This document shows positions 1 through 64,000 of a stretch of DNA of 64,000 nucleotides, piece after piece (positions within the stretch are counted from its first letter, which is position 1; each line of letters begins with the position of its first letter). The notes under the pieces are model-generated. The model was not told where the DNA came from. It worked only from the letters and a program-made list of their open reading frames with translations, and searched no databases. The stretch comes from Rhodoferax sp. WC2427 (lineage in GTDB: Bacteria > Pseudomonadota > Gammaproteobacteria > Burkholderiales > Burkholderiaceae_C): positions 2,294,001 to 2,358,000 of the forward strand of contig NZ_CP162006.1 in assembly GCF_040822085.1 (NCBI RefSeq). Direction: 5' to 3'. A program made the position numbers and the translations under genes.

Positions 1-20
1 CCAGCCCCGATAATTCCGCC

Positions 21-623
21 ATGACCGACTTTATCTACCTGGCCTCCCAAAGCCCGCGCCGCAGCCAGTTGCTCGACCAACTGGGCGTACGCCACGAACT
101 GCTCTTACCCGGCCCCGAAGAAGACAGCGAGGGTTTGGAGCTTGCTACTAAAAATGAAGCGCCTGCCGCTTATGTGAAGCGCGTAACCGGCCTCAAACTC
201 GATGCAGCCCTGGCGCGGATGCAGCAGCGCGGCCTGCCACCTGCACCCATCCTCTGTTCCGACACCACGGTCGCCCTGGGTCGCCGCATTTACGGCAAGC
301 CCGAGAACGCCCAGGATGCCGTGCGCATGCTGGGCGAGTTGGCAGGTTCCCAGCACCGCGTGCTGACGGCGGTGGCCGTGCAGCATGGCGGCCAGCGGCA
401 GGAGGCCCTGAGTGACTCCCGCGTCACCTTTGCGCCTCTGACGCCGGCGCAGATCCACAGCTATGTGGCCACGGGCGAGCCGCTGGGCAAAGCCGGTGCC
501 TACGCGGTACAGGGCAGGGCGGCAGGGTTTATCACGCAGATCCGCGGCAGCTATTCGGGCATCATGGGCCTGCCCATGTTCGAGACCGCGCAACTGCTGC
601 GCGCCCTGGGCTTCACGCTTTGA
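21..623 (+). CDS. maf: Maf family nucleotide pyrophosphatase (YhdE-type)
   Basis: The 200-aa protein is predicted to hydrolyse non-canonical or excess nucleoside triphosphates in the cytosol. The N-terminal SQSPRR phosphate-binding motif (residues 9-14), the CSDTTV segment with the likely catalytic Asp, and the [10 protein letters not shown] block are all visible. The C-terminal [14 protein letters not shown] resembles the YhdE (dTTP/UTP) branch rather than the YceF (m7GTP) branch; that assignment is inference. Length is normal. The stop overlaps a possible TTG start of the next gene, so it is probably co-transcribed with rng, a common pairing. Residues about 40-52 are encoded by DNA resembling part of the dispersed repeat found throughout the window. 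Confidence 0.93.
138..176 (+). repeat. Possible partial copy of the dispersed palindromic element, inside maf
   Basis: The stretch containing gcttgctactaaaaatgaag reads, on the other strand, like the outer part of the repeat (compare the tgcttcatttttggtagtaa stretch at 2178-2197). It is short and lacks the inner palindrome, so this could be chance. Confidence 0.35.
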
Positions 624-634
624 CACGATCCCCC

Positions 635-2122
635 ATGCAACAAGACATCCTCATCAATTGGTCGCCCCAGGAAACCCGCGTCGCGGTGGTGGAGCACGGC
701 TCGGTGCAAGAGCTGCACGTGGAGCGCGCCCTGGAGCGCGGCATGGTGGGCAATGTCTACCTGGGCAAGGTGGTGCGGGTGCTGCCGGGCATGCAGTCCA
801 CGTTCATCGACATCGGGCTGGAGCGGGCAGCGTTTTTGCACGTGGCCGACCTGGCCAATGGCTTTGTGGGCCACCGAGCGGCTGAGCCCGATGCCAAGGC
901 GGCCCCCGTGGTGCCGATTGAGCGCCAGGTGTTCGAGGGCCAGGCCCTGATGGTGCAGGTCATCAAAGACCCGATCGGCACCAAGGGCGCGCGCCTGTCT
1001 GCCCAGATCAGCATCGCCGGCCGCCTGCTGGTGTTTTTGCCGCAGGACGACCACGTGGGCGTATCGCAAAAAATCCCCCTGGCCCAGCGCGAAGACCTGC
1101 GCAAGCGGCTGCAAACCCTGGTGGGCGACGCCGCCACCGGCGGTGGTGGCGGTTTCATTCTGCGCACCAATGGCGAAGACGCCACCGACACCGAGCTGGC
1201 CGACGACATCGCCTACCTGCGCAAAGCCTGGGCGCGTATCAAAAGCGCCTCTGTGCGCCTGCCGCCCACCTCCTTGCTGCACCAGGATCTGAACCTGCTG
1301 CAGCGCGTGCTGCGCGACCTGGTCGGCGAGCAAACCCAGACCATCCGGCTCGACTCGCGCGAGCAGTTCGACATGCTGCAGGCGTTTGGCAAGGAATTCA
1401 TGCCCGCGGCGGTAGAAAAGCTGCAGCACTACAAGGGCGAGCGGCCGATTTTTGACCTGTTCTCCATCGACGAAGAAGTCGCCAAGGCGCTGGGGCGGCG
1501 GGTCGAGCTGAAGTCGGGCGGCTACCTCATCGTGGACCAGACCGAGGCGCTGACCACGGTAGACGTGAACACCGGCGCCTTCGTCGGTGCCCGCAACTTC
1601 GACGACACCATTTTCAAAACCAACCTGGAAGCCACCCAGGCCATTGCCCGGCAACTGCGCCTGCGCAACCTGGGCGGCATTGTCATCGTGGACTTCATCG
1701 ACATGGTGCGCGAAGACCACCGCGACACCGTGCTGGCCGAGTTCCGCAAGCAGTTGGCCCGCGACCGCGTCAAAACCACGGCAGGCGGGTTTTCGGCGCT
1801 GGGGCTGGTAGAGATGACCCGCAAGCGCACCCGCGAGTCGCTGGCCCACATGCTGTGCGAGCCCTGCGCCGTGTGCAGCGGCAAAGGCACGGTCAAAACC
1901 GCCCGCAGCGTCACCTACGACATCCTGCGCGAGATCCTGCGCGAGGCCCGCCAGTTCAACCCCCGCGAGTTCCGCATCGTCGCCTCGCCCAAGGTGATCG
2001 AGCTGTTTCTGGACGAAGAGAGCCAGCATCTGGCCGGCCTGAGCGACTTCATCGGCAAGCCCATCTCCCTGCAGAGCGAAGGCGCGATGGGGCAGGAGCA
2101 GTACGACATCGTGCTGCTGTAG
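635..2122 (+). CDS. rng: Ribonuclease G
   Basis: The 495-aa protein belongs to the RNase E/G family of endoribonucleases that process 16S rRNA 5' ends and degrade mRNA. It starts MQQDILINWSPQETRVAVVE, the usual RNase G opening. An S1-like RNA-binding segment follows (about 38-125, with GNVYLGKVVRVLPGMQSTF). The catalytic domain contains DVNTGAFVG and VIVDFIDM, which carry the metal-binding Asp residues, and GLVEMTRKR. The CEPCAVCSGKG cysteines match the zinc-link region. It lacks the long C-terminal scaffold of RNase E, and its length matches E. coli RNase G (about 489 aa). An in-frame TTG at 620 is possible, but ATG 635 matches the family start. Confidence 0.96.
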   Translation: MQQDILINWSPQETRVAVVEHGSVQELHVERALERGMVGNVYLGKVVRVLPGMQSTFIDIGLERAAFLHVADLANGFVGHRAAEPDAKAAPVVPIERQVFEGQALMVQVIKDPIGTKGARLSAQISIAGRLLVFLPQDDHVGVSQKIPLAQREDLRKRLQTLVGDAATGGGGGFILRTNGEDATDTELADDIAYLRKAWARIKSASVRLPPTSLLHQDLNLLQRVLRDLVGEQTQTIRLDSREQFDMLQAFGKEFMPAAVEKLQHYKGERPIFDLFSIDEEVAKALGRRVELKSGGYLIVDQTEALTTVDVNTGAFVGARNFDDTIFKTNLEATQAIARQLRLRNLGGIVIVDFIDMVREDHRDTVLAEFRKQLARDRVKTTAGGFSALGLVEMTRKRTRESLAHMLCEPCAVCSGKGTVKTARSVTYDILREILREARQFNPREFRIVASPKVIELFLDEESQHLAGLSDFIGKPISLQSEGAMGQEQYDIVLL

Positions 2123-2190
2123 ACCCTCGCTTGCGGTGGTCAAACCGGTAGAACGCTACTACGCCGTTGGTACCCGGTGCTTCATTTTTG

Positions 2191-2271
2191 GTAGTAAAAA
2201 ACAGGAGCTGCCTACGCTTATTCCATAAGCGCTGGCAGCCCATTTGGCACCTGAAAAAAGGCCTAAAAACC
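2191..2271 (+). repeat. Dispersed palindromic element, intergenic
   Basis: The core gctgcctacgcttattccat followed by aagcgctggcagc forms an imperfect hairpin. It is nearly identical to the copy at 3250 and is the outer part of a longer duplication (2193-2442 against 3251-3505). Confidence 0.8.
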
Positions 2272-2279
2272 TGTACAAG

Positions 2280-2442
2280 CTACATCCGCAACGCTCCCGC
2301 ATACCCCGTCATTCCCAGACAACCATGCCCCGCCAGCGGCCCTTGCGCTTCCAGCAGGCAGCTCGGGCCTATCTGGGATTGGCGGCTGTCCAGCTCCTGG
2401 TTGTCCAGCGCGGCCCACACGCTAAAGCGGCCTGCGGGGGGC
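2280..2442 (-). pseudogene. Fragment of an AttH/CrtC-like gene (C-terminal end only)
   Basis: This minus-strand reading frame contains [18 protein letters not shown] and ends [11 protein letters not shown]. The intact protein encoded at 3329-4423 has [18 protein letters not shown] and ends [11 protein letters not shown]. Only the last 55 or so residues are present, with a short internal deletion where the intact protein reads TGAVYWEGL. The frame runs upstream into unrelated sequence with no plausible start. The similarity continues past the stop codon into the adjacent palindromic element, so a DNA segment was duplicated rather than a gene. The copies are clearly diverged, which implies an old event and no selection on this one. 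Confidence 0.85.
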
Positions 2443-2564
2443 GCTGTCGGCGAAACGGCAAAAGCGACCAAAACAGCCAAGCCTATAAAAGAACATTGCA
2501 TCGTTGAATCAGTGCGTCGATGCCTTGGACGATGCCCGGCGGGAAACGAAAAATTGCAAGTCAA

Positions 2565-2999
2565 CTACCCATCGGCCGTGCATTGAGAGGCGGGGTTCGC
2601 AAATGTGCCCTTCGTCGGCCCGTCGGGAATGTGGAACCAAAGTTTCGCTTGTACTCCGCTCGCGTAGCCTTCCCAACCCAAAACCTTCTCGCCGTAGTGA
2701 AGATTGACACGCTCTTCTATGCGGCGGATGTATTCACCGCAATGTTGAACCCAGCGCATATTGAGAAAAGCGACCCAACAGAGAGCGGTTAGCCCTGCAA
2801 AAGCAAGTGCCAGAGGAAAGAATGATGGACTCCAGTTGGATACTTTGTCCGCGGCTGGTATCGCAAACGCTGCGATCGCACCCGCGTAGGCCACGTGGGA
2901 GAACGCGGTTTTTAAGCGCTCTTTGACTTCGTCTCGCAGGTTGGCATATTCTTGAAGAAGTGTCTTGAGTGCGGACTCCGTCAGCTCTTGTTTTTCCAC
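2565..2999 (-). CDS. Small two-helix membrane protein of unknown function
   Basis: The 144-aa protein is not one I recognise. It has a charged amphipathic N-terminus (about 1-35), then two hydrophobic segments (about 36-50 and 60-80, the latter FPLALAFAGLTALCWVAFL), and a soluble C-terminal half with RRIEERVNLHYGEKVLGWEG. The start is a GTG preceded by a strong AGGAGG ribosome-binding site eight bases upstream, which supports translation. It lies between the truncated and intact copies of the AttH-like gene end, and its base composition is less GC-rich than its neighbours, so it looks acquired. No partner gene is apparent. Confidence 0.72.
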   Translation of the reverse strand: MEKQELTESALKTLLQEYANLRDEVKERLKTAFSHVAYAGAIAAFAIPAADKVSNWSPSFFPLALAFAGLTALCWVAFLNMRWVQHCGEYIRRIEERVNLHYGEKVLGWEGYASGVQAKLWFHIPDGPTKGTFANPASQCTADG

Positions 3000-3328
3000 T
3001 TTAGGTTCCTCCTCGCGATTACTGTGGGTTCGCTACCGGTACCCGGTTCTCACGCGAACTTCTGGCTTAAGGGATTTGGGTGTAAAGAGATGTTATGGCC
3101 CGCCAAAGTCTTGCGACTCGTTACGCGTGGGCATTTTTCCTTCAAAAGGTGGAGATACGAAATGCCCTTTTCCGTATCTGCTCGCGCAGTTGGGATTTGA
3201 CCCTCATTGGCTGCTGACCGAGCTGCGGTTGGCCCTGCTTCTTTTTCCATAGTAAAAAACAGGAGCTGCCCACGCTCATTCCATAAGCGCTGGCAGTCGT
3301 TTTGACACTTGAAAAAAGGCCGAAAAAC
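3000..3328. other. Intergenic region upstream of the small membrane-protein gene
   Basis: This stretch has no convincing gene. It must hold the promoter for the gene ending at 2565. An inverted repeat GGGCATTT (3129-3136) / AAATGCCC (3160-3167) with a 23-nt spacer could be an operator or hairpin. The dispersed element occupies 3250 onward, just past the 3' end of the AttH-like gene. Confidence 0.5.
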
Positions 3329-3329
3329 C
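3250..3329 (+). repeat. Dispersed palindromic element, intergenic
   Basis: The sequence agctgcccacgctcattccat followed by aagcgctggcag matches the 2191 copy at nearly every position and lies directly after the stop codon of the intact AttH-like gene. Confidence 0.8.
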
Positions 3330-4423
3330 TACATCCGCAACGCCCCAGCATACCCCGTCATCTCCAGATACCCATGCCCCACCAACTGCCCCTGGGCGTC
3401 CAGCAGGCGGCTGAGGCCTTCCCAGTACACGGCGCCAGTGGAGCCCCGGCTGTCCAGTTCCTGGTTGTCCAGCACGGCTTGCACGCTGAAGCGGCCTGCG
3501 GGGGTGTCCAGGGTCCATTCGACCGGGTAGCGGGCCTGGTTGGCCGGGCTGGTCCAGGTGCGGCCCGGGGTGAAGCGGGTTTCGCCGGGGGGGAAGATGG
3601 TGAGCGCGCCCTGGGCGGTGCGGTGCGAGCCGCCATCCCACAGGGTGCTGCCGTCTTGGCGGCGGATGCGGAAGGCCATCAGGGCGCTGCCGTCTTGCAG
3701 GTTCATGCCCAGCCAGTCCCAGCCCACGGCTTCGGGGTGCAGGTAGGCGTTGCTCCATTCGTGGTCCAGCCAGGCGCGGCCAGTGTCGGGGGTGATGTCG
3801 AAGCGCTGGCCTTGCAGCTGCACGTGGCCGGCCACCGCCAGCTGCGGCTGGCTGACGTAGTAGCTGGCCTGGTCGGCCTGCGGGCCTTTGCGCGACAGGC
3901 CTTGCTGGCCCTGCAGCACCAGCGGCTGGGTGGGGGTGAGCTGCAGGTGCAGGCCGAAATCTTGGGCGGGCAGCTCTGCCGTGTAGGTGCTGCCGGAGCG
4001 CACCAGCGACCAGTCGCGCAGGCGCACCGCGGTGTCGGTCTCGCTGGCCTGGGCCACGCCAAAGCCGGCGCGGGCGATGCGCTGGTCGTGCCAGAGCTTT
4101 TTGCCCTGTACGTCGGTGATGGCGGCGTGGGCAAACAGCAGTTGCTTGGCGGCAAAGCGCGAGGCCAGCGCCTGCGTGGCGGCCACGCGGCTGCGGAAGA
4201 AGGTGAGCTGGAAGCCGAATTCCCGGGTACCCGAGAGCGCCCGCCCGGTGATGTACCACCACTCGGTGCCAAAGTCTGGGTGGCTGCCCAGGTCGCGCGG
4301 AAATTGCAACGTGGGTACCGGGAGGGCATGGCCGGGCCGCAGCCACGCCGCCGGGACCAGGCCCAGCAGGAGGCGGCGGCGCAGACCAGCGGAAGAAAGC
4401 AAGCGGGGTGGGGCGGGCAGCAT
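3329..4423 (-). CDS. AttH/CrtC-like lipocalin-fold protein (carotenoid 1,2-hydratase family)
   Basis: The 364-aa protein has an arginine-containing hydrophobic N-terminus (about 14-33, [15 protein letters not shown]) resembling an export signal, then a CrtC/AttH-type body with [11 protein letters not shown] near residue 52 and [12 protein letters not shown] in the middle. Family names include hydroxyneurosporene synthase and carotenoid 1,2-hydratase. In non-photosynthetic proteobacteria such genes normally sit with a LolD-like ATPase and an FtsX-like permease (AttEFGH type), suggesting a role in envelope lipid or hydrophobic cargo handling rather than carotenoids. Here the permease is at 6203-8746 and the ATPase at 19622-20275, all on the minus strand but separated by chemotaxis genes. 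The substrate is unknown. Confidence 0.85.
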
Positions 4424-4556
4424 GGGGCCGATTGTCGCTGCGCCTGCGGTTTCATCGCTTTGTCACGCTGGCCGTGCACCATCGACCGCTTCATGCCATC
4501 CCTTGGGGTGGGTTGGGCCGCCGTGGTCCGGGCTGTTGCAGAAAGCGTTGTGGTGC

Positions 4557-6176
4557 ATGGTGGATGCGGGTTCTTCGGTGGTGGCTGCGGTGGGTGTCCT
4601 CGCGCAGCAGGATGCCGGGCGTACGCGCCAGGGCGCGGGCACGTTTTCCCGGCGGATCGGGGCGGTGCTGGTCCTGGTGCTGGCGGTGGCCCTGCTGGGG
4701 TCGGCGCTGGGGGTGTGGTCGTTGCAGCGGGTGTCGCAAGAGACGGTGCAGATGGTGGACGAAGCCCTGGTCAGCGAGCGGGTGGCGGGCGATTTGCTGC
4801 GCCAGGTGTCTATCAATATCGCCCGCTCCAAAGGTTTTGCCTTGAGTTCCGAGCCCGAGGTGGGCGAGGCTTTGCTGCCAGAAATGCGCAAGACGGCCGC
4901 CGAGGTGGCTGCTTTGCTCGGTCGGCTGGGCCCGTTGCTGCACACACCGCAGGACCAGGCAGCCCTGGTGCGCATCCAGCGCGCGGATGCCGACTTTGCG
5001 AAAGCCTTGCAGGAGCTGGTGCAGGCGCGCGACTTTGGTGTCACCGCCACCATCCAGCAGGTGTACGCCACCCGCTACACGCCCGCCGCCCAGTCGCTGC
5101 TGGCGCAGGTCACCCAGCTGGAGGGTGCGCAGCGCACCAAGATTGCCGCCTCGGTGGCCGATATCGGGCAGGTGAGCCGCACGGCCCAGTGGGGTTTGGT
5201 GCTGTTTGGCCTGGGGTCTTTGGTGCTGGGCAGTGGGCTGTCGGTGTGGCTGGTGCGGGGCATCACCGGGCCGATCCGGCACGCGGTGGACACGGCCAAC
5301 CGGGTGGCGGCCCTGGACCTGCGGGGCACCATCACCGGCCATGACCGCGACGAAGGGGGCCGTTTACTGGAAGCCTTGGGCCGGATGCAGCAGTCGCTGC
5401 ACACCCTGGTGGGCCAGGTCCAGGACTCCAGCCACCACGTGGCCGATGGTGCCCGCGAGATCGCCAGCGGCAACCTGGATGTCTCTAACCGCACCGAGCA
5501 AGCCGCCGCCAGCCTGCAGCAAACCGCCGCCGCGGTGGCGCAAATTGTGGGCCAGCTGCAGCAGTCGCTGGCGGCGTCGTCCCGTGGCGAGGCGCTGGCC
5601 CAATCGGCCATGGCCGATGCCACCAGCGGTGGGGTTGCCATCACCGGCCTGATGCAGACCATGGGCGACATCCACGCCTCGTCGCGCAAGATTGCGGAGA
5701 TCACGGCGGTGATCGACGGCATTGCGTTCCAGACCAATATCCTGGCGCTCAATGCGGCGGTAGAGGCGGCGCGGGCGGGGGAATACGGGCGCGGGTTTGC
5801 CGTGGTGGCGCAGGAAGTGCGTGCGCTGGCCAACCGCTCCGCCGACGCTGCCCGCGAAATCAAGGTGCTGATCGCCGCGTCGGAGGGCATGGTGCAACTG
5901 GGCTCCGACAAGGTGCACCAGGCCCGCGACACCATGGGCGCGATTGTGGGCTCGGTGGGCCAGGTGGCCCAAGCCATCAGCGAGATCGCCAGCGCCACCC
6001 GCGAGCAAAACCAGGGCATGTCCCATATCCGCCTGGCGGTCAACCAGATCGACCAGATCACCCAACAGAACGCGGCGGTGGTGGAAGAAACCGCCGCCGC
6101 CGCCCAAAGCCTGCAGGCGCAGGCCAGTGACTTACGCGATATGGCCGGGCAGTTCCGTCTGCCAAGCTTGGCGTAA
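4557..6176 (+). CDS. Methyl-accepting chemotaxis protein
   Basis: The 539-aa chemoreceptor has TM1 at about 33-54, a periplasmic four-helix-bundle-like sensor domain of about 155 residues, TM2 at about 212-233, a HAMP segment, and the cytoplasmic signalling hairpin with the invariant [20 protein letters not shown] tip. The open frame extends upstream to 3987 opposite the AttH-like gene, but ATG 4557 (MVDAGSSVV) is the first start that gives a sensible receptor; the ribosome-binding site is weak, so the start is uncertain. No pentapeptide tether is present at the C-terminus. It lies between the AttH-like gene and its presumed permease partner, on the opposite strand, which suggests insertion into that locus. 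Confidence 0.9.
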
Positions 6177-6202
6177 CACCCGCGTGGCACCCTCGGGGCG
6201 CA

Positions 6203-8746
6203 TCACCAGTCCTCCTTCACCGCCAGCACCGCGTCCTGCCCGGCTGCCGCCCGCCCGGCCAGCCAGGCCGTGACCGTGCCGGCCAGCACCACCGCGGCGC
6301 ACAGCAGCAGCAGGCGGGGCCAGGGCAGGTGCAGGTCCATGGTCCAGTGGAAGCTTTGCGGGTTGACCACAAACACCAGCACCATGGACACGGCCAGGCC
6401 CAGTGCCAGCCCGGCCACCGAGCCGATCAGCGTCCAGGCCGCGCCTTCCCCGGCCACCACGGTCAAGATCTGCCGCCGCGTCAGGCCCAGATGGGCCAGC
6501 AGGCCAAATTCCTTGCGCCGCGCCAGCACCTGGGCGCTGAAGCTGGCCGCCACGCCAAACAGGCCGATGGCAATGGCGATGGCCTGCAGCCAGTAGGTCA
6601 CGGCAAAGCTGCGGTCAAAAATCTTCAAGGAGATGGCACGGATCTGGCCCACCGACGAGAACTCCAGCGGCATATCGGTCAGGGCGCGCACCGCCTCTTG
6701 CACCGCCGCCTCTTGCGCTCCGTCTTGCAACCACAGCGCCAGGTCGTTGACCTGCTCGTCGCCCGTCAGGCGCACAAAATCGGCCTGCTCCATGCTGATG
6801 GCGCCAAACTGGCGGGCGTAGTCGCGCCACACGCCTGCTACAAAGAAAGTAGCTGCTTGCGCTGATGTATCTTGGCCTAGAGGCCTGAAAGCCTTGGAAA
6901 GTGGGGCAAACGTGCTGCCGGGCCGGGCGCCGTACAAGTCCACCATGGGCTCGCTCACGTAGATGCCAATCTGCCCCTGGGGTACCGGCAGGGCCGTGCC
7001 CACCAGCGGCAGGCTGCGCGCCGGGTCGCCGATCTGCCGGGCAATCAGCGCCACGCTGGGCTTGCCGGGGTCGAGCAGCAGGGCGCGGCTGCGCTGGGTG
7101 GCTACGCGCTGCACGCCGGGGATCTGGGCCACGGCCTGCACCAGGCGGGGCGGCAGCGTCAGCGCGTCGTTGCCCGCGCTGGCGGTGGGGCTGCGCAGGT
7201 ACAGGTCGGCGGGCAGCACCACGTCCAGCCACTGCACCATGGAGTCGCGAAAGCTGGCCACCATCACCGTCAGCGCCACCGCCAGGCTCAGCGAGGCCAC
7301 CACGCCGCTGACGGCCACCGCCGCGCTCTGCCGCACCCGGCGCGCCCGCTCTATCGCCAGCATGGGCAGCAGCCGGTGGTTTAAAAGCGGGGCCAGCCGG
7401 TCGTACAGCGCGGCAATCAGCCAGGGCAGGGCGGTAATGCCGCCCACCAGCAGCAAGGCCACCGACAGGTAGGCCCCCAGCGGAACGCCGAACACCGGCG
7501 GGGCCAGCGCCAGCAGCAGGCCCAGGGCAATCAGCGCCCAACTGATCCAGCTGGCCGAGGTACGCCCTAAATCTGCCCCCAGGCCTTTGAGGGTTTGCGC
7601 CGCAGGCAGGCGCTGTGCCGCCCGCGCAGGCCACCAGCCGCCCACGGCGGCAGCGGCCACGCCCAGCGCGCCGTAGACCAGCGCGGCGGTCGCATCCCAC
7701 TGCAGGCGCGGCGCCACCCCGGCAAAGTAGCCGCCGCCCAGGTCGCCACCCAGCAGGCGCAGCGCCAGTGCCGCCAGCGCGGTGCCCAGGGCAATGCCCG
7801 CCAAGCTGCCGATGCCGCCCAGCACCAGCGACTCGGCCAGCACCAGCTGCAGACGCTCGCGCCCGGTCAGGCCCAGCACGCCCAGCAGCGCAAACTGCTG
7901 CGCCCGCTTGGCCACGCTGAGCGACAGCACCGAGAACACCAAAAACGCCCCGGTGAACAGCGCCACCAGCGCCAGCACCGTCAGGTTGACCCGGTAGGCC
8001 CGCGACAGGTTGCTCACCCGCTGGGCCGCGTCGCCCGGCTCGGCGGCGGTGATGCCCGGCGGCAGCGCCAATGTGGAGAGAAAGGCCGCGTGGTCCACCC
8101 CCGCGCGCAGCCGCAGGTCGATGCGCGAGAGCTGGCCCAGCGCGTTGAATGCGCCTTGCGCCGCGCCAATGTCCATCACCGCCAGCGCCGGGCCGGTGGC
8201 GGCCACCGAGCCTGCAACTTGCAAACTGGTGCCGGTCAGCAGCCGCACCGGCTGGGCCAGCGCCTGCTGGGCGGCGGGGTTCAAAAACACCGTGTCGGGC
8301 GCAAACAGGGCCAGCCGGTCGGCATCTTTGTTGGGCACCGGCATCAGGCCGGGGGCCACCGCCGCCACCACCAGGGCATCCACGCCCAGCAGCTTCAGCG
8401 GCACGCGCTGCCCGGCGGCATCCAGCGCAAAGGTGCTCAGCTCCAGCACCGGGCTGGCCACGGCCACGTCGGGGTGGGTGGCGATGCGCTCAAAAATGGC
8501 TTCGTCAAACCGCCCCTGGGTGGCCCGCAGCTCCAGGTCTGGCTGGCCGCCCACGGCGCTCACGGCGCTGGAGAACTCGCTCAGTGCCGACGCGTTGATC
8601 AGCTGCACCGAAAATGCCAGCGCCACCCCCAGCATCACCGCCACCACCGCGGCTGCGTTGCGCCAGGGGTGGTGTTTGAGTTCTTGCCAGGAGTAGGTGC
8701 GCAGCAGGGCGCGCAAGGGAGAAGGTGAGGGCATGGCCTGGATCAT
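6203..8746 (-). CDS. Large FtsX/MacB-type ABC transporter permease
   Basis: The 847-aa inner-membrane protein has the duplicated FtsX architecture: TM at about 30-48 followed by an extracytoplasmic domain, then three TM segments (about 255-365), a short linker with further TM helices, a second extracytoplasmic domain, and a final FtsX triplet ending VKEDW. This is the YbbP-like permease layout, which pairs with a LolD/YbbA-like ATPase; the best candidate is encoded at 19622-20275. With the AttH-like protein it would form an AttEFGH-type system acting on lipophilic cargo. A segment at about residues 618-637 (ending GQDTSAQAATFFVA) is encoded by a copy of the dispersed element in frame. Confidence 0.9.
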   Translation of the reverse strand: MIQAMPSPSPLRALLRTYSWQELKHHPWRNAAAVVAVMLGVALAFSVQLINASALSEFSSAVSAVGGQPDLELRATQGRFDEAIFERIATHPDVAVASPVLELSTFALDAAGQRVPLKLLGVDALVVAAVAPGLMPVPNKDADRLALFAPDTVFLNPAAQQALAQPVRLLTGTSLQVAGSVAATGPALAVMDIGAAQGAFNALGQLSRIDLRLRAGVDHAAFLSTLALPPGITAAEPGDAAQRVSNLSRAYRVNLTVLALVALFTGAFLVFSVLSLSVAKRAQQFALLGVLGLTGRERLQLVLAESLVLGGIGSLAGIALGTALAALALRLLGGDLGGGYFAGVAPRLQWDATAALVYGALGVAAAAVGGWWPARAAQRLPAAQTLKGLGADLGRTSASWISWALIALGLLLALAPPVFGVPLGAYLSVALLLVGGITALPWLIAALYDRLAPLLNHRLLPMLAIERARRVRQSAAVAVSGVVASLSLAVALTVMVASFRDSMVQWLDVVLPADLYLRSPTASAGNDALTLPPRLVQAVAQIPGVQRVATQRSRALLLDPGKPSVALIARQIGDPARSLPLVGTALPVPQGQIGIYVSEPMVDLYGARPGSTFAPLSKAFRPLGQDTSAQAATFFVAGVWRDYARQFGAISMEQADFVRLTGDEQVNDLALWLQDGAQEAAVQEAVRALTDMPLEFSSVGQIRAISLKIFDRSFAVTYWLQAIAIAIGLFGVAASFSAQVLARRKEFGLLAHLGLTRRQILTVVAGEGAAWTLIGSVAGLALGLAVSMVLVFVVNPQSFHWTMDLHLPWPRLLLLCAAVVLAGTVTAWLAGRAAAGQDAVLAVKEDW
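6836..6896 (-). repeat. Dispersed palindromic element translated inside the permease gene
   Basis: On the plus strand it reads gctacaaagaaagtagctgc followed by ttgcgctgatgtat. The host gene reads the opposite strand and yields TSAQAATFFVA without breaking the frame. Confidence 0.8.
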
Positions 8747-8750
8747 AGGT

Positions 8751-8800
8751 GTTACAAAAATAGTAGCTGCCTACGCCCTCGGTGCGGGCGCAAAGTGCCC
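8751..8800 (+). repeat. Dispersed palindromic element, intergenic
   Basis: The sequence gttacaaaaatagtagctgc followed by ctacgccctcggtgcgggcg lies just upstream of the permease start. The inner arms are replaced by a different palindrome (gccctcggtgcgggc). Confidence 0.65.
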
Positions 8801-8917
8801 CTGGAACCTACAGGCTGCATCCGCACGCCGTCCCCCATTGTGATGACATGTCCCCTGTTTGGTGGATGCGCTGCACCCGGTGCCTGACCATACTGGTGTG
8901 GCTTTGGGAGCGCCGCC

Positions 8918-10939
8918 ATGAACCTCACCGCCCTGCTGGAGATCGTCGTTTCGCTGGCTGCCCTGTACTGGCTGCTGGCCATGGCCTGCTCGTACGGCGT
9001 GGAGGCTGTCAACTCCATGCTGCTGAATGTGCGGGCCAAGGCGTTGGAGCGCTTTGTGTGCGAGATGGTGCTGGGCACGGGCAAGGTGCCCATGCTGCGC
9101 CTGTTCCGGGCACCGTGGGGGCGCTCCCTGCTGGACAAAACCAAGGAAGGCGGCATGGCGGCCAGCAATTCGGGCGAGGGCAGCCTAGCCGATCCGCTGG
9201 GCCTGTTTTCGCACGGGCTGGTCAAGTCGCTGCGCAAGCCCCGGCATTTGTCGACGGGAGGTGCCACGCCGCCGTCGTACATCCCGTCCCGCGTGTTCGC
9301 CCAGGCCCTGCTGGACCGGTTGACCCAGCTGAGCTGGTGTACCGACCCGGCGCTGCAGGCCCCGGCGCACGCCCTGCTCCTGGCGCTGGCCCCGGTCCAG
9401 CCCTGGGCGGCGGCGCTGAGCACGGTGGACCGCGCTTCTCCCACCCCTGTGCTGGATATGGCCGCCGCGCTGCTGAAGTCCCTGGGGCGCGAGACCGCAC
9501 CGGATGCCTGCCGCGCGCTGACCGACTGGCAGGTGGCCCTGGCTGCCCAGGCCCCGAGCCTGGCCGTAGACCACCTGCAGGCCATTGTGGCGGCGGCCAC
9601 CAACGCCCTGCAAGCCATGCCGCAAGCCCGGCGGCTGCGGCTGGAGAAAGGCGCAGGCTGGCAGTTCAAACCCATCACCGCCATGCGCCTGGACGAGGCG
9701 ATTGGCGCAGACGCCCTGTGGCTGCTGGCGGTGCGTATCGCCGGGCGCGATATGGTAGTGCAGACCGCGGTGCCCCTGGCCATCCAGAAGCTGCTGGTCG
9801 TGGCCCCGCTGCCCACCGCGCTCAAGGAGGCCCTGCGCCCCCTGTTGGCCGAGCCGCAGTTCAACCTGGACACGCTGCTCCAGGGCGTGGAGCGCTGGTA
9901 CGAGGACGTGATGGACCGCGCCAGCGGCTGGTTCAAACGCAACGTGACCATGGTGCTGGGCATGCTGGGCCTGGCGGCGGCGGTGGGCCTGAACGTCAAC
10001 ACCCTGAACGTGGTGCAAGACCTGGCCAGCGACCCCAACCTGCGCTTGGCCGGGGTGGCCGCGGCCGAAAACATTTACCTCGCCGGGGGGCGCCCCGTAC
10101 TGGCCCAGCAGGTGGCCTTGCTGGATCTGGCCAAGCAAGGCCAGTGGCAAAAGACCGCCCAGGCGGCGGCGCTGGCTGCATCGGCCGCGGCCAGCACCCG
10201 GTCGGAGCAGCAAATTGGCGTGGCCCGGGGCACGGTGGTGCAGTGGCAGAGCTTGCGCGACAGCCTGCGCGCGCGCCTGCTGCGCTCGGGCCAGTATGTG
10301 GCGGCCATGTTCCTGGCCCAGCGCCAGACCGGGCCCCGCTTCGCCCTGCAAGCCGCAGATGCGCCCATGGCACTAGCCGACCGCACTCAATTGCGCCAGG
10401 CGCTGTGCACCGCGGCCCTGGGCGATTCCGCCACGGCCTCGCCCATCGCACCGGCGTCCGCACCCGCCAAGGCGGCCTGCGAACTGGGCAGTGCGCTGCT
10501 GCCCGACACCGCCCGGCCCCGCGTGGCCGAGCTGGGCGACGTATGGACATCGGAGGCGGTGGTCTGGCACCCGGCCCTGTCGAAGGCCTTGTTTGTGCTG
10601 GACGAACAGGCCGCTGCCTTTGAAGCTGCCACGTCCGCGCAGGCCCAAGCCCAGGCGCTCCAGCCCCTGGCCCAGGCCTGGGCCGAGGTGCTGGTGCAGT
10701 ACGGCGATGCGGTGCAGGTGGCCCAAGCGGAAGCAGGGCAGGCCGAGGCGTTCCTGGGGCGCATTCCGTCGTTACAGAAAAAGGTGGTCTGGGCCCGTGT
10801 GGGCTGGCGCGACATCGTGGGCTGGCTCATCACGGCCTTCATGGTGTCGTTTGGCGCGCCTTTCTGGTTTGACCTGCTCTCCAAGCTGCTGGGCCAGCGC
10901 GGGGCCACCGGCCCCAAGCCCGCGCCCGCCGCGCCCTGA
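8918..10939 (+). CDS. Large membrane-anchored protein of unknown function
   Basis: The 673-aa protein is not a family I can name. A hydrophobic segment spans about 3-26 (LTALLEIVVSLAALYWLLAM). A soluble, Ala- and Leu-rich region follows, with a second hydrophobic segment at about 342-360 (VTMVLGMLGLAAAVGLN) and a C-terminal TM at about 627-650 carrying SFGAPFWFDLLSKLLG. That last block recurs at the end of many uncharacterised bacterial membrane proteins and suggests a conserved family. A Pro/Ala-rich tail ends the protein. It stands alone between the divergent permease gene and cheW. The start has only a weak ribosome-binding site (gggagcgccgcc). Confidence 0.8.
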   Translation: MNLTALLEIVVSLAALYWLLAMACSYGVEAVNSMLLNVRAKALERFVCEMVLGTGKVPMLRLFRAPWGRSLLDKTKEGGMAASNSGEGSLADPLGLFSHGLVKSLRKPRHLSTGGATPPSYIPSRVFAQALLDRLTQLSWCTDPALQAPAHALLLALAPVQPWAAALSTVDRASPTPVLDMAAALLKSLGRETAPDACRALTDWQVALAAQAPSLAVDHLQAIVAAATNALQAMPQARRLRLEKGAGWQFKPITAMRLDEAIGADALWLLAVRIAGRDMVVQTAVPLAIQKLLVVAPLPTALKEALRPLLAEPQFNLDTLLQGVERWYEDVMDRASGWFKRNVTMVLGMLGLAAAVGLNVNTLNVVQDLASDPNLRLAGVAAAENIYLAGGRPVLAQQVALLDLAKQGQWQKTAQAAALAASAAASTRSEQQIGVARGTVVQWQSLRDSLRARLLRSGQYVAAMFLAQRQTGPRFALQAADAPMALADRTQLRQALCTAALGDSATASPIAPASAPAKAACELGSALLPDTARPRVAELGDVWTSEAVVWHPALSKALFVLDEQAAAFEAATSAQAQAQALQPLAQAWAEVLVQYGDAVQVAQAEAGQAEAFLGRIPSLQKKVVWARVGWRDIVGWLITAFMVSFGAPFWFDLLSKLLGQRGATGPKPAPAAP

Positions 10940-11037
10940 GGTTGCAGGCTCTGAAAATAGCATTTGTAGTAAAAAATTCCATTTATCTGTTTTTGAAGCG
11001 GCTTTTGTGGGTTTTTTCACGGTCAAGATGGGGTTTT

Positions 11038-11077
11038 ATTTATCAAAAATATCAAATTTTATCTAAAATTGATAAAT
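11038..11077. promoter_or_regulatory. AT-rich inverted repeat upstream of cheW
   Basis: ATTTATCAA (11038-11046) and TTGATAAAT (11069-11077) form perfect 9-bp arms with a 22-nt spacer in a markedly AT-rich stretch (about 10955-11090) directly upstream of cheW. It could be an operator or a hairpin; no T-tract follows closely, so a terminator is less likely. Confidence 0.45.
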
Positions 11078-11098
11078 AGAAACTCTTAAGTGGTGACC

Positions 11099-11608
11099 AT
11101 GACACAGTTGGAGACCCGCCAACCGAAGCATTTGCAAGCCGTGCCCCCCGCGGTGTACGAATGCCTGACATTCCGCCTGGGCGGGGCAGAGTACGGCATC
11201 GACATTCTGGAGGTGCAGGAAATCCGTTCGTATGAAGCCCCGACCCGCATCGCCAACGCCGGCCCGGAATGGTTGGGCGTGCTGCATCTGCGCGGTGTGG
11301 TGGTGCCCATCCTGGACGCGCGGCTTAAGTTCAACCACCCCGCGCCTGCCTACACCGCCGCCACCGTAGTGATCGTGCTCAGCCTGCAGGACACCATCGT
11401 CGGCCTGGTGGTGGATGCGGTATCCGACGTGGTGCACCTCGAGGCTGGCGACATCCAGCCCGCGCCTGCCACCTACGCGCGGACGCAAGCCTGCTTTGTG
11501 ACCGGCCTGGCCCAGGTCGGCGAGCGCTTGCTGATCTTGATCGACGCCGGGTCATTCCTGGGGGCGTCGGTGTCTGCAATGGCGCCGCCTGCCGCGACCT
11601 TGCATTAG
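11099..11608 (+). CDS. cheW: CheW-like chemotaxis coupling protein
   Basis: The 169-aa protein has a single CheW domain: [20 protein letters not shown] (about 17-36), then [10 protein letters not shown] and [16 protein letters not shown], the typical SH3-like folds that couple receptors to CheA. ATG 11099 was preferred over an in-frame GTG at 11090. It is followed 47 bp downstream by a chemoreceptor on the same strand, with which it is probably co-transcribed. No cheA, cheR, cheB or cheY operon is in the window, so this is an auxiliary locus whose products would feed a chemosensory array encoded elsewhere. Confidence 0.92.
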
Positions 11609-11655
11609 TCCTCCTCCCAATTCACCTCAAATTTACCTACCTCTTGGAGAGAAAA

Positions 11656-13413
11656 ATGCATCTCAGGAATCTCACCGTCAAAGGGCAATTGATCTTTGCC
11701 TTTGGTTTCATGGTCACCCTGGTACTGGCCATATCGCTCTTGGCCATGTCTGCATTGGGTAAAACCAGTGTCCACCTTGCCGAAGTCAGCCAGGTGTCCC
11801 AGATGGTGGCCAACATGGCCAGCGCCGTAGACCGCCGCGCCATCGCCGCCCGTAACCTGGTGCTGGTGGGCACGTCGGAAGATCTGGCTCTGGAAAAACA
11901 GGCCGTCATGCAAGCCCACCAGGACACCCAGGAGGCCCTGCGCAAGCTCAATGCAGCCATCAAGCAGAACGGCCATGCGCATGCCGTGGAGCTCCAGTTC
12001 ATGGAGGAAATCAACCGGGTCGAAGCGCTGTATGGCCCTGTGGCTCTGGACATCGTGCGGTTGGCACTGGAAGGTAGAAAAGAAGAAGCTGTTGCCAAGA
12101 TGAACAAGGAATGCCGCCCTCTGTTGGCCGCCTTGCTCAAGGTCAGCGTTAACTACGAAGCCTTCAACAGCAAGATGGCCGACGAGAGTGTGCTCGCCTC
12201 TGCCGTCGAATACAGCCAGACCCGTGGCCTGCTGGTGGCTGCCAACGTGGTGGCCGCGGCCGCTGCGCTGGCTCTGGCATTCTTGATCATCCGCAACCTG
12301 GTGGGAGCCTTGGGCGGCGAGCCCCGTGTGGCCGCCGATTTGGCCCGCGCCGTGGCCCAGGGCGATCTGTCCCGGCCCATCCACGTCAAGGCCGGTGACA
12401 GCACCAGCCTGATGGCCCAGCTCAAGGCCATGCAAGACAACCTGGCCAGCGTGGTGGCCAATGTGCGCCAGAGTGCCGAAGGCGTCTCGACCGCCAGCGC
12501 CGAAATCGCCCAGGGCAACTCCGACCTGAGTGGCCGCACCGAGCAACAAGCCAGCGCCCTGGAAGAAACCGCCGCCTCCATGGAAGAGCTATCCAGCACC
12601 GTCAAGCAAAACGCCGACAGCGCCCGCCAGGCCAGCCAGCTGGCCGTCAATGCCTCCACCGTGGCGGTGCAGGGCGGCGAGGTGGTCAACCAGGTGGTGG
12701 ACACCATGAAGGGCATCAACGACAGCTCCAAGAAGATTGCCGACATCATCAGCGTGATCGACGGCATTGCCTTCCAGACCAACATCCTGGCGCTGAATGC
12801 CGCGGTGGAAGCCGCCCGCGCTGGCGAACAAGGCCGGGGCTTTGCCGTGGTGGCCAGCGAGGTGCGCAACCTGGCCCAGCGCAGCGCGGCGGCGGCCAAG
12901 GAAATCAAGGTCCTGATCGACAACAGCGTGAACCAGGTAGCCCAGGGCACCACCCTGGTGGCCACGGCGGGCAGCACCATGACCGAAGTGGTGTCGGCGA
13001 TCCGCCGGGTCACCGACATCATTGGCGAAGTCAGCGCCGCCAGCGCCGAGCAAAGTGCAGGCGTGGCCCAGGTGGGCGAGGCCATCACCCAGATGGACCA
13101 GGTCACGCAGCAAAACGCGGCCCTGGTGGAAGAAAGCGCGGCGGCAGCCAACAGCCTGAGTACACAAGCAGGCCAGTTGCTGCAAACCGTGGCAGTGTTC
13201 CAGCTGGGTGGCAGTGCCGTCCAGCCCAGCCGCCCAGCAGTACCCGCTGGGCAGTCGCAGGTCGAGCGCCGCTTGCCCAACCGCGCCAAGAATGTGGTGC
13301 GCCCCAGTTTTGGTGCCGCCAAAGCCGCTGCGCCCGCCTTGCCTTCGGTCCGCAAACCCGCTGCGGCGGTGGCGGCGCGCACCGGCACCGACGACGACTG
13401 GACGCACTTTTAA
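11656..13413 (+). CDS. Methyl-accepting chemotaxis protein with C-terminal CheR-tether-like motif
   Basis: The 585-aa receptor has TM1 at about 12-33, a helical periplasmic ligand domain (about 36-190), TM2 at about 192-213, HAMP, a methylation-helix region beginning [20 protein letters not shown], and the conserved tip with [20 protein letters not shown]. After the coiled coil comes an Ala/Pro-rich linker of about 70 residues ending DDDWTHF; the final DWTHF fits the xWxxF pentapeptide used to tether CheR/CheB. The ATG has a GGAGA site six bases upstream; an in-frame TTG at 11644 is less likely. It follows cheW closely. Confidence 0.95.
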
Positions 13414-13512
13414 GACCAGCCGAAAACAGACCATGCTCTCGGCGCCTTACCTTGCCCGTGGCCTGTGCTGGATTGTGCGGGCCACGGGCAGGGCTTTTGG
13501 TGTAGGCGTCGT

Positions 13513-13546
13513 TTGCTACCAAAATAGTAGCTTCTCACGCTGGTCA
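13513..13546 (+). repeat. Dispersed palindromic element overlapping a gene end
   Basis: The sequence gctaccaaaatagtagcttc followed by tcacgctggtcaat lies between the convergent chemoreceptor and REC-HPt genes and supplies the stop codon of the latter. Only the left half of the element is recognisable. Confidence 0.6.
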
Positions 13547-14293
13547 ATACTGCGCAGACCCCTGATTTTTTACAAAATCTGCCAAAGCGGCGCGTAGCAA
13601 CGGCCAGTCGCGTGCCGCGGCATCGGGCGCGCCGGTATGGCAGGTGCTCTCCAGCGCACGGGCCTGGGCGGCCAGCACGGGCAGGTCGATGGTCAGCAGC
13701 ACGGTCTTCAGGCTGTGCGCCACCCGCCGCAGGGTGGGCAGGTCGTGCCCATTGGCGGCCCGATCGCCCGCCGCCAGATCGTGCGGGAACTGCGCCATGC
13801 AGGTGTTTCGGTAGAGGTGGAACAGCTCTGCATCGCCGCCGAAGTACTGGTCGATGGCCACGTGCCGGTCGCTGGCGGGCGCTGCGGCGGGTGGCGGGCT
13901 ATCGCCGCCGCTATCGTCGCCGACGGCCAGGGCCTCCCGCACACACTGTTCCAGCACCGCGATCGGGGTGGGCTTTTCCAGCAGGCGCCAGACCTGCAGC
14001 GGCGCAAGCTGCAGGCGGGTTTCGGGGGTCAGCCCGGCGCTGAAGACCACCACTTTGGCGGTGCCGCGCAAGGCCGGATGCTGCTGCAGGTGCAGCAGCA
14101 AGTCCACGCCCGAGGCGCCGGGCAGCATCAGGTCGGTCAGGATCAGTTGCACCGGCTGGGCCGCCAGGATCTGCAGCGCCGGGGCCACGCTGTCGCATTC
14201 CAGCAGTTCCAGCGGCAGCGCCTCCAGCGCCATGCGCACGAAGCGGCGCAGCATCGGGTCGTCCTCTACCAGCAGCATGCGGGCCGGGGCCAT
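13544..14293 (-). CDS. Response regulator receiver protein with C-terminal HPt domain
   Basis: The 249-aa protein combines a receiver domain (about 5-122; acidic pocket D11/D12, phospho-acceptor D54 in LILTDLMLPG, conserved K in LLEKPT) with a histidine phosphotransfer domain whose AHSLK motif places the phospho-His at H193. No output domain is present, so it should act as a phosphorelay intermediate. It starts at ATG 14293, two bases after the stop of the HTH-REC gene, so the two are an operon. The C-terminus ends in sequence shared with the dispersed element. Confidence 0.9.
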   Translation of the reverse strand: MAPARMLLVEDDPMLRRFVRMALEALPLELLECDSVAPALQILAAQPVQLILTDLMLPGASGVDLLLHLQQHPALRGTAKVVVFSAGLTPETRLQLAPLQVWRLLEKPTPIAVLEQCVREALAVGDDSGGDSPPPAAAPASDRHVAIDQYFGGDAELFHLYRNTCMAQFPHDLAAGDRAANGHDLPTLRRVAHSLKTVLLTIDLPVLAAQARALESTCHTGAPDAAARDWPLLRAALADFVKNQGSAQY

Positions 14294-14295
14294 GG

Positions 14296-14958
14296 TCAGA
14301 CCCGTTCGGCAATGGTTTGCAGGCACTGTGCCAGCAGCGGCGGCAGTTCTGTCACCAGTTGGGGCTTGTGCACCACCGGAACCCCGTCCAGGGCAAATGT
14401 GTACGGTGCCAGTTCGCCGGGCTCCAGGGAGGTGATCACCACCACCTGCAGCCGCTCGAACAGCGGGTGCGCACGCAAGCCGGCTAGCAGCGTGGCACCG
14501 TCGATGCCGGGCAGCAGCAAATCCACCATCAGCACATCGGGCTGGAACTGCCCAGCCAAGATGAGCCCGGCAATGCCGTCGTTGGCGGTGCGCAGATCGA
14601 CGTTGGGAAATTGCCGCCGCACCAGCAGTGTGACCAGGTTCTGGAAGTGCATCGAATCTTCGATCAGCAGCATCTTGACCTGCCCCTGCTGCCCGTTGCG
14701 GGGCTGCCCACCCCCAGGCACGGCCGCCGACACCGACGCCTCGCCAGCCTGCGGGCTGCGCCCCCCATCCCGCCAGCGCTGGACCGAATCGCGGGCGATG
14801 CGGCGGTGCCCGCCAGGGGTTTTCCAGGCCTGCAGCTCGCCCCGGTCCACCATGAGTTGCACCGAGCGCACCGCCAGACCCAGCATGCGTGCCACCTCCA
14901 GGGTGGTGTAGTGGTCTTCCGTGGGCAGGGGCTGTGTTCGTAATAAATCAGTAGACAT
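14296..14958 (-). CDS. Excisionase-type HTH DNA-binding domain fused to a receiver domain
   Basis: The 220-aa protein has the usual response-regulator order reversed: an N-terminal HTH of the MerR/excisionase type (about 17-62, TTLEVARMLGLAVRSVQLMV then WKTPGGHRRI) and a C-terminal receiver domain (about 95-215; D101 in LLIEDS, D146 in VLMVDLLLPG, K in VVHKPQ). It probably binds DNA in a phosphorylation-dependent way. ATG 14958 was chosen over 14982; neither has a strong ribosome-binding site. It is divergent from the operon starting at 15076, with 117 bp between, so it is a candidate regulator of that operon. The downstream REC-HPt protein is the likely phosphate donor or sink. Confidence 0.87.
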   Translation of the reverse strand: MSTDLLRTQPLPTEDHYTTLEVARMLGLAVRSVQLMVDRGELQAWKTPGGHRRIARDSVQRWRDGGRSPQAGEASVSAAVPGGGQPRNGQQGQVKMLLIEDSMHFQNLVTLLVRRQFPNVDLRTANDGIAGLILAGQFQPDVLMVDLLLPGIDGATLLAGLRAHPLFERLQVVVITSLEPGELAPYTFALDGVPVVHKPQLVTELPPLLAQCLQTIAERV

Positions 14959-15075
14959 GGGTAATTTTACCGAATACATCAATTTGCGTTAAAAGTATCA
15001 CTTACGCGAGTGGAAGATGCAATATATGATAAGTCCACGAACTGAATTGTTATTTTTGGAAACAAAGAGTTAAAA

Positions 15076-15444
15076 ATGAAGAAAATACTGATTGTGGAAG
15101 ACCACGCTGACATCCGCCGGTTGATCCGCATGACGTTGGAGTTTGAAGACTATGCAATTTTTGAGGCCACCGATGGCGAGCGGGGTCTGTTCATGGCGCA
15201 AGAGGTGACGCCGGATCTGGTCTTGCTGGACGTGATGATGCCCGGTGCCATCGACGGGCTGGAGGTCTGCCGCCGGTTGAAGGCCCAGCCGAACCCACCC
15301 CGCATTCTGCTGCTGACCGCGCGGGGCCGCAGCGAAGACCTGGCAGCTGGCGTGCAGGCCGGCTCCGACGTGTATTTGGTCAAGCCCTTCAGCCCGCTGC
15401 AGCTGATAGACACCATTGGGCAACAATGGCCGGAGCAGGCATGA
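15076..15444 (+). CDS. CheY-like single-domain response regulator
   Basis: The 122-aa protein is a lone receiver domain: acidic pocket E8/D9, phospho-acceptor D52 (LVLLDVMMPG), switch T81 (LLLTARG) and K103 (YLVKPF). There is no output domain, so it signals by protein contact. It is the first gene of a tight operon; its stop overlaps the next start by ATGA. The HD-GYP protein encoded next may be its partner, since fused REC-HD-GYP proteins are common. The kinase at 17056 is the likely phosphodonor. Confidence 0.93.
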   Translation: MKKILIVEDHADIRRLIRMTLEFEDYAIFEATDGERGLFMAQEVTPDLVLLDVMMPGAIDGLEVCRRLKAQPNPPRILLLTARGRSEDLAAGVQAGSDVYLVKPFSPLQLIDTIGQQWPEQA

Positions 15445-16226
15445 GCGACCCATCCACGGCCAGCCAATCGCTGATGGGCGACGATGGCAACAGTTTTTCC
15501 GAAGCCGCGAGCCAGCAGATGGAGCGCCTGGTCGAGGACTTTGGCCGCATGTACCGCGAACGCAACGAAGCGCTGGAAGAGGTGTCCCGCGCACACCACG
15601 ACGCCCTGTTTCGCCTGTCGATGGCGGCCGAGCTCAAGGACGACGACACCGGGGTGCACATCATCCGCATCGGGTTTTTGTCCGAAGTGCTGGCCTTGCT
15701 GCTGGGACAAACCAAGGCGACCGCCCGCATGCTGCGCAAGGCCGCGCCCATGCACGATATCGGCAAGATCGGCATTCCGGACGAGGTGCTCAAAAAGCCG
15801 GGTGCTTTCTCGCCGAAGGAGCGCAGCACCATGAACCAGCATCCGGCCATGGGCGCCGAGTTGCTGGGCCGCTCGCGCATTCCGCTGTTCCAGATGGCGG
15901 CCGAAGTGGCCTTGTCGCACCACGAGCGCTGGGATGGCAAGGGCTACCCCAGCCAGCTCAGCGGCGACGCCATTCCCCTGTCCGGACGGATTGTGGCGGT
16001 GGTGGACTTCTTTGATGCGCTGACCATGGACCGTTGCTACCGCCCGGCGTTTGCCGATGCCACCGCCCTGGCCATGCTGTCCGAGCAGCGGGGCCTGGCC
16101 TTTGACCCGCACATCGTGGACGTGTTTTTGGCCAACGCCGAGACCCTGATCGCCCTGCGCCAACAGGTCAACCAGAAACGCCCCAACTTCAACGATCTGG
16201 TCGAAATCGACGGATGGGGATCGTGA
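15441..16226 (+). CDS. HD-GYP domain cyclic-di-GMP phosphodiesterase
   Basis: The 261-aa protein has a short N-terminal coiled-coil-like region (about 22-52) and an HD-GYP domain: the HD metal pair is at 105-106 (MHDIGKIGIPDEVLKKP) and the signature HHERWDGKGYP at 160-170, all intact. Such domains hydrolyse c-di-GMP to pGpG or GMP. ATG 15441 overlaps the upstream response-regulator stop; an earlier ATG at 15426 is possible. Coupling with the CheY-like protein suggests that phosphorylation controls the phosphodiesterase in trans. Confidence 0.94.
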   Translation: MSDPSTASQSLMGDDGNSFSEAASQQMERLVEDFGRMYRERNEALEEVSRAHHDALFRLSMAAELKDDDTGVHIIRIGFLSEVLALLLGQTKATARMLRKAAPMHDIGKIGIPDEVLKKPGAFSPKERSTMNQHPAMGAELLGRSRIPLFQMAAEVALSHHERWDGKGYPSQLSGDAIPLSGRIVAVVDFFDALTMDRCYRPAFADATALAMLSEQRGLAFDPHIVDVFLANAETLIALRQQVNQKRPNFNDLVEIDGWGS

Positions 16227-17050
16227 TGCGCTGGCACCTGGGCCGCTGCATGCGGGGCGCGCTGGCCGTGCTGGCGCTTTGCGGGGGTATCGCCTCCGGC
16301 ACTGCCGGAGAGGTGGCCGAGCAGGTGAAAGCCCGCGGCACACTGCGGGTGTGTATCTGGCCCGACTACTACGGGGTGAGCCACCGCAACCCAAACACCC
16401 AGCAGTTGGAGGGGATCGACATCGACCTGTCCGCCGAGCTGGCGCGCGACCTCCAGCTCAAGCTGCAGTATGTGGACTCGTCGTTCCCCACGCTGGCGGA
16501 CGATCTGAACGCCAAGCGCTGCGACGTGGCGATGTTTGCCGTGGGCATGCTGGCGCAGCGCATGCAGCAAATGCGGTTTTCGCGGCCCTACCTGCAAAGC
16601 GACATCTACGCCATGACCACCAAAAGCAACCGCCTGGTCCGGCAATGGGCCGACATCGACCGACCCGGTGTGCTGGTCGGTGTGCAGGCAGGCACTTTCA
16701 TGGAGCCCATCATGCGGGCCCAGCTGCAGCAGGCGCAGTTGGTGGTGGTCAAGCCCCCGGCCACGCGGGAGCTGGAGCTGGAGGCGGGCCGTATCGATGT
16801 CTTCATGACCGACTATCCCTATAGCCGCCGACTGCTCGACAACGCCGAGTGGGCCCGCCTGCTGGCACCCCCGGCGCCGTTCAGCGTGCTGCCCTACGGC
16901 TACGCAGTGCGCCAGGGCGACGACGCTTGGTGGAGCCAGATCGATGCCTTTGTGGCCCGCATCCAGCGCGACGGCCGCCTGGCCAGTGCGGCGAAGCGCC
17001 ACGGCTTGTCGGCCATTGTGGTGCGCGACGGCCGCGCCACTGAAAACTGA
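16226..17050 (+). CDS. Periplasmic amino-acid-type solute-binding protein
   Basis: The 274-aa protein has a signal peptide (MRWHLGRCMRGALAVLALCG, cleavage near 30) followed by an SBP_bac_3 fold: LRVCIWPDYYGVSHRNP, LEGIDIDLSAELARDL, then RCDVAMFAVGML. The chosen ATG overlaps the HD-GYP stop by one base; ATG 16214 is possible but would misplace the signal peptide. No ABC permease or ATPase is nearby. It lies between signalling genes with almost no spacing, so it probably presents a ligand to the periplasmic domain of the histidine kinase that follows, rather than taking part in import. Confidence 0.88.
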   Translation: MRWHLGRCMRGALAVLALCGGIASGTAGEVAEQVKARGTLRVCIWPDYYGVSHRNPNTQQLEGIDIDLSAELARDLQLKLQYVDSSFPTLADDLNAKRCDVAMFAVGMLAQRMQQMRFSRPYLQSDIYAMTTKSNRLVRQWADIDRPGVLVGVQAGTFMEPIMRAQLQQAQLVVVKPPATRELELEAGRIDVFMTDYPYSRRLLDNAEWARLLAPPAPFSVLPYGYAVRQGDDAWWSQIDAFVARIQRDGRLASAAKRHGLSAIVVRDGRATEN

Positions 17051-17055
17051 ATACC

Positions 17056-19560
17056 ATGCCCAATGCCAATCTTTCCCGCCTGCTGAGTAACCGCATATCC
17101 AGCGCGGCAGCCCTGATGGTCGGCATCTTGCTGGTCCTGGTGGCACTGTGTGCCGTGGGCCTTCTGGGCTGGCATGAATACCAGGAAACGCTGCGCGACG
17201 ACAGCGCCCGCGGCGAGTTGCAGGCGCGTGTGCTGGAAGACCATGCGACCCGTTCGTTTGAAACCGTTTCTGTTGCCCTGACCTACCTGTCCAAGGATCT
17301 GGTCCGGGCCGATATCTTGGGTGGCTCGGTGCGTGCCGATGCCCTGTTGTCGCAAGCCCTGGTGGGGCTGCCGTTTGTGCGTGAAATCGGCGTGCTGGAT
17401 GCGTCGGGGTATGTCATGGCCAGCTCTCTGGCCGCCGACACGGGGGTGCGCGTGGAAATGGCCCGCCTGGGCGTTTTGCCCGTGCCGGGCCAGGACAAGA
17501 TCGGCCGGTTTGAGCCCGGTCGCAGCCTGGCCGCATGGGCTGCGGGTGCCGCGCCCGCCCAGGCCAAGGTGGGCTTCATCCCCGTCACCCGTGTGTTTAC
17601 CACCCGAGCCGGGCAAAACATCCAGCTGGTGGCCTTGGTCAATCCGGATTTTTTCGCCAACTTCCAGCTGTTCACCCTGAACAACGACCAGAACAGCGCC
17701 TACCTGCTCGGCTTTCAGGGCAATCTGCTGGCCAGTAGCGGCCCCGCGGCGGGCGCGCCGGGGAGCAATATGGCGCAACACCCGGTGTTCCGGTCCTATT
17801 TGCCCGCCAAAGAGCATGCCAGCTACGTGGGCACCGGGGCCGTGCAGGACGCCCAGGTGGTGGCGTTTCGCTTGTCCAAATCGCGGCCCCTGGTGGTGCT
17901 GGTCGAGCAGCCTTATGCCAACAGCGTGTGGCGCTGGTTCCTGTCGATGCGCTGGTTCGCTGCGGCGGGGCTGGCCATGGCCGCCTTGCTGGTGTGTATG
18001 ACGGTGGCCGTGCGGCGCGGTCTGCGGGCCCGCGTGGCGGTGGATGCGCAGCTCAGCGCGGCCCGGCTGGACCTGGTGCACCGCGAGCACGAGTTGCGGG
18101 TGTTGCTCAAGAGCGTGCAGGAGCTGATCTTTCGCACCGACCGGATGGGGGCCATCACCTTCATCAACGACCGCTGGACGGCATTGCGCGGGCAAAGCCT
18201 GGAGCAGACCGTTCACCACACCCTGGTGCAGCTGGTGGAGGTGGCCGACCGCGATGCCGTCGCACGGCTGTTTGCATTGCCAGGCGATGCGGCAGTACGC
18301 TTGGCCACCGCCCATCTGCGCTCGGGCGATGGGCATTTGCGCCGGTTTGACTTCACGGTGGTGCCGCTGCGCGACAACGAAGAGATTGTGGGATTTGCCG
18401 GTAGCGCGGTGGACGTGACCCAGCGGTTTGCCGCCGAGCAGGCCCTGCAGCACCAGCTGGGCTTTGCCGCCTCGCTCTTGGAAATCAGCCCCACACCGGT
18501 GGCCACCATCAATGCGCGCGGAAACTACACCAGCGTCAACCGCGCCTGGGAGGAGTTCATGGGCTTGCGCCGCGAACAGGTGATTGGCAAACCGGGCATC
18601 GCGTTCATGGAGGTGGCCGACGCGGACCTCCATGCCAAGGGCGACGCCCAGCTGTGGCGCACCGGCGGCACCTTGCGCTACGAACTCAAACTCCACCACG
18701 GCGACGGCTCGCGCCGCGATGTGGTGGTGACCAAGGTGCTGTTGCCCGGCGCGGAGTTGGGGGCCAGCCTGCTCAGCAGCATGCTCGATGTGAGCGAGTT
18801 CCGCATGGCCGAGCGCGCCAAGGACGAAGCGCGGGTGGCGGCAGAGGAGTCGTCGCGCGCCAAGTCCGAGTTCATTGCCAACATCAGCCACGAGCTGCGC
18901 ACGCCTTTGCAATCCATCCTGGGCTTTTCCGAGCTGGGCATGGTGCGGGGCCGGGAGAGCCCCAAGCTGCAGGGCATGTTCAGCGACATCCACGCCTCGG
19001 GCGGGCGCATGCTGGCCCTGGTCAACGATTTGCTGGACGTGGCCAAGATCGAGAGCTCGGTCGGGGCGATCACGCTGGAGCGCGCCGACCTGCGGGGCCT
19101 GGTGCAGGGCGTGCTGCACGAGCTCAGTCCCTTGCTGGACGGCAAGCACATCCAGTTGCTGTGCCAACTGGGGCGCCAGCCTTTGATTGCCAAAGTCGAT
19201 CCGACGCGCTTCCAGCAGGTGGTGCGCAATATTGTGGCCAATGCCATCAAAGTGTCGCCACCCGGTGCCGAACTCGCGGTGGAAGCGCACCTGACCGATG
19301 ACCGGCGCATCTGCCTCCGGGTGCGCGACCACGGCACCGGCGTGCCCACCGCCGAACTGGAGAAGATATTTGAAGCCTTTGTGCAGTCCAGCACCAGCAA
19401 GGACGGCTCGGGCGGCACCGGTCTGGGCCTGGCGATCTGCAAAAAAATCATCGATGCCCATAGCGGCAGTATCGTGGCCAACAACATGCCCGATGGGGGC
19501 GCGGTTTTCTCCATTTACCTGCCTGCGCGGCAAAACCTGCATGCCGAAACCATGTTTTAA
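17056..19560 (+). CDS. PAS-domain sensor histidine kinase
   Basis: The 834-aa protein has TM1 at about 18-40, a periplasmic region to about 295, TM2 at about 297-317, two PAS domains (about 345-460 and 470-595), a HisKA dimerisation domain with phospho-acceptor H612 (FIANISHELRTPLQSILGFS) and an HATPase_c domain (N box NIVANAIKVSP, G1 RDHGTGVP, G2 GTGLGLAI). The large periplasmic domain resembles a Cache-type sensor and could contact the binding protein encoded five bases upstream. There is no receiver domain, so phosphate should go to the operon's CheY-like protein or to the HTH-REC/REC-HPt pair. Confidence 0.95.
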   Translation: MPNANLSRLLSNRISSAAALMVGILLVLVALCAVGLLGWHEYQETLRDDSARGELQARVLEDHATRSFETVSVALTYLSKDLVRADILGGSVRADALLSQALVGLPFVREIGVLDASGYVMASSLAADTGVRVEMARLGVLPVPGQDKIGRFEPGRSLAAWAAGAAPAQAKVGFIPVTRVFTTRAGQNIQLVALVNPDFFANFQLFTLNNDQNSAYLLGFQGNLLASSGPAAGAPGSNMAQHPVFRSYLPAKEHASYVGTGAVQDAQVVAFRLSKSRPLVVLVEQPYANSVWRWFLSMRWFAAAGLAMAALLVCMTVAVRRGLRARVAVDAQLSAARLDLVHREHELRVLLKSVQELIFRTDRMGAITFINDRWTALRGQSLEQTVHHTLVQLVEVADRDAVARLFALPGDAAVRLATAHLRSGDGHLRRFDFTVVPLRDNEEIVGFAGSAVDVTQRFAAEQALQHQLGFAASLLEISPTPVATINARGNYTSVNRAWEEFMGLRREQVIGKPGIAFMEVADADLHAKGDAQLWRTGGTLRYELKLHHGDGSRRDVVVTKVLLPGAELGASLLSSMLDVSEFRMAERAKDEARVAAEESSRAKSEFIANISHELRTPLQSILGFSELGMVRGRESPKLQGMFSDIHASGGRMLALVNDLLDVAKIESSVGAITLERADLRGLVQGVLHELSPLLDGKHIQLLCQLGRQPLIAKVDPTRFQQVVRNIVANAIKVSPPGAELAVEAHLTDDRRICLRVRDHGTGVPTAELEKIFEAFVQSSTSKDGSGGTGLGLAICKKIIDAHSGSIVANNMPDGGAVFSIYLPARQNLHAETMF

Positions 19561-19573
19561 GGCGGGGCCGCTG

Positions 19574-19630
19574 CGCTATAAAAACTAGAGCTGCTTGTGC
19601 TGGTCCCACCAGCGCAAGGGCCTAAAAAGA
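19574..19630 (+). repeat. Dispersed palindromic element between convergent genes
   Basis: The sequence gctataaaaactagagctgc is followed by ttgtgctggtcccaccagcgcaag, with a tgctggtcccaccagc hairpin. It lies between the kinase stop and the ABC ATPase stop and includes the last codons of the latter. Confidence 0.75.
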
Positions 19631-20275
19631 GCTGGAAATTCCGTCGGCACTCAGGCGCAACACCCGGTCGGCCCGCGCCGCTGCTGCTTGCGAATGCGTG
19701 ACCAGCACCAGGGCTGCGCCTTCGGCCCGGGTCTGGGCCAGCAGGGCATCCATCACCTTGGCGGCCGTGGTCGGGTCGAGGTTGCCGGTGGGCTCGTCCG
19801 CCAGCAGCAGGCCCGGTCGGTGTACCAGGGCGCGGGCGATGGCCACGCGCTGGAGCTGGCCGCCGCTGAGCTGCTGCGGCAGGCGGGCCCCCAAGCCTGC
19901 CAGGCCCACCGCTGCCAGCAGGCCGTCCACGCGGGCGCTGTCGGGCCGGCCCAGCAGCATCAGCGGCAGGGCCACGTTCTGCGCCACGTCCAGGTGCGGC
20001 AACACATGGAAAGCCTGGAACACAAAGCCCACCTGCTGGCGCCGCAGCAGGGCGCGCTGGTCGTCGCTGAGGCCGCCCAAATCGACACCGCCGATGTGCA
20101 CGCTGCCGCTGTCCCAGCTGTCCAGCCCGGCCATGCAGTTGAGCAGGGTGGATTTGCCCACGCCGGACTCCCCCACGATGGCCACAAATTCACCGGGCTG
20201 CACATGCAGCGATACATTGCCGAACACCGTGCTCTCACCGTAGCGCTTACCCAGGTTGTCGATGCGCAGGCTCAT
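19622..20275 (-). CDS. LolD/YbbA-like ABC transporter ATP-binding protein
   Basis: The 217-aa ATPase has Walker [10 protein letters not shown] (about 35-43), a Q-loop in [10 protein letters not shown], signature [15 protein letters not shown], Walker [14 protein letters not shown] and the H-loop in VLVTHS. The [10 protein letters not shown] wording is typical of the LolD/MacB/FtsE group. Its start overlaps the miaA stop. No permease is adjacent; the matching large FtsX-type permease is at 6203-8746 on the same strand. The most likely reading is that the ATPase, permease and AttH-like genes once formed one operon. Confidence 0.93.
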
Positions 20276-21216
20276 AGGGATGCTTCTACCAGGGACAGCA
20301 CTTTTTGCAGTGCATCGGGCGCGTCGCAGGCCACGATGTGCCGCTGCGGCATGGAGCGCAGCCAGGTGACCTGGCGCTTGGCCAGCTGGCGGGTGGCAAA
20401 AATGCCGCGGTCGCGCAGCTCCACCATGGGCAGGGTGCCGTCCAGGGCTTCCCAGGCCTGGCGGTAGCCGACGCAGCGCATGCTGGGCAGATCGGGGTGC
20501 AGGTCGCCCCGGGCCCGCAGCGTGACCACCTCGTCCAGAAAACCGCCCGCCAGCATCTGGTCAAAGCGCAGGGCGATGCGCTCGTGCAGCCATGCGCGGT
20601 CAGCGGGTTCCAAAGAAATAAGGGTGGTAGCGCTTATTCGGTGGGCGGTAGCAGCTACGTCTTTTGTAGCATGGAAGCTCGACATTGGCTGGCCTGATGC
20701 GCGCCAGACTTCCAGCGCGCGCTGGATGCGCTGGGTGTCCATGGGCTGCAGGCGGGCGGCGGTGGCCGGGTCCACCCGGGCCAGCTGGGCATGCATGGCA
20801 GGCCAGCCCGCCGCAGCGGCCTCGGCTTCGATGGCGGCGCGCAGTGCCGGGTCGGCACCGGGCATGGGGTCGATGCCGTCAAACAGGGCCTTGAAGTACA
20901 GCATGGTGCCGCCCACCAGCAGCGGCAGGCGACCCCGCGCAGTGATCTCGTGCAGCAGCCGCTCGGCGTCCGCCACGAACTCGGCCGCGCTGTAGGCTTG
21001 CAGCGGGTCGCGGATGTTGATGAGGTGGTGTGGCACCTGGGCCAGCTCGGCGGCGCTGGGTTTGGCGGTGCCGATATCCATGCCCCGGTACACCAGGGCC
21101 GAATCGACACTGATGATTTCCACCTGCCAGCGCTGGGCAATGGCCAACGCGGCCGCGGTTTTTCCGGCCGCGGTGGGGCCGGCCAAGGCGATGCAGCGCG
21201 GTAGGGGAATGGGCAC
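20272..21216 (-). CDS. miaA: tRNA dimethylallyltransferase
   Basis: The 314-aa enzyme adds a dimethylallyl group to A37 of tRNAs that read UNN codons. Walker-A-like GPTAAGKT is near the start, with [36 protein letters not shown] and the [11 protein letters not shown] segment typical of MiaA. The GTG at 21216 overlaps the preceding gene's TAG by one base. An internal stretch ([17 protein letters not shown], just after SSFH) is encoded by a dispersed element in frame and is absent from the conserved core. miaA normally follows mutL directly; here three genes lie between them. Confidence 0.95.
20625..20672 (+). repeat. Dispersed palindromic element translated inside miaA
   Basis: On the minus (coding) strand it reads gctacaaaagacgtagctgc followed by taccgcccaccgaataagcgc. 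It adds about 16 codons without disturbing the frame. Confidence 0.8.
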
Positions 21217-22412
21217 TAGAGAAACGTAAAACTGATAAGAGCCGGAAGAGGCGTCTTGAGCTGCCTGAGTCGGGACGAGGGATGCACGCGGGCCAGCAGG
21301 CTTTTGGCGCCATCTACCAGGAGGCTGTGGGCGGCGTAGGTAGAGAACATCAAGCGGTTGGCCCAGGTCTTCTTGTACAAGATCACATGGCCCCTGAGCT
21401 TGTGCACATTCGATGACTGGTGAGAGTGCTCCGGGCTGCCATAGCCGTAGTCGATGAGAGAAATCTTCAGGTTGTCGATCATGTCCTCGATTGCCAGGTG
21501 CAGGATGGACGTGCCTGGGGAGTATTCCGCCTTGTCCTGGTCGTACAGAATATTGTGGATATGGTACGTGCCTTTGGACTGGATACCGATAATCACCGCG
21601 CAGGGAATGCCACTGCATTTCAAAATATAGCCGAGCTTTATTTTCTTGCGGGCCAGATCGGTGAACTGGTTTTCATTGAGAAAGCTTTTCAGCATCTGCG
21701 CAGACACCAGTTTTTTCATGGCGGCCACCAGTTCTGGCACATGCTCTGGCTTGTCAATACGCACCAACTCCAGGGGGCCGCTGTTCTTTTCCAATAGCTT
21801 GAGCTGTCGGTTCAGGTTGTAGCGCTTTTTCGCCTTGAAATGGCTGAGATAGGTTTCAAAGCTGTCGGGCAACGGTGTGGTGTGGCAGTCGCGCCAACCG
21901 TCTTTCACAAAAAAGCCGTATTTTTTTCGAATACTTTTGGAGTTGCGCAGATATTGGTAGAAATCGCTGTCTTTGGGCAGCGACTGCATGGCAATCGTAT
22001 TCTTGCTTGGAAAACTTTTGAAAATAAAGTCGATCAGGGCGTCGAGCATTTCAGGGCTTGCCGCACCCATGGGCACACTGCCCAGCAGCGCGACCGTGCG
22101 CAGGTGTAAATACAGGAAGGTGAAATTGCCAATATTCAAAGGCAATGACCGTCTGCCCGTGCGCAAAGGCAAGACCGCCACGATTTCCTGGTTGTGAGCA
22201 TTCCTGGCAACGACCAGCTCCTGGCTGCTGGACTTGACAGGATTCTGGGAGATGAAGGCAAAGTACTCTGGTGTCTGAAAGACTTTTTCCGGGCTTTTGC
22301 TGATCGCCAGAAAGCCTTCCCAGGCCCGCTGGATGGCGGGGTCCAAAGGGCCGGTTTCCACCAGCTCGGTGCTGAAATCCGTGTTTGCGGTCGAATGGAT
22401 CGGAATCTGCAT
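21216..22412 (-). CDS. GNAT/FemAB-like acyltransferase (CelD/BcsL type)
   Basis: The 398-aa protein resembles the Acetyltransf_6 group found in polysaccharide and cell-envelope loci. Visible features are [20 protein letters not shown] near the start, the basic [19 protein letters not shown] block near the middle and the later [11 protein letters not shown]... [14 protein letters not shown] segment. No signal peptide or TM is present. The gene is clearly less GC-rich than its neighbours (many AAA/TTT codons), which suggests recent acquisition. It overlaps the miaA start by one base. The substrate cannot be told from sequence; the capA-like neighbour hints at a surface-polymer role. Confidence 0.78.
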
Positions 22413-22491
22413 GCGTTTGTGAGGGGGCTGTGGAGGTACGTGCAGCGCTACAGGAAATGACCGTATCGAATATATTTATTGTATACAAGAT

Positions 22492-23481
22492 TTACGGGGG
22501 GTTAACTCCATTACACGCTTGTTTCACTTTGTTTCCTCTTTGCCCGCAAGGCGTGGGCCTGCCGGTAGCCGGTGAGGGCGTGCCGTCCACGTCCATCTGT
22601 ACAGCTATCGTATTCCAGTTTTGTACGCCTTGGCGGTCAATTACCATGCGCAGCAGCCAGCCGATCTTGGCCGCGGGTAGCTCAAAGCCGTCAAACACCA
22701 GGTTCCCCAGGCTCCAGATCACCGGTTTGCCCAGCACCATGTCGGCGCCTTGGGTCACGTGCGGGTGGCTGCCCACCACGGCATCGGCCCCGGCCTGCAC
22801 CATCAGTTTGGCCACATCGCGCTGGCGCTGGGTGGGTTCGGGTTCGCGCTCCCAGCCCCAGTGCATGAACGGAATCACCACATCGGCCCCGGCGGCACGG
22901 GCGGCGCGGATGTCGGCCACCACGTGGCTGTCTTCGCTCCAGGCCACACCGGCCCAGGTGGCACCGGCCTCGAAGGACCGGGGTTTGAATTCGTCGTAGC
23001 CCAGGATGGCGATGCGGATGCCGTGTTTCTCAATCCAATAGGGTTTGTGGGCTTCGGTCAGGTTGGCGCCGCCGCCGAAGGCCCCAATGCCCGCCGTGCG
23101 CAGGTGGTCCAGGGTTTCCATGAACGCATCGCGGCCAAAGTCGCCGCTGTGGTTGTTGGCGACGGACATGGCCGTGAACCGCCCCTTCAACACGTTGACG
23201 GCGTTGGGGGCCGAGCGGAAGGTGTAGATCTTGTTGTCCAGCGGCGTACCGGTGGTGGGGCGGGCGATCGAGGTTTCCAGGTTACCAATGGCCACGTCGG
23301 CGCTTTGCAGGATGCTGGCAATGGGGAGCAGCGGATCGCCACCCGCCGCAATCAGGCGGCCCGGGCCGTCGTCGAGCATCACATCGCCCCCGAAGATCAG
23401 CTCAACGGTGTTGGCTGTGGGTGGGGCGCTATGGGCCAGCAAGGGCAGGCAGAGCAGGGCCAGGAGCAGGCGTTTCTTCAT
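22492..23481 (-). CDS. CapA-family (PGA_cap) metallophosphatase-like protein
   Basis: The 329-aa protein begins with a signal peptide (MKKRLLLALLCLPLLAHSAP). The metallophosphatase-like core contains IFGGDVMLDD, AIGNLETS, SVANNHSGDFG, and a late VVGSHPHVTQG... VIWSLGNLVFD, all typical of CapA proteins associated with capsule or poly-gamma-glutamate. No capB or capC is nearby, so the substrate is open. ATG 23481 overlaps the preceding stop (ATGA). Confidence 0.88.
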   Translation of the reverse strand: MKKRLLLALLCLPLLAHSAPPTANTVELIFGGDVMLDDGPGRLIAAGGDPLLPIASILQSADVAIGNLETSIARPTTGTPLDNKIYTFRSAPNAVNVLKGRFTAMSVANNHSGDFGRDAFMETLDHLRTAGIGAFGGGANLTEAHKPYWIEKHGIRIAILGYDEFKPRSFEAGATWAGVAWSEDSHVVADIRAARAAGADVVIPFMHWGWEREPEPTQRQRDVAKLMVQAGADAVVGSHPHVTQGADMVLGKPVIWSLGNLVFDGFELPAAKIGWLLRMVIDRQGVQNWNTIAVQMDVDGTPSPATGRPTPCGQRGNKVKQACNGVNPP

Positions 23482-23858
23482 TGCGCCCACCCGCACCAGT
23501 AATAGAGCTCGCCGTCGCGGATAGGCTCATACACGCGCTGCAGGCCGGTGAAGCCGTAGCGGCCATTTTTAGCGGGCGGGTAGAGGTAGTCAGCCTGGTG
23601 CAGCAGCACCGCGCCCTGGGGTGGCTCGCGGTCGGCATAGGTGTAGAGCTTGATGGCGGCCTGGTCGGCGGGTTGGCGCTCGAACACCAGGCGGAACAGG
23701 AAATACGAGCCGATGGCGATCGGGGCCACGGTGTAAGGCGTGGCGGCGGGCTGGGCGGTGATGACCTGGGTTTCGCCGCCATAGCTGACGTGGCAGGACA
23801 CGGTGTCGGCCTGGGCGATGCCGCAGGCCCAGGCCGACAGGAGTAGCAGGTATTTCAT
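23478..23858 (-). CDS. Small secreted protein of unknown function
   Basis: The 126-aa protein has a clear signal peptide (MKYLLLLSAWACGIAQA, cleavage near 17). The mature part has two cysteines (SCHVSYGG near the start and YYWCGWAQ at the end) that could form a disulphide. I do not recognise a family. It starts three bases after mutL ends and overlaps the CapA-like gene, so the three are translationally linked; co-export with the CapA-like protein is plausible. Confidence 0.75.
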   Translation of the reverse strand: MKYLLLLSAWACGIAQADTVSCHVSYGGETQVITAQPAATPYTVAPIAIGSYFLFRLVFERQPADQAAIKLYTYADREPPQGAVLLHQADYLYPPAKNGRYGFTGLQRVYEPIRDGELYYWCGWAQ

Positions 23859-23861
23859 CGT

Positions 23862-25730
23862 TCAGCGTCCGCGCATGAAGAGGGCATCGAGTTCCTTGAT
23901 GGTGATTTGCCGCCAGGTGGGGCGGCCATGGTTGCACTGGTCGGAGCGGTCGGTGGTTTCCATCTGGCGCAGCAGCCCGTTCATTTCATCGACCGTGAGG
24001 CGGCGGTTGGCGCGCACCGCGCCGTGGCAGGCCATGGTGCCCAGCAATTCGTTCTGGGCGCGCTGGACCACGGTGCTGGCCTCGTGCTGTGCCAGTTCGG
24101 CAAGCACGCTGCGTGCCAGTTCGGTGGCGTTGCCCTGTACCAGGGTGGTGGGCACGGCGCGCACGGCCAGGGTTTTGGGCGAGAACGGGGTGATTTCCAG
24201 CCCCAGCGTGGCCAGGGTCTCGGTATGGGCCTCGGCGGTGGCCACCTCTTGCGGCGTGGCGGCAAAGGTCACCGGGATCAGCAGCGGCTGGCTGGTGATG
24301 CGGGCATCCACCAGCTGGGTTTTCAGGCGTTCGTAGACGATGCGCTCGTGGGCCGCATGCATGTCCACGATCACCAGGCCCTGGGCGTTTTCGGCCAGGA
24401 TGTAGATGCCTTGCAGCTGGGCAATGGCGCGGCCCAGGGGCCAGACTTCGGCTGCAGGCAAGGGCTGGGCGGGTGCCGGTTCTGGCGCGGGTTGGAACGG
24501 GTTGGCGGCCGCGGTGGGCAGCGGGGCCACGGGCCAGAGCGCCTCCATGTCCGACACATAGCGCGCGGCAGGTGCTACGAATTGAATAGCTGCTTGCGCT
24601 GATGGAATAAGCGATGGAGGCCTGTTTTCTTTAAAAACCTCAGGGGTGGGCGGGGCGGCAAGGGCGGCCGCCGCACGCGGAGCCGCCAGGGCCGCGTCCA
24701 CCGCGCGGCGCACGGCCTGGTGCACTTCGCGGCTGTCGCGAAAACGCACCTCGATCTTGGTCGGGTGTACGTTCACGTCCACCCGGGTCGGGTCGATCTC
24801 TACATACAGCGCGTAGATCGGCTGGCGCTGGCCGTGCAGCACGTCTTCATAGGCGCTGCGGGCGGCATGGGTGATGACCTTGTCGCGCACGAAGCGGCCA
24901 TTCACGTAGGCAAACTGCTGGTCGGGCCGGGCGCGGGCGGCATCGGGAATGCCCACCCGGCCCCACACGCGTACGGCCTGGCCGCCGTCGTCGCGCATGC
25001 TGCTCAGGTAGTCCACCGCCACCGACTTGTCCTTGAAGTCGTCGCCCAGCACGTCGCGCAGGCGCTCGCTGATGGCATCGACGTTGTTAGGTGCCGGACA
25101 GGCGCGCCATTGCTCCACCAGCTTGCCCTCGTGCCAGATGGCAAAGCCCACGTCGGGCCGGGCCAGGGCGTGGCGGCGCACGGCTTCCACGCAGTGGGCG
25201 AGTTCGGTGGCGTCGGTCTTCAGGAACTTGCGCCGCGCCGGGGTGCTGAAAAACAGCTCTTTCACCTCCACCGTGGTGCCGGTGCTGCGGGCCACGGGTT
25301 TGAGTTCGCCGCTGCGGCCGTCCAATAAAAACGCATTCGATTGGCCGCTGGCGCGCGACAGTATGGCCATGTCAGCTATGGAGTTGATAGCGGCCAGGGC
25401 TTCGCCCCGAAAACCCATGGTGCCCACCGATTCCAGCTCGCGCAGGTCGCGGATCTTGCTGGTGGCGTGGCGTTTCAGGGCGATGGGCAGCTCTTCCATG
25501 GGGATGCCGCCGCCGTCGTCTTCCACGGCAATCAGCCGCACGCCGCCCGCCAGCAGCCGCAGTGTGACCTGCGTGGCCCCCGCGTCCAGCGCGTTGTCGA
25601 CCAGCTCGCGCACCACCGAGGCGGGGCGCTCCACCACTTCGCCCGCGGCGATCTGGCTGATGAGTTCGTCGGGCAGCTCGCGGATGGCGCGACGTTCGGG
25701 GCGGGGAGGGGAAGAAAGAGGTGCGTTCAC
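23862..25730 (-). CDS. mutL: DNA mismatch repair protein MutL
   Basis: The 622-aa GHKL ATPase links MutS mismatch recognition to strand processing. The N-terminal domain has IAAGEVVERP, ELVDNALDAGA, EDDGGGI and GFRGEAL motifs; the C-terminal dimerisation domain carries DMHAAHERIVYERLK and ACHGAVRANRRLT. The linker between them (about 350-430) is Pro/Ala-rich and includes NRPPSLIPSAQAAIQFVA, encoded by a dispersed element in frame. Length is normal for the family. It is the first gene of a minus-strand run that reaches miaA and the LolD-like ATPase. Confidence 0.97.
   Translation of the reverse strand: MNAPLSSPPRPERRAIRELPDELISQIAAGEVVERPASVVRELVDNALDAGATQVTLRLLAGGVRLIAVEDDGGGIPMEELPIALKRHATSKIRDLRELESVGTMGFRGEALAAINSIADMAILSRASGQSNAFLLDGRSGELKPVARSTGTTVEVKELFFSTPARRKFLKTDATELAHCVEAVRRHALARPDVGFAIWHEGKLVEQWRACPAPNNVDAISERLRDVLGDDFKDKSVAVDYLSSMRDDGGQAVRVWGRVGIPDAARARPDQQFAYVNGRFVRDKVITHAARSAYEDVLHGQRQPIYALYVEIDPTRVDVNVHPTKIEVRFRDSREVHQAVRRAVDAALAAPRAAAALAAPPTPEVFKENRPPSLIPSAQAAIQFVAPAARYVSDMEALWPVAPLPTAAANPFQPAPEPAPAQPLPAAEVWPLGRAIAQLQGIYILAENAQGLVIVDMHAAHERIVYERLKTQLVDARITSQPLLIPVTFAATPQEVATAEAHTETLATLGLEITPFSPKTLAVRAVPTTLVQGNATELARSVLAELAQHEASTVVQRAQNELLGTMACHGAVRANRRLTVDEMNGLLRQMETTDRSDQCNHGRPTWRQITIKELDALFMRGR
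24573..24640 (-). repeat. Dispersed palindromic element translated inside mutL
   Basis: On the plus strand it reads gctacgaattgaatagctgc followed by ttgcgctgatggaataagcg. mutL reads the opposite strand, giving SAQAAIQFVA in the interdomain linker. The peptide resembles that produced in the permease. Confidence 0.85.
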
Positions 25731-25784
25731 TGGGTGATTTTAGGGGGCCGGACGTGTCCGCTGCGCCACAGCCCCCGGATGGAC

Positions 25785-27104
25785 TTACGCTGGCAGGTGG
25801 TGGCCGTGGGGCAGGTCGGGGTTGTCCAGCGTCAGCTCGGGCTCCACATACCCGGCATCCAGCTCGCGGTGCAGCACTTCGCGGTCGCAGGCTTTCTCCC
25901 AGATCGACACCACCACGCAGGCCACGGCGTTGCTCATGGTGCTGGTCAGGGCGCGGGCTTCGGACATGAAGCGGTCTACTCCCACAATCAGCGCCACCCC
26001 GGCCACCGGCAGGTCGGGCATCACGGTCAGCGTGGCCACCAGGGCGACGAAGCCGCTGCCGGTCACGCCCGCCGCGCCCTTGGAGGTCAGCAGCATCAGC
26101 CCCAGCATGGCACCGATCTGGCCCCTGCTGAGCGTGATGTCGCAGGCCTGGGCGATGAACAGCGAGGCCAGCGTCAGGTAGATGGCCGTGCCGTCCAGGT
26201 TGAAGGAGTAGCCGGTGGGCAGCACCAGGCCGACCACGCCCTTTTTGCAGCCCAGGCGCTCCAGCTTCATCAGCAGGCGCGGCAGCACCGGTTCGCTGGA
26301 CGAGGTGCCCAGCACCACCAGCAGCTCTTCGCGGATGTAGCGCAGCAGTTTCCACAGCGGGAAGCCATGCATGCGGGCCAGCAGACCCAGCACCACCACC
26401 ACAAAGAAGATGCAGGCGGTGTAGAAGGTGCCGATCAAAAAGCCCAGCGAACCGATGGACTTGATGCCGTAGCGCCCCACGGTAAAGGCCATGGCCCCGA
26501 ACGCGCCCACCGGGGCCAGGCGCATCAGCAGGCCAAACACCGAAAACAGCATCTCCGAGAAGCCATCAATCGCCTCCATCACCGTCTGCCCGGCGCGGCC
26601 GATGCGGCTCAGGCCAAACCCGCACAGCACGGCCAGCAGCAGCACCGGCAGCACCTCGCCCTCGGCAAACGCGCCAAAGAAGGACTGCGGAATGATGTGC
26701 ATCATGAATTCCACAAAGCCCTTGGGCGGCTCCTTGCCGCCAAACTTGGCGGCCACGCCGGGGTCGAGCAGCTTGGGGTCGATGTGCATGCCCGCGCCGG
26801 GTTGCAGCAACAGCACCGCCGCCAGCCCGGTGAGCAGCGCCAGGATGGTCAGCACGTAGAACAGGCCCATGGACTTGAGCAGGGTTTTGCCGATTTCCTT
26901 GGAGTCGTTGAGCGAGGTGATGCCGCTGACGATGGTACAAAACACCACCGGCGCAATCATCATCTTGACCAGCTTGACGAAGCCGTCGCCCAGGGGCTTG
27001 AGCGAGGCACCAAATTCGGGCCAGTAGTGGCCCACGGTGATGCCCAGGGCCAGGCCGATCAAGACCTGGACGTACAGCAGTTTGAATAGTTTTTTGACTT
27101 GCAT
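25785..27104 (-). CDS. dctA: C4-dicarboxylate:cation symporter DctA
   Basis: The 439-aa inner-membrane transporter belongs to the DAACS (SLC1-like) family and imports succinate, fumarate and malate. Diagnostic segments include KMMIAPVVFCTIVSGI, the serine-rich LVVLGTSSSEPVLPRL, PTGYSFNLDGTAIYLTL and LLTSKGAAGVTGSGFVAL. Multiple hydrophobic helices are evident. A GGAGA ribosome-binding site precedes the ATG. It lies 21 bp after the lyase gene in the organic-acid operon, so it may import that pathway's substrate (a C4 or C5 dicarboxylate). Confidence 0.95.
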   Translation of the reverse strand: MQVKKLFKLLYVQVLIGLALGITVGHYWPEFGASLKPLGDGFVKLVKMMIAPVVFCTIVSGITSLNDSKEIGKTLLKSMGLFYVLTILALLTGLAAVLLLQPGAGMHIDPKLLDPGVAAKFGGKEPPKGFVEFMMHIIPQSFFGAFAEGEVLPVLLLAVLCGFGLSRIGRAGQTVMEAIDGFSEMLFSVFGLLMRLAPVGAFGAMAFTVGRYGIKSIGSLGFLIGTFYTACIFFVVVVLGLLARMHGFPLWKLLRYIREELLVVLGTSSSEPVLPRLLMKLERLGCKKGVVGLVLPTGYSFNLDGTAIYLTLASLFIAQACDITLSRGQIGAMLGLMLLTSKGAAGVTGSGFVALVATLTVMPDLPVAGVALIVGVDRFMSEARALTSTMSNAVACVVVSIWEKACDREVLHRELDAGYVEPELTLDNPDLPHGHHLPA

Positions 27105-27125
27105 GTTTGTCTCCAGATATAAGTT

Positions 27126-28472
27126 TTATGGGCGAAGGTGGGCCAGCACCTGGTCCACCATCACGCCCGCCTGGCCCAGGTAGTTGGCGGGGTCGCAGAA
27201 GGCATCCAGCTGGGCACGGCTCACATGGGCGTTGATTTCGGGGTGGGCGGCCAGAATCTCGACCAGCGGGCGTTGTTGTTTCAAGGCTTCGCGGCACAGC
27301 TCATACACCAGGTCGTGGGCGTATTCGCGGCCAATGAAGGGGCCCAGGCCCATCATCACGGCCTCGGACATCACCAGGCCGTGGGTCATGTCGATGTTGC
27401 GGCGCATCTGCACCGTGTCTACCTCCAGCCCGGCCAGCACAAACTTGGTCTGTTTGAGCGCACCCGACATGAGGCAGAAGATTTCGGGCAGCGACACCCA
27501 TTCGATCTCCCACGGGCCGGTGGAGCGCTCGTGGTCGGCCACCATCGCGTCCATCAGCGCGGCGGCATGCTGGCGCGCCACCGAAATGTTGGCGTGGATG
27601 TACAGGCAGGAGATGGGGTTGCGCTTTTGCGGCATGGTGCTGGACGAGCCGCGGCCCGGGGCGTAGGGCTCAAACACCTCGGCCACCTCGGTTTGCATCA
27701 TCAGCTTCACGTCCATGGCGATCTTGCCCAGCGAGCCGCCGACCAGGGCCAGAAAGGCCCCCACTTCGGCGATGGTGTCGCGCACCGTGTGCCAGGCGAT
27801 GGGCGGGCAGGCCAGGCCCAGCTCGGCCATCAGCCCGGCTTGGGTCTCCATGGCGCCTTTTTCCAGCGAGGCCAGCGTGCCCGCCGCGCCGCCGAACTCG
27901 CCCATGAAGACCCGTGGTTTGAGCTGCTCCAGCCGCTCGCGGTGGCGCTCGATACCGGCCAGGATGCTGGCGGTTTTGAAGCCGAAGGTGATGGGAATCG
28001 CCTGCTGCAGGTTGCTGCGGCCAATGATGGGCGTGTCGCGGTATTTGCGGCTCAGGTCGGCCAGCGAGTCGGAAATGGCCTTCAGGTCCGCCTCCACCAG
28101 CGCCAGGCCTTCGCGCATTTGCAGCACGGTGGCGGTGTCGGTGATGTCCTGGGTGGTCGCGCCCCAGTGGCAGTACTCGCCCAGCTTGTCGCGGCAGTTG
28201 GCGTTGATCTGGTTAACCACGGCGATGATGGGGTAGCCGATCTGCTCGGTCTTGGCCTTGAGTTGCGCCCAGTCGATCATGTCGAGGCGGCAGTTTTGGA
28301 CGATCTCGTCCGCCGCCTCCTGCGGAATGATGCCGAGCTGGCCCTGCACCTTGGCCAGGGCGCGTTCAATGTCCAGGTACTTGGCGGTGCGGTTCTCGTC
28401 GGACCAGACGGCGCGCATTTTTGCGTCGCTGAAGATGTCGCCAAAGATGCGCGAGTCGATGATGGATGCCAT
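27126..28472 (-). CDS. Adenylosuccinate lyase/fumarase superfamily protein (PcaB-like)
   Basis: The 448-aa enzyme has the superfamily signature GRGSSSTMPQKRNP (about 280-293) that supplies the catalytic serine loop, plus YCHWGATTQDITDT and GRSNLQQAIPITFGFK. These best resemble 3-carboxy-cis,cis-muconate cycloisomerase-type and uncharacterised lyases. No protocatechuate genes accompany it, so the true substrate is probably another di- or tricarboxylate. ATG 28472 has an AGGAGA site; the frame's further upstream extension runs into the CitE-like gene. It is the fourth gene of the operon starting at 31345. Confidence 0.85.
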   Translation of the reverse strand: MASIIDSRIFGDIFSDAKMRAVWSDENRTAKYLDIERALAKVQGQLGIIPQEAADEIVQNCRLDMIDWAQLKAKTEQIGYPIIAVVNQINANCRDKLGEYCHWGATTQDITDTATVLQMREGLALVEADLKAISDSLADLSRKYRDTPIIGRSNLQQAIPITFGFKTASILAGIERHRERLEQLKPRVFMGEFGGAAGTLASLEKGAMETQAGLMAELGLACPPIAWHTVRDTIAEVGAFLALVGGSLGKIAMDVKLMMQTEVAEVFEPYAPGRGSSSTMPQKRNPISCLYIHANISVARQHAAALMDAMVADHERSTGPWEIEWVSLPEIFCLMSGALKQTKFVLAGLEVDTVQMRRNIDMTHGLVMSEAVMMGLGPFIGREYAHDLVYELCREALKQQRPLVEILAAHPEINAHVSRAQLDAFCDPANYLGQAGVMVDQVLAHLRP

Positions 28473-28491
28473 GGGGTTATCTCCTTGAGGA

Positions 28492-29298
28492 TCAAGTGGG
28501 GGATGTGAGGGAAGTGGTTGCCAGCAGGCGCTGGGCTTTGAGCAGTACAGGCCGGTCGACCATTTGCCCGTCCAGTTGCAGCGCGCCCGTGGGATTGCCG
28601 CTGTAGGCGGCTTGAACGCGGGCGGCCCAGGCCAGGTCGGCGGCGCTGGGGGCCAGGGCGGCGCGCACGGCGGCCACCTGGCTGGGGTGGATGCACAGCT
28701 TGGCTTTGAGCCCCAGACGTTGGGCATGGGCCATGTCTGCCGCTACTACAGCGGCATCCAATGCAACAGTGACTCCAGCCACCGGGGCGGGCAGGTCTGC
28801 GGCGCGGCTGGCCAGGGCGAGGTGCACCGCCGCCATGTCCAGCGCCGGGCTGTCGTTGGGCAGGTCCAGATCCAGCGCGTAGTCGATGCTGCCGAAAGCC
28901 AGCCGGGCTACGCCGGGCGCGGCTGCAATCGCCTGCGCCGCCAACAAGCCGCGTGCGCTTTCAATCAGCGCCAGCACCGTGCCGTGGTGGACGGCTTTCA
29001 GGTCCGCGATCTGCGCAGCCGACTCGGCCTTGGCCAGCATCACGCAGGGCAGGGCGCAGGCTTTTAGCAACTCCAAATCGTCTGCATAAAACGCGCTGTG
29101 GGCATCGTTGATGCGTAGCAGTACCCGCGTGGTGTCTGCCGTGGCATGCCATTCGGCAAAGGCGCGGCGGGCCTGGGGCTTGTCGGCTGGCAGCACGGCA
29201 TCTTCCAGGTCCACAATGATGCGGTCGGCCCCACTGGCCAGCGCCTTGGCAAAGCGCTCGGGGCGGTTGCCGGGTACGAACAAATAGGTTTGTTCCAT
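28492..29298 (-). CDS. CitE-like (HpcH/HpaI) CoA-ester lyase, probable citramalyl-CoA lyase
   Basis: The 268-aa protein is a TIM-barrel CitE-like lyase: LFVPGNRPERFAKALASGAD at the start, IIVDLEDAV with the metal-site acidic residues, LLRINDAHSAFYADDL, ALIESARGLL, and LAFGSIDYALDL. These enzymes split malyl- or citramalyl-CoA thioesters. It lies four bases after the CoA-transferase gene. With the hydratase and CoA-transferase the best fit is (S)-citramalyl-CoA cleavage to acetyl-CoA and pyruvate; this is inferred from context. Confidence 0.87.
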   Translation of the reverse strand: MEQTYLFVPGNRPERFAKALASGADRIIVDLEDAVLPADKPQARRAFAEWHATADTTRVLLRINDAHSAFYADDLELLKACALPCVMLAKAESAAQIADLKAVHHGTVLALIESARGLLAAQAIAAAPGVARLAFGSIDYALDLDLPNDSPALDMAAVHLALASRAADLPAPVAGVTVALDAAVVAADMAHAQRLGLKAKLCIHPSQVAAVRAALAPSAADLAWAARVQAAYSGNPTGALQLDGQMVDRPVLLKAQRLLATTSLTSPT

Positions 29299-29301
29299 GG
29301 C

Positions 29302-30483
29302 TTACACCGTGCCTGCATTGCGCAGCGCGGCGACCTGCTCGGCGCTGTAGCCTTGGCCTGCCAAAATCGCCGCCGTGTGCTGGCCTAGCGCGGGCACGGC
29401 ATCCATGCGCGGCGCAGCGGTGTGCCAGGAGCCCGGCGGCAGCAGGGCCGGGACGCGGCCCTGGGGCGTGTCCACCTCTGTCCAGCGATTGCGGGCTTTC
29501 AGCTGCGGATGCGACCACACCTCGGCCATGCTGTTGACCTGGGCGTTGGCGATGCTGGCCTGTTCCAGCCGCTCCACCACCTGGGCGGCGGTCAGGGTGG
29601 AAAAGGCCTGCACGATGAGGGCGGAGAGCTCGGCGCGGGCGGCGCTGCGTTTGGAATTGCTGGTGAAACGCTCGTCCGTAGCCAGGCCGGCCTGCAGCAG
29701 CACCTGCTCGCAAAAGCCCTTCCATTCGCGCTCGTTTTGCAGGCCCAGCATCACGGTTTTGCCGTCACCCGCCGGGAATGGGCCGTAGGGGTAGATGGTG
29801 GCGTGGCTAGCCCCCGAGCGGGGTGGCGGCGCGGCACCGTCGAACGCGTAGTACAGCGGGTAACCCATCCATTCGGTCAGCGATTCGAGCATGGACACGT
29901 CGATGTGCTGGCCCTGGCCGGTCTGCTGGCGCTGCATCAGCGCGGCCAGGATATTGGTGTAGGCATACATGCCCGCCGAGATGTCGGCAATCGACGGACC
30001 GGCTTTGGAGGGCGTATCCGGCGTGCCGGTCACCGACACAAACCCGGCCTCGCTCTGGATCAGCAGGTCGTAGGCCTTCTTGTCGCGGTAGGGGCCGTCC
30101 GCGCCGTAGCCGGAGATGTCGCAGACGATGATGTTGGGCCGTACTTTGCGCAGAGCATCAAACGACAAACCCAGTCGCGCCGCCGCGCCGGGGGCCAGGT
30201 TTTGCACCACCACGTCGGCTTCTTCGGTGATCAGGCGCAGCAGGATTTTTTGTGCTTCGGGGTCTTTTACATCGAGCGTCAGGCTCTCCTTGGAGCGGTT
30301 GGTCCAGACGAAGTGCGAGGCCAGGCCGCGCACCCGCTCGTCGTAGCCACGGGCAAAGTCGCCCACGCCGGGGCGTTCGATCTTGATGACGCGGGCGCCC
30401 AGGTCGGCCAGTTGCCGGGTGGCAAAGGGCGCGGCGATGGCGTGCTCCAGGGTGACGACGGTGATGCCTTTGAGGGGTTGCAT
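29302..30483 (-). CDS. CaiB/BaiF (class III) CoA-transferase
   Basis: The 393-aa protein opens MQPLKGITVVTLEHAIAAPF and has LADLGARVIKIERPGVGDFA, ITEEADVVVQNLAPGAAARLG and ISGYGADGPYRDKKAYDLLI, the last supplying the catalytic Asp of the family. The ATG is preceded by TTGGAG overlapping the upstream gene's end. In mesaconyl-CoA pathways a class III transferase moves CoA between the C1 and C4 carboxylates, or activates the free acid; either is possible here. Its position between the hydratase and the lyase supports a joint pathway. Confidence 0.88.
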   Translation of the reverse strand: MQPLKGITVVTLEHAIAAPFATRQLADLGARVIKIERPGVGDFARGYDERVRGLASHFVWTNRSKESLTLDVKDPEAQKILLRLITEEADVVVQNLAPGAAARLGLSFDALRKVRPNIIVCDISGYGADGPYRDKKAYDLLIQSEAGFVSVTGTPDTPSKAGPSIADISAGMYAYTNILAALMQRQQTGQGQHIDVSMLESLTEWMGYPLYYAFDGAAPPPRSGASHATIYPYGPFPAGDGKTVMLGLQNEREWKGFCEQVLLQAGLATDERFTSNSKRSAARAELSALIVQAFSTLTAAQVVERLEQASIANAQVNSMAEVWSHPQLKARNRWTEVDTPQGRVPALLPPGSWHTAAPRMDAVPALGQHTAAILAGQGYSAEQVAALRNAGTV

Positions 30484-30490
30484 GCTCTGT

Positions 30491-31345
30491 TTACTCCAAG
30501 ATGGCGGTGGCATCCATGGTGAGAAAACCTTCGTGGTCACGCCCCCACAGATGGATAGTTTTTCCGTCGGCCGACGGCTCGCCGTGGACCGAGAACGGGT
30601 GGATGTCGAAGGTGGGCCGCACCGCCTTGAAAGCGAACTGCCGTACCCGTACTTCGGGCAGCTGGCGGCGCAGCAGGTCCATCAGCAGGGTGGCAATCAG
30701 CGGGCCGTGCACGATCAGGCCGGGGTAGCCTTCGACCGTGGTGACGTACTGGCGGTCGTAGTGGATGCGGTGGCCGTTGAAGGTCAGGGCCGAGTAGCGG
30801 AACAGCAGCACGTCGTCGGGCACGATGGCGCGGCTCCAGGCGGCGGTGGCCGGAGCCAATGCGGGGGGCGGGGCTATGTCGTCCGGCGAGGCGGCTGCGC
30901 GGTAGACGATGTTGTGGTGCTCGGTCAAGGCGACCTCGTGGCTGCCGTTGCGGCGCACTTCGTGGCGCACCTTGACGAAGACCAGGCTGCCGGTGCGCCC
31001 GGTTTTCTCCTGCACGTCGGCAATGGTGGAGGTGCGCTCCAGCGTGTCGCCCACCAGGAGCGGCTGGTGGAACACAAAGTCGCTGCCCGCCCACATGCGC
31101 CGGGGCAGCGGCACCGGGGGCATGAAGCCGCCGCGCTTGGCGTGGCCGTCGGCGCCGATGTCCGACTGGCGGTGCAGCGGCAAAAAGTACAGCCAATGCC
31201 ACAGGCTGGGCAGGGGTGTGCCGGGCGCGGGCCGGTCGGCGGGCCAGTCCAATGTGGCCGACAGGGCGGCATACGGTGTGGGGGTGGCGGTGTCGGCCAC
31301 CGTCTCGCTGCGGCCTATCCAGTCGGCTAATGTGTGTGTCTCCAT
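30491..31345 (-). CDS. MaoC/HTD2-like hydratase, probable mesaconyl-C4-CoA hydratase
   Basis: The 284-aa protein is of the FAS1-type double-hotdog dehydratase group (HTD2-like): LPSLWHWLYFLPLHRQSDIG, then RRMWAGSDFVFHQPLLVGDT, and the C-terminal RYSALTFNGHRIHYDRQYVT, carrying the hotdog hydratase Asn/His pair. Proteins of this type include mesaconyl-C4-CoA hydratase of the 3-hydroxypropionate bicycle. It is the first gene of the operon and is divergent from the LysR gene, with 81 bp between. Substrate is inferred from the neighbouring CoA-transferase and CitE-like lyase. Confidence 0.85.
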   Translation of the reverse strand: METHTLADWIGRSETVADTATPTPYAALSATLDWPADRPAPGTPLPSLWHWLYFLPLHRQSDIGADGHAKRGGFMPPVPLPRRMWAGSDFVFHQPLLVGDTLERTSTIADVQEKTGRTGSLVFVKVRHEVRRNGSHEVALTEHHNIVYRAAASPDDIAPPPALAPATAAWSRAIVPDDVLLFRYSALTFNGHRIHYDRQYVTTVEGYPGLIVHGPLIATLLMDLLRRQLPEVRVRQFAFKAVRPTFDIHPFSVHGEPSADGKTIHLWGRDHEGFLTMDATAILE

Positions 31346-31404
31346 GGCGTATCCTTGTGGGTGAATGCCGCAATGATCCGCACTGGGGGGCTATCCGCCA
31401 AGTG

Positions 31405-31434
31405 CAACTTTTAATACCATTGCTGCATGGCACG
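31405..31434. promoter_or_regulatory. Putative LysR-regulator site in the divergent promoter
   Basis: The stretch gtgcaacttttaataccatt followed by gctgca, in the 81-bp gap between the hydratase and lysR, resembles ttgcacttttttaatctatt followed by ggtgca at 35455-35480 upstream of tctC. The shared GCA-CTTTT-TAAT-ATTG-TGCA pattern suggests one regulator acts at both promoters. Confidence 0.45.
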
Positions 31435-32344
31435 CATCAATTTCGACTTACAGCAACTGCAGGCCTTTGTGGCCGTGGCCGAGCGCGGCAGCTTCCGCGC
31501 GGCGGCCGACCAGATCCACCTGTCGCCCCCGGCGCTGAGCCGCCGCATCGACAAACTGGAAACCATCCTGGGCCACCGCCTGTTTAACCGCACCACCCGC
31601 GAGGTGGAGCTGACCAGCCTGGGCCGCGTCTTTCTGGAGCGCGCCCGCTCGGCGCTGGACGACCTGGAGTCGGCCCTGCTGGGAATTACCGACCTGGCCC
31701 CCAGCCGGGGCGGGCGGGTCACGGTGGCCTGTGTGCCGTCGGCGGCGCTGTACTTTTTGCCGGTGGCGCTGCGCAGCTTTCTGGAGCAGTACCCGGCCAT
31801 CCGCATCCGCGTGGTGGACGAGAGCGTGAACCAGATGCTGTCGAGCGTGATTTCGGGCGAGGCCGACTTTGGCATCGGCTTCATGAGCACCCAGGTGCCC
31901 GAGGTGGCGTTTGAGCCCATCCACGACGACCCGTTTGTGCTGGCCATGCCGCGCCGCCACGCGCTGGCCGAGCGCAAGACCATCCGCTGGGCCGAGCTGG
32001 GGGATGAGCGGCTGATTTCGGTGGCCCGCAGCAGCGGCAACCGCCAGCTGCAGGACGACGCGCTGGCCAAGGCCGGGGTGAACCCCAGCTTTGCGTTTGA
32101 AGTGAGCCATGTCGCCACCTTGCTGGGCATGGTCGAAGCCGGCCTGGGCCTGGCCGCAGTGCCCCGCATGGCCCTGCCGCGCCAGCACGCCACCCTGGTC
32201 GGCGTGGCCCTGCGCGACCCGCCCATCGTGCGCAAGCTGGGGCTATTGACCCGGCATGGGGCCAGCCTGCGGCCTGCGGCAGAGGCGTTTCACCAACACC
32301 TGCGGGAGGCGCTGAAAAGCCCGAAGCCGTTGGATGTGCTATAA
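31427..32344 (+). CDS. LysR-family transcriptional regulator
   Basis: The 305-aa protein has an N-terminal winged HTH (LQQLQAFVAVAERGSFRAAA, then ALSRRIDKLETILGHRLFNR) and a periplasmic-binding-like effector domain (GGRVTVACVPSAALYFLPVA onward). Divergent transcription from the hydratase-led operon and proximity to the PrpF-TctC gene make it the likely activator of organic-acid catabolism in this locus, with a pathway acid or CoA-free intermediate as effector. The stop codon overlaps the beginning of a dispersed element. Confidence 0.93.
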   Translation: MARINFDLQQLQAFVAVAERGSFRAAADQIHLSPPALSRRIDKLETILGHRLFNRTTREVELTSLGRVFLERARSALDDLESALLGITDLAPSRGGRVTVACVPSAALYFLPVALRSFLEQYPAIRIRVVDESVNQMLSSVISGEADFGIGFMSTQVPEVAFEPIHDDPFVLAMPRRHALAERKTIRWAELGDERLISVARSSGNRQLQDDALAKAGVNPSFAFEVSHVATLLGMVEAGLGLAAVPRMALPRQHATLVGVALRDPPIVRKLGLLTRHGASLRPAAEAFHQHLREALKSPKPLDVL

Positions 32345-32395
32345 AATAATGAGCTTGTCACGCTGATGGAATAAGCGCAAGAGGCCGATTTAATG
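32338..32395 (+). repeat. Dispersed palindromic element between convergent genes
   Basis: The sequence gctataaaataatgagcttg followed by tcacgctgatggaataagcg starts within the lysR stop codon and ends before the stop of the PrpF-TctC gene. Confidence 0.8.
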
Positions 32396-32412
32396 CCAAA
32401 TCTTGGCGTGCA

Positions 32413-34425
32413 TCAAACCTCTTCCACCGCTTGCCCTACCGGCATCTGCGCCCGCTGGGCCACCTCGCGCCATTTTGCGATTTCGCTGCGGACCAGCTGT
32501 TGTAGCTGGTCCGGGGTGCTGGTTTGCACGCGGGCACCGTCGGCGGCCATGCGGGCGACCAGCTCGGGGTCTTGCAGCACCGTGTTCAGGGCGGTGTTCA
32601 GCTCGGCCACCACCGCGGGCGGCGTGCCTGCCGGGGCAAACAGGGCGTACCACTGCGTCAGCTCCACGCCCGGCACGCCTTGCTCGGCCAGGGTGGGCAC
32701 GTCGGGCAGGCCGGGCAGGCGCTCGGGTCCGGCCACGGCCAGGGCGCGCAGCTTGCCGCTGTGCAGGTAGGGTTGGGCGGTGAACAGGCTGGGGAACATC
32801 AGCTGGGTGCTGCCGCGCACCGTGTCGGCTATGGCCGGGGCGGCGCCAGGGTAGGTGTGGCCGCGCAGCGCGGCGCCTGCGTTCTGGTTGAACAGCTCGG
32901 CGGCGAAGTGCGGGGCGGTGCCGGTGCCTGCACTGGCGTAGGTAAACGGATGGCTGCGGGCCTGGGCGATCAGATCCGGCACGTCGCGTACCGGCAGCTC
33001 GGCATTCACCACCAGCAGGGTGGGCGAGTAGCCGATCAGCCCTACCGGGCAGAAGCCGCCCAGCGGGTCGTAACGCAGGCCTTCCAGCGCCGGGTGGATG
33101 CCGTGGGTGGCGATGTAGCCAAACAGCAGGGTCTGGCCATTGGGCGCGGCCGAGGCCACGTACTCGCAGGCCACGCTGCCGTGGGCGCCAGCGCGGTTGT
33201 CGATGTGCACGCTCTGGCCCAGCAAGGGCGAGAGTTTGCGCGCCAGGGCCCGGGCGATGGTGTCGTTGCCGCCGCCCGCGCTGGTAGGCACGATGATGCG
33301 GATGCTGGTGTCGGGCGCGGCCTGGGGTGCCAGGGCGGTGGTGTCTTGTGGGAACACATAGCTGGGCAGTTGCAACTGGCCCTGCAAGATCTTGCGGGCG
33401 GTGCGTACCAGGGCGGCGCGTTCCACCTGGGCAGATTCGCCCACGCCGACCACTTCCACCTCGATGTCGATCTGCCCCGCCGGGTGCAGCACCACCAGTG
33501 GGCGCTTGCCCGACGGTGTTCTTGCTCCGCTGGCTACGGTGCCGGGCAGGGCGAAGGCGGTGGCCACGCCAATCGCGCCGGTGACGGCGTGCGAGGCATG
33601 GCAGCGGCGCGGCGTGAAATAGCGCGAGGTGATGCTGTTGGCATCGTCCCCGGCGCTGACTAGCACCGGCTTGGGCACCACGCTGTCGGACACATCGCCC
33701 AGGCCCATGCGCGTGCCTGCCACCCGGCGCATGGCCTCGATGCGCTCCAGCAGGGCGGTGTTGGCATCCAGCTGGGCCGGGCGCTCGCGGCCCGTCAGGC
33801 CCAGGTCGGCGGCGCGCAGGACCATCAGCGGCATGGCAGCATCGATACAGGTGACCTCGATACCGTCGATGGTGTCGATGCGCTGGCCGGTGGGGAACAA
33901 ATGGCCGGTGACCGCGCCCCAGGCATCCAGAAAGTTCAGCAGAATGGGCGCTGCCGTACCCGCCACACCGTCGATGCGGGCATCGCCCTCGTAGGTGACC
34001 ACGCCCCCGGGGGTGCAGACGGTCACGTCGATGCAGGCACCGGTGTTGACGTTGTAGACGCGGGCGGTGGTGTGGCCGTCTTGGGCGGCGATCAAGCCCT
34101 GCTCGATGGCGAACGGCACCACGCCCGCCAGCATGTTGCCGCAGTTGGGCCGGGTGTCCACCGACTGGTGGCCTACGCCCACCTGGGCGAACAGATAGTC
34201 CACATCGCAGCCCGGCTGCTGCGAGCGCGAGACGATGGCCACCTTGCTGTTGAGCGTGCTGCCGCCGCCCAGGCCGTCGAGCTGCAGCGGGTCGGACGCG
34301 CCGATGGCCCCGATCAGCGCCTGGTCGCGCGCCTCGGTGCCCTCGGGCAGCCATTCGCGCAGAAAGAACGGGCCGCGCGAGGTGCCAGAGCGCATCAGCA
34401 CGCAGGGTATGTTGAGGTTGACCAT
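32413..34425 (-). CDS. Fusion of PrpF-family isomerase and TctC-type receptor domain
   Basis: The 670-aa protein joins two complete families. Residues 1-358 match PrpF/4-oxalomesaconate tautomerase proteins: MRSGTSRGPFF, GGGSTLNSKVAIV (K61), RPNCGNMLAGV (C95) and ALVRTARKILQGQLQLPS at the normal end. After a linker (about 359-371) residues 372-662 match a tripartite-tricarboxylate receptor (IRIIVPTSAGGGNDTIARAL, APHFAAELF, QLMFPSLFTA, QWYALFAPAGTP). The receptor part is very similar to the separate TctC encoded four bases upstream, but has no signal peptide, so it should stay in the cytosol. No frameshift or stop is seen at the junction. The receptor domain may bind or deliver the tricarboxylate substrate; this is inference. 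Confidence 0.9.
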   Translation of the reverse strand: MVNLNIPCVLMRSGTSRGPFFLREWLPEGTEARDQALIGAIGASDPLQLDGLGGGSTLNSKVAIVSRSQQPGCDVDYLFAQVGVGHQSVDTRPNCGNMLAGVVPFAIEQGLIAAQDGHTTARVYNVNTGACIDVTVCTPGGVVTYEGDARIDGVAGTAAPILLNFLDAWGAVTGHLFPTGQRIDTIDGIEVTCIDAAMPLMVLRAADLGLTGRERPAQLDANTALLERIEAMRRVAGTRMGLGDVSDSVVPKPVLVSAGDDANSITSRYFTPRRCHASHAVTGAIGVATAFALPGTVASGARTPSGKRPLVVLHPAGQIDIEVEVVGVGESAQVERAALVRTARKILQGQLQLPSYVFPQDTTALAPQAAPDTSIRIIVPTSAGGGNDTIARALARKLSPLLGQSVHIDNRAGAHGSVACEYVASAAPNGQTLLFGYIATHGIHPALEGLRYDPLGGFCPVGLIGYSPTLLVVNAELPVRDVPDLIAQARSHPFTYASAGTGTAPHFAAELFNQNAGAALRGHTYPGAAPAIADTVRGSTQLMFPSLFTAQPYLHSGKLRALAVAGPERLPGLPDVPTLAEQGVPGVELTQWYALFAPAGTPPAVVAELNTALNTVLQDPELVARMAADGARVQTSTPDQLQQLVRSEIAKWREVAQRAQMPVGQAVEEV

Positions 34426-34429
34426 GGGA

Positions 34430-35380
34430 TCAGTCGGCTTGTAGTTTGGCTTGCTGGACCACGCGCTTCCAGCGGGCCAGGTCGGACTTCACCAGCTCGG
34501 CCAGTTGCTCGGGTGTGCTGGCTTCCACGTCGGCCCCGTGGCCTTCGATGCGGGCGATGGTTTCCTTGTCGGCCAGCACCTGGTTCAGGGCGGCGTTGAG
34601 TTTGGCGATCACGTCCTTGGGGGTTTTGGCGGGCGCGAAGAGGGCATACCACTGGTCGACCTCCACGCCTTCGATGCCCAGTTCCTTGAGCGTGGGTACG
34701 TTGGGCAGCAGGGGCGAGCGCTTGGCTCCGGCAATCGCCAGGGCCTTGAGTTTGTCGGCCTTGACGTAGGGCAGCGCGGTGAACAGGCTGGGGAACATCA
34801 GCTGGGTTTGCCCGCCAATGGTGTCGGTGATGGCGGGGGCTGCGCCTTTGTAGGGCACGTGCAGCGGGTTGGTCTGGGTGGCCAGCTTGAAGAGCTCGGC
34901 GGCAAAGTGCGGAGCCGTGCCGTTGCCTGCAGAGGCGATGCTGAACTTGTCGGGCGTGGCCTTCATCAGGGCCACAAGCTCCTTCACGTCCTTGGCCTTG
35001 ACGCTGGGGTTCATGACCATCAGTGTGGGGGAGTAGCCCACGCGGCCCACCGGCTCGAAGCTGGTGATCGGGTCGTAGCGCAGCTTTTGCAGCGCCGGGT
35101 TCATGGCGTGGGTGGCCACGTAGCCAAACATGAGGGTGTTGCCATCGGGCGCGGCGCGGGCCACCAGCTCGGCGGCAATGGCCCCGTTGGCCCCGGCCTT
35201 GTTGTCGATGATGACGGTCTGGTTCAGCACCAAGGCCAGCTTTTGCCCGATGGTGCGGGCCATGGCATCGTTGCCGCCACCGGCAGCGGTGGGCACCACG
35301 ATGGTCAGCGGTTTGTCGTTGGCGGCGAAGGCCAGGCTGCTGCTGGCCAGCAGTGCGACGGCGGTGAGGGTTTTGAACAA
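34430..35380 (-). CDS. Tripartite tricarboxylate transporter receptor (TctC/Bug family)
   Basis: The 316-aa periplasmic binding protein has a signal peptide (MFKTLTAVALLASSSLAFAA), then the Bug-family PLTIVVPTAAGGGNDAMART motif, GYVATHAMNPALQKLRYDP, APHFAAELFKLA and QLMFPSLFTALPY. It starts at TTG 35380 with a strong AGGAGA site; no ATG gives as good a signal peptide. No TctA or TctB is in the window; such orphan receptors are abundant in Comamonadaceae. It is the closest relative in the window of the receptor half of the following fusion gene, so tandem duplication is likely. Confidence 0.93.
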   Translation of the reverse strand: MFKTLTAVALLASSSLAFAANDKPLTIVVPTAAGGGNDAMARTIGQKLALVLNQTVIIDNKAGANGAIAAELVARAAPDGNTLMFGYVATHAMNPALQKLRYDPITSFEPVGRVGYSPTLMVMNPSVKAKDVKELVALMKATPDKFSIASAGNGTAPHFAAELFKLATQTNPLHVPYKGAAPAITDTIGGQTQLMFPSLFTALPYVKADKLKALAIAGAKRSPLLPNVPTLKELGIEGVEVDQWYALFAPAKTPKDVIAKLNAALNQVLADKETIARIEGHGADVEASTPEQLAELVKSDLARWKRVVQQAKLQAD

Positions 35381-35436
35381 GCGTGTCTCCTGGTGTTGAG
35401 AGGTGTGGCGGGGGCCACTGGCACGATTGTTGTTGC

Positions 35437-35449
35437 TGCACGCCGTGCA
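35437..35449. promoter_or_regulatory. Palindromic operator-like site 1 upstream of tctC
   Basis: TGCACGCCGTGCA is a 13-bp palindrome with the T-N11-A form of LysR sites, 57 bp upstream of the tctC start codon. Confidence 0.5.
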
Positions 35450-35476
35450 GTAAATTGCACTTTTTTAATCTATTGG

Positions 35477-35489
35477 TGCACGCTGTGCA
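35477..35489. promoter_or_regulatory. Palindromic operator-like site 2 upstream of tctC
   Basis: TGCACGCTGTGCA repeats site 1 with one base changed, centred 40 bp away (about four helical turns), consistent with two dimers bound on one DNA face. Confidence 0.5.
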
Positions 35490-35523
35490 TTTGTCTAAAA
35501 TGGCCTGGAATTGGCCTTTGCAA

Positions 35524-35583
35524 GCCTTTTAGCCTGCTACCGCCCATGGAATGGGCGGTAGCAGCTATCGGAAAGATAGCATG
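35524..35583 (-). repeat. Dispersed palindromic element, intergenic
   Basis: The core ctgctaccgccca-tggaa-tgggcggtagcag is a 13-bp perfect hairpin. On the minus strand it follows the stop of the SDR gene and may act as its terminator, though no long T-run follows. Confidence 0.75.
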
Positions 35584-35594
35584 CCGCGGGGGTG

Positions 35595-36389
35595 TCAAGA
35601 CAGGTAGCGCGGTGCCGGTTGGCTCAGCGACAGGTTGGGTCCCAGCTTGGCGCGGGCCGCACCCAGGGCCGCCCAGTCGGCGGCATCGGGCAGGGACGGG
35701 ATGGTGATCAGCTCGTGGCGGTCCAGGCCGACCAGCGCGGCATCCACCATCGCTCCAGCTTCCATCACCATTTCGGCGGGGAAGTGGGCCAGGTCCATAC
35801 CGGCGCGCTCCCAGATTTCGGTGCGCGTGGCACCCGGCAGCACGGCCTGCACCTGCACGCCGTGGGGGCTGGCTTCGGCGTGCAGGCTTTGCGTCAGGCT
35901 GAGCACATAGGCTTTGCTGGCGCTGTAGCTGGCGTTGAAGGTCTCGGGGGCCAGGGCCACCACCGAGGCAATGTTGATCAGGGTGCCTTGGCCGCGGGGC
36001 ACAAAACGGGCCAGTGCCGCCGCCGCCAGCCGGGTCAGGGTGACCACGTTGAGCTGCACCATGGTGTCCACGCGGTCGATGTCCGATTCGGCCAGGGTGC
36101 CGTTGCTGGCGACACCCGCGTTGTTGACCAGCAGGGTGATGGCATCGTCGCTGCGCAGGCGCTGCTCAATGCGGGCTACGTCGGCCTTGGCGGTCAGGTC
36201 GGCGGGCAGCACTTCGACCTGCACGCCATGGGTGCTGCGCAGCCGGGCGGCCAGGGCTTCGAGGCGGGCCAGGTCGCGGGCGACCAGCAGCAGGTGGTAG
36301 CCGCGCTGGGCCAGGCGGTCGGCGTAGACCGCACCGATGCCGGTGGATGCGCCGGTGATGAGGGCGGTGCCGAGAGAAGAGGTGGTCAT
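35595..36389 (-). CDS. Short-chain dehydrogenase/reductase
   Basis: The 264-aa protein has the classical SDR layout: nucleotide-binding TGASTGIG (about 13-20), NNAG (about 89-92), and the catalytic Ser with YSASK (about 154-158). The RD after LLLVA suggests NADP(H) preference. Substrate cannot be told. It is divergent from a TetR-family gene with two operator-like palindromes between, so expression is probably controlled by that repressor. Confidence 0.92.
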   Translation of the reverse strand: MTTSSLGTALITGASTGIGAVYADRLAQRGYHLLLVARDLARLEALAARLRSTHGVQVEVLPADLTAKADVARIEQRLRSDDAITLLVNNAGVASNGTLAESDIDRVDTMVQLNVVTLTRLAAAALARFVPRGQGTLINIASVVALAPETFNASYSASKAYVLSLTQSLHAEASPHGVQVQAVLPGATRTEIWERAGMDLAHFPAEMVMEAGAMVDAALVGLDRHELITIPSLPDAADWAALGAARAKLGPNLSLSQPAPRYLS

Positions 36390-36415
36390 GGTGTGCTTTC
36401 AGAGGTGGTTTTTAT

Positions 36416-36429
36416 ATGACGGTCGTCAT
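36416..36429. promoter_or_regulatory. TetR-type operator 1
   Basis: ATGACGGTCGTCAT is a perfect 14-bp palindrome 27 bp upstream of the SDR start codon, within tttatatgacggtcgtcat. Confidence 0.65.
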
Positions 36430-36438
36430 GATTGAATT

Positions 36439-36458
36439 ATATGTTGATCGTCATATAA
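36439..36458. promoter_or_regulatory. TetR-type operator 2
   Basis: TATATGTTGATCGTCATATA is an imperfect palindrome; its reverse complement shares TTTATATGACGRTC with operator 1, so the two sites face each other between the divergent SDR and tetR genes. Confidence 0.65.
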
Positions 36459-36496
36459 AATGTCAAGCATTCTTCTTTCCTTTTGAGAGTACGACC

Positions 36497-37066
36497 ATGA
36501 AAGTCAGCCGCGAGCAAGCCAACGAGAACCGTGAACGCGTGCTGGGCGTGGCCGCGCAGCTGTTCCGCGAGCGGGGTTTTGACGGGGTCGGCCTGGCCGA
36601 CATCATGAAAACCGCCGGGCTGACCCATGGCGGCTTTTATGGCCAGTTCAGCTCCAAAGACGATTTGCTGGCCCAGGCCAGCACCCGGGCGTTCGAGGGC
36701 GGCACGGCCTGGTGGCAGCAGATGGTGGCCGCCGCGCCCGAGCAGCCGCTGCAGGCCATCAGCGCGGCCTACCTGTCCACGGCCCACCGCGACCAGCCCG
36801 GCCAGGGCTGCTGGGTGGCGGCTTTGGGCTCCGAGGTGGCGCGCCAGTCGGCCCCGGTGCGCCGGGCGGTGACCGAAGGCATCCAGGCCATGGCCGCCAT
36901 GCTGGCGCAGTGGATGCCGGGCCGCTCCAAAGCCGCCCAACGCGAGAAGGCGCTGGCCACCTATGCCGCCATGGTGGGCGCACTGGTGCTGGCGCGGGCG
37001 GTGGACGATGCGGCCCTGTCGGAAGAGATCTTGCAGGCCGTGGCGCGCACCACGGCAAAAATCTAG
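36497..37066 (+). CDS. TetR/AcrR-family transcriptional repressor
   Basis: The 189-aa regulator has an N-terminal HTH (RERGFDGVGLADIMKTAGLT, HGGFYGQFSSKDDLL) typical of the YcdC/TetR_C-type subfamily, and a helical ligand-binding C-terminal domain with QGCWVAALGSEVAR. ATG 36497 with a GAGAG site was chosen; the frame is open upstream across the operator region. It probably represses itself and the divergent SDR gene. Confidence 0.92.
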   Translation: MKVSREQANENRERVLGVAAQLFRERGFDGVGLADIMKTAGLTHGGFYGQFSSKDDLLAQASTRAFEGGTAWWQQMVAAAPEQPLQAISAAYLSTAHRDQPGQGCWVAALGSEVARQSAPVRRAVTEGIQAMAAMLAQWMPGRSKAAQREKALATYAAMVGALVLARAVDDAALSEEILQAVARTTAKI

Positions 37067-37068
37067 TG

Positions 37069-37124
37069 TGCTATATAAAAAGTAGCTGCTTGCGCTCAAT
37101 ACATAAGCGCTGGAAGCCTTTTAG
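37069..37124 (+). repeat. Dispersed palindromic element between convergent genes
   Basis: The sequence gtgctatataaaaagtagct followed by gcttgcgctcaatacataagcgc is just after the tetR stop and before the gntR stop. Confidence 0.8.
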
Positions 37125-37132
37125 ATGCCCCA

Positions 37133-37852
37133 TCAGGGTTTGACGGTGTAGGGCAGCAAACGGGCCTGCGATGCCGTCAGCAAATCCGTCATGGCCTTGG
37201 CGGCGGCATCGGGTTCGCGTGCCAGGATGTGGCGGTGCACGGCGGCGTGCAGGTCCAGGTCTTCGCTGGGGCGGGTGGCATGGCGCAGCAGGGTTTCGGA
37301 CGACACCCGCAGCGCGGCCTTGATGCCGTTGCCAATGGTGATGAACATGCCGTTGCGCGACACCTCGATGATGGTCATGTGGAAGGCCAGGTCGGCCTCG
37401 GCGGCGGCGCGCACTTCGTTGGTGGTGTAGGCGGCCGCCAGCTCGTGGTAGCGGCGGTCCAGCAGCTGCATGTCGGCGGCGTTGCCCGCCCGGGCGGCCA
37501 GAAAGCAGGCGCGCGGCTCGAAGCACAGGCGCATCTCAAAAATATCTTCGATGATCTTGCTGTCGAACTGGGCGTGCAGCCGCCAGGCCAGGACGTCGCG
37601 GTCCAGCAGGTTCCAGTCGGAAAACGGCAGCACCCGCGTGCCGATTTTGGGCGACACGTCGATCAGCCGCTTGCTCGAGAGCTGCTTGATGGCTTCGCGC
37701 ACGGTGGTGCGGCTGACCCCGTAGGCGCTGCACAGGTCGCTTTCCACCGGCAGCGCGTCGCCGGGCAGAAATTCACCGCCCACGACGCGCATGCCGATGA
37801 TTTTGGCCACCTGGGCGGTCATGGTGCCGACCAGCGGTTCACGTTCAAACAT
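37133..37852 (-). CDS. GntR-family (FadR/FCD) transcriptional regulator
   Basis: The 239-aa protein has an N-terminal winged HTH (GEFLPGDALPVESDLCSAYG then VSRTTVREAIKQLSSKRLI) and a C-terminal all-helical FCD ligand domain (EMRLCFEPRACFLAAR... AEADLAFHMTIIE... DLDLHAAVHRHIL) with metal/ligand His residues. It is the last gene of the arabinoside operon, 35 bp after abfA, and is the likely sugar-responsive repressor of the operon promoter near 43.7 kb. Confidence 0.92.
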   Translation of the reverse strand: MFEREPLVGTMTAQVAKIIGMRVVGGEFLPGDALPVESDLCSAYGVSRTTVREAIKQLSSKRLIDVSPKIGTRVLPFSDWNLLDRDVLAWRLHAQFDSKIIEDIFEMRLCFEPRACFLAARAGNAADMQLLDRRYHELAAAYTTNEVRAAAEADLAFHMTIIEVSRNGMFITIGNGIKAALRVSSETLLRHATRPSEDLDLHAAVHRHILAREPDAAAKAMTDLLTASQARLLPYTVKP

Positions 37853-37887
37853 GCGGTTTCCTTCTGGGGCATCGCGTGCCCCTTTTT

Positions 37888-39408
37888 TTATTTACGGCCC
37901 AGCGCGGTCGTCACGATCACGTTCCACGATCCGGGCTTCAACTCGGCCACGATGGTCTCGCCGTCTACCTGCACGTGGGGGTTATTTTCGGGCACAACGG
38001 TGTTGGGCGCGTCTTTGGTGTTGGTGGCCTTCATATTGCTGTGGTGCAGGGCCAGCGCGTGGTCCAGCGTGCGGGTGGTGCCCAGGCCGCGCAGTTCGAT
38101 GCGCAGCTGCATGCTTTCGGTGAGGTGGCGGTTCAGCGCAAACACGGTGGTGGTGCCGGTGGCTTCGTCGTCCACCACGCAGGCGCACAGGTAGGGGATT
38201 TCCGGGTGGCTTTTGGCCTCGTAGCTGGGCGAGTCGATCACCGGGCGCAGCACCTTGCCGTGGGCAAAGCGGGTGGCCTGGGCGAAAGGGTAGAAGATGG
38301 TTTGGCGCCAGGCCGGGCCGCCGGGCTCGGTCATGATGGGGCCGATCACATTCACCAGTTGCGCCAGGCAGGCCACCTTGACGCGGTCGGCGTTGTTCAT
38401 CATCACGATGAGCGCGCCGCCCACCACCAGGGCATCTTCGGTGTTGTAGATTTCTTCCAGCAGGCGGGGCGCTTGCGGCCAGCCGGGCTGGCGCAGGTCG
38501 TTGATGGAGCGGGCCTTGTACCAGACGTTCCACTCGTCAAACGACAGCATGATGCGCTTGGCCGAGTGCTTGCGCGCCGCCACGCCATCGGCCACGGCGA
38601 CGATTTCCTTGATCGACTGGTCCATCTGCTCGATGCAGCCGAAAAACTCGGGCGTGGAGTCGCCGCGGTTTTCAAAATAGGTGTGCAGCGAGATGAAGTC
38701 CACGTCGTCAAAGCAGTGCTCCAGCACCGTGTCTTCCCACTGGCCGTAGGTGGGCATGTTGTGCGCCGACGAGCCGCAGGCGGCGAGTTGGATGGTCGGG
38801 TCCACCAGGCGCATGAGCTTGGCGGTCTCGTGGGCGATGCGGCCGTATTCTTCGGCGGTTTTGGAGCAAATTTGCCAGGGGCCGTCCATCTCGTTGCCCA
38901 GACACCAGAACTTGATGTCGTGCGGGGCGGCCACGCCATGCGACTTGCGCAGCTCGGACAGGGCGGTGCCGCCGGGGTGGTTGCAGTATTCGAGAAACTC
39001 GCGGGCCTCATTGGGGCCGCGCGTGCCCAGGTTCACGGCCCACATGGGTTCGATGTCGGTGGCGGCGCACCATTCCATGAATTCGTTGGTGCCAAACTGG
39101 TTGGTCTCGGTGGAGGCCCAGGCCAGGTCCAGGCGCACCGGGCGGTCAGCGGCAGGGCCGACACCGTCTTCCCAGTTGTAGCCGGAGACAAAGTTGCCGC
39201 CGGGGTAGCGCACGATGGTGGGGCCGAGCTCGCGGGTCAGCTCCATCACGTCGCCGCGAAAGCCGCGCTCGTCGGCCGTGGGGTGGCCGGGTTCGTAGAT
39301 GCCGGTGTAGACCGCGCGGCCCAGGTGTTCGACAAAGCTGCCGAAGATGCGCCGGTCCAGCTCAGACACGGCGAAGTCGCGGTCTACGACCAGGCGGGTG
39401 GAGATCAT
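37888..39408 (-). CDS. abfA: Alpha-L-arabinofuranosidase, GH51
   Basis: The 506-aa glycosidase releases terminal L-arabinofuranose from arabinan, arabinoxylan or arabino-oligosaccharides. GH51 features are visible: FGSFVEHLGRAVYTGIYEP at the start, IVRYPGGNFVSGYNWEDGVG, the acid/base Glu in WCLGNEMDG (about 173) and the nucleophile Glu in LSFDEWNVWY (about 293). A C-terminal beta-sandwich ends the protein. No signal peptide is present, so it acts on imported oligosaccharides in the cytosol, which fits the adjacent ABC importer. Confidence 0.96.
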   Translation of the reverse strand: MISTRLVVDRDFAVSELDRRIFGSFVEHLGRAVYTGIYEPGHPTADERGFRGDVMELTRELGPTIVRYPGGNFVSGYNWEDGVGPAADRPVRLDLAWASTETNQFGTNEFMEWCAATDIEPMWAVNLGTRGPNEAREFLEYCNHPGGTALSELRKSHGVAAPHDIKFWCLGNEMDGPWQICSKTAEEYGRIAHETAKLMRLVDPTIQLAACGSSAHNMPTYGQWEDTVLEHCFDDVDFISLHTYFENRGDSTPEFFGCIEQMDQSIKEIVAVADGVAARKHSAKRIMLSFDEWNVWYKARSINDLRQPGWPQAPRLLEEIYNTEDALVVGGALIVMMNNADRVKVACLAQLVNVIGPIMTEPGGPAWRQTIFYPFAQATRFAHGKVLRPVIDSPSYEAKSHPEIPYLCACVVDDEATGTTTVFALNRHLTESMQLRIELRGLGTTRTLDHALALHHSNMKATNTKDAPNTVVPENNPHVQVDGETIVAELKPGSWNVIVTTALGRK

Positions 39409-39448
39409 GGTGTGCTTCCTGTGAAAAAAGGGGGGTGGGTGGAGGGGT

Positions 39449-40780
39449 TTAGCGGACGCTGGCCAGCAGCTTGTTGACGCGTTCTTCGGCCGACTTTTGC
39501 ACTGCGTCGATCGGCTTTTTGGTCAGCAGCATGTTGACCATTTCTTCGCCCACAATGGCTTCGATGGCGCGCTGGCGCGGCACATTGCTGGGCACCGACA
39601 CACCGATGCTGCTGATCTCCAGGATGTTGCTGCGGAACGGCAGCTTCTTGAAGTCGTCGCGGGCGGTGGCGGTGCTGTTGGCGGGCAGGTGGCCGGTGCG
39701 GGCCCACTCGTAGTCGCGCTCCCACAGGAACTTCATGAACGTCAGCGCGGCCTGGCGGGTCTTTTCATCCTTGGCACCGTTTTTGAGCATCACCCAGCTG
39801 TGGCCGTCGGCAAAGGCGGCTTTCTTGGCGTAGATCTTGGCGAAGGGCACGACCGAATAGCCGCCTTTCAGGGGCGAGTCGGCCTTGTCGGCCGCATCCA
39901 CAAAGTCGCCAATCGTCCAGGTGCCGACGATGTGCACGCCGACATCGCCATTGATGAAGGCCTGGTTGGCCGCGCCGTAGTCCATGTTGGGCTTGATCAG
40001 GCCCTCGGCGTACAGCGTGTTCATCAGCTCCAGCGCGTTGCGGGCGGGCTTGGAGTGCATGTCGATCTGCTTGCCGTTGGCGGCGAACAGCGTGCCGTTT
40101 TGCTGGGCCACCAGGGTCACCAGGTTGCGGAAGTTGGCGGCGGTATCCGAGGTAGGCCAGCCCAGGTAGGCCTTGCCGGTGGCGGCCTTGAACTTGCGGG
40201 CCTGGGCCAGCAGCTCTTCAGGGCTTTGCGGCAGGGTGGCCGAGCCGTCGGCGTTGGTCAGCCCGGCCTTCTTCATCAGGTTGCCGTTGATGTGCCACAG
40301 CCAGGACCAGGTGTCGAAGGGCAGGGCGTAGGTTTTGCCGCCGATCTGCGTGCCGCGTTTGGCCTGCTCGCTGAACTGGTCGGTACTGATGCCCACCGCC
40401 TTGAAGCTGTCGTCCAGCGGCTCCACCAGCTTGCGGGCCACGTAGTCGCCCAGCACGGACTCGTGCATCACGGTGATGGTGGGCACGTCTTTGGCCACGA
40501 TGCGGGCGCTGAGTTGGTCGTAGTACGGGCCCCATTCGGCAATTTGCGGCTTGACCACGATGCCGTCTTTGTTGGTGGCGTTGAACTCGTTGATCAGCGT
40601 GGTGATGATGCCGCACTCGCCATGCGCCTTGCTGGCATCCACGGCCTTGCCGTAGTCGGCATCGCAGGCCCCGAAGAAGCGGGCCACGGTGATCTCGGTC
40701 TTGGCCTGGGCCGCGCACAGGGCGCTGGTGGTGGCCAGGGTGATTGCCACCAGGCTGGCGGCAATGGTTTTCAGTCTCAT
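39449..40780 (-). CDS. ABC transporter sugar-binding protein
   Basis: The 443-aa family-1 extracellular solute-binding protein has a signal peptide (MRLKTIAASLVAITLATTSA, cleavage near 23-26) and typical segments WGPYYDQLSARIVAKDVP, YALPFDTWSWLWHINGNLMK and INGDVGVHIVGTWTIGDF. It binds the sugar for the importer formed by the three genes upstream. Linkage to abfA suggests arabino-oligosaccharides as ligand, but this is inferred from context only. Confidence 0.93.
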   Translation of the reverse strand: MRLKTIAASLVAITLATTSALCAAQAKTEITVARFFGACDADYGKAVDASKAHGECGIITTLINEFNATNKDGIVVKPQIAEWGPYYDQLSARIVAKDVPTITVMHESVLGDYVARKLVEPLDDSFKAVGISTDQFSEQAKRGTQIGGKTYALPFDTWSWLWHINGNLMKKAGLTNADGSATLPQSPEELLAQARKFKAATGKAYLGWPTSDTAANFRNLVTLVAQQNGTLFAANGKQIDMHSKPARNALELMNTLYAEGLIKPNMDYGAANQAFINGDVGVHIVGTWTIGDFVDAADKADSPLKGGYSVVPFAKIYAKKAAFADGHSWVMLKNGAKDEKTRQAALTFMKFLWERDYEWARTGHLPANSTATARDDFKKLPFRSNILEISSIGVSVPSNVPRQRAIEAIVGEEMVNMLLTKKPIDAVQKSAEERVNKLLASVR

Positions 40781-40854
40781 GCTTGTCTCCTCTTTGTCAG
40801 GCCGAAGCCATTTTTTGGATGTGCAGCGGATCGGCGCTGCCCCGTTGAAAATCT

Positions 40855-41691
40855 CTAGCGCACTGCGGTGCCCGCCACGGCGGTGACGATGTACTTCTGG
40901 AAAAACAGGTACAGGATGAACAGCGGCAGCCCGGCGAACACGGCCTGCGACATCAGGTAGCCAATGCCCTCGCTTTGGGCAAAGTTCGACTGGCTGGAGG
41001 CCAGCCCCAGGGTGATGGTGTACATCTCGGATTTGGAGGCCGACACCAGCGGCCAGAGGTAGTCGTTCCAGGCATTCAAAAAGGTGAAGATGCCCAGCGT
41101 GGCCTGCGCCGGTACCGACAGCGGCAGGATGATGCGCCAGAAGATCTTCAGGCGCGAGGCGTTGTCCAGCAGCGCGGCCTCTTCCAGCTCTACCGGAATG
41201 CCCCGGAAATACTGCGCCATCAAAAACACGCCAAACGGTGCAGCCAGCTTGGGCAAAATCAGCGCACTGTAGGTGTTGTGCATGTCCAGGTCGGCAAACA
41301 GGCGGTGCAGCGGCACCAGAATGGCCTGTTCGGGCACGGCCAGCCCGGCCAGCACGCAGGCAAACAGAATGCGCCGCCCGGGGAAGGTGGTGCGCGCAAA
41401 GCCGTAGCCCGCCAGCGAGGCAATCACCAGGGTCAAAAAGGTCTGCCCCAGCGAGACGATGGCACTGTTGAGCAGCCAGCGGAACACCTGCGAGGTACCC
41501 AGGATGTCGGTGTAGTTCTTCAGCGTGAACGGCGGCGCAAACAGCACGTCGGTGCGCGCCATCAGCGCTGCGTTAGGCTTGAACGACAGCATGAAGATCC
41601 AGAACAGCGGGGCCACCCACACACAGGCCAGGGCGATGGCGGCGGCCAGAATCAGCTTGTCGCCCCAGCCGGTTTTCAACATACGGCTCAT
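40855..41691 (-). CDS. ABC sugar transporter permease (MalG type)
   Basis: The 278-aa membrane protein has six predicted TM segments and the EAA loop ELEEAALLDNASRLKIFWRI contacting the ATPase. The ATG overlaps the preceding permease stop by ATGA, and a GGAG site is present. It pairs with the MalF-type permease encoded at 41688-42584. Confidence 0.93.
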   Translation of the reverse strand: MSRMLKTGWGDKLILAAAIALACVWVAPLFWIFMLSFKPNAALMARTDVLFAPPFTLKNYTDILGTSQVFRWLLNSAIVSLGQTFLTLVIASLAGYGFARTTFPGRRILFACVLAGLAVPEQAILVPLHRLFADLDMHNTYSALILPKLAAPFGVFLMAQYFRGIPVELEEAALLDNASRLKIFWRIILPLSVPAQATLGIFTFLNAWNDYLWPLVSASKSEMYTITLGLASSQSNFAQSEGIGYLMSQAVFAGLPLFILYLFFQKYIVTAVAGTAVR

Positions 41692-42584
41692 GGTTTTTCT
41701 CCCCGTGCATCTTCAGTAGCGCGCTGGCGGCCCAGCCAGGCTTGCACGCTCACGCCGATCAGCATCAAGCCAAACAGCACCTGGGCCGAGGCGGCCGAAT
41801 AGCCCAGCGCCCACTGGGTAAAGCCGGTCTCGTAAATGAACTGCACGATGGGCCGCGAGCTGTTGTTAGGCCCGCCCTGGGTCATCAGGTACGACTGGCC
41901 GAACAGCTGGAACTGCTGGATCACCTCGATCACGGCCACCAGCGCCACGGTGCGCTTAATAGACGGCAGGGTGATGGACACAAAGGTGCGCCACCGGCCT
42001 GCGTTGTCGAGCGCGGCGGCCTCGTACATCTCTTGCGGAATCTGCTGCAGCGCGGCCAGAAACAGCATCATCGGCAGGCCAATGATCCACCACACGGTGA
42101 CCAGCGCTACCGACGGCAGGGCCAGCGATTCGGTGACCAGCGGGGCCAGCGGCTGCAGCCCGGCGCCCACCATCAGGTTCGACAGCAAGCCCTTGTCGGG
42201 CATCAGCACCAGCCGCCACACCAGGGTGACGATGGTGACCGACAGCACCGACGAGCCAAAAAAGATGGCGCGCAACGCGGCTCCGGTGCGCCCGGGCCGG
42301 TTCAAGGCCAGTGCCAGCGCCAGGCCCAGCGCCACGAACACGGGCGTGGTCATGGCCACGAAGTAGAAGGTGTTGCGCACCGCACCCAGGAAGATGTCGT
42401 CGTGCAGCAGGTCGGCGTAGTTTTTCAGGCCGACGAAGTCGCTGGTGTCGGCCAGCATGTCCACGTCGCGCAGGCTGAGCCACCAGCCCAGCACCAGCGG
42501 TAGCACCAGCAGCAGAACGTAGACCACCAGGTAGGGCAGAACGAACAGGCCGTTGAGCCAGTGTTTGGGTTGTTTGCGTGCCAT
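41688..42584 (-). CDS. ABC sugar transporter permease (MalF type)
   Basis: The 298-aa membrane protein has six TM segments (first at about 13-33, LFVLPYLVVYVLLLVLPLVL) and the EAA-like loop MYEAAALDNAGRWRTFVSIT. The ATG 42584 is eight bases after the ATPase stop; the open frame extends further upstream but only within the ATPase gene. It forms the channel with the MalG-type partner. Confidence 0.93.
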   Translation of the reverse strand: MARKQPKHWLNGLFVLPYLVVYVLLLVLPLVLGWWLSLRDVDMLADTSDFVGLKNYADLLHDDIFLGAVRNTFYFVAMTTPVFVALGLALALALNRPGRTGAALRAIFFGSSVLSVTIVTLVWRLVLMPDKGLLSNLMVGAGLQPLAPLVTESLALPSVALVTVWWIIGLPMMLFLAALQQIPQEMYEAAALDNAGRWRTFVSITLPSIKRTVALVAVIEVIQQFQLFGQSYLMTQGGPNNSSRPIVQFIYETGFTQWALGYSAASAQVLFGLMLIGVSVQAWLGRQRATEDARGEKP

Positions 42585-42591
42585 GGTGGCC

Positions 42592-43674
42592 TCACTGCGG
42601 TGCATGGTGGGCCAGGCCCGCCGCGTCGAACACATGCAGGCGCGCGCTGTCGATGCGCAGCGCCACGGCTTCACCGGGGGCCACGCCGCTGTCGCGGTGC
42701 GCCTCGGCCACCACGTTGCTGCCGCCGGCCAGGCCCACATGCACCAGGGTGCGGTCGCCCAGGCGCTCCACCACGTCCACGCGACCTGGTAGCTCGCCCT
42801 GCGGGTCCAGCGTGATGGATTCGGCGCGAACGCCCAGCGTCAGCGGGCCTGCAGGCACATCCGCATCCCGCAGCGCGGTCTGGAACACGCTGCCGTGGGC
42901 GATGCGCAGGCACAGCCGGCCGTCCTGCGGGGCTGCGCGCTCGGTGTCCAGGAAGTTCATGGCAGGCTGGCCGATGAAGCCCGCCACAAACCGGGTGGCC
43001 GGGCGGCGGTAGATGTCCATGGGCGCGCCGATCTGCTCGATACGGCCCTTGTTCATCACCACGATGCGGGTGGCCAGTGTCATGGCCTCTACCTGGTCGT
43101 GGGTGACAAACACCATGGTGGACTGCAGGCGCTGGTGCAGCCGCGCCAGCTCGACCCGGGTGCGGGTGCGCAGGGCGGCATCCAGGTTGGACAGCGGCTC
43201 GTCAAACAAGAACGCGCTGGGGTTTTTGACGATGGAGCGGCCAATCGCCACCCGCTGGCGCTGCCCGCCCGACAGTTGACCGGGCTTGCGCTGCAGCAGG
43301 GCATCCAGCTCCAGCATGCGGGCCGCATCGGTGATGCGCGTGGCGATGTCCGTCTCGGCCAGGCCGATGTTGCGCATGCCGAAAGCCATGTTGTCGTACA
43401 CGCTCATGTGCGGGTACAGCGCGTAGTGCTGGAACACCATGGCCACGCCGCGCTGGCCGGGCGGCAGGTCGGTCACGTCCTTGCTGTTGATGGTGATGCT
43501 GCCGCTGGTCACCGGCTCCAGCCCGGCCATCATGCGCAGCAGGGTGGATTTGCCGCAGCCCGAGGGGCCGAGGAACACCAGGAACTCGCCCTGCGCGATG
43601 TCCAGCGAAAGGTCGCTCATCACCACCACGTTGCCGTAGTGTTTACTGACCCGGTTCAGTTGAATGCCTGCCAC
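42592..43674 (-). CDS. ABC sugar transporter ATP-binding protein (UgpC/MsmK type)
   Basis: The 360-aa ATPase has Walker A GPSGCGKST (about 37-45), Q-loop VFQHYALYPHMSVYDNMAFG, signature LSGGQRQRVAIGRSIV, Walker B FLFDEPLSNLDAALR and H-loop VFVTHDQVEAMTLA. A C-terminal TOBE/OB regulatory domain starts near 235 and includes LTLGVRAESI. First gene of the arabinoside operon. Confidence 0.95.
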   Translation of the reverse strand: MAGIQLNRVSKHYGNVVVMSDLSLDIAQGEFLVFLGPSGCGKSTLLRMMAGLEPVTSGSITINSKDVTDLPPGQRGVAMVFQHYALYPHMSVYDNMAFGMRNIGLAETDIATRITDAARMLELDALLQRKPGQLSGGQRQRVAIGRSIVKNPSAFLFDEPLSNLDAALRTRTRVELARLHQRLQSTMVFVTHDQVEAMTLATRIVVMNKGRIEQIGAPMDIYRRPATRFVAGFIGQPAMNFLDTERAAPQDGRLCLRIAHGSVFQTALRDADVPAGPLTLGVRAESITLDPQGELPGRVDVVERLGDRTLVHVGLAGGSNVVAEAHRDSGVAPGEAVALRIDSARLHVFDAAGLAHHAPQ

Positions 43675-43767
43675 GTCTTGTCTCCTGTCCAGAATGTCCA
43701 GGACCTACGCGAGCCCCTCTGTGCGCCCGGCGGGCGACAAAGAGGGTGCTGCGCAAATCCCATTGTC

Positions 43768-43784
43768 TTTGGTATTATGAAAGA
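43768..43784. promoter_or_regulatory. Candidate GntR operator upstream of the arabinoside operon
   Basis: CTTTGGTATTATGAAAG has 6 of 8 base pairs symmetric around a central T and lies 93 bp upstream of the operon's first start codon. The length and spacing fit a FadR-type dimer site, but no second copy was found. Confidence 0.4.
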
Positions 43785-43865
43785 CGATTCTAGAAGGGCT
43801 TAGTTTGGACTGTCAACAAAGTTCGATGTTGCAGTGCAGCAAGCATTCGCATCAAATTTAAGGCA

Positions 43866-43915
43866 TAAAAAAAGCTGCCTGCGCTTATCAGATAAGCACA
43901 GGCAGCTATTCATTT
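43866..43915 (+). repeat. Dispersed palindromic element forming a terminator
   Basis: This copy (aaaaaaagctgcctgcgctt followed by atcagataagcacaggcagc) retains both arms and is also the terminator of the aminotransferase gene. Confidence 0.8.
43867..43907 (-). terminator. Rho-independent terminator of the aminotransferase gene
   Basis: On the minus strand a stem of about 16 bp (agctgcctgtgcttat / ataagcgcaggcagct) with a three-base loop is followed by TTTTTTT. It begins 43 bp after the stop of the gene ending at 43950. Confidence 0.88.
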
Positions 43916-43949
43916 GGGAGCATTTCTGCCCCCGGACTCGCAGGGGCGC

Positions 43950-45146
43950 TTAGACCACCTTGGCGATCGACGCGCAGACGTAGTCGATGTTCTTGCTGTT
44001 CAGCGCGGCCACGCACATGCGGCCGGTGTCGGTGCCGTACACGCCGAACTCCTCGCGCAGGCGCACCATCTGGTCCTTGCTCAGGCCGGAGTAGCTGAAC
44101 ATGCCGATCTGCTGGGTGATGAACGACATGTCCTGCTTCACGCCAGCAGCCTTCAGGCCATCCACCAGCTTTTGGCGCATGGCCTTGATGCGCACGCGCA
44201 TCTCGCCCAACTCTTGTTCCCACTGGGCGCGCAGCTCAGGGGTGTTGAGCACCGTGGCCACCACGGTCGCGCCGTGGATCTGCGGGTTGCTGTAGTTGGT
44301 GCGGATGCAGATCTTGAGCTGGCTCAGCACGCGGCTGGCTTCTTCCTTGGATTCGCACAGCACCGTCAAGGCACCCACGCGTTCGCCGTACAGGCTGAAG
44401 CTCTTGCTGAACGAGGTGGACACAAAAAAGCTCAGGCCGGCGGCCACAAACTTGCCAATAACGGCGCCGTCTTCTTTGATGCCATAGCCAAAGCCCTGGT
44501 AGGCCATGTCCAGGAAAGGGGTCAGATTGCGGGCCTTGACGACCTCGACCACCTGGTCCCACTGGGCGGCGGTGATGTCGTAACCCGTGGGGTTGTGGCA
44601 GCAGGCGTGCAGGACCACGATGGTGCCTGCTGCGGCGGCGTTCAACGAAGCCAGCATGCCGTCAAAGTTCACGCCGCGGGCGGCCGCGTCGTAGTAGGTG
44701 TAGCTTTCGACCTCGAAACCAGCGTTCTGGAACAGGGCGCGGTGGTTTTCCCAGCTAGGGTCGCTGATCATGACCTTGGCGTTGGGGCTGAGCTTCTTCA
44801 AGAAGTCGGCGCCAATCTTCAGGCCGCCGGTGCCGCCAATGCCTTGCACGGTAACCGCGCGGCCGGAGGTGACGGGTTCGGAATCGGCACCAAACACCAG
44901 GCCCTTGACGGCCGAGTCGTAGGCCGCCACGCCGTCGATCGGCAGGTAGCCGCGTGGCTTGGGCGCATCGGTCATTTGCTTTTCTACGGTTTGCACGCAG
45001 GCCAGCAGGGGCAGTTTGCCGTTGTCGTCGAAGTACACGCCCACGCCCAGGTTGACCTTGTTGGGGTTGGTGTCGGCATTGAATTGCTCGTTCAGGCCCA
45101 GAATCGGGTCGCGCGGTGCCATTTCGACGGCGGTAAACAGTGACAT
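43950..45146 (-). CDS. Aspartate/aromatic aminotransferase (TyrB/AspC type)
   Basis: The 398-aa class I PLP enzyme starts MSLFTAVEMAPRDPILGLNE and has HACCHNPTGYD (PLP-contacting Asn), LDMAYQGFGYG and the PLP-lysine motif FSKSFSLYGERVG. The C-terminal GMFSYSGL and GRMCVAALN are typical of the AspC/TyrB group, but aspartate versus aromatic preference cannot be separated by eye. An AAGGA site precedes the ATG; the frame extends upstream without a good start. It is a single gene with its own terminator. Confidence 0.94.
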   Translation of the reverse strand: MSLFTAVEMAPRDPILGLNEQFNADTNPNKVNLGVGVYFDDNGKLPLLACVQTVEKQMTDAPKPRGYLPIDGVAAYDSAVKGLVFGADSEPVTSGRAVTVQGIGGTGGLKIGADFLKKLSPNAKVMISDPSWENHRALFQNAGFEVESYTYYDAAARGVNFDGMLASLNAAAAGTIVVLHACCHNPTGYDITAAQWDQVVEVVKARNLTPFLDMAYQGFGYGIKEDGAVIGKFVAAGLSFFVSTSFSKSFSLYGERVGALTVLCESKEEASRVLSQLKICIRTNYSNPQIHGATVVATVLNTPELRAQWEQELGEMRVRIKAMRQKLVDGLKAAGVKQDMSFITQQIGMFSYSGLSKDQMVRLREEFGVYGTDTGRMCVAALNSKNIDYVCASIAKVV

Positions 45147-45255
45147 GGAAAAATCCTTTGGGGGGTTGTCAATAGCGGCTTGCCCGCTGAGAAGGGGCAA
45201 CCGCGAATTTTAGCCGCCGCCACGCACGCCTCCGCAGACCCTTCTGCTGGGCACT

Positions 45256-45308
45256 ACGCTTTTAATAGCTTCTTACGCTGATTTAATAAGCGCTAGAGCC
45301 CGATTTTA
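45256..45308 (+). repeat. Dispersed palindromic element, intergenic
   Basis: The sequence acgcttttaatagcttctta followed by cgctgatttaataagcgctag lies downstream of ppk2 and upstream of the aminotransferase gene. Confidence 0.7.
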
Positions 45309-45352
45309 TGTATATTTTTGGGGCGGTGAGGCCACCGCCCGTCTTGTGGGGT

Positions 45353-46528
45353 TCACAGCACGGCGGCTGGCTTCTCCCCGCGTTCGTAGACCACATGGGC
45401 CCGGCCCACAATCAGCGTGTCCAATTTACCCACCTGCCCCAGGTCCTTGCTGGTGGAGGGCAGCTTGTGGAGCACGTAGCGCATGGCGTTGAGCCGTGCC
45501 CGCTTTTTGCAGTCGCTCTTGATGACGGTCCACGGTGCCTCGGCGGTATCGGTCTCAAAGAACATGCCTTCCTTGGCTCGGGTGTAGTCGTCCCACTTGT
45601 CCAGGGATGCCAGGTCGATGGGGCTGAGCTTCCACTGCTTGAGGGGGTGCGATTCACGCTCCTTGAACCGGCGGCGCTGCTCCTTGCGGCTCACCGAGAA
45701 CCAGAACTTGATCAGGTGCACGCCGCTGCGCACCAGGTGCCGCTCGAATTCGGGGGCCTGGCGCATGAATTCGGCGTACTCCGCGTCGGTGCAAAAGCCC
45801 ATCACCCGCTCCACCCCGGCCCGGTTGTACCAGGAGCGGTCGAACATCACGATTTCGCCGACAGAGGGCAGGTGCTGCACATAGCGCTGGAAGTACCACT
45901 GGCCCCGCTCCAGTTCGGTGGGTTTTTCCAGGGCTACGACCCGCGCGCCCCGGGGGTTGAGGTGCTCCATGAACCGCTTGATGGCGCCGCCTTTGCCGGC
46001 CGCGTCGCGCCCCTCGAACAGGATCACCACGCGCTGCTTGGATTCCTTGACCCAGGCCTGCAGCTTGAGCAGTTCGACCTGCAGGCGGAACTTTTCTTTC
46101 TCGTAGGTGCTGCGGCGCATCAGGTGGCGGTACGGGTAGCCGCCTTCGCGCCAGTCGTCGGACAGGATGTCGTCTGGGTGCAGGCGCCCGCTGGCAGGGG
46201 GTGCCCCATCCTCCAGCGCCTTTTTCAAGGCCAGGCGGTCATCGTCCGATGCGCCTTCGATCAAGGCGCGCAGCGCAGCGGCCCGGTCGCCCGCTACGGC
46301 CCCGCCAGTGCCTTCGATGACCGACAACACCGCCGCCAACTGTTTGCCTTGTGCGGCCAGCACCGCTTCGCTGGACACCTCTTCGGCCAGCGGCAGCAGC
46401 GCCGTGGAGTCGACCGTGTCGCCCTGCGCCACCGTGCGTTGCACCGACCGGGCACCCCGCGCAGCGGCTGCACGCTTGGGCGCTGGCTTGGATTTTTTGG
46501 GTCCGGTTGACGGGCTCGCTGCAGCCAT
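45353..46528 (-). CDS. ppk2: Polyphosphate kinase 2 family protein
   Basis: The 391-aa protein has a basic, Ala/Lys-rich N-terminal extension (about 1-110) and a PPK2 core: Walker A LFEGRDAAGKGGAIKR, then ALEKPTELERGQWYFQRYVQ, and Walker B FDRSWYNRAGVERVMGFC. Such enzymes phosphorylate ADP or GDP (or AMP in other classes) with polyphosphate. The single-domain form with this extension resembles PPK2 class I, but class cannot be settled by eye. A GGAGA site precedes ATG 46528. It is divergent from uvrB. Confidence 0.93.
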   Translation of the reverse strand: MAAASPSTGPKKSKPAPKRAAAARGARSVQRTVAQGDTVDSTALLPLAEEVSSEAVLAAQGKQLAAVLSVIEGTGGAVAGDRAAALRALIEGASDDDRLALKKALEDGAPPASGRLHPDDILSDDWREGGYPYRHLMRRSTYEKEKFRLQVELLKLQAWVKESKQRVVILFEGRDAAGKGGAIKRFMEHLNPRGARVVALEKPTELERGQWYFQRYVQHLPSVGEIVMFDRSWYNRAGVERVMGFCTDAEYAEFMRQAPEFERHLVRSGVHLIKFWFSVSRKEQRRRFKERESHPLKQWKLSPIDLASLDKWDDYTRAKEGMFFETDTAEAPWTVIKSDCKKRARLNAMRYVLHKLPSTSKDLGQVGKLDTLIVGRAHVVYERGEKPAAVL

Positions 46529-46730
46529 AGGCTAGTCTCCAATGGGTATTCCAGGGCTTATGCACCGCGCAATCCCCGGACCACACCAGTTTGCAGGCTC
46601 CCCGCCTGCATGGATTTGACCCATGTCAATGGTTTGGTGGCAATCCCGGTGAATTTTGGGCGCTGTATACCGGGCCAATCCCCACCGTGGTGCTGCTGGC
46701 CGCAGACCCACGGGAGCTAAGTGGATACCC

Positions 46731-46747
46731 CACTGTCCTATACAGTG
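46731..46747. promoter_or_regulatory. Perfect palindrome in the uvrB upstream region
   Basis: CACTGT-cctat-ACAGTG has 6-bp perfect arms and encloses TATACAG, a possible -10 element. The halves CTGT/ACAG are those of a LexA box, but the spacer is 5 rather than the usual 8 bases, so LexA binding is uncertain. It is 68 bp upstream of the uvrB start. Confidence 0.4.
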
Positions 46748-46814
46748 TCGGGTTTTCCGTCGGTATCCAGCCGATGGTTCTGCTGGTGTTTCTGCCGCTT
46801 TGGAATCTGCGCCC

Positions 46815-48923
<2,109 letters not shown>

Positions 48924-48982
48924 TCGTTCTAAAATAAGACCGGTCAGTATGCTTACCCGACGAATTCGATAGGCTTCTTTGC

Positions 48983-48988
48983 TATAAT
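48983..48988 (+). promoter_or_regulatory. -10 box of the isc operon promoter
   Basis: TATAAT within tttgctataatggc lies about 190 bp upstream of iscR. The -35 region is not canonical, as expected for a regulated promoter. No clear IscR type 1 site was recognised. Confidence 0.6.
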
Positions 48989-48994
48989 GGCATC

Positions 48995-49175
48995 TGTCAA
49001 TAAATAAAAACCAGAAGTTGAGGGTGGCTACCGTGACTTAAACACGGAAGCACGCTGGAGGAAGCGGAAGTAAGACTGGCTCAACCCGGTCTTGGTTCCA
49101 TGTTTAACCCCAGTACTGCCTACAAGAGGCGCGCGGCCACCGTGCGCCCCAAGGCCATGTAAACAGGAGCTTGCG
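48995..49175 (+). ncRNA. Structured 5' leader of the isc operon
   Basis: The untranslated leader is about 180 nt. Several stems can be drawn: CCGTG (49031-49035) with CACGG (49043-49047); GTTGAG (49017-49022) with CTCAAC (49080-49085); AAGACTGG (49072-49079) with CCGGTCTT (49086-49093). The second and third overlap and exclude each other, and TTAAACACGG (49038-49047) could instead pair with CCATGTTTAA (49098-49107). Competing stems suggest a regulatory leader or an sRNA, but no known class was recognised. Confidence 0.45.
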
Positions 49176-49712
49176 ATGCGACTCACCACTAAAGGCCGTT
49201 TTGCGGTCACCGCCATGATTGATCTGGCCCTGCGCCAGAACAATGGCCCCGTCACGCTCGCGGCCATCAGCCAACGGCAACAAATCTCTCTCTCGTACCT
49301 GGAGCAACTGTTCGGCAAACTGCGCCGCCACGAGCTGGTCGAGTCCACCCGCGGCCCTGGCGGCGGCTACACCCTGGGCCGCAAAGCCGCCGACATCACC
49401 GTGGCCGACATCATTGTGTCGGTCGATGAGCCGATGGACGCGACCCAGTGCGGCGGCAAGGAAAACTGTTTGGGCGAAGCTGGCCGCTGCATGACGCACG
49501 ACCTGTGGGCCTCGCTGAACACCCGCATGGTGGAGTTTCTGGACTCGGTGAGCCTGCAAAAACTGGTGGACGAGCAACTCGCCAAGGGCGTGCAGATCGA
49601 AAGCAAGCCCATGGTCAAGCGCGCCATCTCCAGCATGCCGGTCGTCAAGCCCATGCGCATCACCGGACCGAATTCGGTGTTTGCCCTTGGCAACGTGTTT
49701 GCCAAGTCGTAA
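49176..49712 (+). CDS. iscR: Fe-S cluster assembly transcriptional regulator IscR
   Basis: The 178-aa Rrf2-family regulator starts MRLTTKGRFAVTAMIDLALR, has the winged HTH SYLEQLFGKLRRHELVESTR and the three cluster-ligating cysteines in CGGKENCLGEAGRCMTHDLW (about 92, 98 and 104), with the fourth-ligand His after them. It senses Fe-S status and represses the operon it heads. ATG 49176 has an AGGAG site; the frame's upstream part lies in the leader. Confidence 0.97.
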   Translation: MRLTTKGRFAVTAMIDLALRQNNGPVTLAAISQRQQISLSYLEQLFGKLRRHELVESTRGPGGGYTLGRKAADITVADIIVSVDEPMDATQCGGKENCLGEAGRCMTHDLWASLNTRMVEFLDSVSLQKLVDEQLAKGVQIESKPMVKRAISSMPVVKPMRITGPNSVFALGNVFAKS

Positions 49713-49798
49713 CGCCAGCAACGTGTTTGCCAGATTCTGATTTTTTAACAGTGCTTTTTTAAAGCCAGCCTTTACCGATCTTCTTCGAGAGCTAGCCA

Positions 49799-51016
49799 AT
49801 GGACACCCCACACTTCCCGATTTACATGGACTACAGCGCCACCAACCCCTGCGATGAGCGGGTGGTGGATGCCATGATTCCCTGGTTGCGCGAACACTTC
49901 GGCAACCCCGCGTCGCGCAGCCATGCATGGGGCTGGGAGGCGGAAGCCGCGGTGGAAAAAGCCCGCGAACAGGTGGCGGCCCTGATCGGTGCCGACCCGC
50001 GCGAAATCGTCTGGACCTCGGGTGCCACCGAATCCAACAACCTGGCGCTCAAGGGTGCCGCGCATTTCTACAAGACCAAGGGCAAGCACATCATCACGGT
50101 CAAGACCGAGCACAAAGCCGTGCTCGATACCTGCCGCGAACTAGAGCGCCAGGGTTTTGAAGTGACCTACCTGGACGTGCAGGCCGATGGCCTGGTCGAT
50201 CTGGAAGCCTTCAAGGCGGCCATCCGCCCCGACACCATCCTGGCCAGCGTGATGTTCGTGAACAACGAAATCGGTGTCATTCAGGACATCGCCGCCATCG
50301 GTGCCATCTGCCGCGAAAAGGGTGTGATCTTCCACTCCGACGCAGCCCAGGCCACCGGCCGCGTTGAATTCGATCTGTCGAAAATGCCCGTCGATCTGAT
50401 GAGCCTGACCTCGCACAAGACCTACGGCCCCAAAGGCATTGGCGCGCTGTTTGTCCGCCGCAAGCCGCGCATTCGCCTGGAAGCGCAAATGCACGGCGGT
50501 GGCCACGAGCGCGGCATGCGTTCCGGCACCTTGCCCACGCACCAGATTGTGGGCATGGGCGAGGCGTATCGCATTGCCAAGGAAGAAATGGGCGCGGAAA
50601 ACATCCGCATCCAGGCCTTGCACGACCGCATGCTGGCAGGCCTGAAGGGCATCGAGCAGGTCTTCATCAATGGCCACGAGACGCAGCGCGTGCCGCACAA
50701 CTTGAACATGAGCTTCAACTACGTCGAGGGCGAGTCGCTGATCATGGGCATCAAGGGCTTGGCAGTGTCCAGCGGTTCGGCCTGCACATCGGCCAGCCTG
50801 GAACCCAGCTACGTATTGCGCGCCCTGGGCCGCAGCGACGAGCTGGCCCACAGCAGCCTGCGCATGACCATTGGCCGCTGGACCACCGAGGCCGACATCG
50901 ACTACGCGGTCGATACCATCAAAACCAATGTGGCCAAGTTGCGCGACCTGAGCCCTTTGTGGGAAATGTACCAAGATGGCATCGACATCAGCACCATCCA
51001 ATGGTCTGCGCATTGA
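49799..51016 (+). CDS. iscS: Cysteine desulfurase IscS
   Basis: The 405-aa PLP enzyme mobilises sulfur from cysteine for IscU. Typical segments are [34 protein letters not shown], the PLP-lysine [16 protein letters not shown] and the mobile loop with the catalytic Cys in [17 protein letters not shown]. Length matches IscS (about 404 aa). It is the second gene of the operon, 86 bp after iscR. Confidence 0.98.
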
Positions 51017-51039
51017 TCTGAACTGAAGAGGTAAACAAA

Positions 51040-51444
51040 ATGGCATACAGCGAAAAAGTGGTAGACCACTATGAAAACCCCCGCAACGTCGGCTCGTTTG
51101 AAAAAGGCGACGACAGCGTAGGGACCGGCATGGTCGGCGCACCGGCGTGCGGCGACGTGATGAAGCTGCAGATCAAGGTCAACCCGGTCACCGGCGTGAT
51201 CGAAGACGCGCGCTTCAAGACCTACGGCTGCGGCTCGGCCATCGCGTCCAGCTCGCTGGTCACCGAATGGGTCAAGGGCAAAACCCTGGACGAAGCAGCG
51301 GCCTTGAAAAACAGCCAGATCGCCGAAGAACTGGCGCTGCCCCCGGTCAAGATCCATTGCTCCATCCTGGCCGAAGACGCCATCAAGGCCGCGGTCAGCG
51401 ACTACAAGCAAAAACACGCTGCGGCGGCTGCCCAGGTCCACTGA
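51040..51444 (+). CDS. iscU: Fe-S cluster scaffold protein IscU
   Basis: The 134-aa scaffold has the three conserved cysteines at 37 (APACGD), 64 (YGCGSA) and 107, and the HscA-recognition motif LPPVKIHCS. Clusters are built here from IscS sulfur and released by HscA/HscB. An aagaggt site precedes the ATG. A short Ala-rich tail ends the protein. Confidence 0.98.
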
Positions 51445-51446
51445 AC

Positions 51447-51770
51447 ATGGCTGTCACGCTGACTGAGGCCGCTGCCCGGCATGTCACCCGCTACCTGGCC
51501 AAACGCGGCAAGGGCGTGGGCGTGCGCCTGGGTGTCAAGACCACGGGTTGCTCGGGCCTGGCCTACAAGCTGGAGTACGTAGACGAATTCGCCCCCGAAG
51601 ACGTGATTTTCGAAGGCCATGGCGTCAAGGTGCTGGTTGATCCGAAAAGCCTGGCCTACATCGACGGCACGCAGCTCGACTTTGTGCGCGAGGGCCTGAA
51701 CGAGGGCTTCAAGTTCGAGAACCCGAACGAGCGTGACAAATGTGGCTGCGGAGAGAGCTTTCGCATCTAG
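51447..51770 (+). CDS. iscA: A-type Fe-S carrier protein IscA
   Basis: The 107-aa protein has the A-type carrier motif [13 protein letters not shown] (first Cys) and the C-terminal CGCGESFRI pair. It accepts and delivers clusters to apo-targets. It starts two bases after the iscU stop. Confidence 0.97.
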
Positions 51771-51832
51771 GCTTTTTGCACCCGCCACCAACCGCCCGAG
51801 CCCCGTGCCGCGGCGGTTTTTTCTTGGTAGCC

Positions 51833-52345
51833 ATGAACCTCCAATCCAACGACTTCGCGCTGTTTGACATCCCCGTGCAGTTCACGCAAGACCACACCGC
51901 CATGCAGACCCGCTGGCAGGCCTTGCAGCGCGAGGCGCATCCCGACCGCTTTGCCGCCCAGGCCGGTGCGGCGCAGCGCCTGGCCATGCAGTGGTCGGTG
52001 CGCATCAACGAAGCCTGGGCGCGGCTGAAAGACCCGCTCAAGCGTGCCGCCTACCTGTGCGAGCTCCATGGCGCACCCATCCAGGCCGAGAACAACACCG
52101 CCATGCCCGGCGCGTTTTTGGTGCAGCAGATGGAGTGGCGCGAGGCCCTGGACGATGCCCACAGCCCCGCCGCACTGGAGGCGCTGAACACCGAGGTGCT
52201 GCAAGCCCGCCGCGATGGCCTGGCCGCATGCGCCCGCTTGTTGGACGAAGCCCACGATTACGCCGCTGCCGCCCAGCAGGTGCGTGCGCTGATGTTCATC
52301 GAGCGCTTTGCCCGCGACGTGGACGATGCTATCGACCGCCTGTAA
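51833..52345 (+). CDS. hscB: Co-chaperone HscB (J-protein)
   Basis: The 170-aa protein has an N-terminal J domain with the HPD motif (QREAHPDRFA) and a C-terminal helical IscU-binding domain. It stimulates HscA ATPase and delivers IscU. ATG 51833 gives the usual start MNLQSNDFALFDIP; the frame extends upstream without a better start. Confidence 0.96.
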   Translation: MNLQSNDFALFDIPVQFTQDHTAMQTRWQALQREAHPDRFAAQAGAAQRLAMQWSVRINEAWARLKDPLKRAAYLCELHGAPIQAENNTAMPGAFLVQQMEWREALDDAHSPAALEALNTEVLQARRDGLAACARLLDEAHDYAAAAQQVRALMFIERFARDVDDAIDRL

Positions 52346-52373
52346 CAATTGACGACCCACTAACCATTTCCCC

Positions 52374-54239
52374 ATGGCGCTCCTCCAAATCTCCGAACCC
52401 GGCCAGTCGCCCGACCCGCACCAGCGCCGCCATGCCGTCGGCATCGACCTCGGCACCACCCATTCGCTGGTAGCCACCGTGCGCAGCGGCGAAGCCGTGT
52501 GCCTGCCCGACGACCAGGGCCGGGTGATCCTGCCCAGCGTGGTGCGCTACCTGCCGGGCGACAAACGCCAGATCGGCCATGACGCACTGGCCGCCCAGGC
52601 CAGCGACCCTGAAAACACCATCGCCTCGGTGAAGCGCTTCATGGGCCGCGGCCTGGCCGACATCGCCCAGCGCGAAAAGCTGCCCTACGTGTTCATCGAC
52701 AAGCCCGGCATGGTGGGCTTGCAGACGGCGCACGGTGAGAAATCGCCGGTCGAAGTCAGCGCCGAGATCCTGGCCACCCTGCGTTTCCGCGCCGAAGACA
52801 GCTTTCTGGACGACGTATACGGTGCCGTCATTACCGTGCCCGCCTACTTTGACGATGCCCAGCGCCAAGCCACCAAGGACGCGGCGCAACTGGCCGGGCT
52901 GAACGTGCTGCGCCTGATCAACGAGCCCACGGCCGCGGCCATCGCCTACGGGCTGGACAACGGCAGCGAAGGCATTTACGCGGTGTACGACCTGGGCGGC
53001 GGCACCTTCGACATCAGCATCCTGCGCCTGAGCCAGGGTGTGTTCGAAGTGATTGCCACTGGCGGCGACGCAGCCCTGGGCGGCGACGACTACGACCGCG
53101 CCCTGGCCGACTGGGTGCTGGCCCAGACTGGCCAGCAGGCCGTTACCGCATCCGACAAAGTGGCCTTGAACGCCGCAGCCCGCGCCTGCAAGGAAGCACT
53201 GTCTGCTACAGATTTAGTAGCTTTTCACGCTGATGTATCGGGCGTGAGCGTGCAATTAGACGTAAAGAAATCCGACTTTGAGGCCGCCACGGCCCATCTG
53301 ACCGCCCGCACCATGGCCGCCGTGCGCAAGGCGCTGCGCGATGCCAAGCTGAGCGTCGACGAAGTGCAGGGCACGGTGATGGTGGGCGGCTCTACCCGCA
53401 TGCCGCAGATCCAGCGCGCCGTAGCCGACTACTTTGGCCGCGCGCCGCTCACCAACCTGAACCCCGACGAAGTCGTTGCCCTGGGTGCTGCCATCCAGGC
53501 CAACCAGCTGGCGGGCAACCGGTCGGCCGATGGGGCAGGGGACTTGCTGCTGTTGGACGTGATTCCTCTGTCGCTGGGCATCGAGACCATGGGCGGCCTG
53601 GTCGAGCGCATCGTGCCGCGCAACCAGACCATCCCCACGGCGATGGCGCAAGATTTCACCACCTACCAGGACGGCCAGACCGCGTTGGCCTTGCATGTGG
53701 TGCAGGGTGAGCGCGACCTGGTGGCCGACTGCCGCAGCCTGGCCCGCTTCGAGCTGCGCGGCATTCCGCCCATGGCGGCTGGCGCGGCGCGCATCCGCGT
53801 GACCTTCACCGTGGATGCCGACGGCCTGCTCAGCGTGGCTGCGAAAGAGCAGGGCAGTGGCGTGGAAGCGCAGATCACCGTCAAGCCCAGCTATGGCCTG
53901 AGCGACGAACAAATTGCCCAGATGCTGCAAGACAGCTTCCACACCGCCGCGCAAGACATGCAGGCCCGCGCCCTGGTCGAAGCCCGCGTGGATGCCGACC
54001 GCATGCTGCTGGCCACCCAGAGCGCGCTGGCCGCCGATGGCGATTTGCTGTCAAGGGACGAACTTGCCACCATCGAGGCGCTGCGGGCCGAGCTGGTCCA
54101 GGCCAAGCTGCTCACCGATGCCAAACAGGTCGAAGCCGCCACCAAACAACTCGCCGACGGCACCGAAGCCTTCGCCGCCGCCCGCATGAACCGGGGCATC
54201 CAGCACGCCCTGTCCGGCAAGAACATTGAAAGTATTTGA
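52374..54239 (+). CDS. hscA: Fe-S assembly Hsp70 chaperone HscA
   Basis: The 621-aa Hsp70 has [20 protein letters not shown] (phosphate loop 1), [15 protein letters not shown] (phosphate 2) and [14 protein letters not shown] in the ATPase domain, then a peptide-binding domain from about 390 ([14 protein letters not shown]). It acts on IscU's LPPVK motif. Residues about 278-291 ([14 protein letters not shown]) are encoded by a dispersed element in frame, in a peripheral part of the nucleotide-binding domain. Length is normal. Confidence 0.97.
53204..53246 (+). repeat. Dispersed palindromic element translated inside hscA
   Basis: The sequence gctacagatttagtagcttt followed by tcacgctgatgtatc is read in the sense direction, giving [12 protein letters not shown]. 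The right arm is degenerate. Confidence 0.7.
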
Positions 54240-54240
54240 C

Positions 54241-54579
54241 ATGCCCATCATCAAAATCCTGCCCCACCCCGAATACTGCCCGCAAGGTGCCGAGATCAGC
54301 GCGCCCGCGGGCACCTCGATCTGCGAGGCCATGCTGGACAACCACATCAACATCGAGCACGCCTGCGACATGAGCTGCGCCTGCACCACCTGCCACGTCA
54401 TCGTGCGCGAGGGCTTCCAGTCGCTGGGCGAACTGGACGAAAATGAAGAAGACCTGCTGGACCGCGCCTGGGGCCTGGAGCCGCAGTCGCGCCTGGGCTG
54501 CCAGGCCTTGCTGGCGCAGCAAGACGTGACGGTGGAAATCCCCAAATACACCATCAACCACGCCAAAGAACTTCACTGA
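54241..54579 (+). CDS. fdx: Isc-type [2Fe-2S] ferredoxin
   Basis: The 112-aa ferredoxin has cluster ligands C42, C48, C51 (ACDMSCACTTCHV) and C87 (LGCQAL), the same positions as E. coli Fdx. It supplies electrons for cluster assembly. ATG 54241 follows the hscA stop by one base; an upstream in-frame ATG at 54226 lies inside hscA. Confidence 0.97.
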   Translation: MPIIKILPHPEYCPQGAEISAPAGTSICEAMLDNHINIEHACDMSCACTTCHVIVREGFQSLGELDENEEDLLDRAWGLEPQSRLGCQALLAQQDVTVEIPKYTINHAKELH

Positions 54580-54630
54580 TAAAAATGGCTGTTTGCGCTT
54601 ATTCCATCAGCGTAAGCAGCTGTCAAAAGA
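54577..54630 (+). repeat. Dispersed palindromic element, intergenic
   Basis: gctgtttgcgct-tattccatc-agcgtaagcagc forms a hairpin between fdx and dnaQ and could terminate or attenuate the isc operon, although no T-run follows. Confidence 0.8.
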
Positions 54631-54637
54631 ATAGTTT

Positions 54638-55351
54638 ATGCGCCAAATCATTCTGGATACCGAGACCACCGGCCTGTCGGCAGCAGGCGGTGACCGCGTG
54701 CTGGAAATCGGCTGCGTCGAGCTGCTCAACCGCAAGCTCACCGGCCACCATTTCCACCACTACATCAACCCCGAGCGCGACAGCCACGAAGACGCGCTGC
54801 GGGTGCACGGCATCACCACCGAATTCCTGCGCGACAAGCCCAAGTTCGCCGAGATCGTCGATGCGTTTGTAGCCTACTGCCAGGATGCCGAGCTGGTCAT
54901 CCACAACGCCGCGTTCGACGTCGGCTTTCTGGACAAAGAGCTGGAGCGCCTGGGCAAACCGCCGCTCAGGAGTTTTGTCAGCGGCATCATCGACACCCTG
55001 GCCCTGGCCAAGGAGCTGTACCCCGGCAAACGCAATTCGCTCGATGCCCTGTGCGACCGCCTGGAGGTCGACCGTTCCGGCCGCGACGTGCACGGCGCCT
55101 TGCTGGATGCCGAGCTGCTGTCCCAGGTCTACATCAACCTCACGCGCGGGCAAGATGCCCTGCTGATCGACGTGGGCATTGAGGACACCACGGTGGCCGC
55201 CGTCCCGCAGATGGACCTCAGCACCTTCGTGCTGCCCGTGCTGCAGGTCAGCCTCGAGGAGGCCGCGGCCCACCAGGATTTGTTGAAACAACTTGATAAA
55301 TCGAGCGGCGGCAAGACAGTCTGGCGAATCCTCGAAAAAGATGTTGTATAA
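54638..55351 (+). CDS. dnaQ: DNA polymerase III epsilon subunit (proofreading exonuclease)
   Basis: The 237-aa DEDDh exonuclease has motif I ILDTETTGLS (D and E), motif II LVIHNAAFDVGFLDKEL and motif III with HGALLDAELLS (H and D). The C-terminal tail would bind the alpha subunit. The stop codon overlaps the likely -10 box of the tRNA gene. Confidence 0.96.
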   Translation: MRQIILDTETTGLSAAGGDRVLEIGCVELLNRKLTGHHFHHYINPERDSHEDALRVHGITTEFLRDKPKFAEIVDAFVAYCQDAELVIHNAAFDVGFLDKELERLGKPPLRSFVSGIIDTLALAKELYPGKRNSLDALCDRLEVDRSGRDVHGALLDAELLSQVYINLTRGQDALLIDVGIEDTTVAAVPQMDLSTFVLPVLQVSLEEAAAHQDLLKQLDKSSGGKTVWRILEKDVV

Positions 55352-55352
55352 T
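55347..55352 (+). promoter_or_regulatory. -10 box of the tRNA-Val promoter
   Basis: TATAAT overlaps the dnaQ stop codon, about 50 bp upstream of the tRNA. The -35 region is not consensus. Confidence 0.5.
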
Positions 55353-55401
55353 TCGAGGCTTACCTGATAGCGATTAACAAATCGCAGATCACCAAATATC
55401 A

Positions 55402-55476
55402 GGGCGATTAGCTCAGGGGTAGAGCACTGCATTCACACTGCAGGGGTCGCAAGTTCGAAACTTGCATCGCCCACCA
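55402..55476 (+). tRNA. tRNA-Val (anticodon CAC)
   Basis: The cloverleaf is complete: acceptor GGGCGAT / ATCGCCC, D arm GCTC-AGGGGTA-GAGC, anticodon stem CTGCA / TGCAG with loop TTCACAC (anticodon CAC), T arm GCAAG-TTCGAAA-CTTGC, and encoded ACCA end. Confidence 0.97.
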
Positions 55477-55481
55477 ATTGA

Positions 55482-55516
55482 AGCCTTCCACACCGCACGG
55501 TCTGGAAGGCTTTTTT
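55482..55516 (+). terminator. Rho-independent terminator of tRNA-Val
   Basis: AGCCTTCCA (55482-55490) pairs with TGGAAGGCT (55503-55511) and is followed by a T-run to 55516, six bases after the tRNA. Confidence 0.9.
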
Positions 55517-56049
55517 CATGGGCCGCTGGGTAACGATGGCCTCGTGCATATTCCTGGCCGCCTCCCGTCCAACCGACCCATCGGCGGTCGTTACTCCCTT
55601 GTCTTGCAAAAAAATCGCTTCGCAAGCCATTCCGCCTGATCGCGCAAACCGTCCAACACCTGGCGGGTGAAGTATCCCCAGTTTGGCCGAGGCTCTGCGC
55701 GTGCGCGCAGGTTTGCAAAAGATAGAAATGGCGACGCGAAAAAGCCTCGCCACGAGGCAAGTGTCCCTAATCGCTGTGGCAATCGACTTATTAAATTAAG
55801 ACTTGGGCTGTGAGGCTGTGCTAGGTGGATCTATGGGAAACGATAGGGCGGATATTTAAATTGGGTTGTATTCCAATCTGGTTAAAAGATATACAAAGAT
55901 GCTTCCAATTAAATTGATGGCTAAGTCCTGTGTTGGCGCGTTGTCCTACAGAATTTGAAGAAAATTTGAATTTAATAGTCTGTTTATATTTCGTAATATT
56001 ATCTCGTATCGGGCACACAATTCAATTACATCAACTGTCGGAGGAAATT
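55517..56049. other. Intergenic region without a recognised gene
   Basis: No convincing gene is present. The minus-strand open frames here run into the tRNA and look spurious. Composition shifts from GC-rich to AT-rich near 55780, marking the start of an AT-richer block. The promoter of the stress-protein gene at 56050 lies in the last part. Confidence 0.5.
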
Positions 56050-56592
56050 ATGGGAAATACTCCAAAATTTGATGCGCAAGGATATCTGGTTACCGGAATA
56101 TTTCCAAATCGGGAAAGCGCTGAGTCTGCGTTTGGCATCGCAACGGAGCATGGTTACACGAAGGACGATGTGAATATCCTGATGTCAGACGAGACCCGGA
56201 AACGCAGCTTCGCCGATGAAAATATGGCTTTTAAACAGACCGAACTGGGCACCAAGGTTGCTGAAGGTGCGGAAGTTGGCGGGGCCATTGGTGGAACATT
56301 GGGCGCCATTGCAGGCGCCATTGCCGCAGCAGGAACAAACCTCGCATTGCCTGGTTTAGGGCTGGTTGTAGCAGGACCGGTGGCTGCTGCGATAGCCGGG
56401 GCCGGAGTGGGTGCCGCAAGCGGTGGGTTGATAGGTGCTCTTGTGGGTTGGAACATCCCTGAAGAGCGTGTTGCAACTTACGAAAAAGGTTTGAAGGATG
56501 GCGGCATTCTTGTGGGAGTAAATACCAAAGACGTAGACGATGCAATATCCATTGAAAATAGATGGAGATCCCATGGACAGGTATATAGATAA
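56050..56592 (+). CDS. Glycine-zipper stress protein (YflT/general-stress-17M-like)
   Basis: The 180-aa protein starts YLVTGIFPNRESAESAFGIA (about 13-32), typical of the YflT-like N-terminal domain, then has a long Gly/Ala-rich hydrophobic region (about 74-140: GGAIGGTLGAIAGAIAAAG and AIAGAGVGAASGGLIGALVG) with glycine-zipper spacing, and ends in YEKGLKDGGILVGVNTKD. Related proteins are linked to general or osmotic stress. ATG 56050 has a GGAGGAA site. The function is inferred from family resemblance. Confidence 0.85.
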   Translation: MGNTPKFDAQGYLVTGIFPNRESAESAFGIATEHGYTKDDVNILMSDETRKRSFADENMAFKQTELGTKVAEGAEVGGAIGGTLGAIAGAIAAAGTNLALPGLGLVVAGPVAAAIAGAGVGAASGGLIGALVGWNIPEERVATYEKGLKDGGILVGVNTKDVDDAISIENRWRSHGQVYR

Positions 56593-56981
56593 ATGATTAG
56601 TCGAAATATCTGTATTTTTCATGGGTTTCCCCATTCTATTTAATATGTCTATATATTATGGTGACCTGCATATAGTATGAATTTTCTAATTTTTTGATCC
56701 TTGCTATTTTTTGACCATTACTAGAATAGGGGTGAATTTATTATTTAATGATGGAGTTGGTATGGTACGGCCATGTCAGAGAAATCACCAAGCCCAGCTG
56801 AAAGAGGTTTTAAAATACCATGAAGGACCAATGGAGAAGTCATATTTGATGACTCCCTACCAGTTGCATTCAATTCCCGAAGGGCTGCATCGTTTTGAAA
56901 GCGCTCGCAATTATGAATTGGATCGGAGGAAATCGATGTTTTTAGACGATCGAGTTGGTTAGATTTTTACTGGATTCATTT
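56593..56981. other. AT-rich intergenic region with a doubtful small frame
   Basis: No recognised gene is present except the weak 66-codon frame at 56762-56962. The first 165 bases are strongly AT-rich and could hold a promoter or terminator, but none could be assigned. Confidence 0.4.
56762..56962 (+). CDS. Possible small protein of unknown function
   Basis: The 66-codon frame encodes HEGPMEKSYLMTPYQLHSIP and later FESARNYELDRRKSMFLDD. It has no recognisable family and no clear ribosome-binding site. It is listed because it is the only sizeable frame in the gap between the stress-protein gene and the convergent cfa-like gene; it may equally be a remnant or chance. Confidence 0.25.
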   Translation: MVRPCQRNHQAQLKEVLKYHEGPMEKSYLMTPYQLHSIPEGLHRFESARNYELDRRKSMFLDDRVG

Positions 56982-58316
56982 CTATCTATATAGGTCTTTT
57001 CGGGTTAGTGGCAATGAGGTTGCAGCCCCTCTGCGCGAGGCTAGTATTTGGTAAATGCCAGTGCCACCTGCTTCAAACTCTAGCGCGCAGGCCGCCATAT
57101 AGAGCCGCCAAATTCGAAAAGTAGCTTCATCCACAACACCGAGGGCTGCGGTCCGGTTTTCTTCCAGTCGTTGTACCCAATGGCGTAAGGTGAGGGCATA
57201 GTGTCGGCGTAGCGCTTCTACATCTTCAATCTCAAAGCCTGCACGCTCCATTCCGAGTTGAATATTGCTGACGCAGTCAAACTCTCCATCAGGAAAAACA
57301 TAGCGGTTAATGAATTCAGTGGCGACGGTTTGATTCCAGCCTTCTTCATCGTGCGTGATGCCGTGGTTTAAAAAAAGTCCGCCAGGGCGAAGTACCTGTT
57401 GCACGGTGGCAAAGTAGGTTGGCAGGTTGGCCAGACCGACGTGTTCAAACATGCCGATGCTGGCAACTTTGTCGTATAGAGCCTGTTCTCCCAGGTCGCG
57501 GTAGTCGCGCAGTTCCACCGTCACGCGGTCTTGCAGTCCCTCTGATGCAATGCGCTTGCTTGCGTAATCAAATTGCCGCTGGCTCAGCGTGATGCCATGG
57601 GCTCGCACACCATGGTGTCGGGCCGCCCAGCACACGAGAGCACCCCAGCCGCAGCCTATGTCCAGCAAGTATTCACCGGGCCGCAGTCGCAGTTTGCGGC
57701 ATATGTGCTCCAGCTTGTTACGTTGGGCCCGGTCAAGAGAGTCGTGTTCAGTTTCAAAATAGGCACAGGAATAAACTCTCTCCGTATCCAACCAGAGCCC
57801 ATAGAATTCATTCGATACGTCGTAGTGAAAGGCAATTGCGGACTGGTCTGAGCGCCGAGAATGGGTATGCGAAAACCCTTCCGCAACGCCAATGGCTTTG
57901 CTGCGACGGGATTTGGTGGAAGAATCAAGAACTGCAGATAAGCGCCACGCATCCAGCAGCAAGGAGATCTTGTCGCGCCAAGGCAATACCAGCGATTCAA
58001 AATGCGCCTTCAGCGCCAAGGCGCTGTATAAATCGCCCTCGACATCCAATTCACCGCGAAAGTAGGCATCTGCCAGCAGGACAGGACTGGGCGCCGCAAT
58101 GATCCTTCGCAAAAGCGATGGATCGCGTAGTACCAAGGTGAAGGCGGATGCTTCCATCCCTAACTCATGTAATCTGTCGTCCCAGAGGCGCAAGCTGACG
58201 TTTCCCGAATAGCCACGTAGCAAGCGTTCAAGAATTCGGATGGCGAGATCGCAATGTGCGGCTATTCCGGTTTTTGCAGCGCGGGATGGAGTTGGATGCA
58301 GAAAATGTGAAGTCAT
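56982..58316 (-). CDS. Cyclopropane-fatty-acyl-phospholipid synthase family methyltransferase
   Basis: The 444-aa SAM-dependent enzyme has the Cfa core: FHYDVSNEFYGLWLDTERVY then SCAYFE with the active-site Cys, SAM-binding LLDIGCGWGALVCWAARHHG, and MFEHVGLANLPTYF with the active-site Glu. It would methylenate unsaturated phospholipid acyl chains, commonly a stationary-phase or stress response. An alternative ATG lies at 58334. It is AT-richer than the rest of the window. Confidence 0.92.
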   Translation of the reverse strand: MTSHFLHPTPSRAAKTGIAAHCDLAIRILERLLRGYSGNVSLRLWDDRLHELGMEASAFTLVLRDPSLLRRIIAAPSPVLLADAYFRGELDVEGDLYSALALKAHFESLVLPWRDKISLLLDAWRLSAVLDSSTKSRRSKAIGVAEGFSHTHSRRSDQSAIAFHYDVSNEFYGLWLDTERVYSCAYFETEHDSLDRAQRNKLEHICRKLRLRPGEYLLDIGCGWGALVCWAARHHGVRAHGITLSQRQFDYASKRIASEGLQDRVTVELRDYRDLGEQALYDKVASIGMFEHVGLANLPTYFATVQQVLRPGGLFLNHGITHDEEGWNQTVATEFINRYVFPDGEFDCVSNIQLGMERAGFEIEDVEALRRHYALTLRHWVQRLEENRTAALGVVDEATFRIWRLYMAACALEFEAGGTGIYQILASRRGAATSLPLTRKDLYR

Positions 58317-58818
58317 GACGGCCTGGGAATACAAAATTTTTGAAAATATCCAATGGTTTAGTCATTCCTAAGTACGTCGATGTAGCAAGAATAGTTTATT
58401 TTTTTGTTTTGTATGTTCGACATCGCACGTAACGTACGTGTCGACAATCAATATTTCAATTTTCTCGTCGCATCTTTGTGCTTTGGACTAATTGAGGAAT
58501 CAGAATCTATTCAAATCTTAAAAGGCCAGCCATGTTGATAAGGGCACCGCGAGGACAGTAGGCCTTATTCGTCGGTCCAATAGCTCAACAATTTTCCCAG
58601 AAAAGAATGTATCTCTTTGATACTTATTTTAATGTGGATTAAATTATCTATATATATTTATAGTTAAAAAGCAAGAACATGATGGGTATAAATATAAAAA
58701 CCCGCAAAAGTATATTTATTGCGGGTCAAAATATCCATCTGAGGTATCAGATTGGTTCAATGACAGTTATCGAAGTCGTGTAGCGCTTACCACGCTTTTT
58801 CAACGCAGTGCATAGGTT
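58317..58818. other. AT-rich intergenic region
   Basis: No gene is seen. It holds the promoter of the cfa-like gene at one end and the terminator of the KGG gene at the other (58695-58726). Confidence 0.5.
58695..58726 (-). terminator. Rho-independent terminator of the KGG-protein gene
   Basis: On the minus strand ACCCGC and GCGGGT arms (58721-58726 and 58700-58705) enclose a 15-nt AT-rich loop and are followed by TTTTTA. The terminator lies about 90 bp after the gene's stop. Confidence 0.7.
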
Positions 58819-59202
58819 TTACTTGGAACGCGAGCCGGAAGAACTATGCGAGCTTTGGGAGGTCTGTGAGCTTTTATTTCCGCCCGAACGGCTTTTTTCG
58901 TTGGAATCGTTATCGTCGTCTGTTGATTTGCCGCCATGGCTCTTGCTGCCGGCCGCGCGGGCTTCCTGGGACGTAAATTCATGCGCATTTCCAGAGCTAT
59001 GTGCAGCCTTTCCGCCCTCTGAGGCTATTTCCCGTTGTTTATCGGGATCCATAGAGGCAAAACCACGACCTTGTGTACCTTGCTGTGACGACCCTTGCTT
59101 CGGATCTTTAGGGGTATTCGTGCCGCGGTTATCGCCGTCGTTCTTCCCTTGCTGATTTCCGCGACTGCCGCGGTTGTCATCGTTTTGATAGGTGGATGCC
59201 AT
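58819..59202 (-). CDS. KGG-domain stress-induced protein
   Basis: The 127-aa protein is highly hydrophilic and Gly/Ser/Asn/Asp-rich, with a KGG-type motif in the middle (DKQREIASEGGKAAHSSGNA, then HEFTSQEARAAGSKSHGGK), as in YciG/con-10-like stress-induced proteins. It is probably disordered. ATG 59202 has an AGGAG site; an adjacent GTG at 59205 is possible. The Cfa-like and glycine-zipper neighbours fit a stress theme. Confidence 0.88.
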   Translation of the reverse strand: MASTYQNDDNRGSRGNQQGKNDGDNRGTNTPKDPKQGSSQQGTQGRGFASMDPDKQREIASEGGKAAHSSGNAHEFTSQEARAAGSKSHGGKSTDDDNDSNEKSRSGGNKSSQTSQSSHSSSGSRSK

Positions 59203-59783
59203 CACAATCTCCTAGAGTAGTTTGCGGTTTCGATGGGATTAAATTACTCCCATCACAGCTTGTGAATCCGCAGGGAAATTCCTTTGGATCACGGGAAAAT
59301 AATATATTTTCCGGGTTAACCAATGGAAGGAATTGGGGAATAGTGTGCGTAGGACAATGCCTAAACCGGCCTCGTTCGGGGCCGTCTCACGGGCAGCCTT
59401 CCTGTGTTCGAGCAATGCGCAAGCTGCAGGAGCGGCGGGCGATGGACCCCGTTTAGCCGTCGATGTGGCCTGCGCCCAAAGCGATGTTGAGAGCGGTCAC
59501 GTCGGGGCTATGGCTAAAAGTCTCGAACCACCGGCTAAATATGCCAATTATTCGCTATTTTTATGATAGATATGATTCATGCATAGCTATATCTGCATAC
59601 AATGAGATGGTGTAAATGATAGATAAGAGATTTGACTGGCACCCTTGAAGGGGCTGCGGTCGTCTTGGCTAGCCCCCCATTTGACTTTGCACACAAGTGC
59701 CATGCCTGGCTCCGGCACATCTGGAGTCGGCTTGTGAATGCTGTTTGGCTGAGAGTTCCAGCCACCCTAATGTGAGATAGACG
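59203..59783. other. Intergenic region without a recognised gene
   Basis: Open frames here have no recognisable coding features. The region must hold the promoters of the KGG gene (minus) and the chemoreceptor (plus). A cggcctcgttcggggccg hairpin lies near 59370. Composition returns to GC-rich near 59640-59780. Confidence 0.45.
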
Positions 59784-61778
59784 ATGCAATACCAACATGC
59801 CTTAGCCGCAGGCAACGACAGGGCCGCTTTCCCTGCCACCCATCCAACGGACCGCTTTTTCCGCCACCATGGTCCATGGGCCATCGGTGTGCGGCTATTT
59901 CGCAAACTCAAGTTTGGATCGAAGGCGGGCCTGATCTCGTTCGCCTTTCTTTTGCCCCTGGCCTTGCTGGCCATTGCCTACATCCGCAACAGCCAATCCA
60001 CTATCGATTTCGCCCGCCATGAGTACGTCGGCGTGTCCGTGATCAAGCAGATTGAGCCTTGGCTGATCGAGGTGCAGAAGCAGCGTCGATTGGTGCTCTC
60101 CGGTCTGGCCGCGAAGTTGGACATGAACGCCATTGAGGCACTGCTGGAACCGGTCAAAGCGTTGGCAGCCTCGGCACCCGACGGCCTGGATGTGCGCCCA
60201 GAGCTTGCCAAGGTGGAACAGTTGCACCAAGCGCTGGCGTCCAGAGCCTCCAGCGCCTCGCCCGACGACTTGGAAGCCGCGATGCAAAGCTATGTCGATG
60301 CCGTCCGAGACTTGCGTCTTACGGTGCTGGACCGTTCGAACCTGACGCTCGACCCGGACCAGGACACCTATTACCTGATGGCACTGTCAACCGATGTTGT
60401 GTCTGACGTGATCGAGTCGATCTCGCACAGCCGCGCCATGGCCGGCGCAGCGCAACGGCGTGGCAACGCCACCGAAGCGCAAGTGCGGGAGTTGTATGGC
60501 ATTTGGTATGCCGGCCAGCAACGCATCGGCGCCATCACCCAAATGGCCAGCCGGGCCAACGAAGCCAACACCGATGTGCATTCGCGTATCAAGGCCGATG
60601 CGGCCGCAGAGGCGGCCAAAGTCTTCTTTGACGCGGCCTACAAGTCCTGGTTTGGCCCCGCTTTTAGCGCGGACGTGCAACTGCTCGGTGCCACTGGCCA
60701 GGTGGCCGTAGACAGCCTTCGTACCACCGGCAGCCAAAGTACCGCCTTGCTGGGCGAGCTTCTGCAGGCGCGCATCGACCGCACCGTAGCGGCGCGTAAC
60801 AACATGCTGCTGGTCATCCTGGTGTCGCTGCTGGTGGCCGCCTACCTGTTCTATGCGTTCTACCTGGTCATGCGCGGCGGCTTGCAGGAAGTCAGCCGGC
60901 ACCTGGAAGCCATGACGGCGGGCGACCTTACCACCTCGCCCAAGCCCTGGGGCCAGGATGAGGCTGCGGAACTGATGTTCATGCTCGGCAATATGCAGGC
61001 CAGCCTGCGGCGCATGGTGGTGCAGGTGCGCCATGCATCCGACGACATCGTGCATGCCAGCACCGAGATTGCAGACGCCTCTCATGAACTGTCGGCACGC
61101 ACGGAGCAAACCGCTGCCAACCTGGAGCAGACCGCAGCGGCCATGGAGCAAATCAGCGCCACGGTCAAACAGACGTCGGAGCATGTGCACGAAGCCACCA
61201 AGATCGCAACCCATAACGCCGAGATCGCCAGCCACGGTGGCAATGTGATTGGCAACATGGTCGCCACCATGGAGGAAATCCAGGGCTCCTCCGCCAAGAT
61301 CAGCGACATCATTGGTGTCATTGACGGCATCGCTTTTCAGACCAACATCCTGGCACTGAATGCCGCCGTTGAAGCGGCCCGGGCCGGAGAGCAAGGCCGG
61401 GGGTTTGCCGTGGTGGCTACAGAAGTACGGGCGCTGGCGGGGCGTTCCGCCGAGGCGGCCCGAGAAATCAAGACGCTGATTTCCACCAGCGCGGTGAAAG
61501 TGCATAGCGGCATGGGAATCGTGCGTGACGCAGGCTCGGCCATCACCGATATCGTCACCAGCGCCCAGCGCATCAGCGGACTGCTCAACGAAATCGCCAT
61601 GGGCTCCCAAGAGCAAAGCCAGGGCGTAGCGCAGGTTGGCTCCGCCGTCCAGGAACTGGACCGCGCAACGCAGCAGAACGCAGCCATGGTCGAGGAAACG
61701 GCCGCCGCCGCTGGTGCCTTGCGTGACCAGGCCCAAGGTTTGGCCGAAGAAGTCGCCCGCTTCAAAGTGCCAACCTGA
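59784..61778 (+). CDS. Methyl-accepting chemotaxis protein
   Basis: The 664-aa receptor has a long cytoplasmic N-terminus (about 1-48), TM1 at about 50-69, a large periplasmic helical sensor (about 70-335, with [18 protein letters not shown] as in nitrate/nitrite-sensor-like helical-bimodular domains), TM2 at about 338-361, HAMP and the signalling tip [20 protein letters not shown]. It ends RFKVPT with no pentapeptide tether. It is followed by a GAF/PAS sensor gene 216 bp downstream. Confidence 0.94.
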
Positions 61779-61897
61779 ACGGCATGCGCGCCACCAGCGT
61801 CCAAGGCAACGGTCCACCAGGCCATCCAGCGGTATGGAAGCGGCAAATGCGGTGCCCGCTGCACGGGCTGCTTGCGATAGACTGGGTACAAAACCGC

Positions 61898-61951
61898 AGG
61901 CCACAGAGGCCATAGAGGCCATAGAGGCCATAGAGGCCATAGAGGCCATAG
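61898..61951 (+). repeat. 9-bp tandem repeat upstream of the GAF/PAS sensor gene
   Basis: Five perfect copies of aggccatag (61907-61951) follow one imperfect copy (aggccacag, 61898-61906). The array lies between the chemoreceptor stop and the sensor start codon and is in no confirmed gene. Such arrays change copy number by slippage. Confidence 0.9.
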
Positions 61952-61994
61952 AGGTTCGCGCCGTTCAAAGTACCGGAAGTTCGAGAAAGCCCAG

Positions 61995-64000
61995 ATGCCC
62001 GTAAATCCGTTGGATGCGTCCGTCGAATCTTCCCGCATGGCGCGTTTGCGGGAGTTGGTGGTTTTGGACAGTGCGCCAGAACCTTTGTTTGACGAGTTGG
62101 TCCGGCTCGCGGCGCTGACCTGTGGGGTGCCGATTGCCTTGATCAGCCTCGTTGACGACGAGCGCCAATGGTTCAAGGCCAACGTCGGGCTGCCGGGCGT
62201 CAACGAAACGCCGCGCGACGTGGCCTTTTGCGCCCACGCGATCCAGAACGACGCACTGTTCAGCGTGGCAGATGCCTCGCAAGACGACCGGTTCGCAGAC
62301 AACCCTCTGGTGACGGGCAGTCCCCACATCCGTTTCTATGCAGGCGCACCGTTGGCACTTGCCAGCGGTGACCGGGTGGGCACCCTTTGTGTCATAGACC
62401 GGACGGCCCGCAAGTTGACCGAACCCCAAATACAGATGCTGCAATCCCTGGCCCGATTGGCCACCCAGGGTCTTGAGATGCGCCGAGATCTCATCCGCAA
62501 GGCCTTGTCCGTCCGCACCGAATTTGAGCAGGCCCTGACCCACAGCGAAGCCCGGCACCGCGCGCTGATCGAGGACCAGGCGGAATTGGTTTCTCTGGCC
62601 CGGCGCGACGGCGAGCTGGTGTACGTCAATCCGGCCTACGCGCGCCAGTTCCAGCGCGACCCGGCAGCGATGGTGGGCAGCAACCTCTTTGAAGAGGTGG
62701 ACGCCGCATCCCAGGACAACGTCAAACGTCTGATTGCCGAGGTGTTTGCCACAGGGGGTGTTCGCACCAGCGAAAACGGCATGCGGGGACCCGATGGCCA
62801 CATCCGCTGGGTTGCCTGGACCAACAGCCTGCAACGGGGCGTAGACGGCGAGCTGCTGCTGCATTCGGTCGGACGGGACTTTACCGACCGCAAACGCGTG
62901 GAGGACGCGCTGCGTGCCAGCCAGGGATTTTTGTACCGAACCGGCCGTGTCGCAGGGGTTGGCGGATGGGAGGTGGACCTGGCCACAGGCACCATCACCT
63001 GGTCGGACGAAACCCGCCGGATCCACGAGGTCGACCCAGCCTACGTCCCGGTGATGGAAACCGCCATCGCGTTTTATGTGCCAGAGGCGCGCCAGACCAT
63101 CGAGGCTGCGGTGCAGCGCGGAACACGCGAAGGACTGCCCTGGGACCTTGAGCTGCAGATGGTGACGGCACAGGGGCGGTTGATCTGGGTCCGCACTTCC
63201 GGCGAGGTGGAGTTTGAAAACGCGCAGCCCGTTCGGTTGGTGGGGGCCTTTCAGGACATTTCAGAACGCAAGCGCCTGGAGCAGCGCTTGACCAAAAGTG
63301 AGCGTTTCGTTCGGCAGGTCTCGGACGGTTTGCCGATCCGCATTGCTTATGTGGATGCGCAGCGCCGCTTCCAGTTTGTCAACGAAGCGCATTGCCTGCG
63401 ACTCGGCCTGCCCCCTGAGCAGATCATCGGCCGCACGCGCGACGAATTGAAGAAGACCTCCGCCGACGAGGTGATCGAGCCCAGGCTCAAAGCCGCCTTG
63501 GCTGGCCATCCCCAGCATTTTGAGTACGACGACATGGTGGACGGCCAACTGCGCTGCATCGAGAGCCGGATGATTCCCGATGTCGCGGAAGACGGCACGG
63601 TGCGCGGCTTCTATTCGACCGGTATTGACATCACCGAGCGCAAGGCAACCGAGCGGGCGCTGCACGAGCTGATTGCCATTTTCGACACCACGCCGGACTT
63701 TGTGGTCCAGTCGAACCACCGCGGCGAGGTCATCTACATGAATCCGGCCGTGCGCCGGGCCGTGGGGATGGCCAGCGACACCCCCTTGGGTGGCCGGAGT
63801 TTTAGGGAGTTCAACAGCCCCGCCACCAACCAGTGCTTCATCGACACCATTGTTCCCGCCGTCAAAGCGCGCGGAAGCTGGATTGGCGACACCACGATCC
63901 TGGTCGACGGTGGGCGCGAGTTGCCTGTCAACGATATGGTGGTTGCCCACCGAGACCGGAACGGCCGCATCGATCGGTACTCTGCCGTCATGCGGGACAT
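61995..64000 (+). CDS. GAF/multi-PAS sensor protein, 3' end beyond the window
   Basis: The frame opens at ATG 61995 and stays open to the window end (668 codons). It starts MPVNPLDASVESSRMARLRE and has a GAF domain (about 15-165: LISLVDDERQWFKANVGLPG, then VGTLCVIDR), followed by about four PAS domains (about 185-305, 305-425, 430-545 and 550 onward; each of the first three ends in a DFTDRKR/DISERKR/DITERKA PAC motif). No kinase, GGDEF or EAL domain is reached, so the output is unknown. A GAGAAAG site precedes the start. Confidence 0.9.
   Translation, partial: MPVNPLDASVESSRMARLRELVVLDSAPEPLFDELVRLAALTCGVPIALISLVDDERQWFKANVGLPGVNETPRDVAFCAHAIQNDALFSVADASQDDRFADNPLVTGSPHIRFYAGAPLALASGDRVGTLCVIDRTARKLTEPQIQMLQSLARLATQGLEMRRDLIRKALSVRTEFEQALTHSEARHRALIEDQAELVSLARRDGELVYVNPAYARQFQRDPAAMVGSNLFEEVDAASQDNVKRLIAEVFATGGVRTSENGMRGPDGHIRWVAWTNSLQRGVDGELLLHSVGRDFTDRKRVEDALRASQGFLYRTGRVAGVGGWEVDLATGTITWSDETRRIHEVDPAYVPVMETAIAFYVPEARQTIEAAVQRGTREGLPWDLELQMVTAQGRLIWVRTSGEVEFENAQPVRLVGAFQDISERKRLEQRLTKSERFVRQVSDGLPIRIAYVDAQRRFQFVNEAHCLRLGLPPEQIIGRTRDELKKTSADEVIEPRLKAALAGHPQHFEYDDMVDGQLRCIESRMIPDVAEDGTVRGFYSTGIDITERKATERALHELIAIFDTTPDFVVQSNHRGEVIYMNPAVRRAVGMASDTPLGGRSFREFNSPATNQCFIDTIVPAVKARGSWIGDTTILVDGGRELPVNDMVVAHRDRNGRIDRYSAVMRD

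Follow-up and report, generated by a model that had tools for sequence, protein, structure and literature searches.

The window, i.e., the whole stretch of 64,000 nt that was analysed, contains on its minus strand an open reading frame (32413..34425) that begins with ATG, runs through 670 codons without an internal stop and combines a PrpF-type isomerase with a TctC-type receptor. With Pfam, PrpF was found at residues 5-354 (E 2.3e-106) and TctC at residues 390-658 (E 2.8e-55), both near full length, which bears out the first-pass annotation of a natural in-frame fusion of two near-complete domains. The PrpF half (33352..34425, minus strand, residues 1-358) is connected to the TctC half, a Bug-type receptor domain (32440..33300, minus strand, residues 376-662), by a flexible, hydrophilic linker (33301..33351, minus strand, about residues 359-375) that contains neither a ribosome-binding site nor a hydrophobic segment. 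Signal peptides and the class labels used below were assigned by hydropathy, with a limit of 1.5 for the best 13-residue mean. On the Kyte-Doolittle scale, this mean is 0.76 for the linker versus 1.92 ahead of the neighbouring separate TctC, in agreement with the earlier remark that the receptor half lacks a signal peptide. The neighbouring TctC gene (34430..35380, minus strand), which encodes a hydrophobic N-terminal signal-like segment, lies directly upstream, as had also been noted, with its stop codon 4 nt before the fusion start. The AlphaFold2 model of the fusion, computed with alignment A3, reached a mean pLDDT of 83.7, with both halves mostly confident and values below 50 at residues 49-58, 84-86, 359-370 (the linker), 442-448 and 665-670; the pTM is 0.57, and the model can be read for each half rather than for their mutual placement.

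An assembly or sequencing error that joined two genes, an objection anticipated in the first-pass annotation, can be regarded as practically out of the question, because the full-length fusion is present in many genomes at 65-96% identity, including two plasmid records; no evidence in favour of such an error was found. Among the genomes of 60 relatives, seven, the own genome included, contain the full-length fusion as a single match (G000; G007, 96% identity; G002, 92%; G003, 89%; G004, 69%; G018, 70%; G040, 65%). In the family sample, the fusion occurs in at least 46 of 399 genomes, a lower bound since genomes with weaker matches were only partly read frame by frame; 30 of these are single full-length matches and 16 were recognised by frame reading, 15 of them complete and one interrupted by a contig end. 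The order sample contributed four of 399 genomes with a full-length match at E 1e-85, namely the own genome and three from other families; a search for this domain order had been suggested in the first-pass annotation. In four genomes of this sample whose frames were read (G454, G540, G631, G660), PrpF and TctC are unfused. At a cut-off of E 1e-100, the 369 genomes sampled from the class yielded a full-length match in the own genome alone, and nine others match the PrpF half. These genome sets overlap in species, and their counts are not additive.

Three states can be distinguished among the relatives: separate PrpF and TctC genes, a class B fusion, and a class A fusion, to which the gene of the window belongs. 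Class B linkers include a signal-peptide-like stretch; class A linkers are short and hydrophilic. In the loci read first, class A linkers comprise 31-43 residues with a hydropathy of at most 1.3 and class B linkers 54-67 residues with 1.61-2.48; in the named set described below, the ranges are up to 53 residues and at most 1.36 for class A, and 53-91 residues and 1.68-2.58 for class B. The linker of locus L237 scores 1.65 when the averaging segment is placed differently, yet it is short and no signal peptide is visible. In class B, the ribosome-binding site, the start codon and the signal peptide of TctC are still present, in frame, inside the linker. All 40 distinct class B genes contain GGAGAC followed by a spacer of 6 nt (38 genes) or 3 nt (two genes) and an ATG (36) or GTG (four), and a GGAGAC-type element with a start was found in the linkers of none of the 48 class A genes. 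A looser ribosome-binding pattern matched one class A row (L175) and missed the class B row L177, which has a spacer of 3 nt. The glycine codon of the class B site is GGA in all 39 near-full-length genes, as opposed to at most 15% GGA at 49 other conserved glycine columns and 4.6% GGA among 2650 glycine codons, which we interpret as selection on the nucleotides of the ribosome-binding site.

Many loci with separate genes also have a GGAGAC-type element ahead of TctC. In one of them (L109), the PrpF stop codon overlaps such an element in another frame, so that the genes may have become one through a frame slip close to the PrpF end. A remnant of class B is seen at L108 (G346), where PrpF is followed by the ribosome-binding site, the start codon and the beginning of the signal peptide, and then by a stop codon; on visual inspection, a MaoC-like gene seems to lie soon after this stop, and TctC was not found in the 7.4-kb contig. 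With their in-frame internal start, the single open reading frames of class B resemble the phage endolysin genes that yield two polypeptides, as outlined in the accessible part of PMC9430671. Unlike these endolysins as outlined there, the short class B product would carry a signal peptide and thus reach another compartment, and the class A gene of the window differs from such genes in having no internal start.

The named loci are the best 80 of 575 by the PrpF half, not a random selection, and comprise 36 class A, 16 class B and 28 unfused loci from genera that include Rhodoferax, Hydrogenophaga, Variovorax, Limnohabitans, Ramlibacter, Massilia, Rhizobacter, Ideonella and Rubrivivax. Among 225 matching plasmid records, three cover at least 80% of the query, and class A fusions are located on plasmids of Cupriavidus oxalaticus and Variovorax sp. 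SRS16. On the C. oxalaticus plasmid (L236; 1.19 Mb, typed as mobilizable), the fusion lies together with TctC, MaoC, CaiB and PurB-like genes, which suggests lateral spread of the cluster. An independent fusion on a Rhizobium rhizoryzae plasmid, indicated by one long tblastn match, was rejected, as a stop codon parts the two genes. At this site (L234, 5970-8097), PrpF and a distant TctC stand in the same frame with the stop between them, forming a parallel alphaproteobacterial pair.

The gene of the window is part of a larger neighbourhood that recurs at other loci. It includes a LysR-type regulator (31427..32344, plus strand) and, on the minus strand, four recurrent neighbours of the fusions: a MaoC-type hydratase with a FAS1-dehydratase region (30491..31345), a family III CoA-transferase (CaiB; 29302..30480), an HpcH/CitE-type lyase (28492..29298) and a lyase resembling adenylosuccinate lyase and carboxymuconate cycloisomerase (PurB; 27126..28514). 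In the named loci, inspected up to about 9 kb on either side with some contigs being shorter, the FAS1-dehydratase/MaoC-type gene accompanies 37 of 52 fusions (22 of 36 in class A, 15 of 16 in class B) as opposed to none of 28 unfused PrpF genes, so that the fusion goes with a wider cluster, largely in one clade. The CoA-transferase, CitE-type and PurB-type genes mostly accompany the MaoC-type gene in this set, and the LysR regulator is usual in all three states; the locus of Variovorax sp. SRS16 has DctA in addition. Taken together, the families of the neighbours would fit a CoA-dependent breakdown of an unsaturated di- or tricarboxylate. An alpha-L-arabinofuranosidase-like gene (37888-39408, minus strand) beside a GntR/FCD regulator (37133-37852) adjoins this acid-degradation cluster and apparently lies outside it.

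The PrpF half passes the NCBIfam model NF033377 for 4-oxalomesaconate tautomerase (489.2 bits, cut-off 440) and stays below the cut-off of the prpF equivalog TIGR02334 (197.6 bits versus 440.55). It resembles the 4-oxalomesaconate tautomerase/PrpF family (LigU-type 6p3h, YbhH 6otv, PrpF 2pvz) and aligns along YbhH and the oxalomesaconate isomerase of the PDB with the lysine and cysteine motifs kept. Residues K61 and C95, which are the same in all 12 fusions of alignment A1, occupy the positions of the catalytic Lys and Cys of the PrpF family and align to the same motifs in 6otv and 6p3j. In Shewanella PrpF, the catalytic pair is K73/C107 according to the accessible part of PMC5690661, to which K61/C95 were matched by motif and equal spacing rather than by an alignment with that protein. 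The solved PrpF relatives are chains of 350-399 residues, whereas the fusion has an extra C-terminal receptor domain, and unlike those relatives it is adjoined by CoA-transferase, hydratase and lyase genes. By score and motif, the PrpF half is a candidate 4-oxalomesaconate tautomerase, and the neighbours point to a CoA-dependent pathway.

The TctC half matches PF03401 with 188 bits (cut-off 27) over profile positions 1-271 of 274, and its relatives in the PDB, with E-values down to 3.8e-50, include the terephthalate-binding protein 8hk9, BugD 2f5x and Bug27 2qpq besides further TctC-type entries. The near-full profile and the so-called pincer loop are shared with the TctC/Bug receptors of the tripartite tricarboxylate transporters, from which the fused half differs in having no signal peptide and in its position behind a presumably cytosolic enzyme. 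The family test of an N-terminal signal peptide and periplasmic location was negative for the fused half on linker hydropathy. The pincer pattern of the family, P-F-x-A-G-G-x-x-D, is present as PTSAGGGND (33262..33288, minus strand, residues 380-388), whose second residue is T instead of F. According to the accessible part of a review (PMC5812351), the carboxylate of the ligand is contacted by two waters bound in this loop. Residues P380, T381, G384, G385, G386, N387 and D388 show no variation across A3, an alignment of 41 fusions (31 class A, 10 class B); in four fusions outside A3 (L007, L201, L099, L104), G386 is replaced by Ala. Furthermore, a set of 49 exported and 16 class B copies defines 83 conserved domain columns, and 66 of these are retained by at least 90% of 37 class A copies. 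Judged by these comparisons, the fused half is a TctC fold, which does not imply the role of a transport receptor; the own genome has two TctA matches, both outside the window. Since no signal peptide is recognisable, the fused TctC half of class A should be cytosolic, and because the ligand-binding loop is kept, the first-pass idea of a binding or allosteric module appears plausible.

Phylogenetic trees, built by quick searches and with SH-aLRT as the only measure of support, were used to approach the order of events. The PrpF tree (81 rows) was rooted on five Alcaligenaceae rows that form no single side of any branch; in it, all fusions and five unfused rows form a set of 58 (support 94), with the separate-gene rows outside. 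In the TctC tree (106 rows), the fused domains of both classes fall into one 60-row set (98), which also takes in four TctCs from unfused loci and three exported copies from class A, and all 37 class A domains lie on one side of one branch with a support of 63. The concatenated tree (61 rows) supports the fusion set (97). In it, the main class A clade has two class B rows at its base (82, 89), and the class A row of Pelomonas KK5 stands next to a class B row (98). In both the PrpF and the concatenated tree, most separate-gene rows are outside the fusions and class B is basal to or beside class A, and a single clade of all 34 class A rows was rejected (AU p 0.012). Accordingly, the signal appears to have come to lie between the halves at first and to have been deleted afterwards, probably at least twice; the TctC tree alone, contrary to this, may allow a single loss. 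The first-pass notion that the enzyme simply replaced the export signal is not supported by this evidence, since class B keeps the signal peptide between the halves and the trees point to a later loss. Inside class B, there are apparent reversals, with separate genes again at L196 and L188/L192. Inside class A, two loci of the Limnohabitans type (L190, L193) have PrpF alone behind an exported TctC, the fused TctC apparently having been lost, and the fused half is thus dispensable there.

The separate TctC of the window shares 57% identity with the fused half. Their kinship is looser than the first-pass description as a close paralogue implies; the two are not each other's closest kin in the TctC tree, where the fused copy groups with other fused TctCs and the separate copy with exported TctCs of other loci, from both unfused and class A loci. 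When a close exported TctC was defined by at least 265 bits and only loci flanked by 4 kb or more of known sequence on each side were considered, one was found near 22 of 32 class A and none of 29 class B loci (Fisher p 3e-9, kinship ignored), the class A loci concerned being mostly one clade. In 12 of the 16 class A loci measured, with start codons set by script, 1-5 nt separate the stop codon of the upstream TctC from the fusion start, and the exported TctC is probably translationally coupled to the class A fusion. A general need of class A for an exported paralogue was rejected, as 10 of the 32 class A loci have no close one nearby, and neither does G146, taken to be the Pelomonas KK5 strain that forms the separate class A case in the trees (L202); the association with the paralogue rests largely on one clade. 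TctC receptors are strongly multiplied in these bacteria, and the number of TctC matches per genome ranges from 3 to at least 90 in 14 genomes. It is low in G002, G151 and G146, which have class A fusions, with 3, 4 and 4 TctC matches genome-wide and 1, 2 and 3 TctA matches, respectively; of the three candidates scored per genome, the fusion is the only one to reach E 1e-60 for TctC. This favours a function of the fused half other than transport and argues against the paralogue as a precondition.

The account that we consider rather probable, based on the comparison of sequences, is a fusion in three steps, which in class A would have resulted in a cytosolic isomerase with a putative carboxylate-binding module. 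In the first state, which is seen in relatives, PrpF and an exported TctC are adjacent in this order, the latter with its own ribosome-binding site and signal peptide. In the second, seen as class B, a single open reading frame contains the ribosome-binding site, start and signal peptide of TctC; a frame slip at the PrpF stop would have joined the genes, with exported TctC still being made from the internal start. In the third, seen as class A, neither the ribosome-binding site nor the start codon nor the signal is present any more and a short flexible linker remains, so that TctC should stay cytosolic and joined to PrpF. The order of these states follows from the trees as the likely one. In most class A loci, the nearby exported TctC could perform the transport. 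The substrate of the isomerase half would be an unsaturated di- or tricarboxylate from the pathway of the neighbouring CoA-transferase, hydratase and lyase genes; the TctC half, not being exported, would bind a carboxylate of this pathway and either tune the isomerase or keep the substrate close.

Alternatively, the TctC half could be an evolutionary leftover that only folds and stays soluble, with no role in ligand binding and an isomerase that works just as well in its absence. We consider this unlikely, but it accounts for several observations besides the loss of the fused domain in L190/L193. For the 21 loci that also have an exported TctC, 200 of 210 pairs show a lower similarity of the fused than of the exported protein. 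The fused TctC thus evolves faster, and relaxed constraint may explain part of the pattern. Its dN/dS, calculated according to Nei-Gojobori for eight genome pairs, is 0.02-0.31, compared with 0.056-0.114 for the PrpF half and 0.059-0.143 for the exported neighbour, which is present in five of the pairs; in seven of the eight pairs, it is 1.3-5.3 times that of the PrpF half. Judged by these ratios, the unexported TctC half is nevertheless under purifying selection, usually weaker than that on its neighbours, and in the pair G308/G368 its value of 0.02 is below those of both other genes and the lowest of all. The invariant pincer loop in A3, the retained domain columns of class A and the persistence of the domain in G002, G151 and G146 with their few TctC matches likewise speak against a mere leftover.

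It is also conceivable, though in our view rather improbable, that the fusion exists to coordinate the output of two proteins. Class B would then yield PrpF and exported TctC from one open reading frame, through initiation at the internal start or through cleavage behind the internal signal peptide, and class A would be a by-product. The ribosome-binding site and start in each of the 40 class B genes, the selection on the glycine codon of this site and the lack of a close exported TctC near the class B loci agree with this. Such a purpose, however, leaves unexplained why class A keeps TctC after the loss of the signal, and many class A loci have a separate TctC directly upstream.

TctC-family receptors are known as periplasmic proteins, and a conserved TctC lineage kept in the cytosol on an enzyme would put this fold to a new use. 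Pursuing the three-step account further, we tentatively propose that a transport receptor became a cytosolic ligand-sensing domain of a metabolic enzyme via a nested gene, a stage at which a single open reading frame with two ribosome-binding sites provided both a cytosolic enzyme and a periplasmic receptor. If this is true, class A fusions would be ligand-gated isomerases and class B fusions single genes that serve two compartments. The living series of separate genes, nested gene and chimera makes a fusion path with a change of compartment directly testable. Among the matches listed from the literature searched, which covers few subscription journals, no description of a PrpF-TctC fusion was found, in line with the first-pass remark that no description of such a use had been seen, and no paper was found there on a periplasmic aconitate isomerase, considered as a precedent. 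The 2025-bp fusion on plasmid 3 of Variovorax sp. SRS16 (L237, 6908-8932; WP_162571173.1) is annotated only as ‘4-oxalomesaconate tautomerase’, a product name with which the receptor half is easily overlooked.
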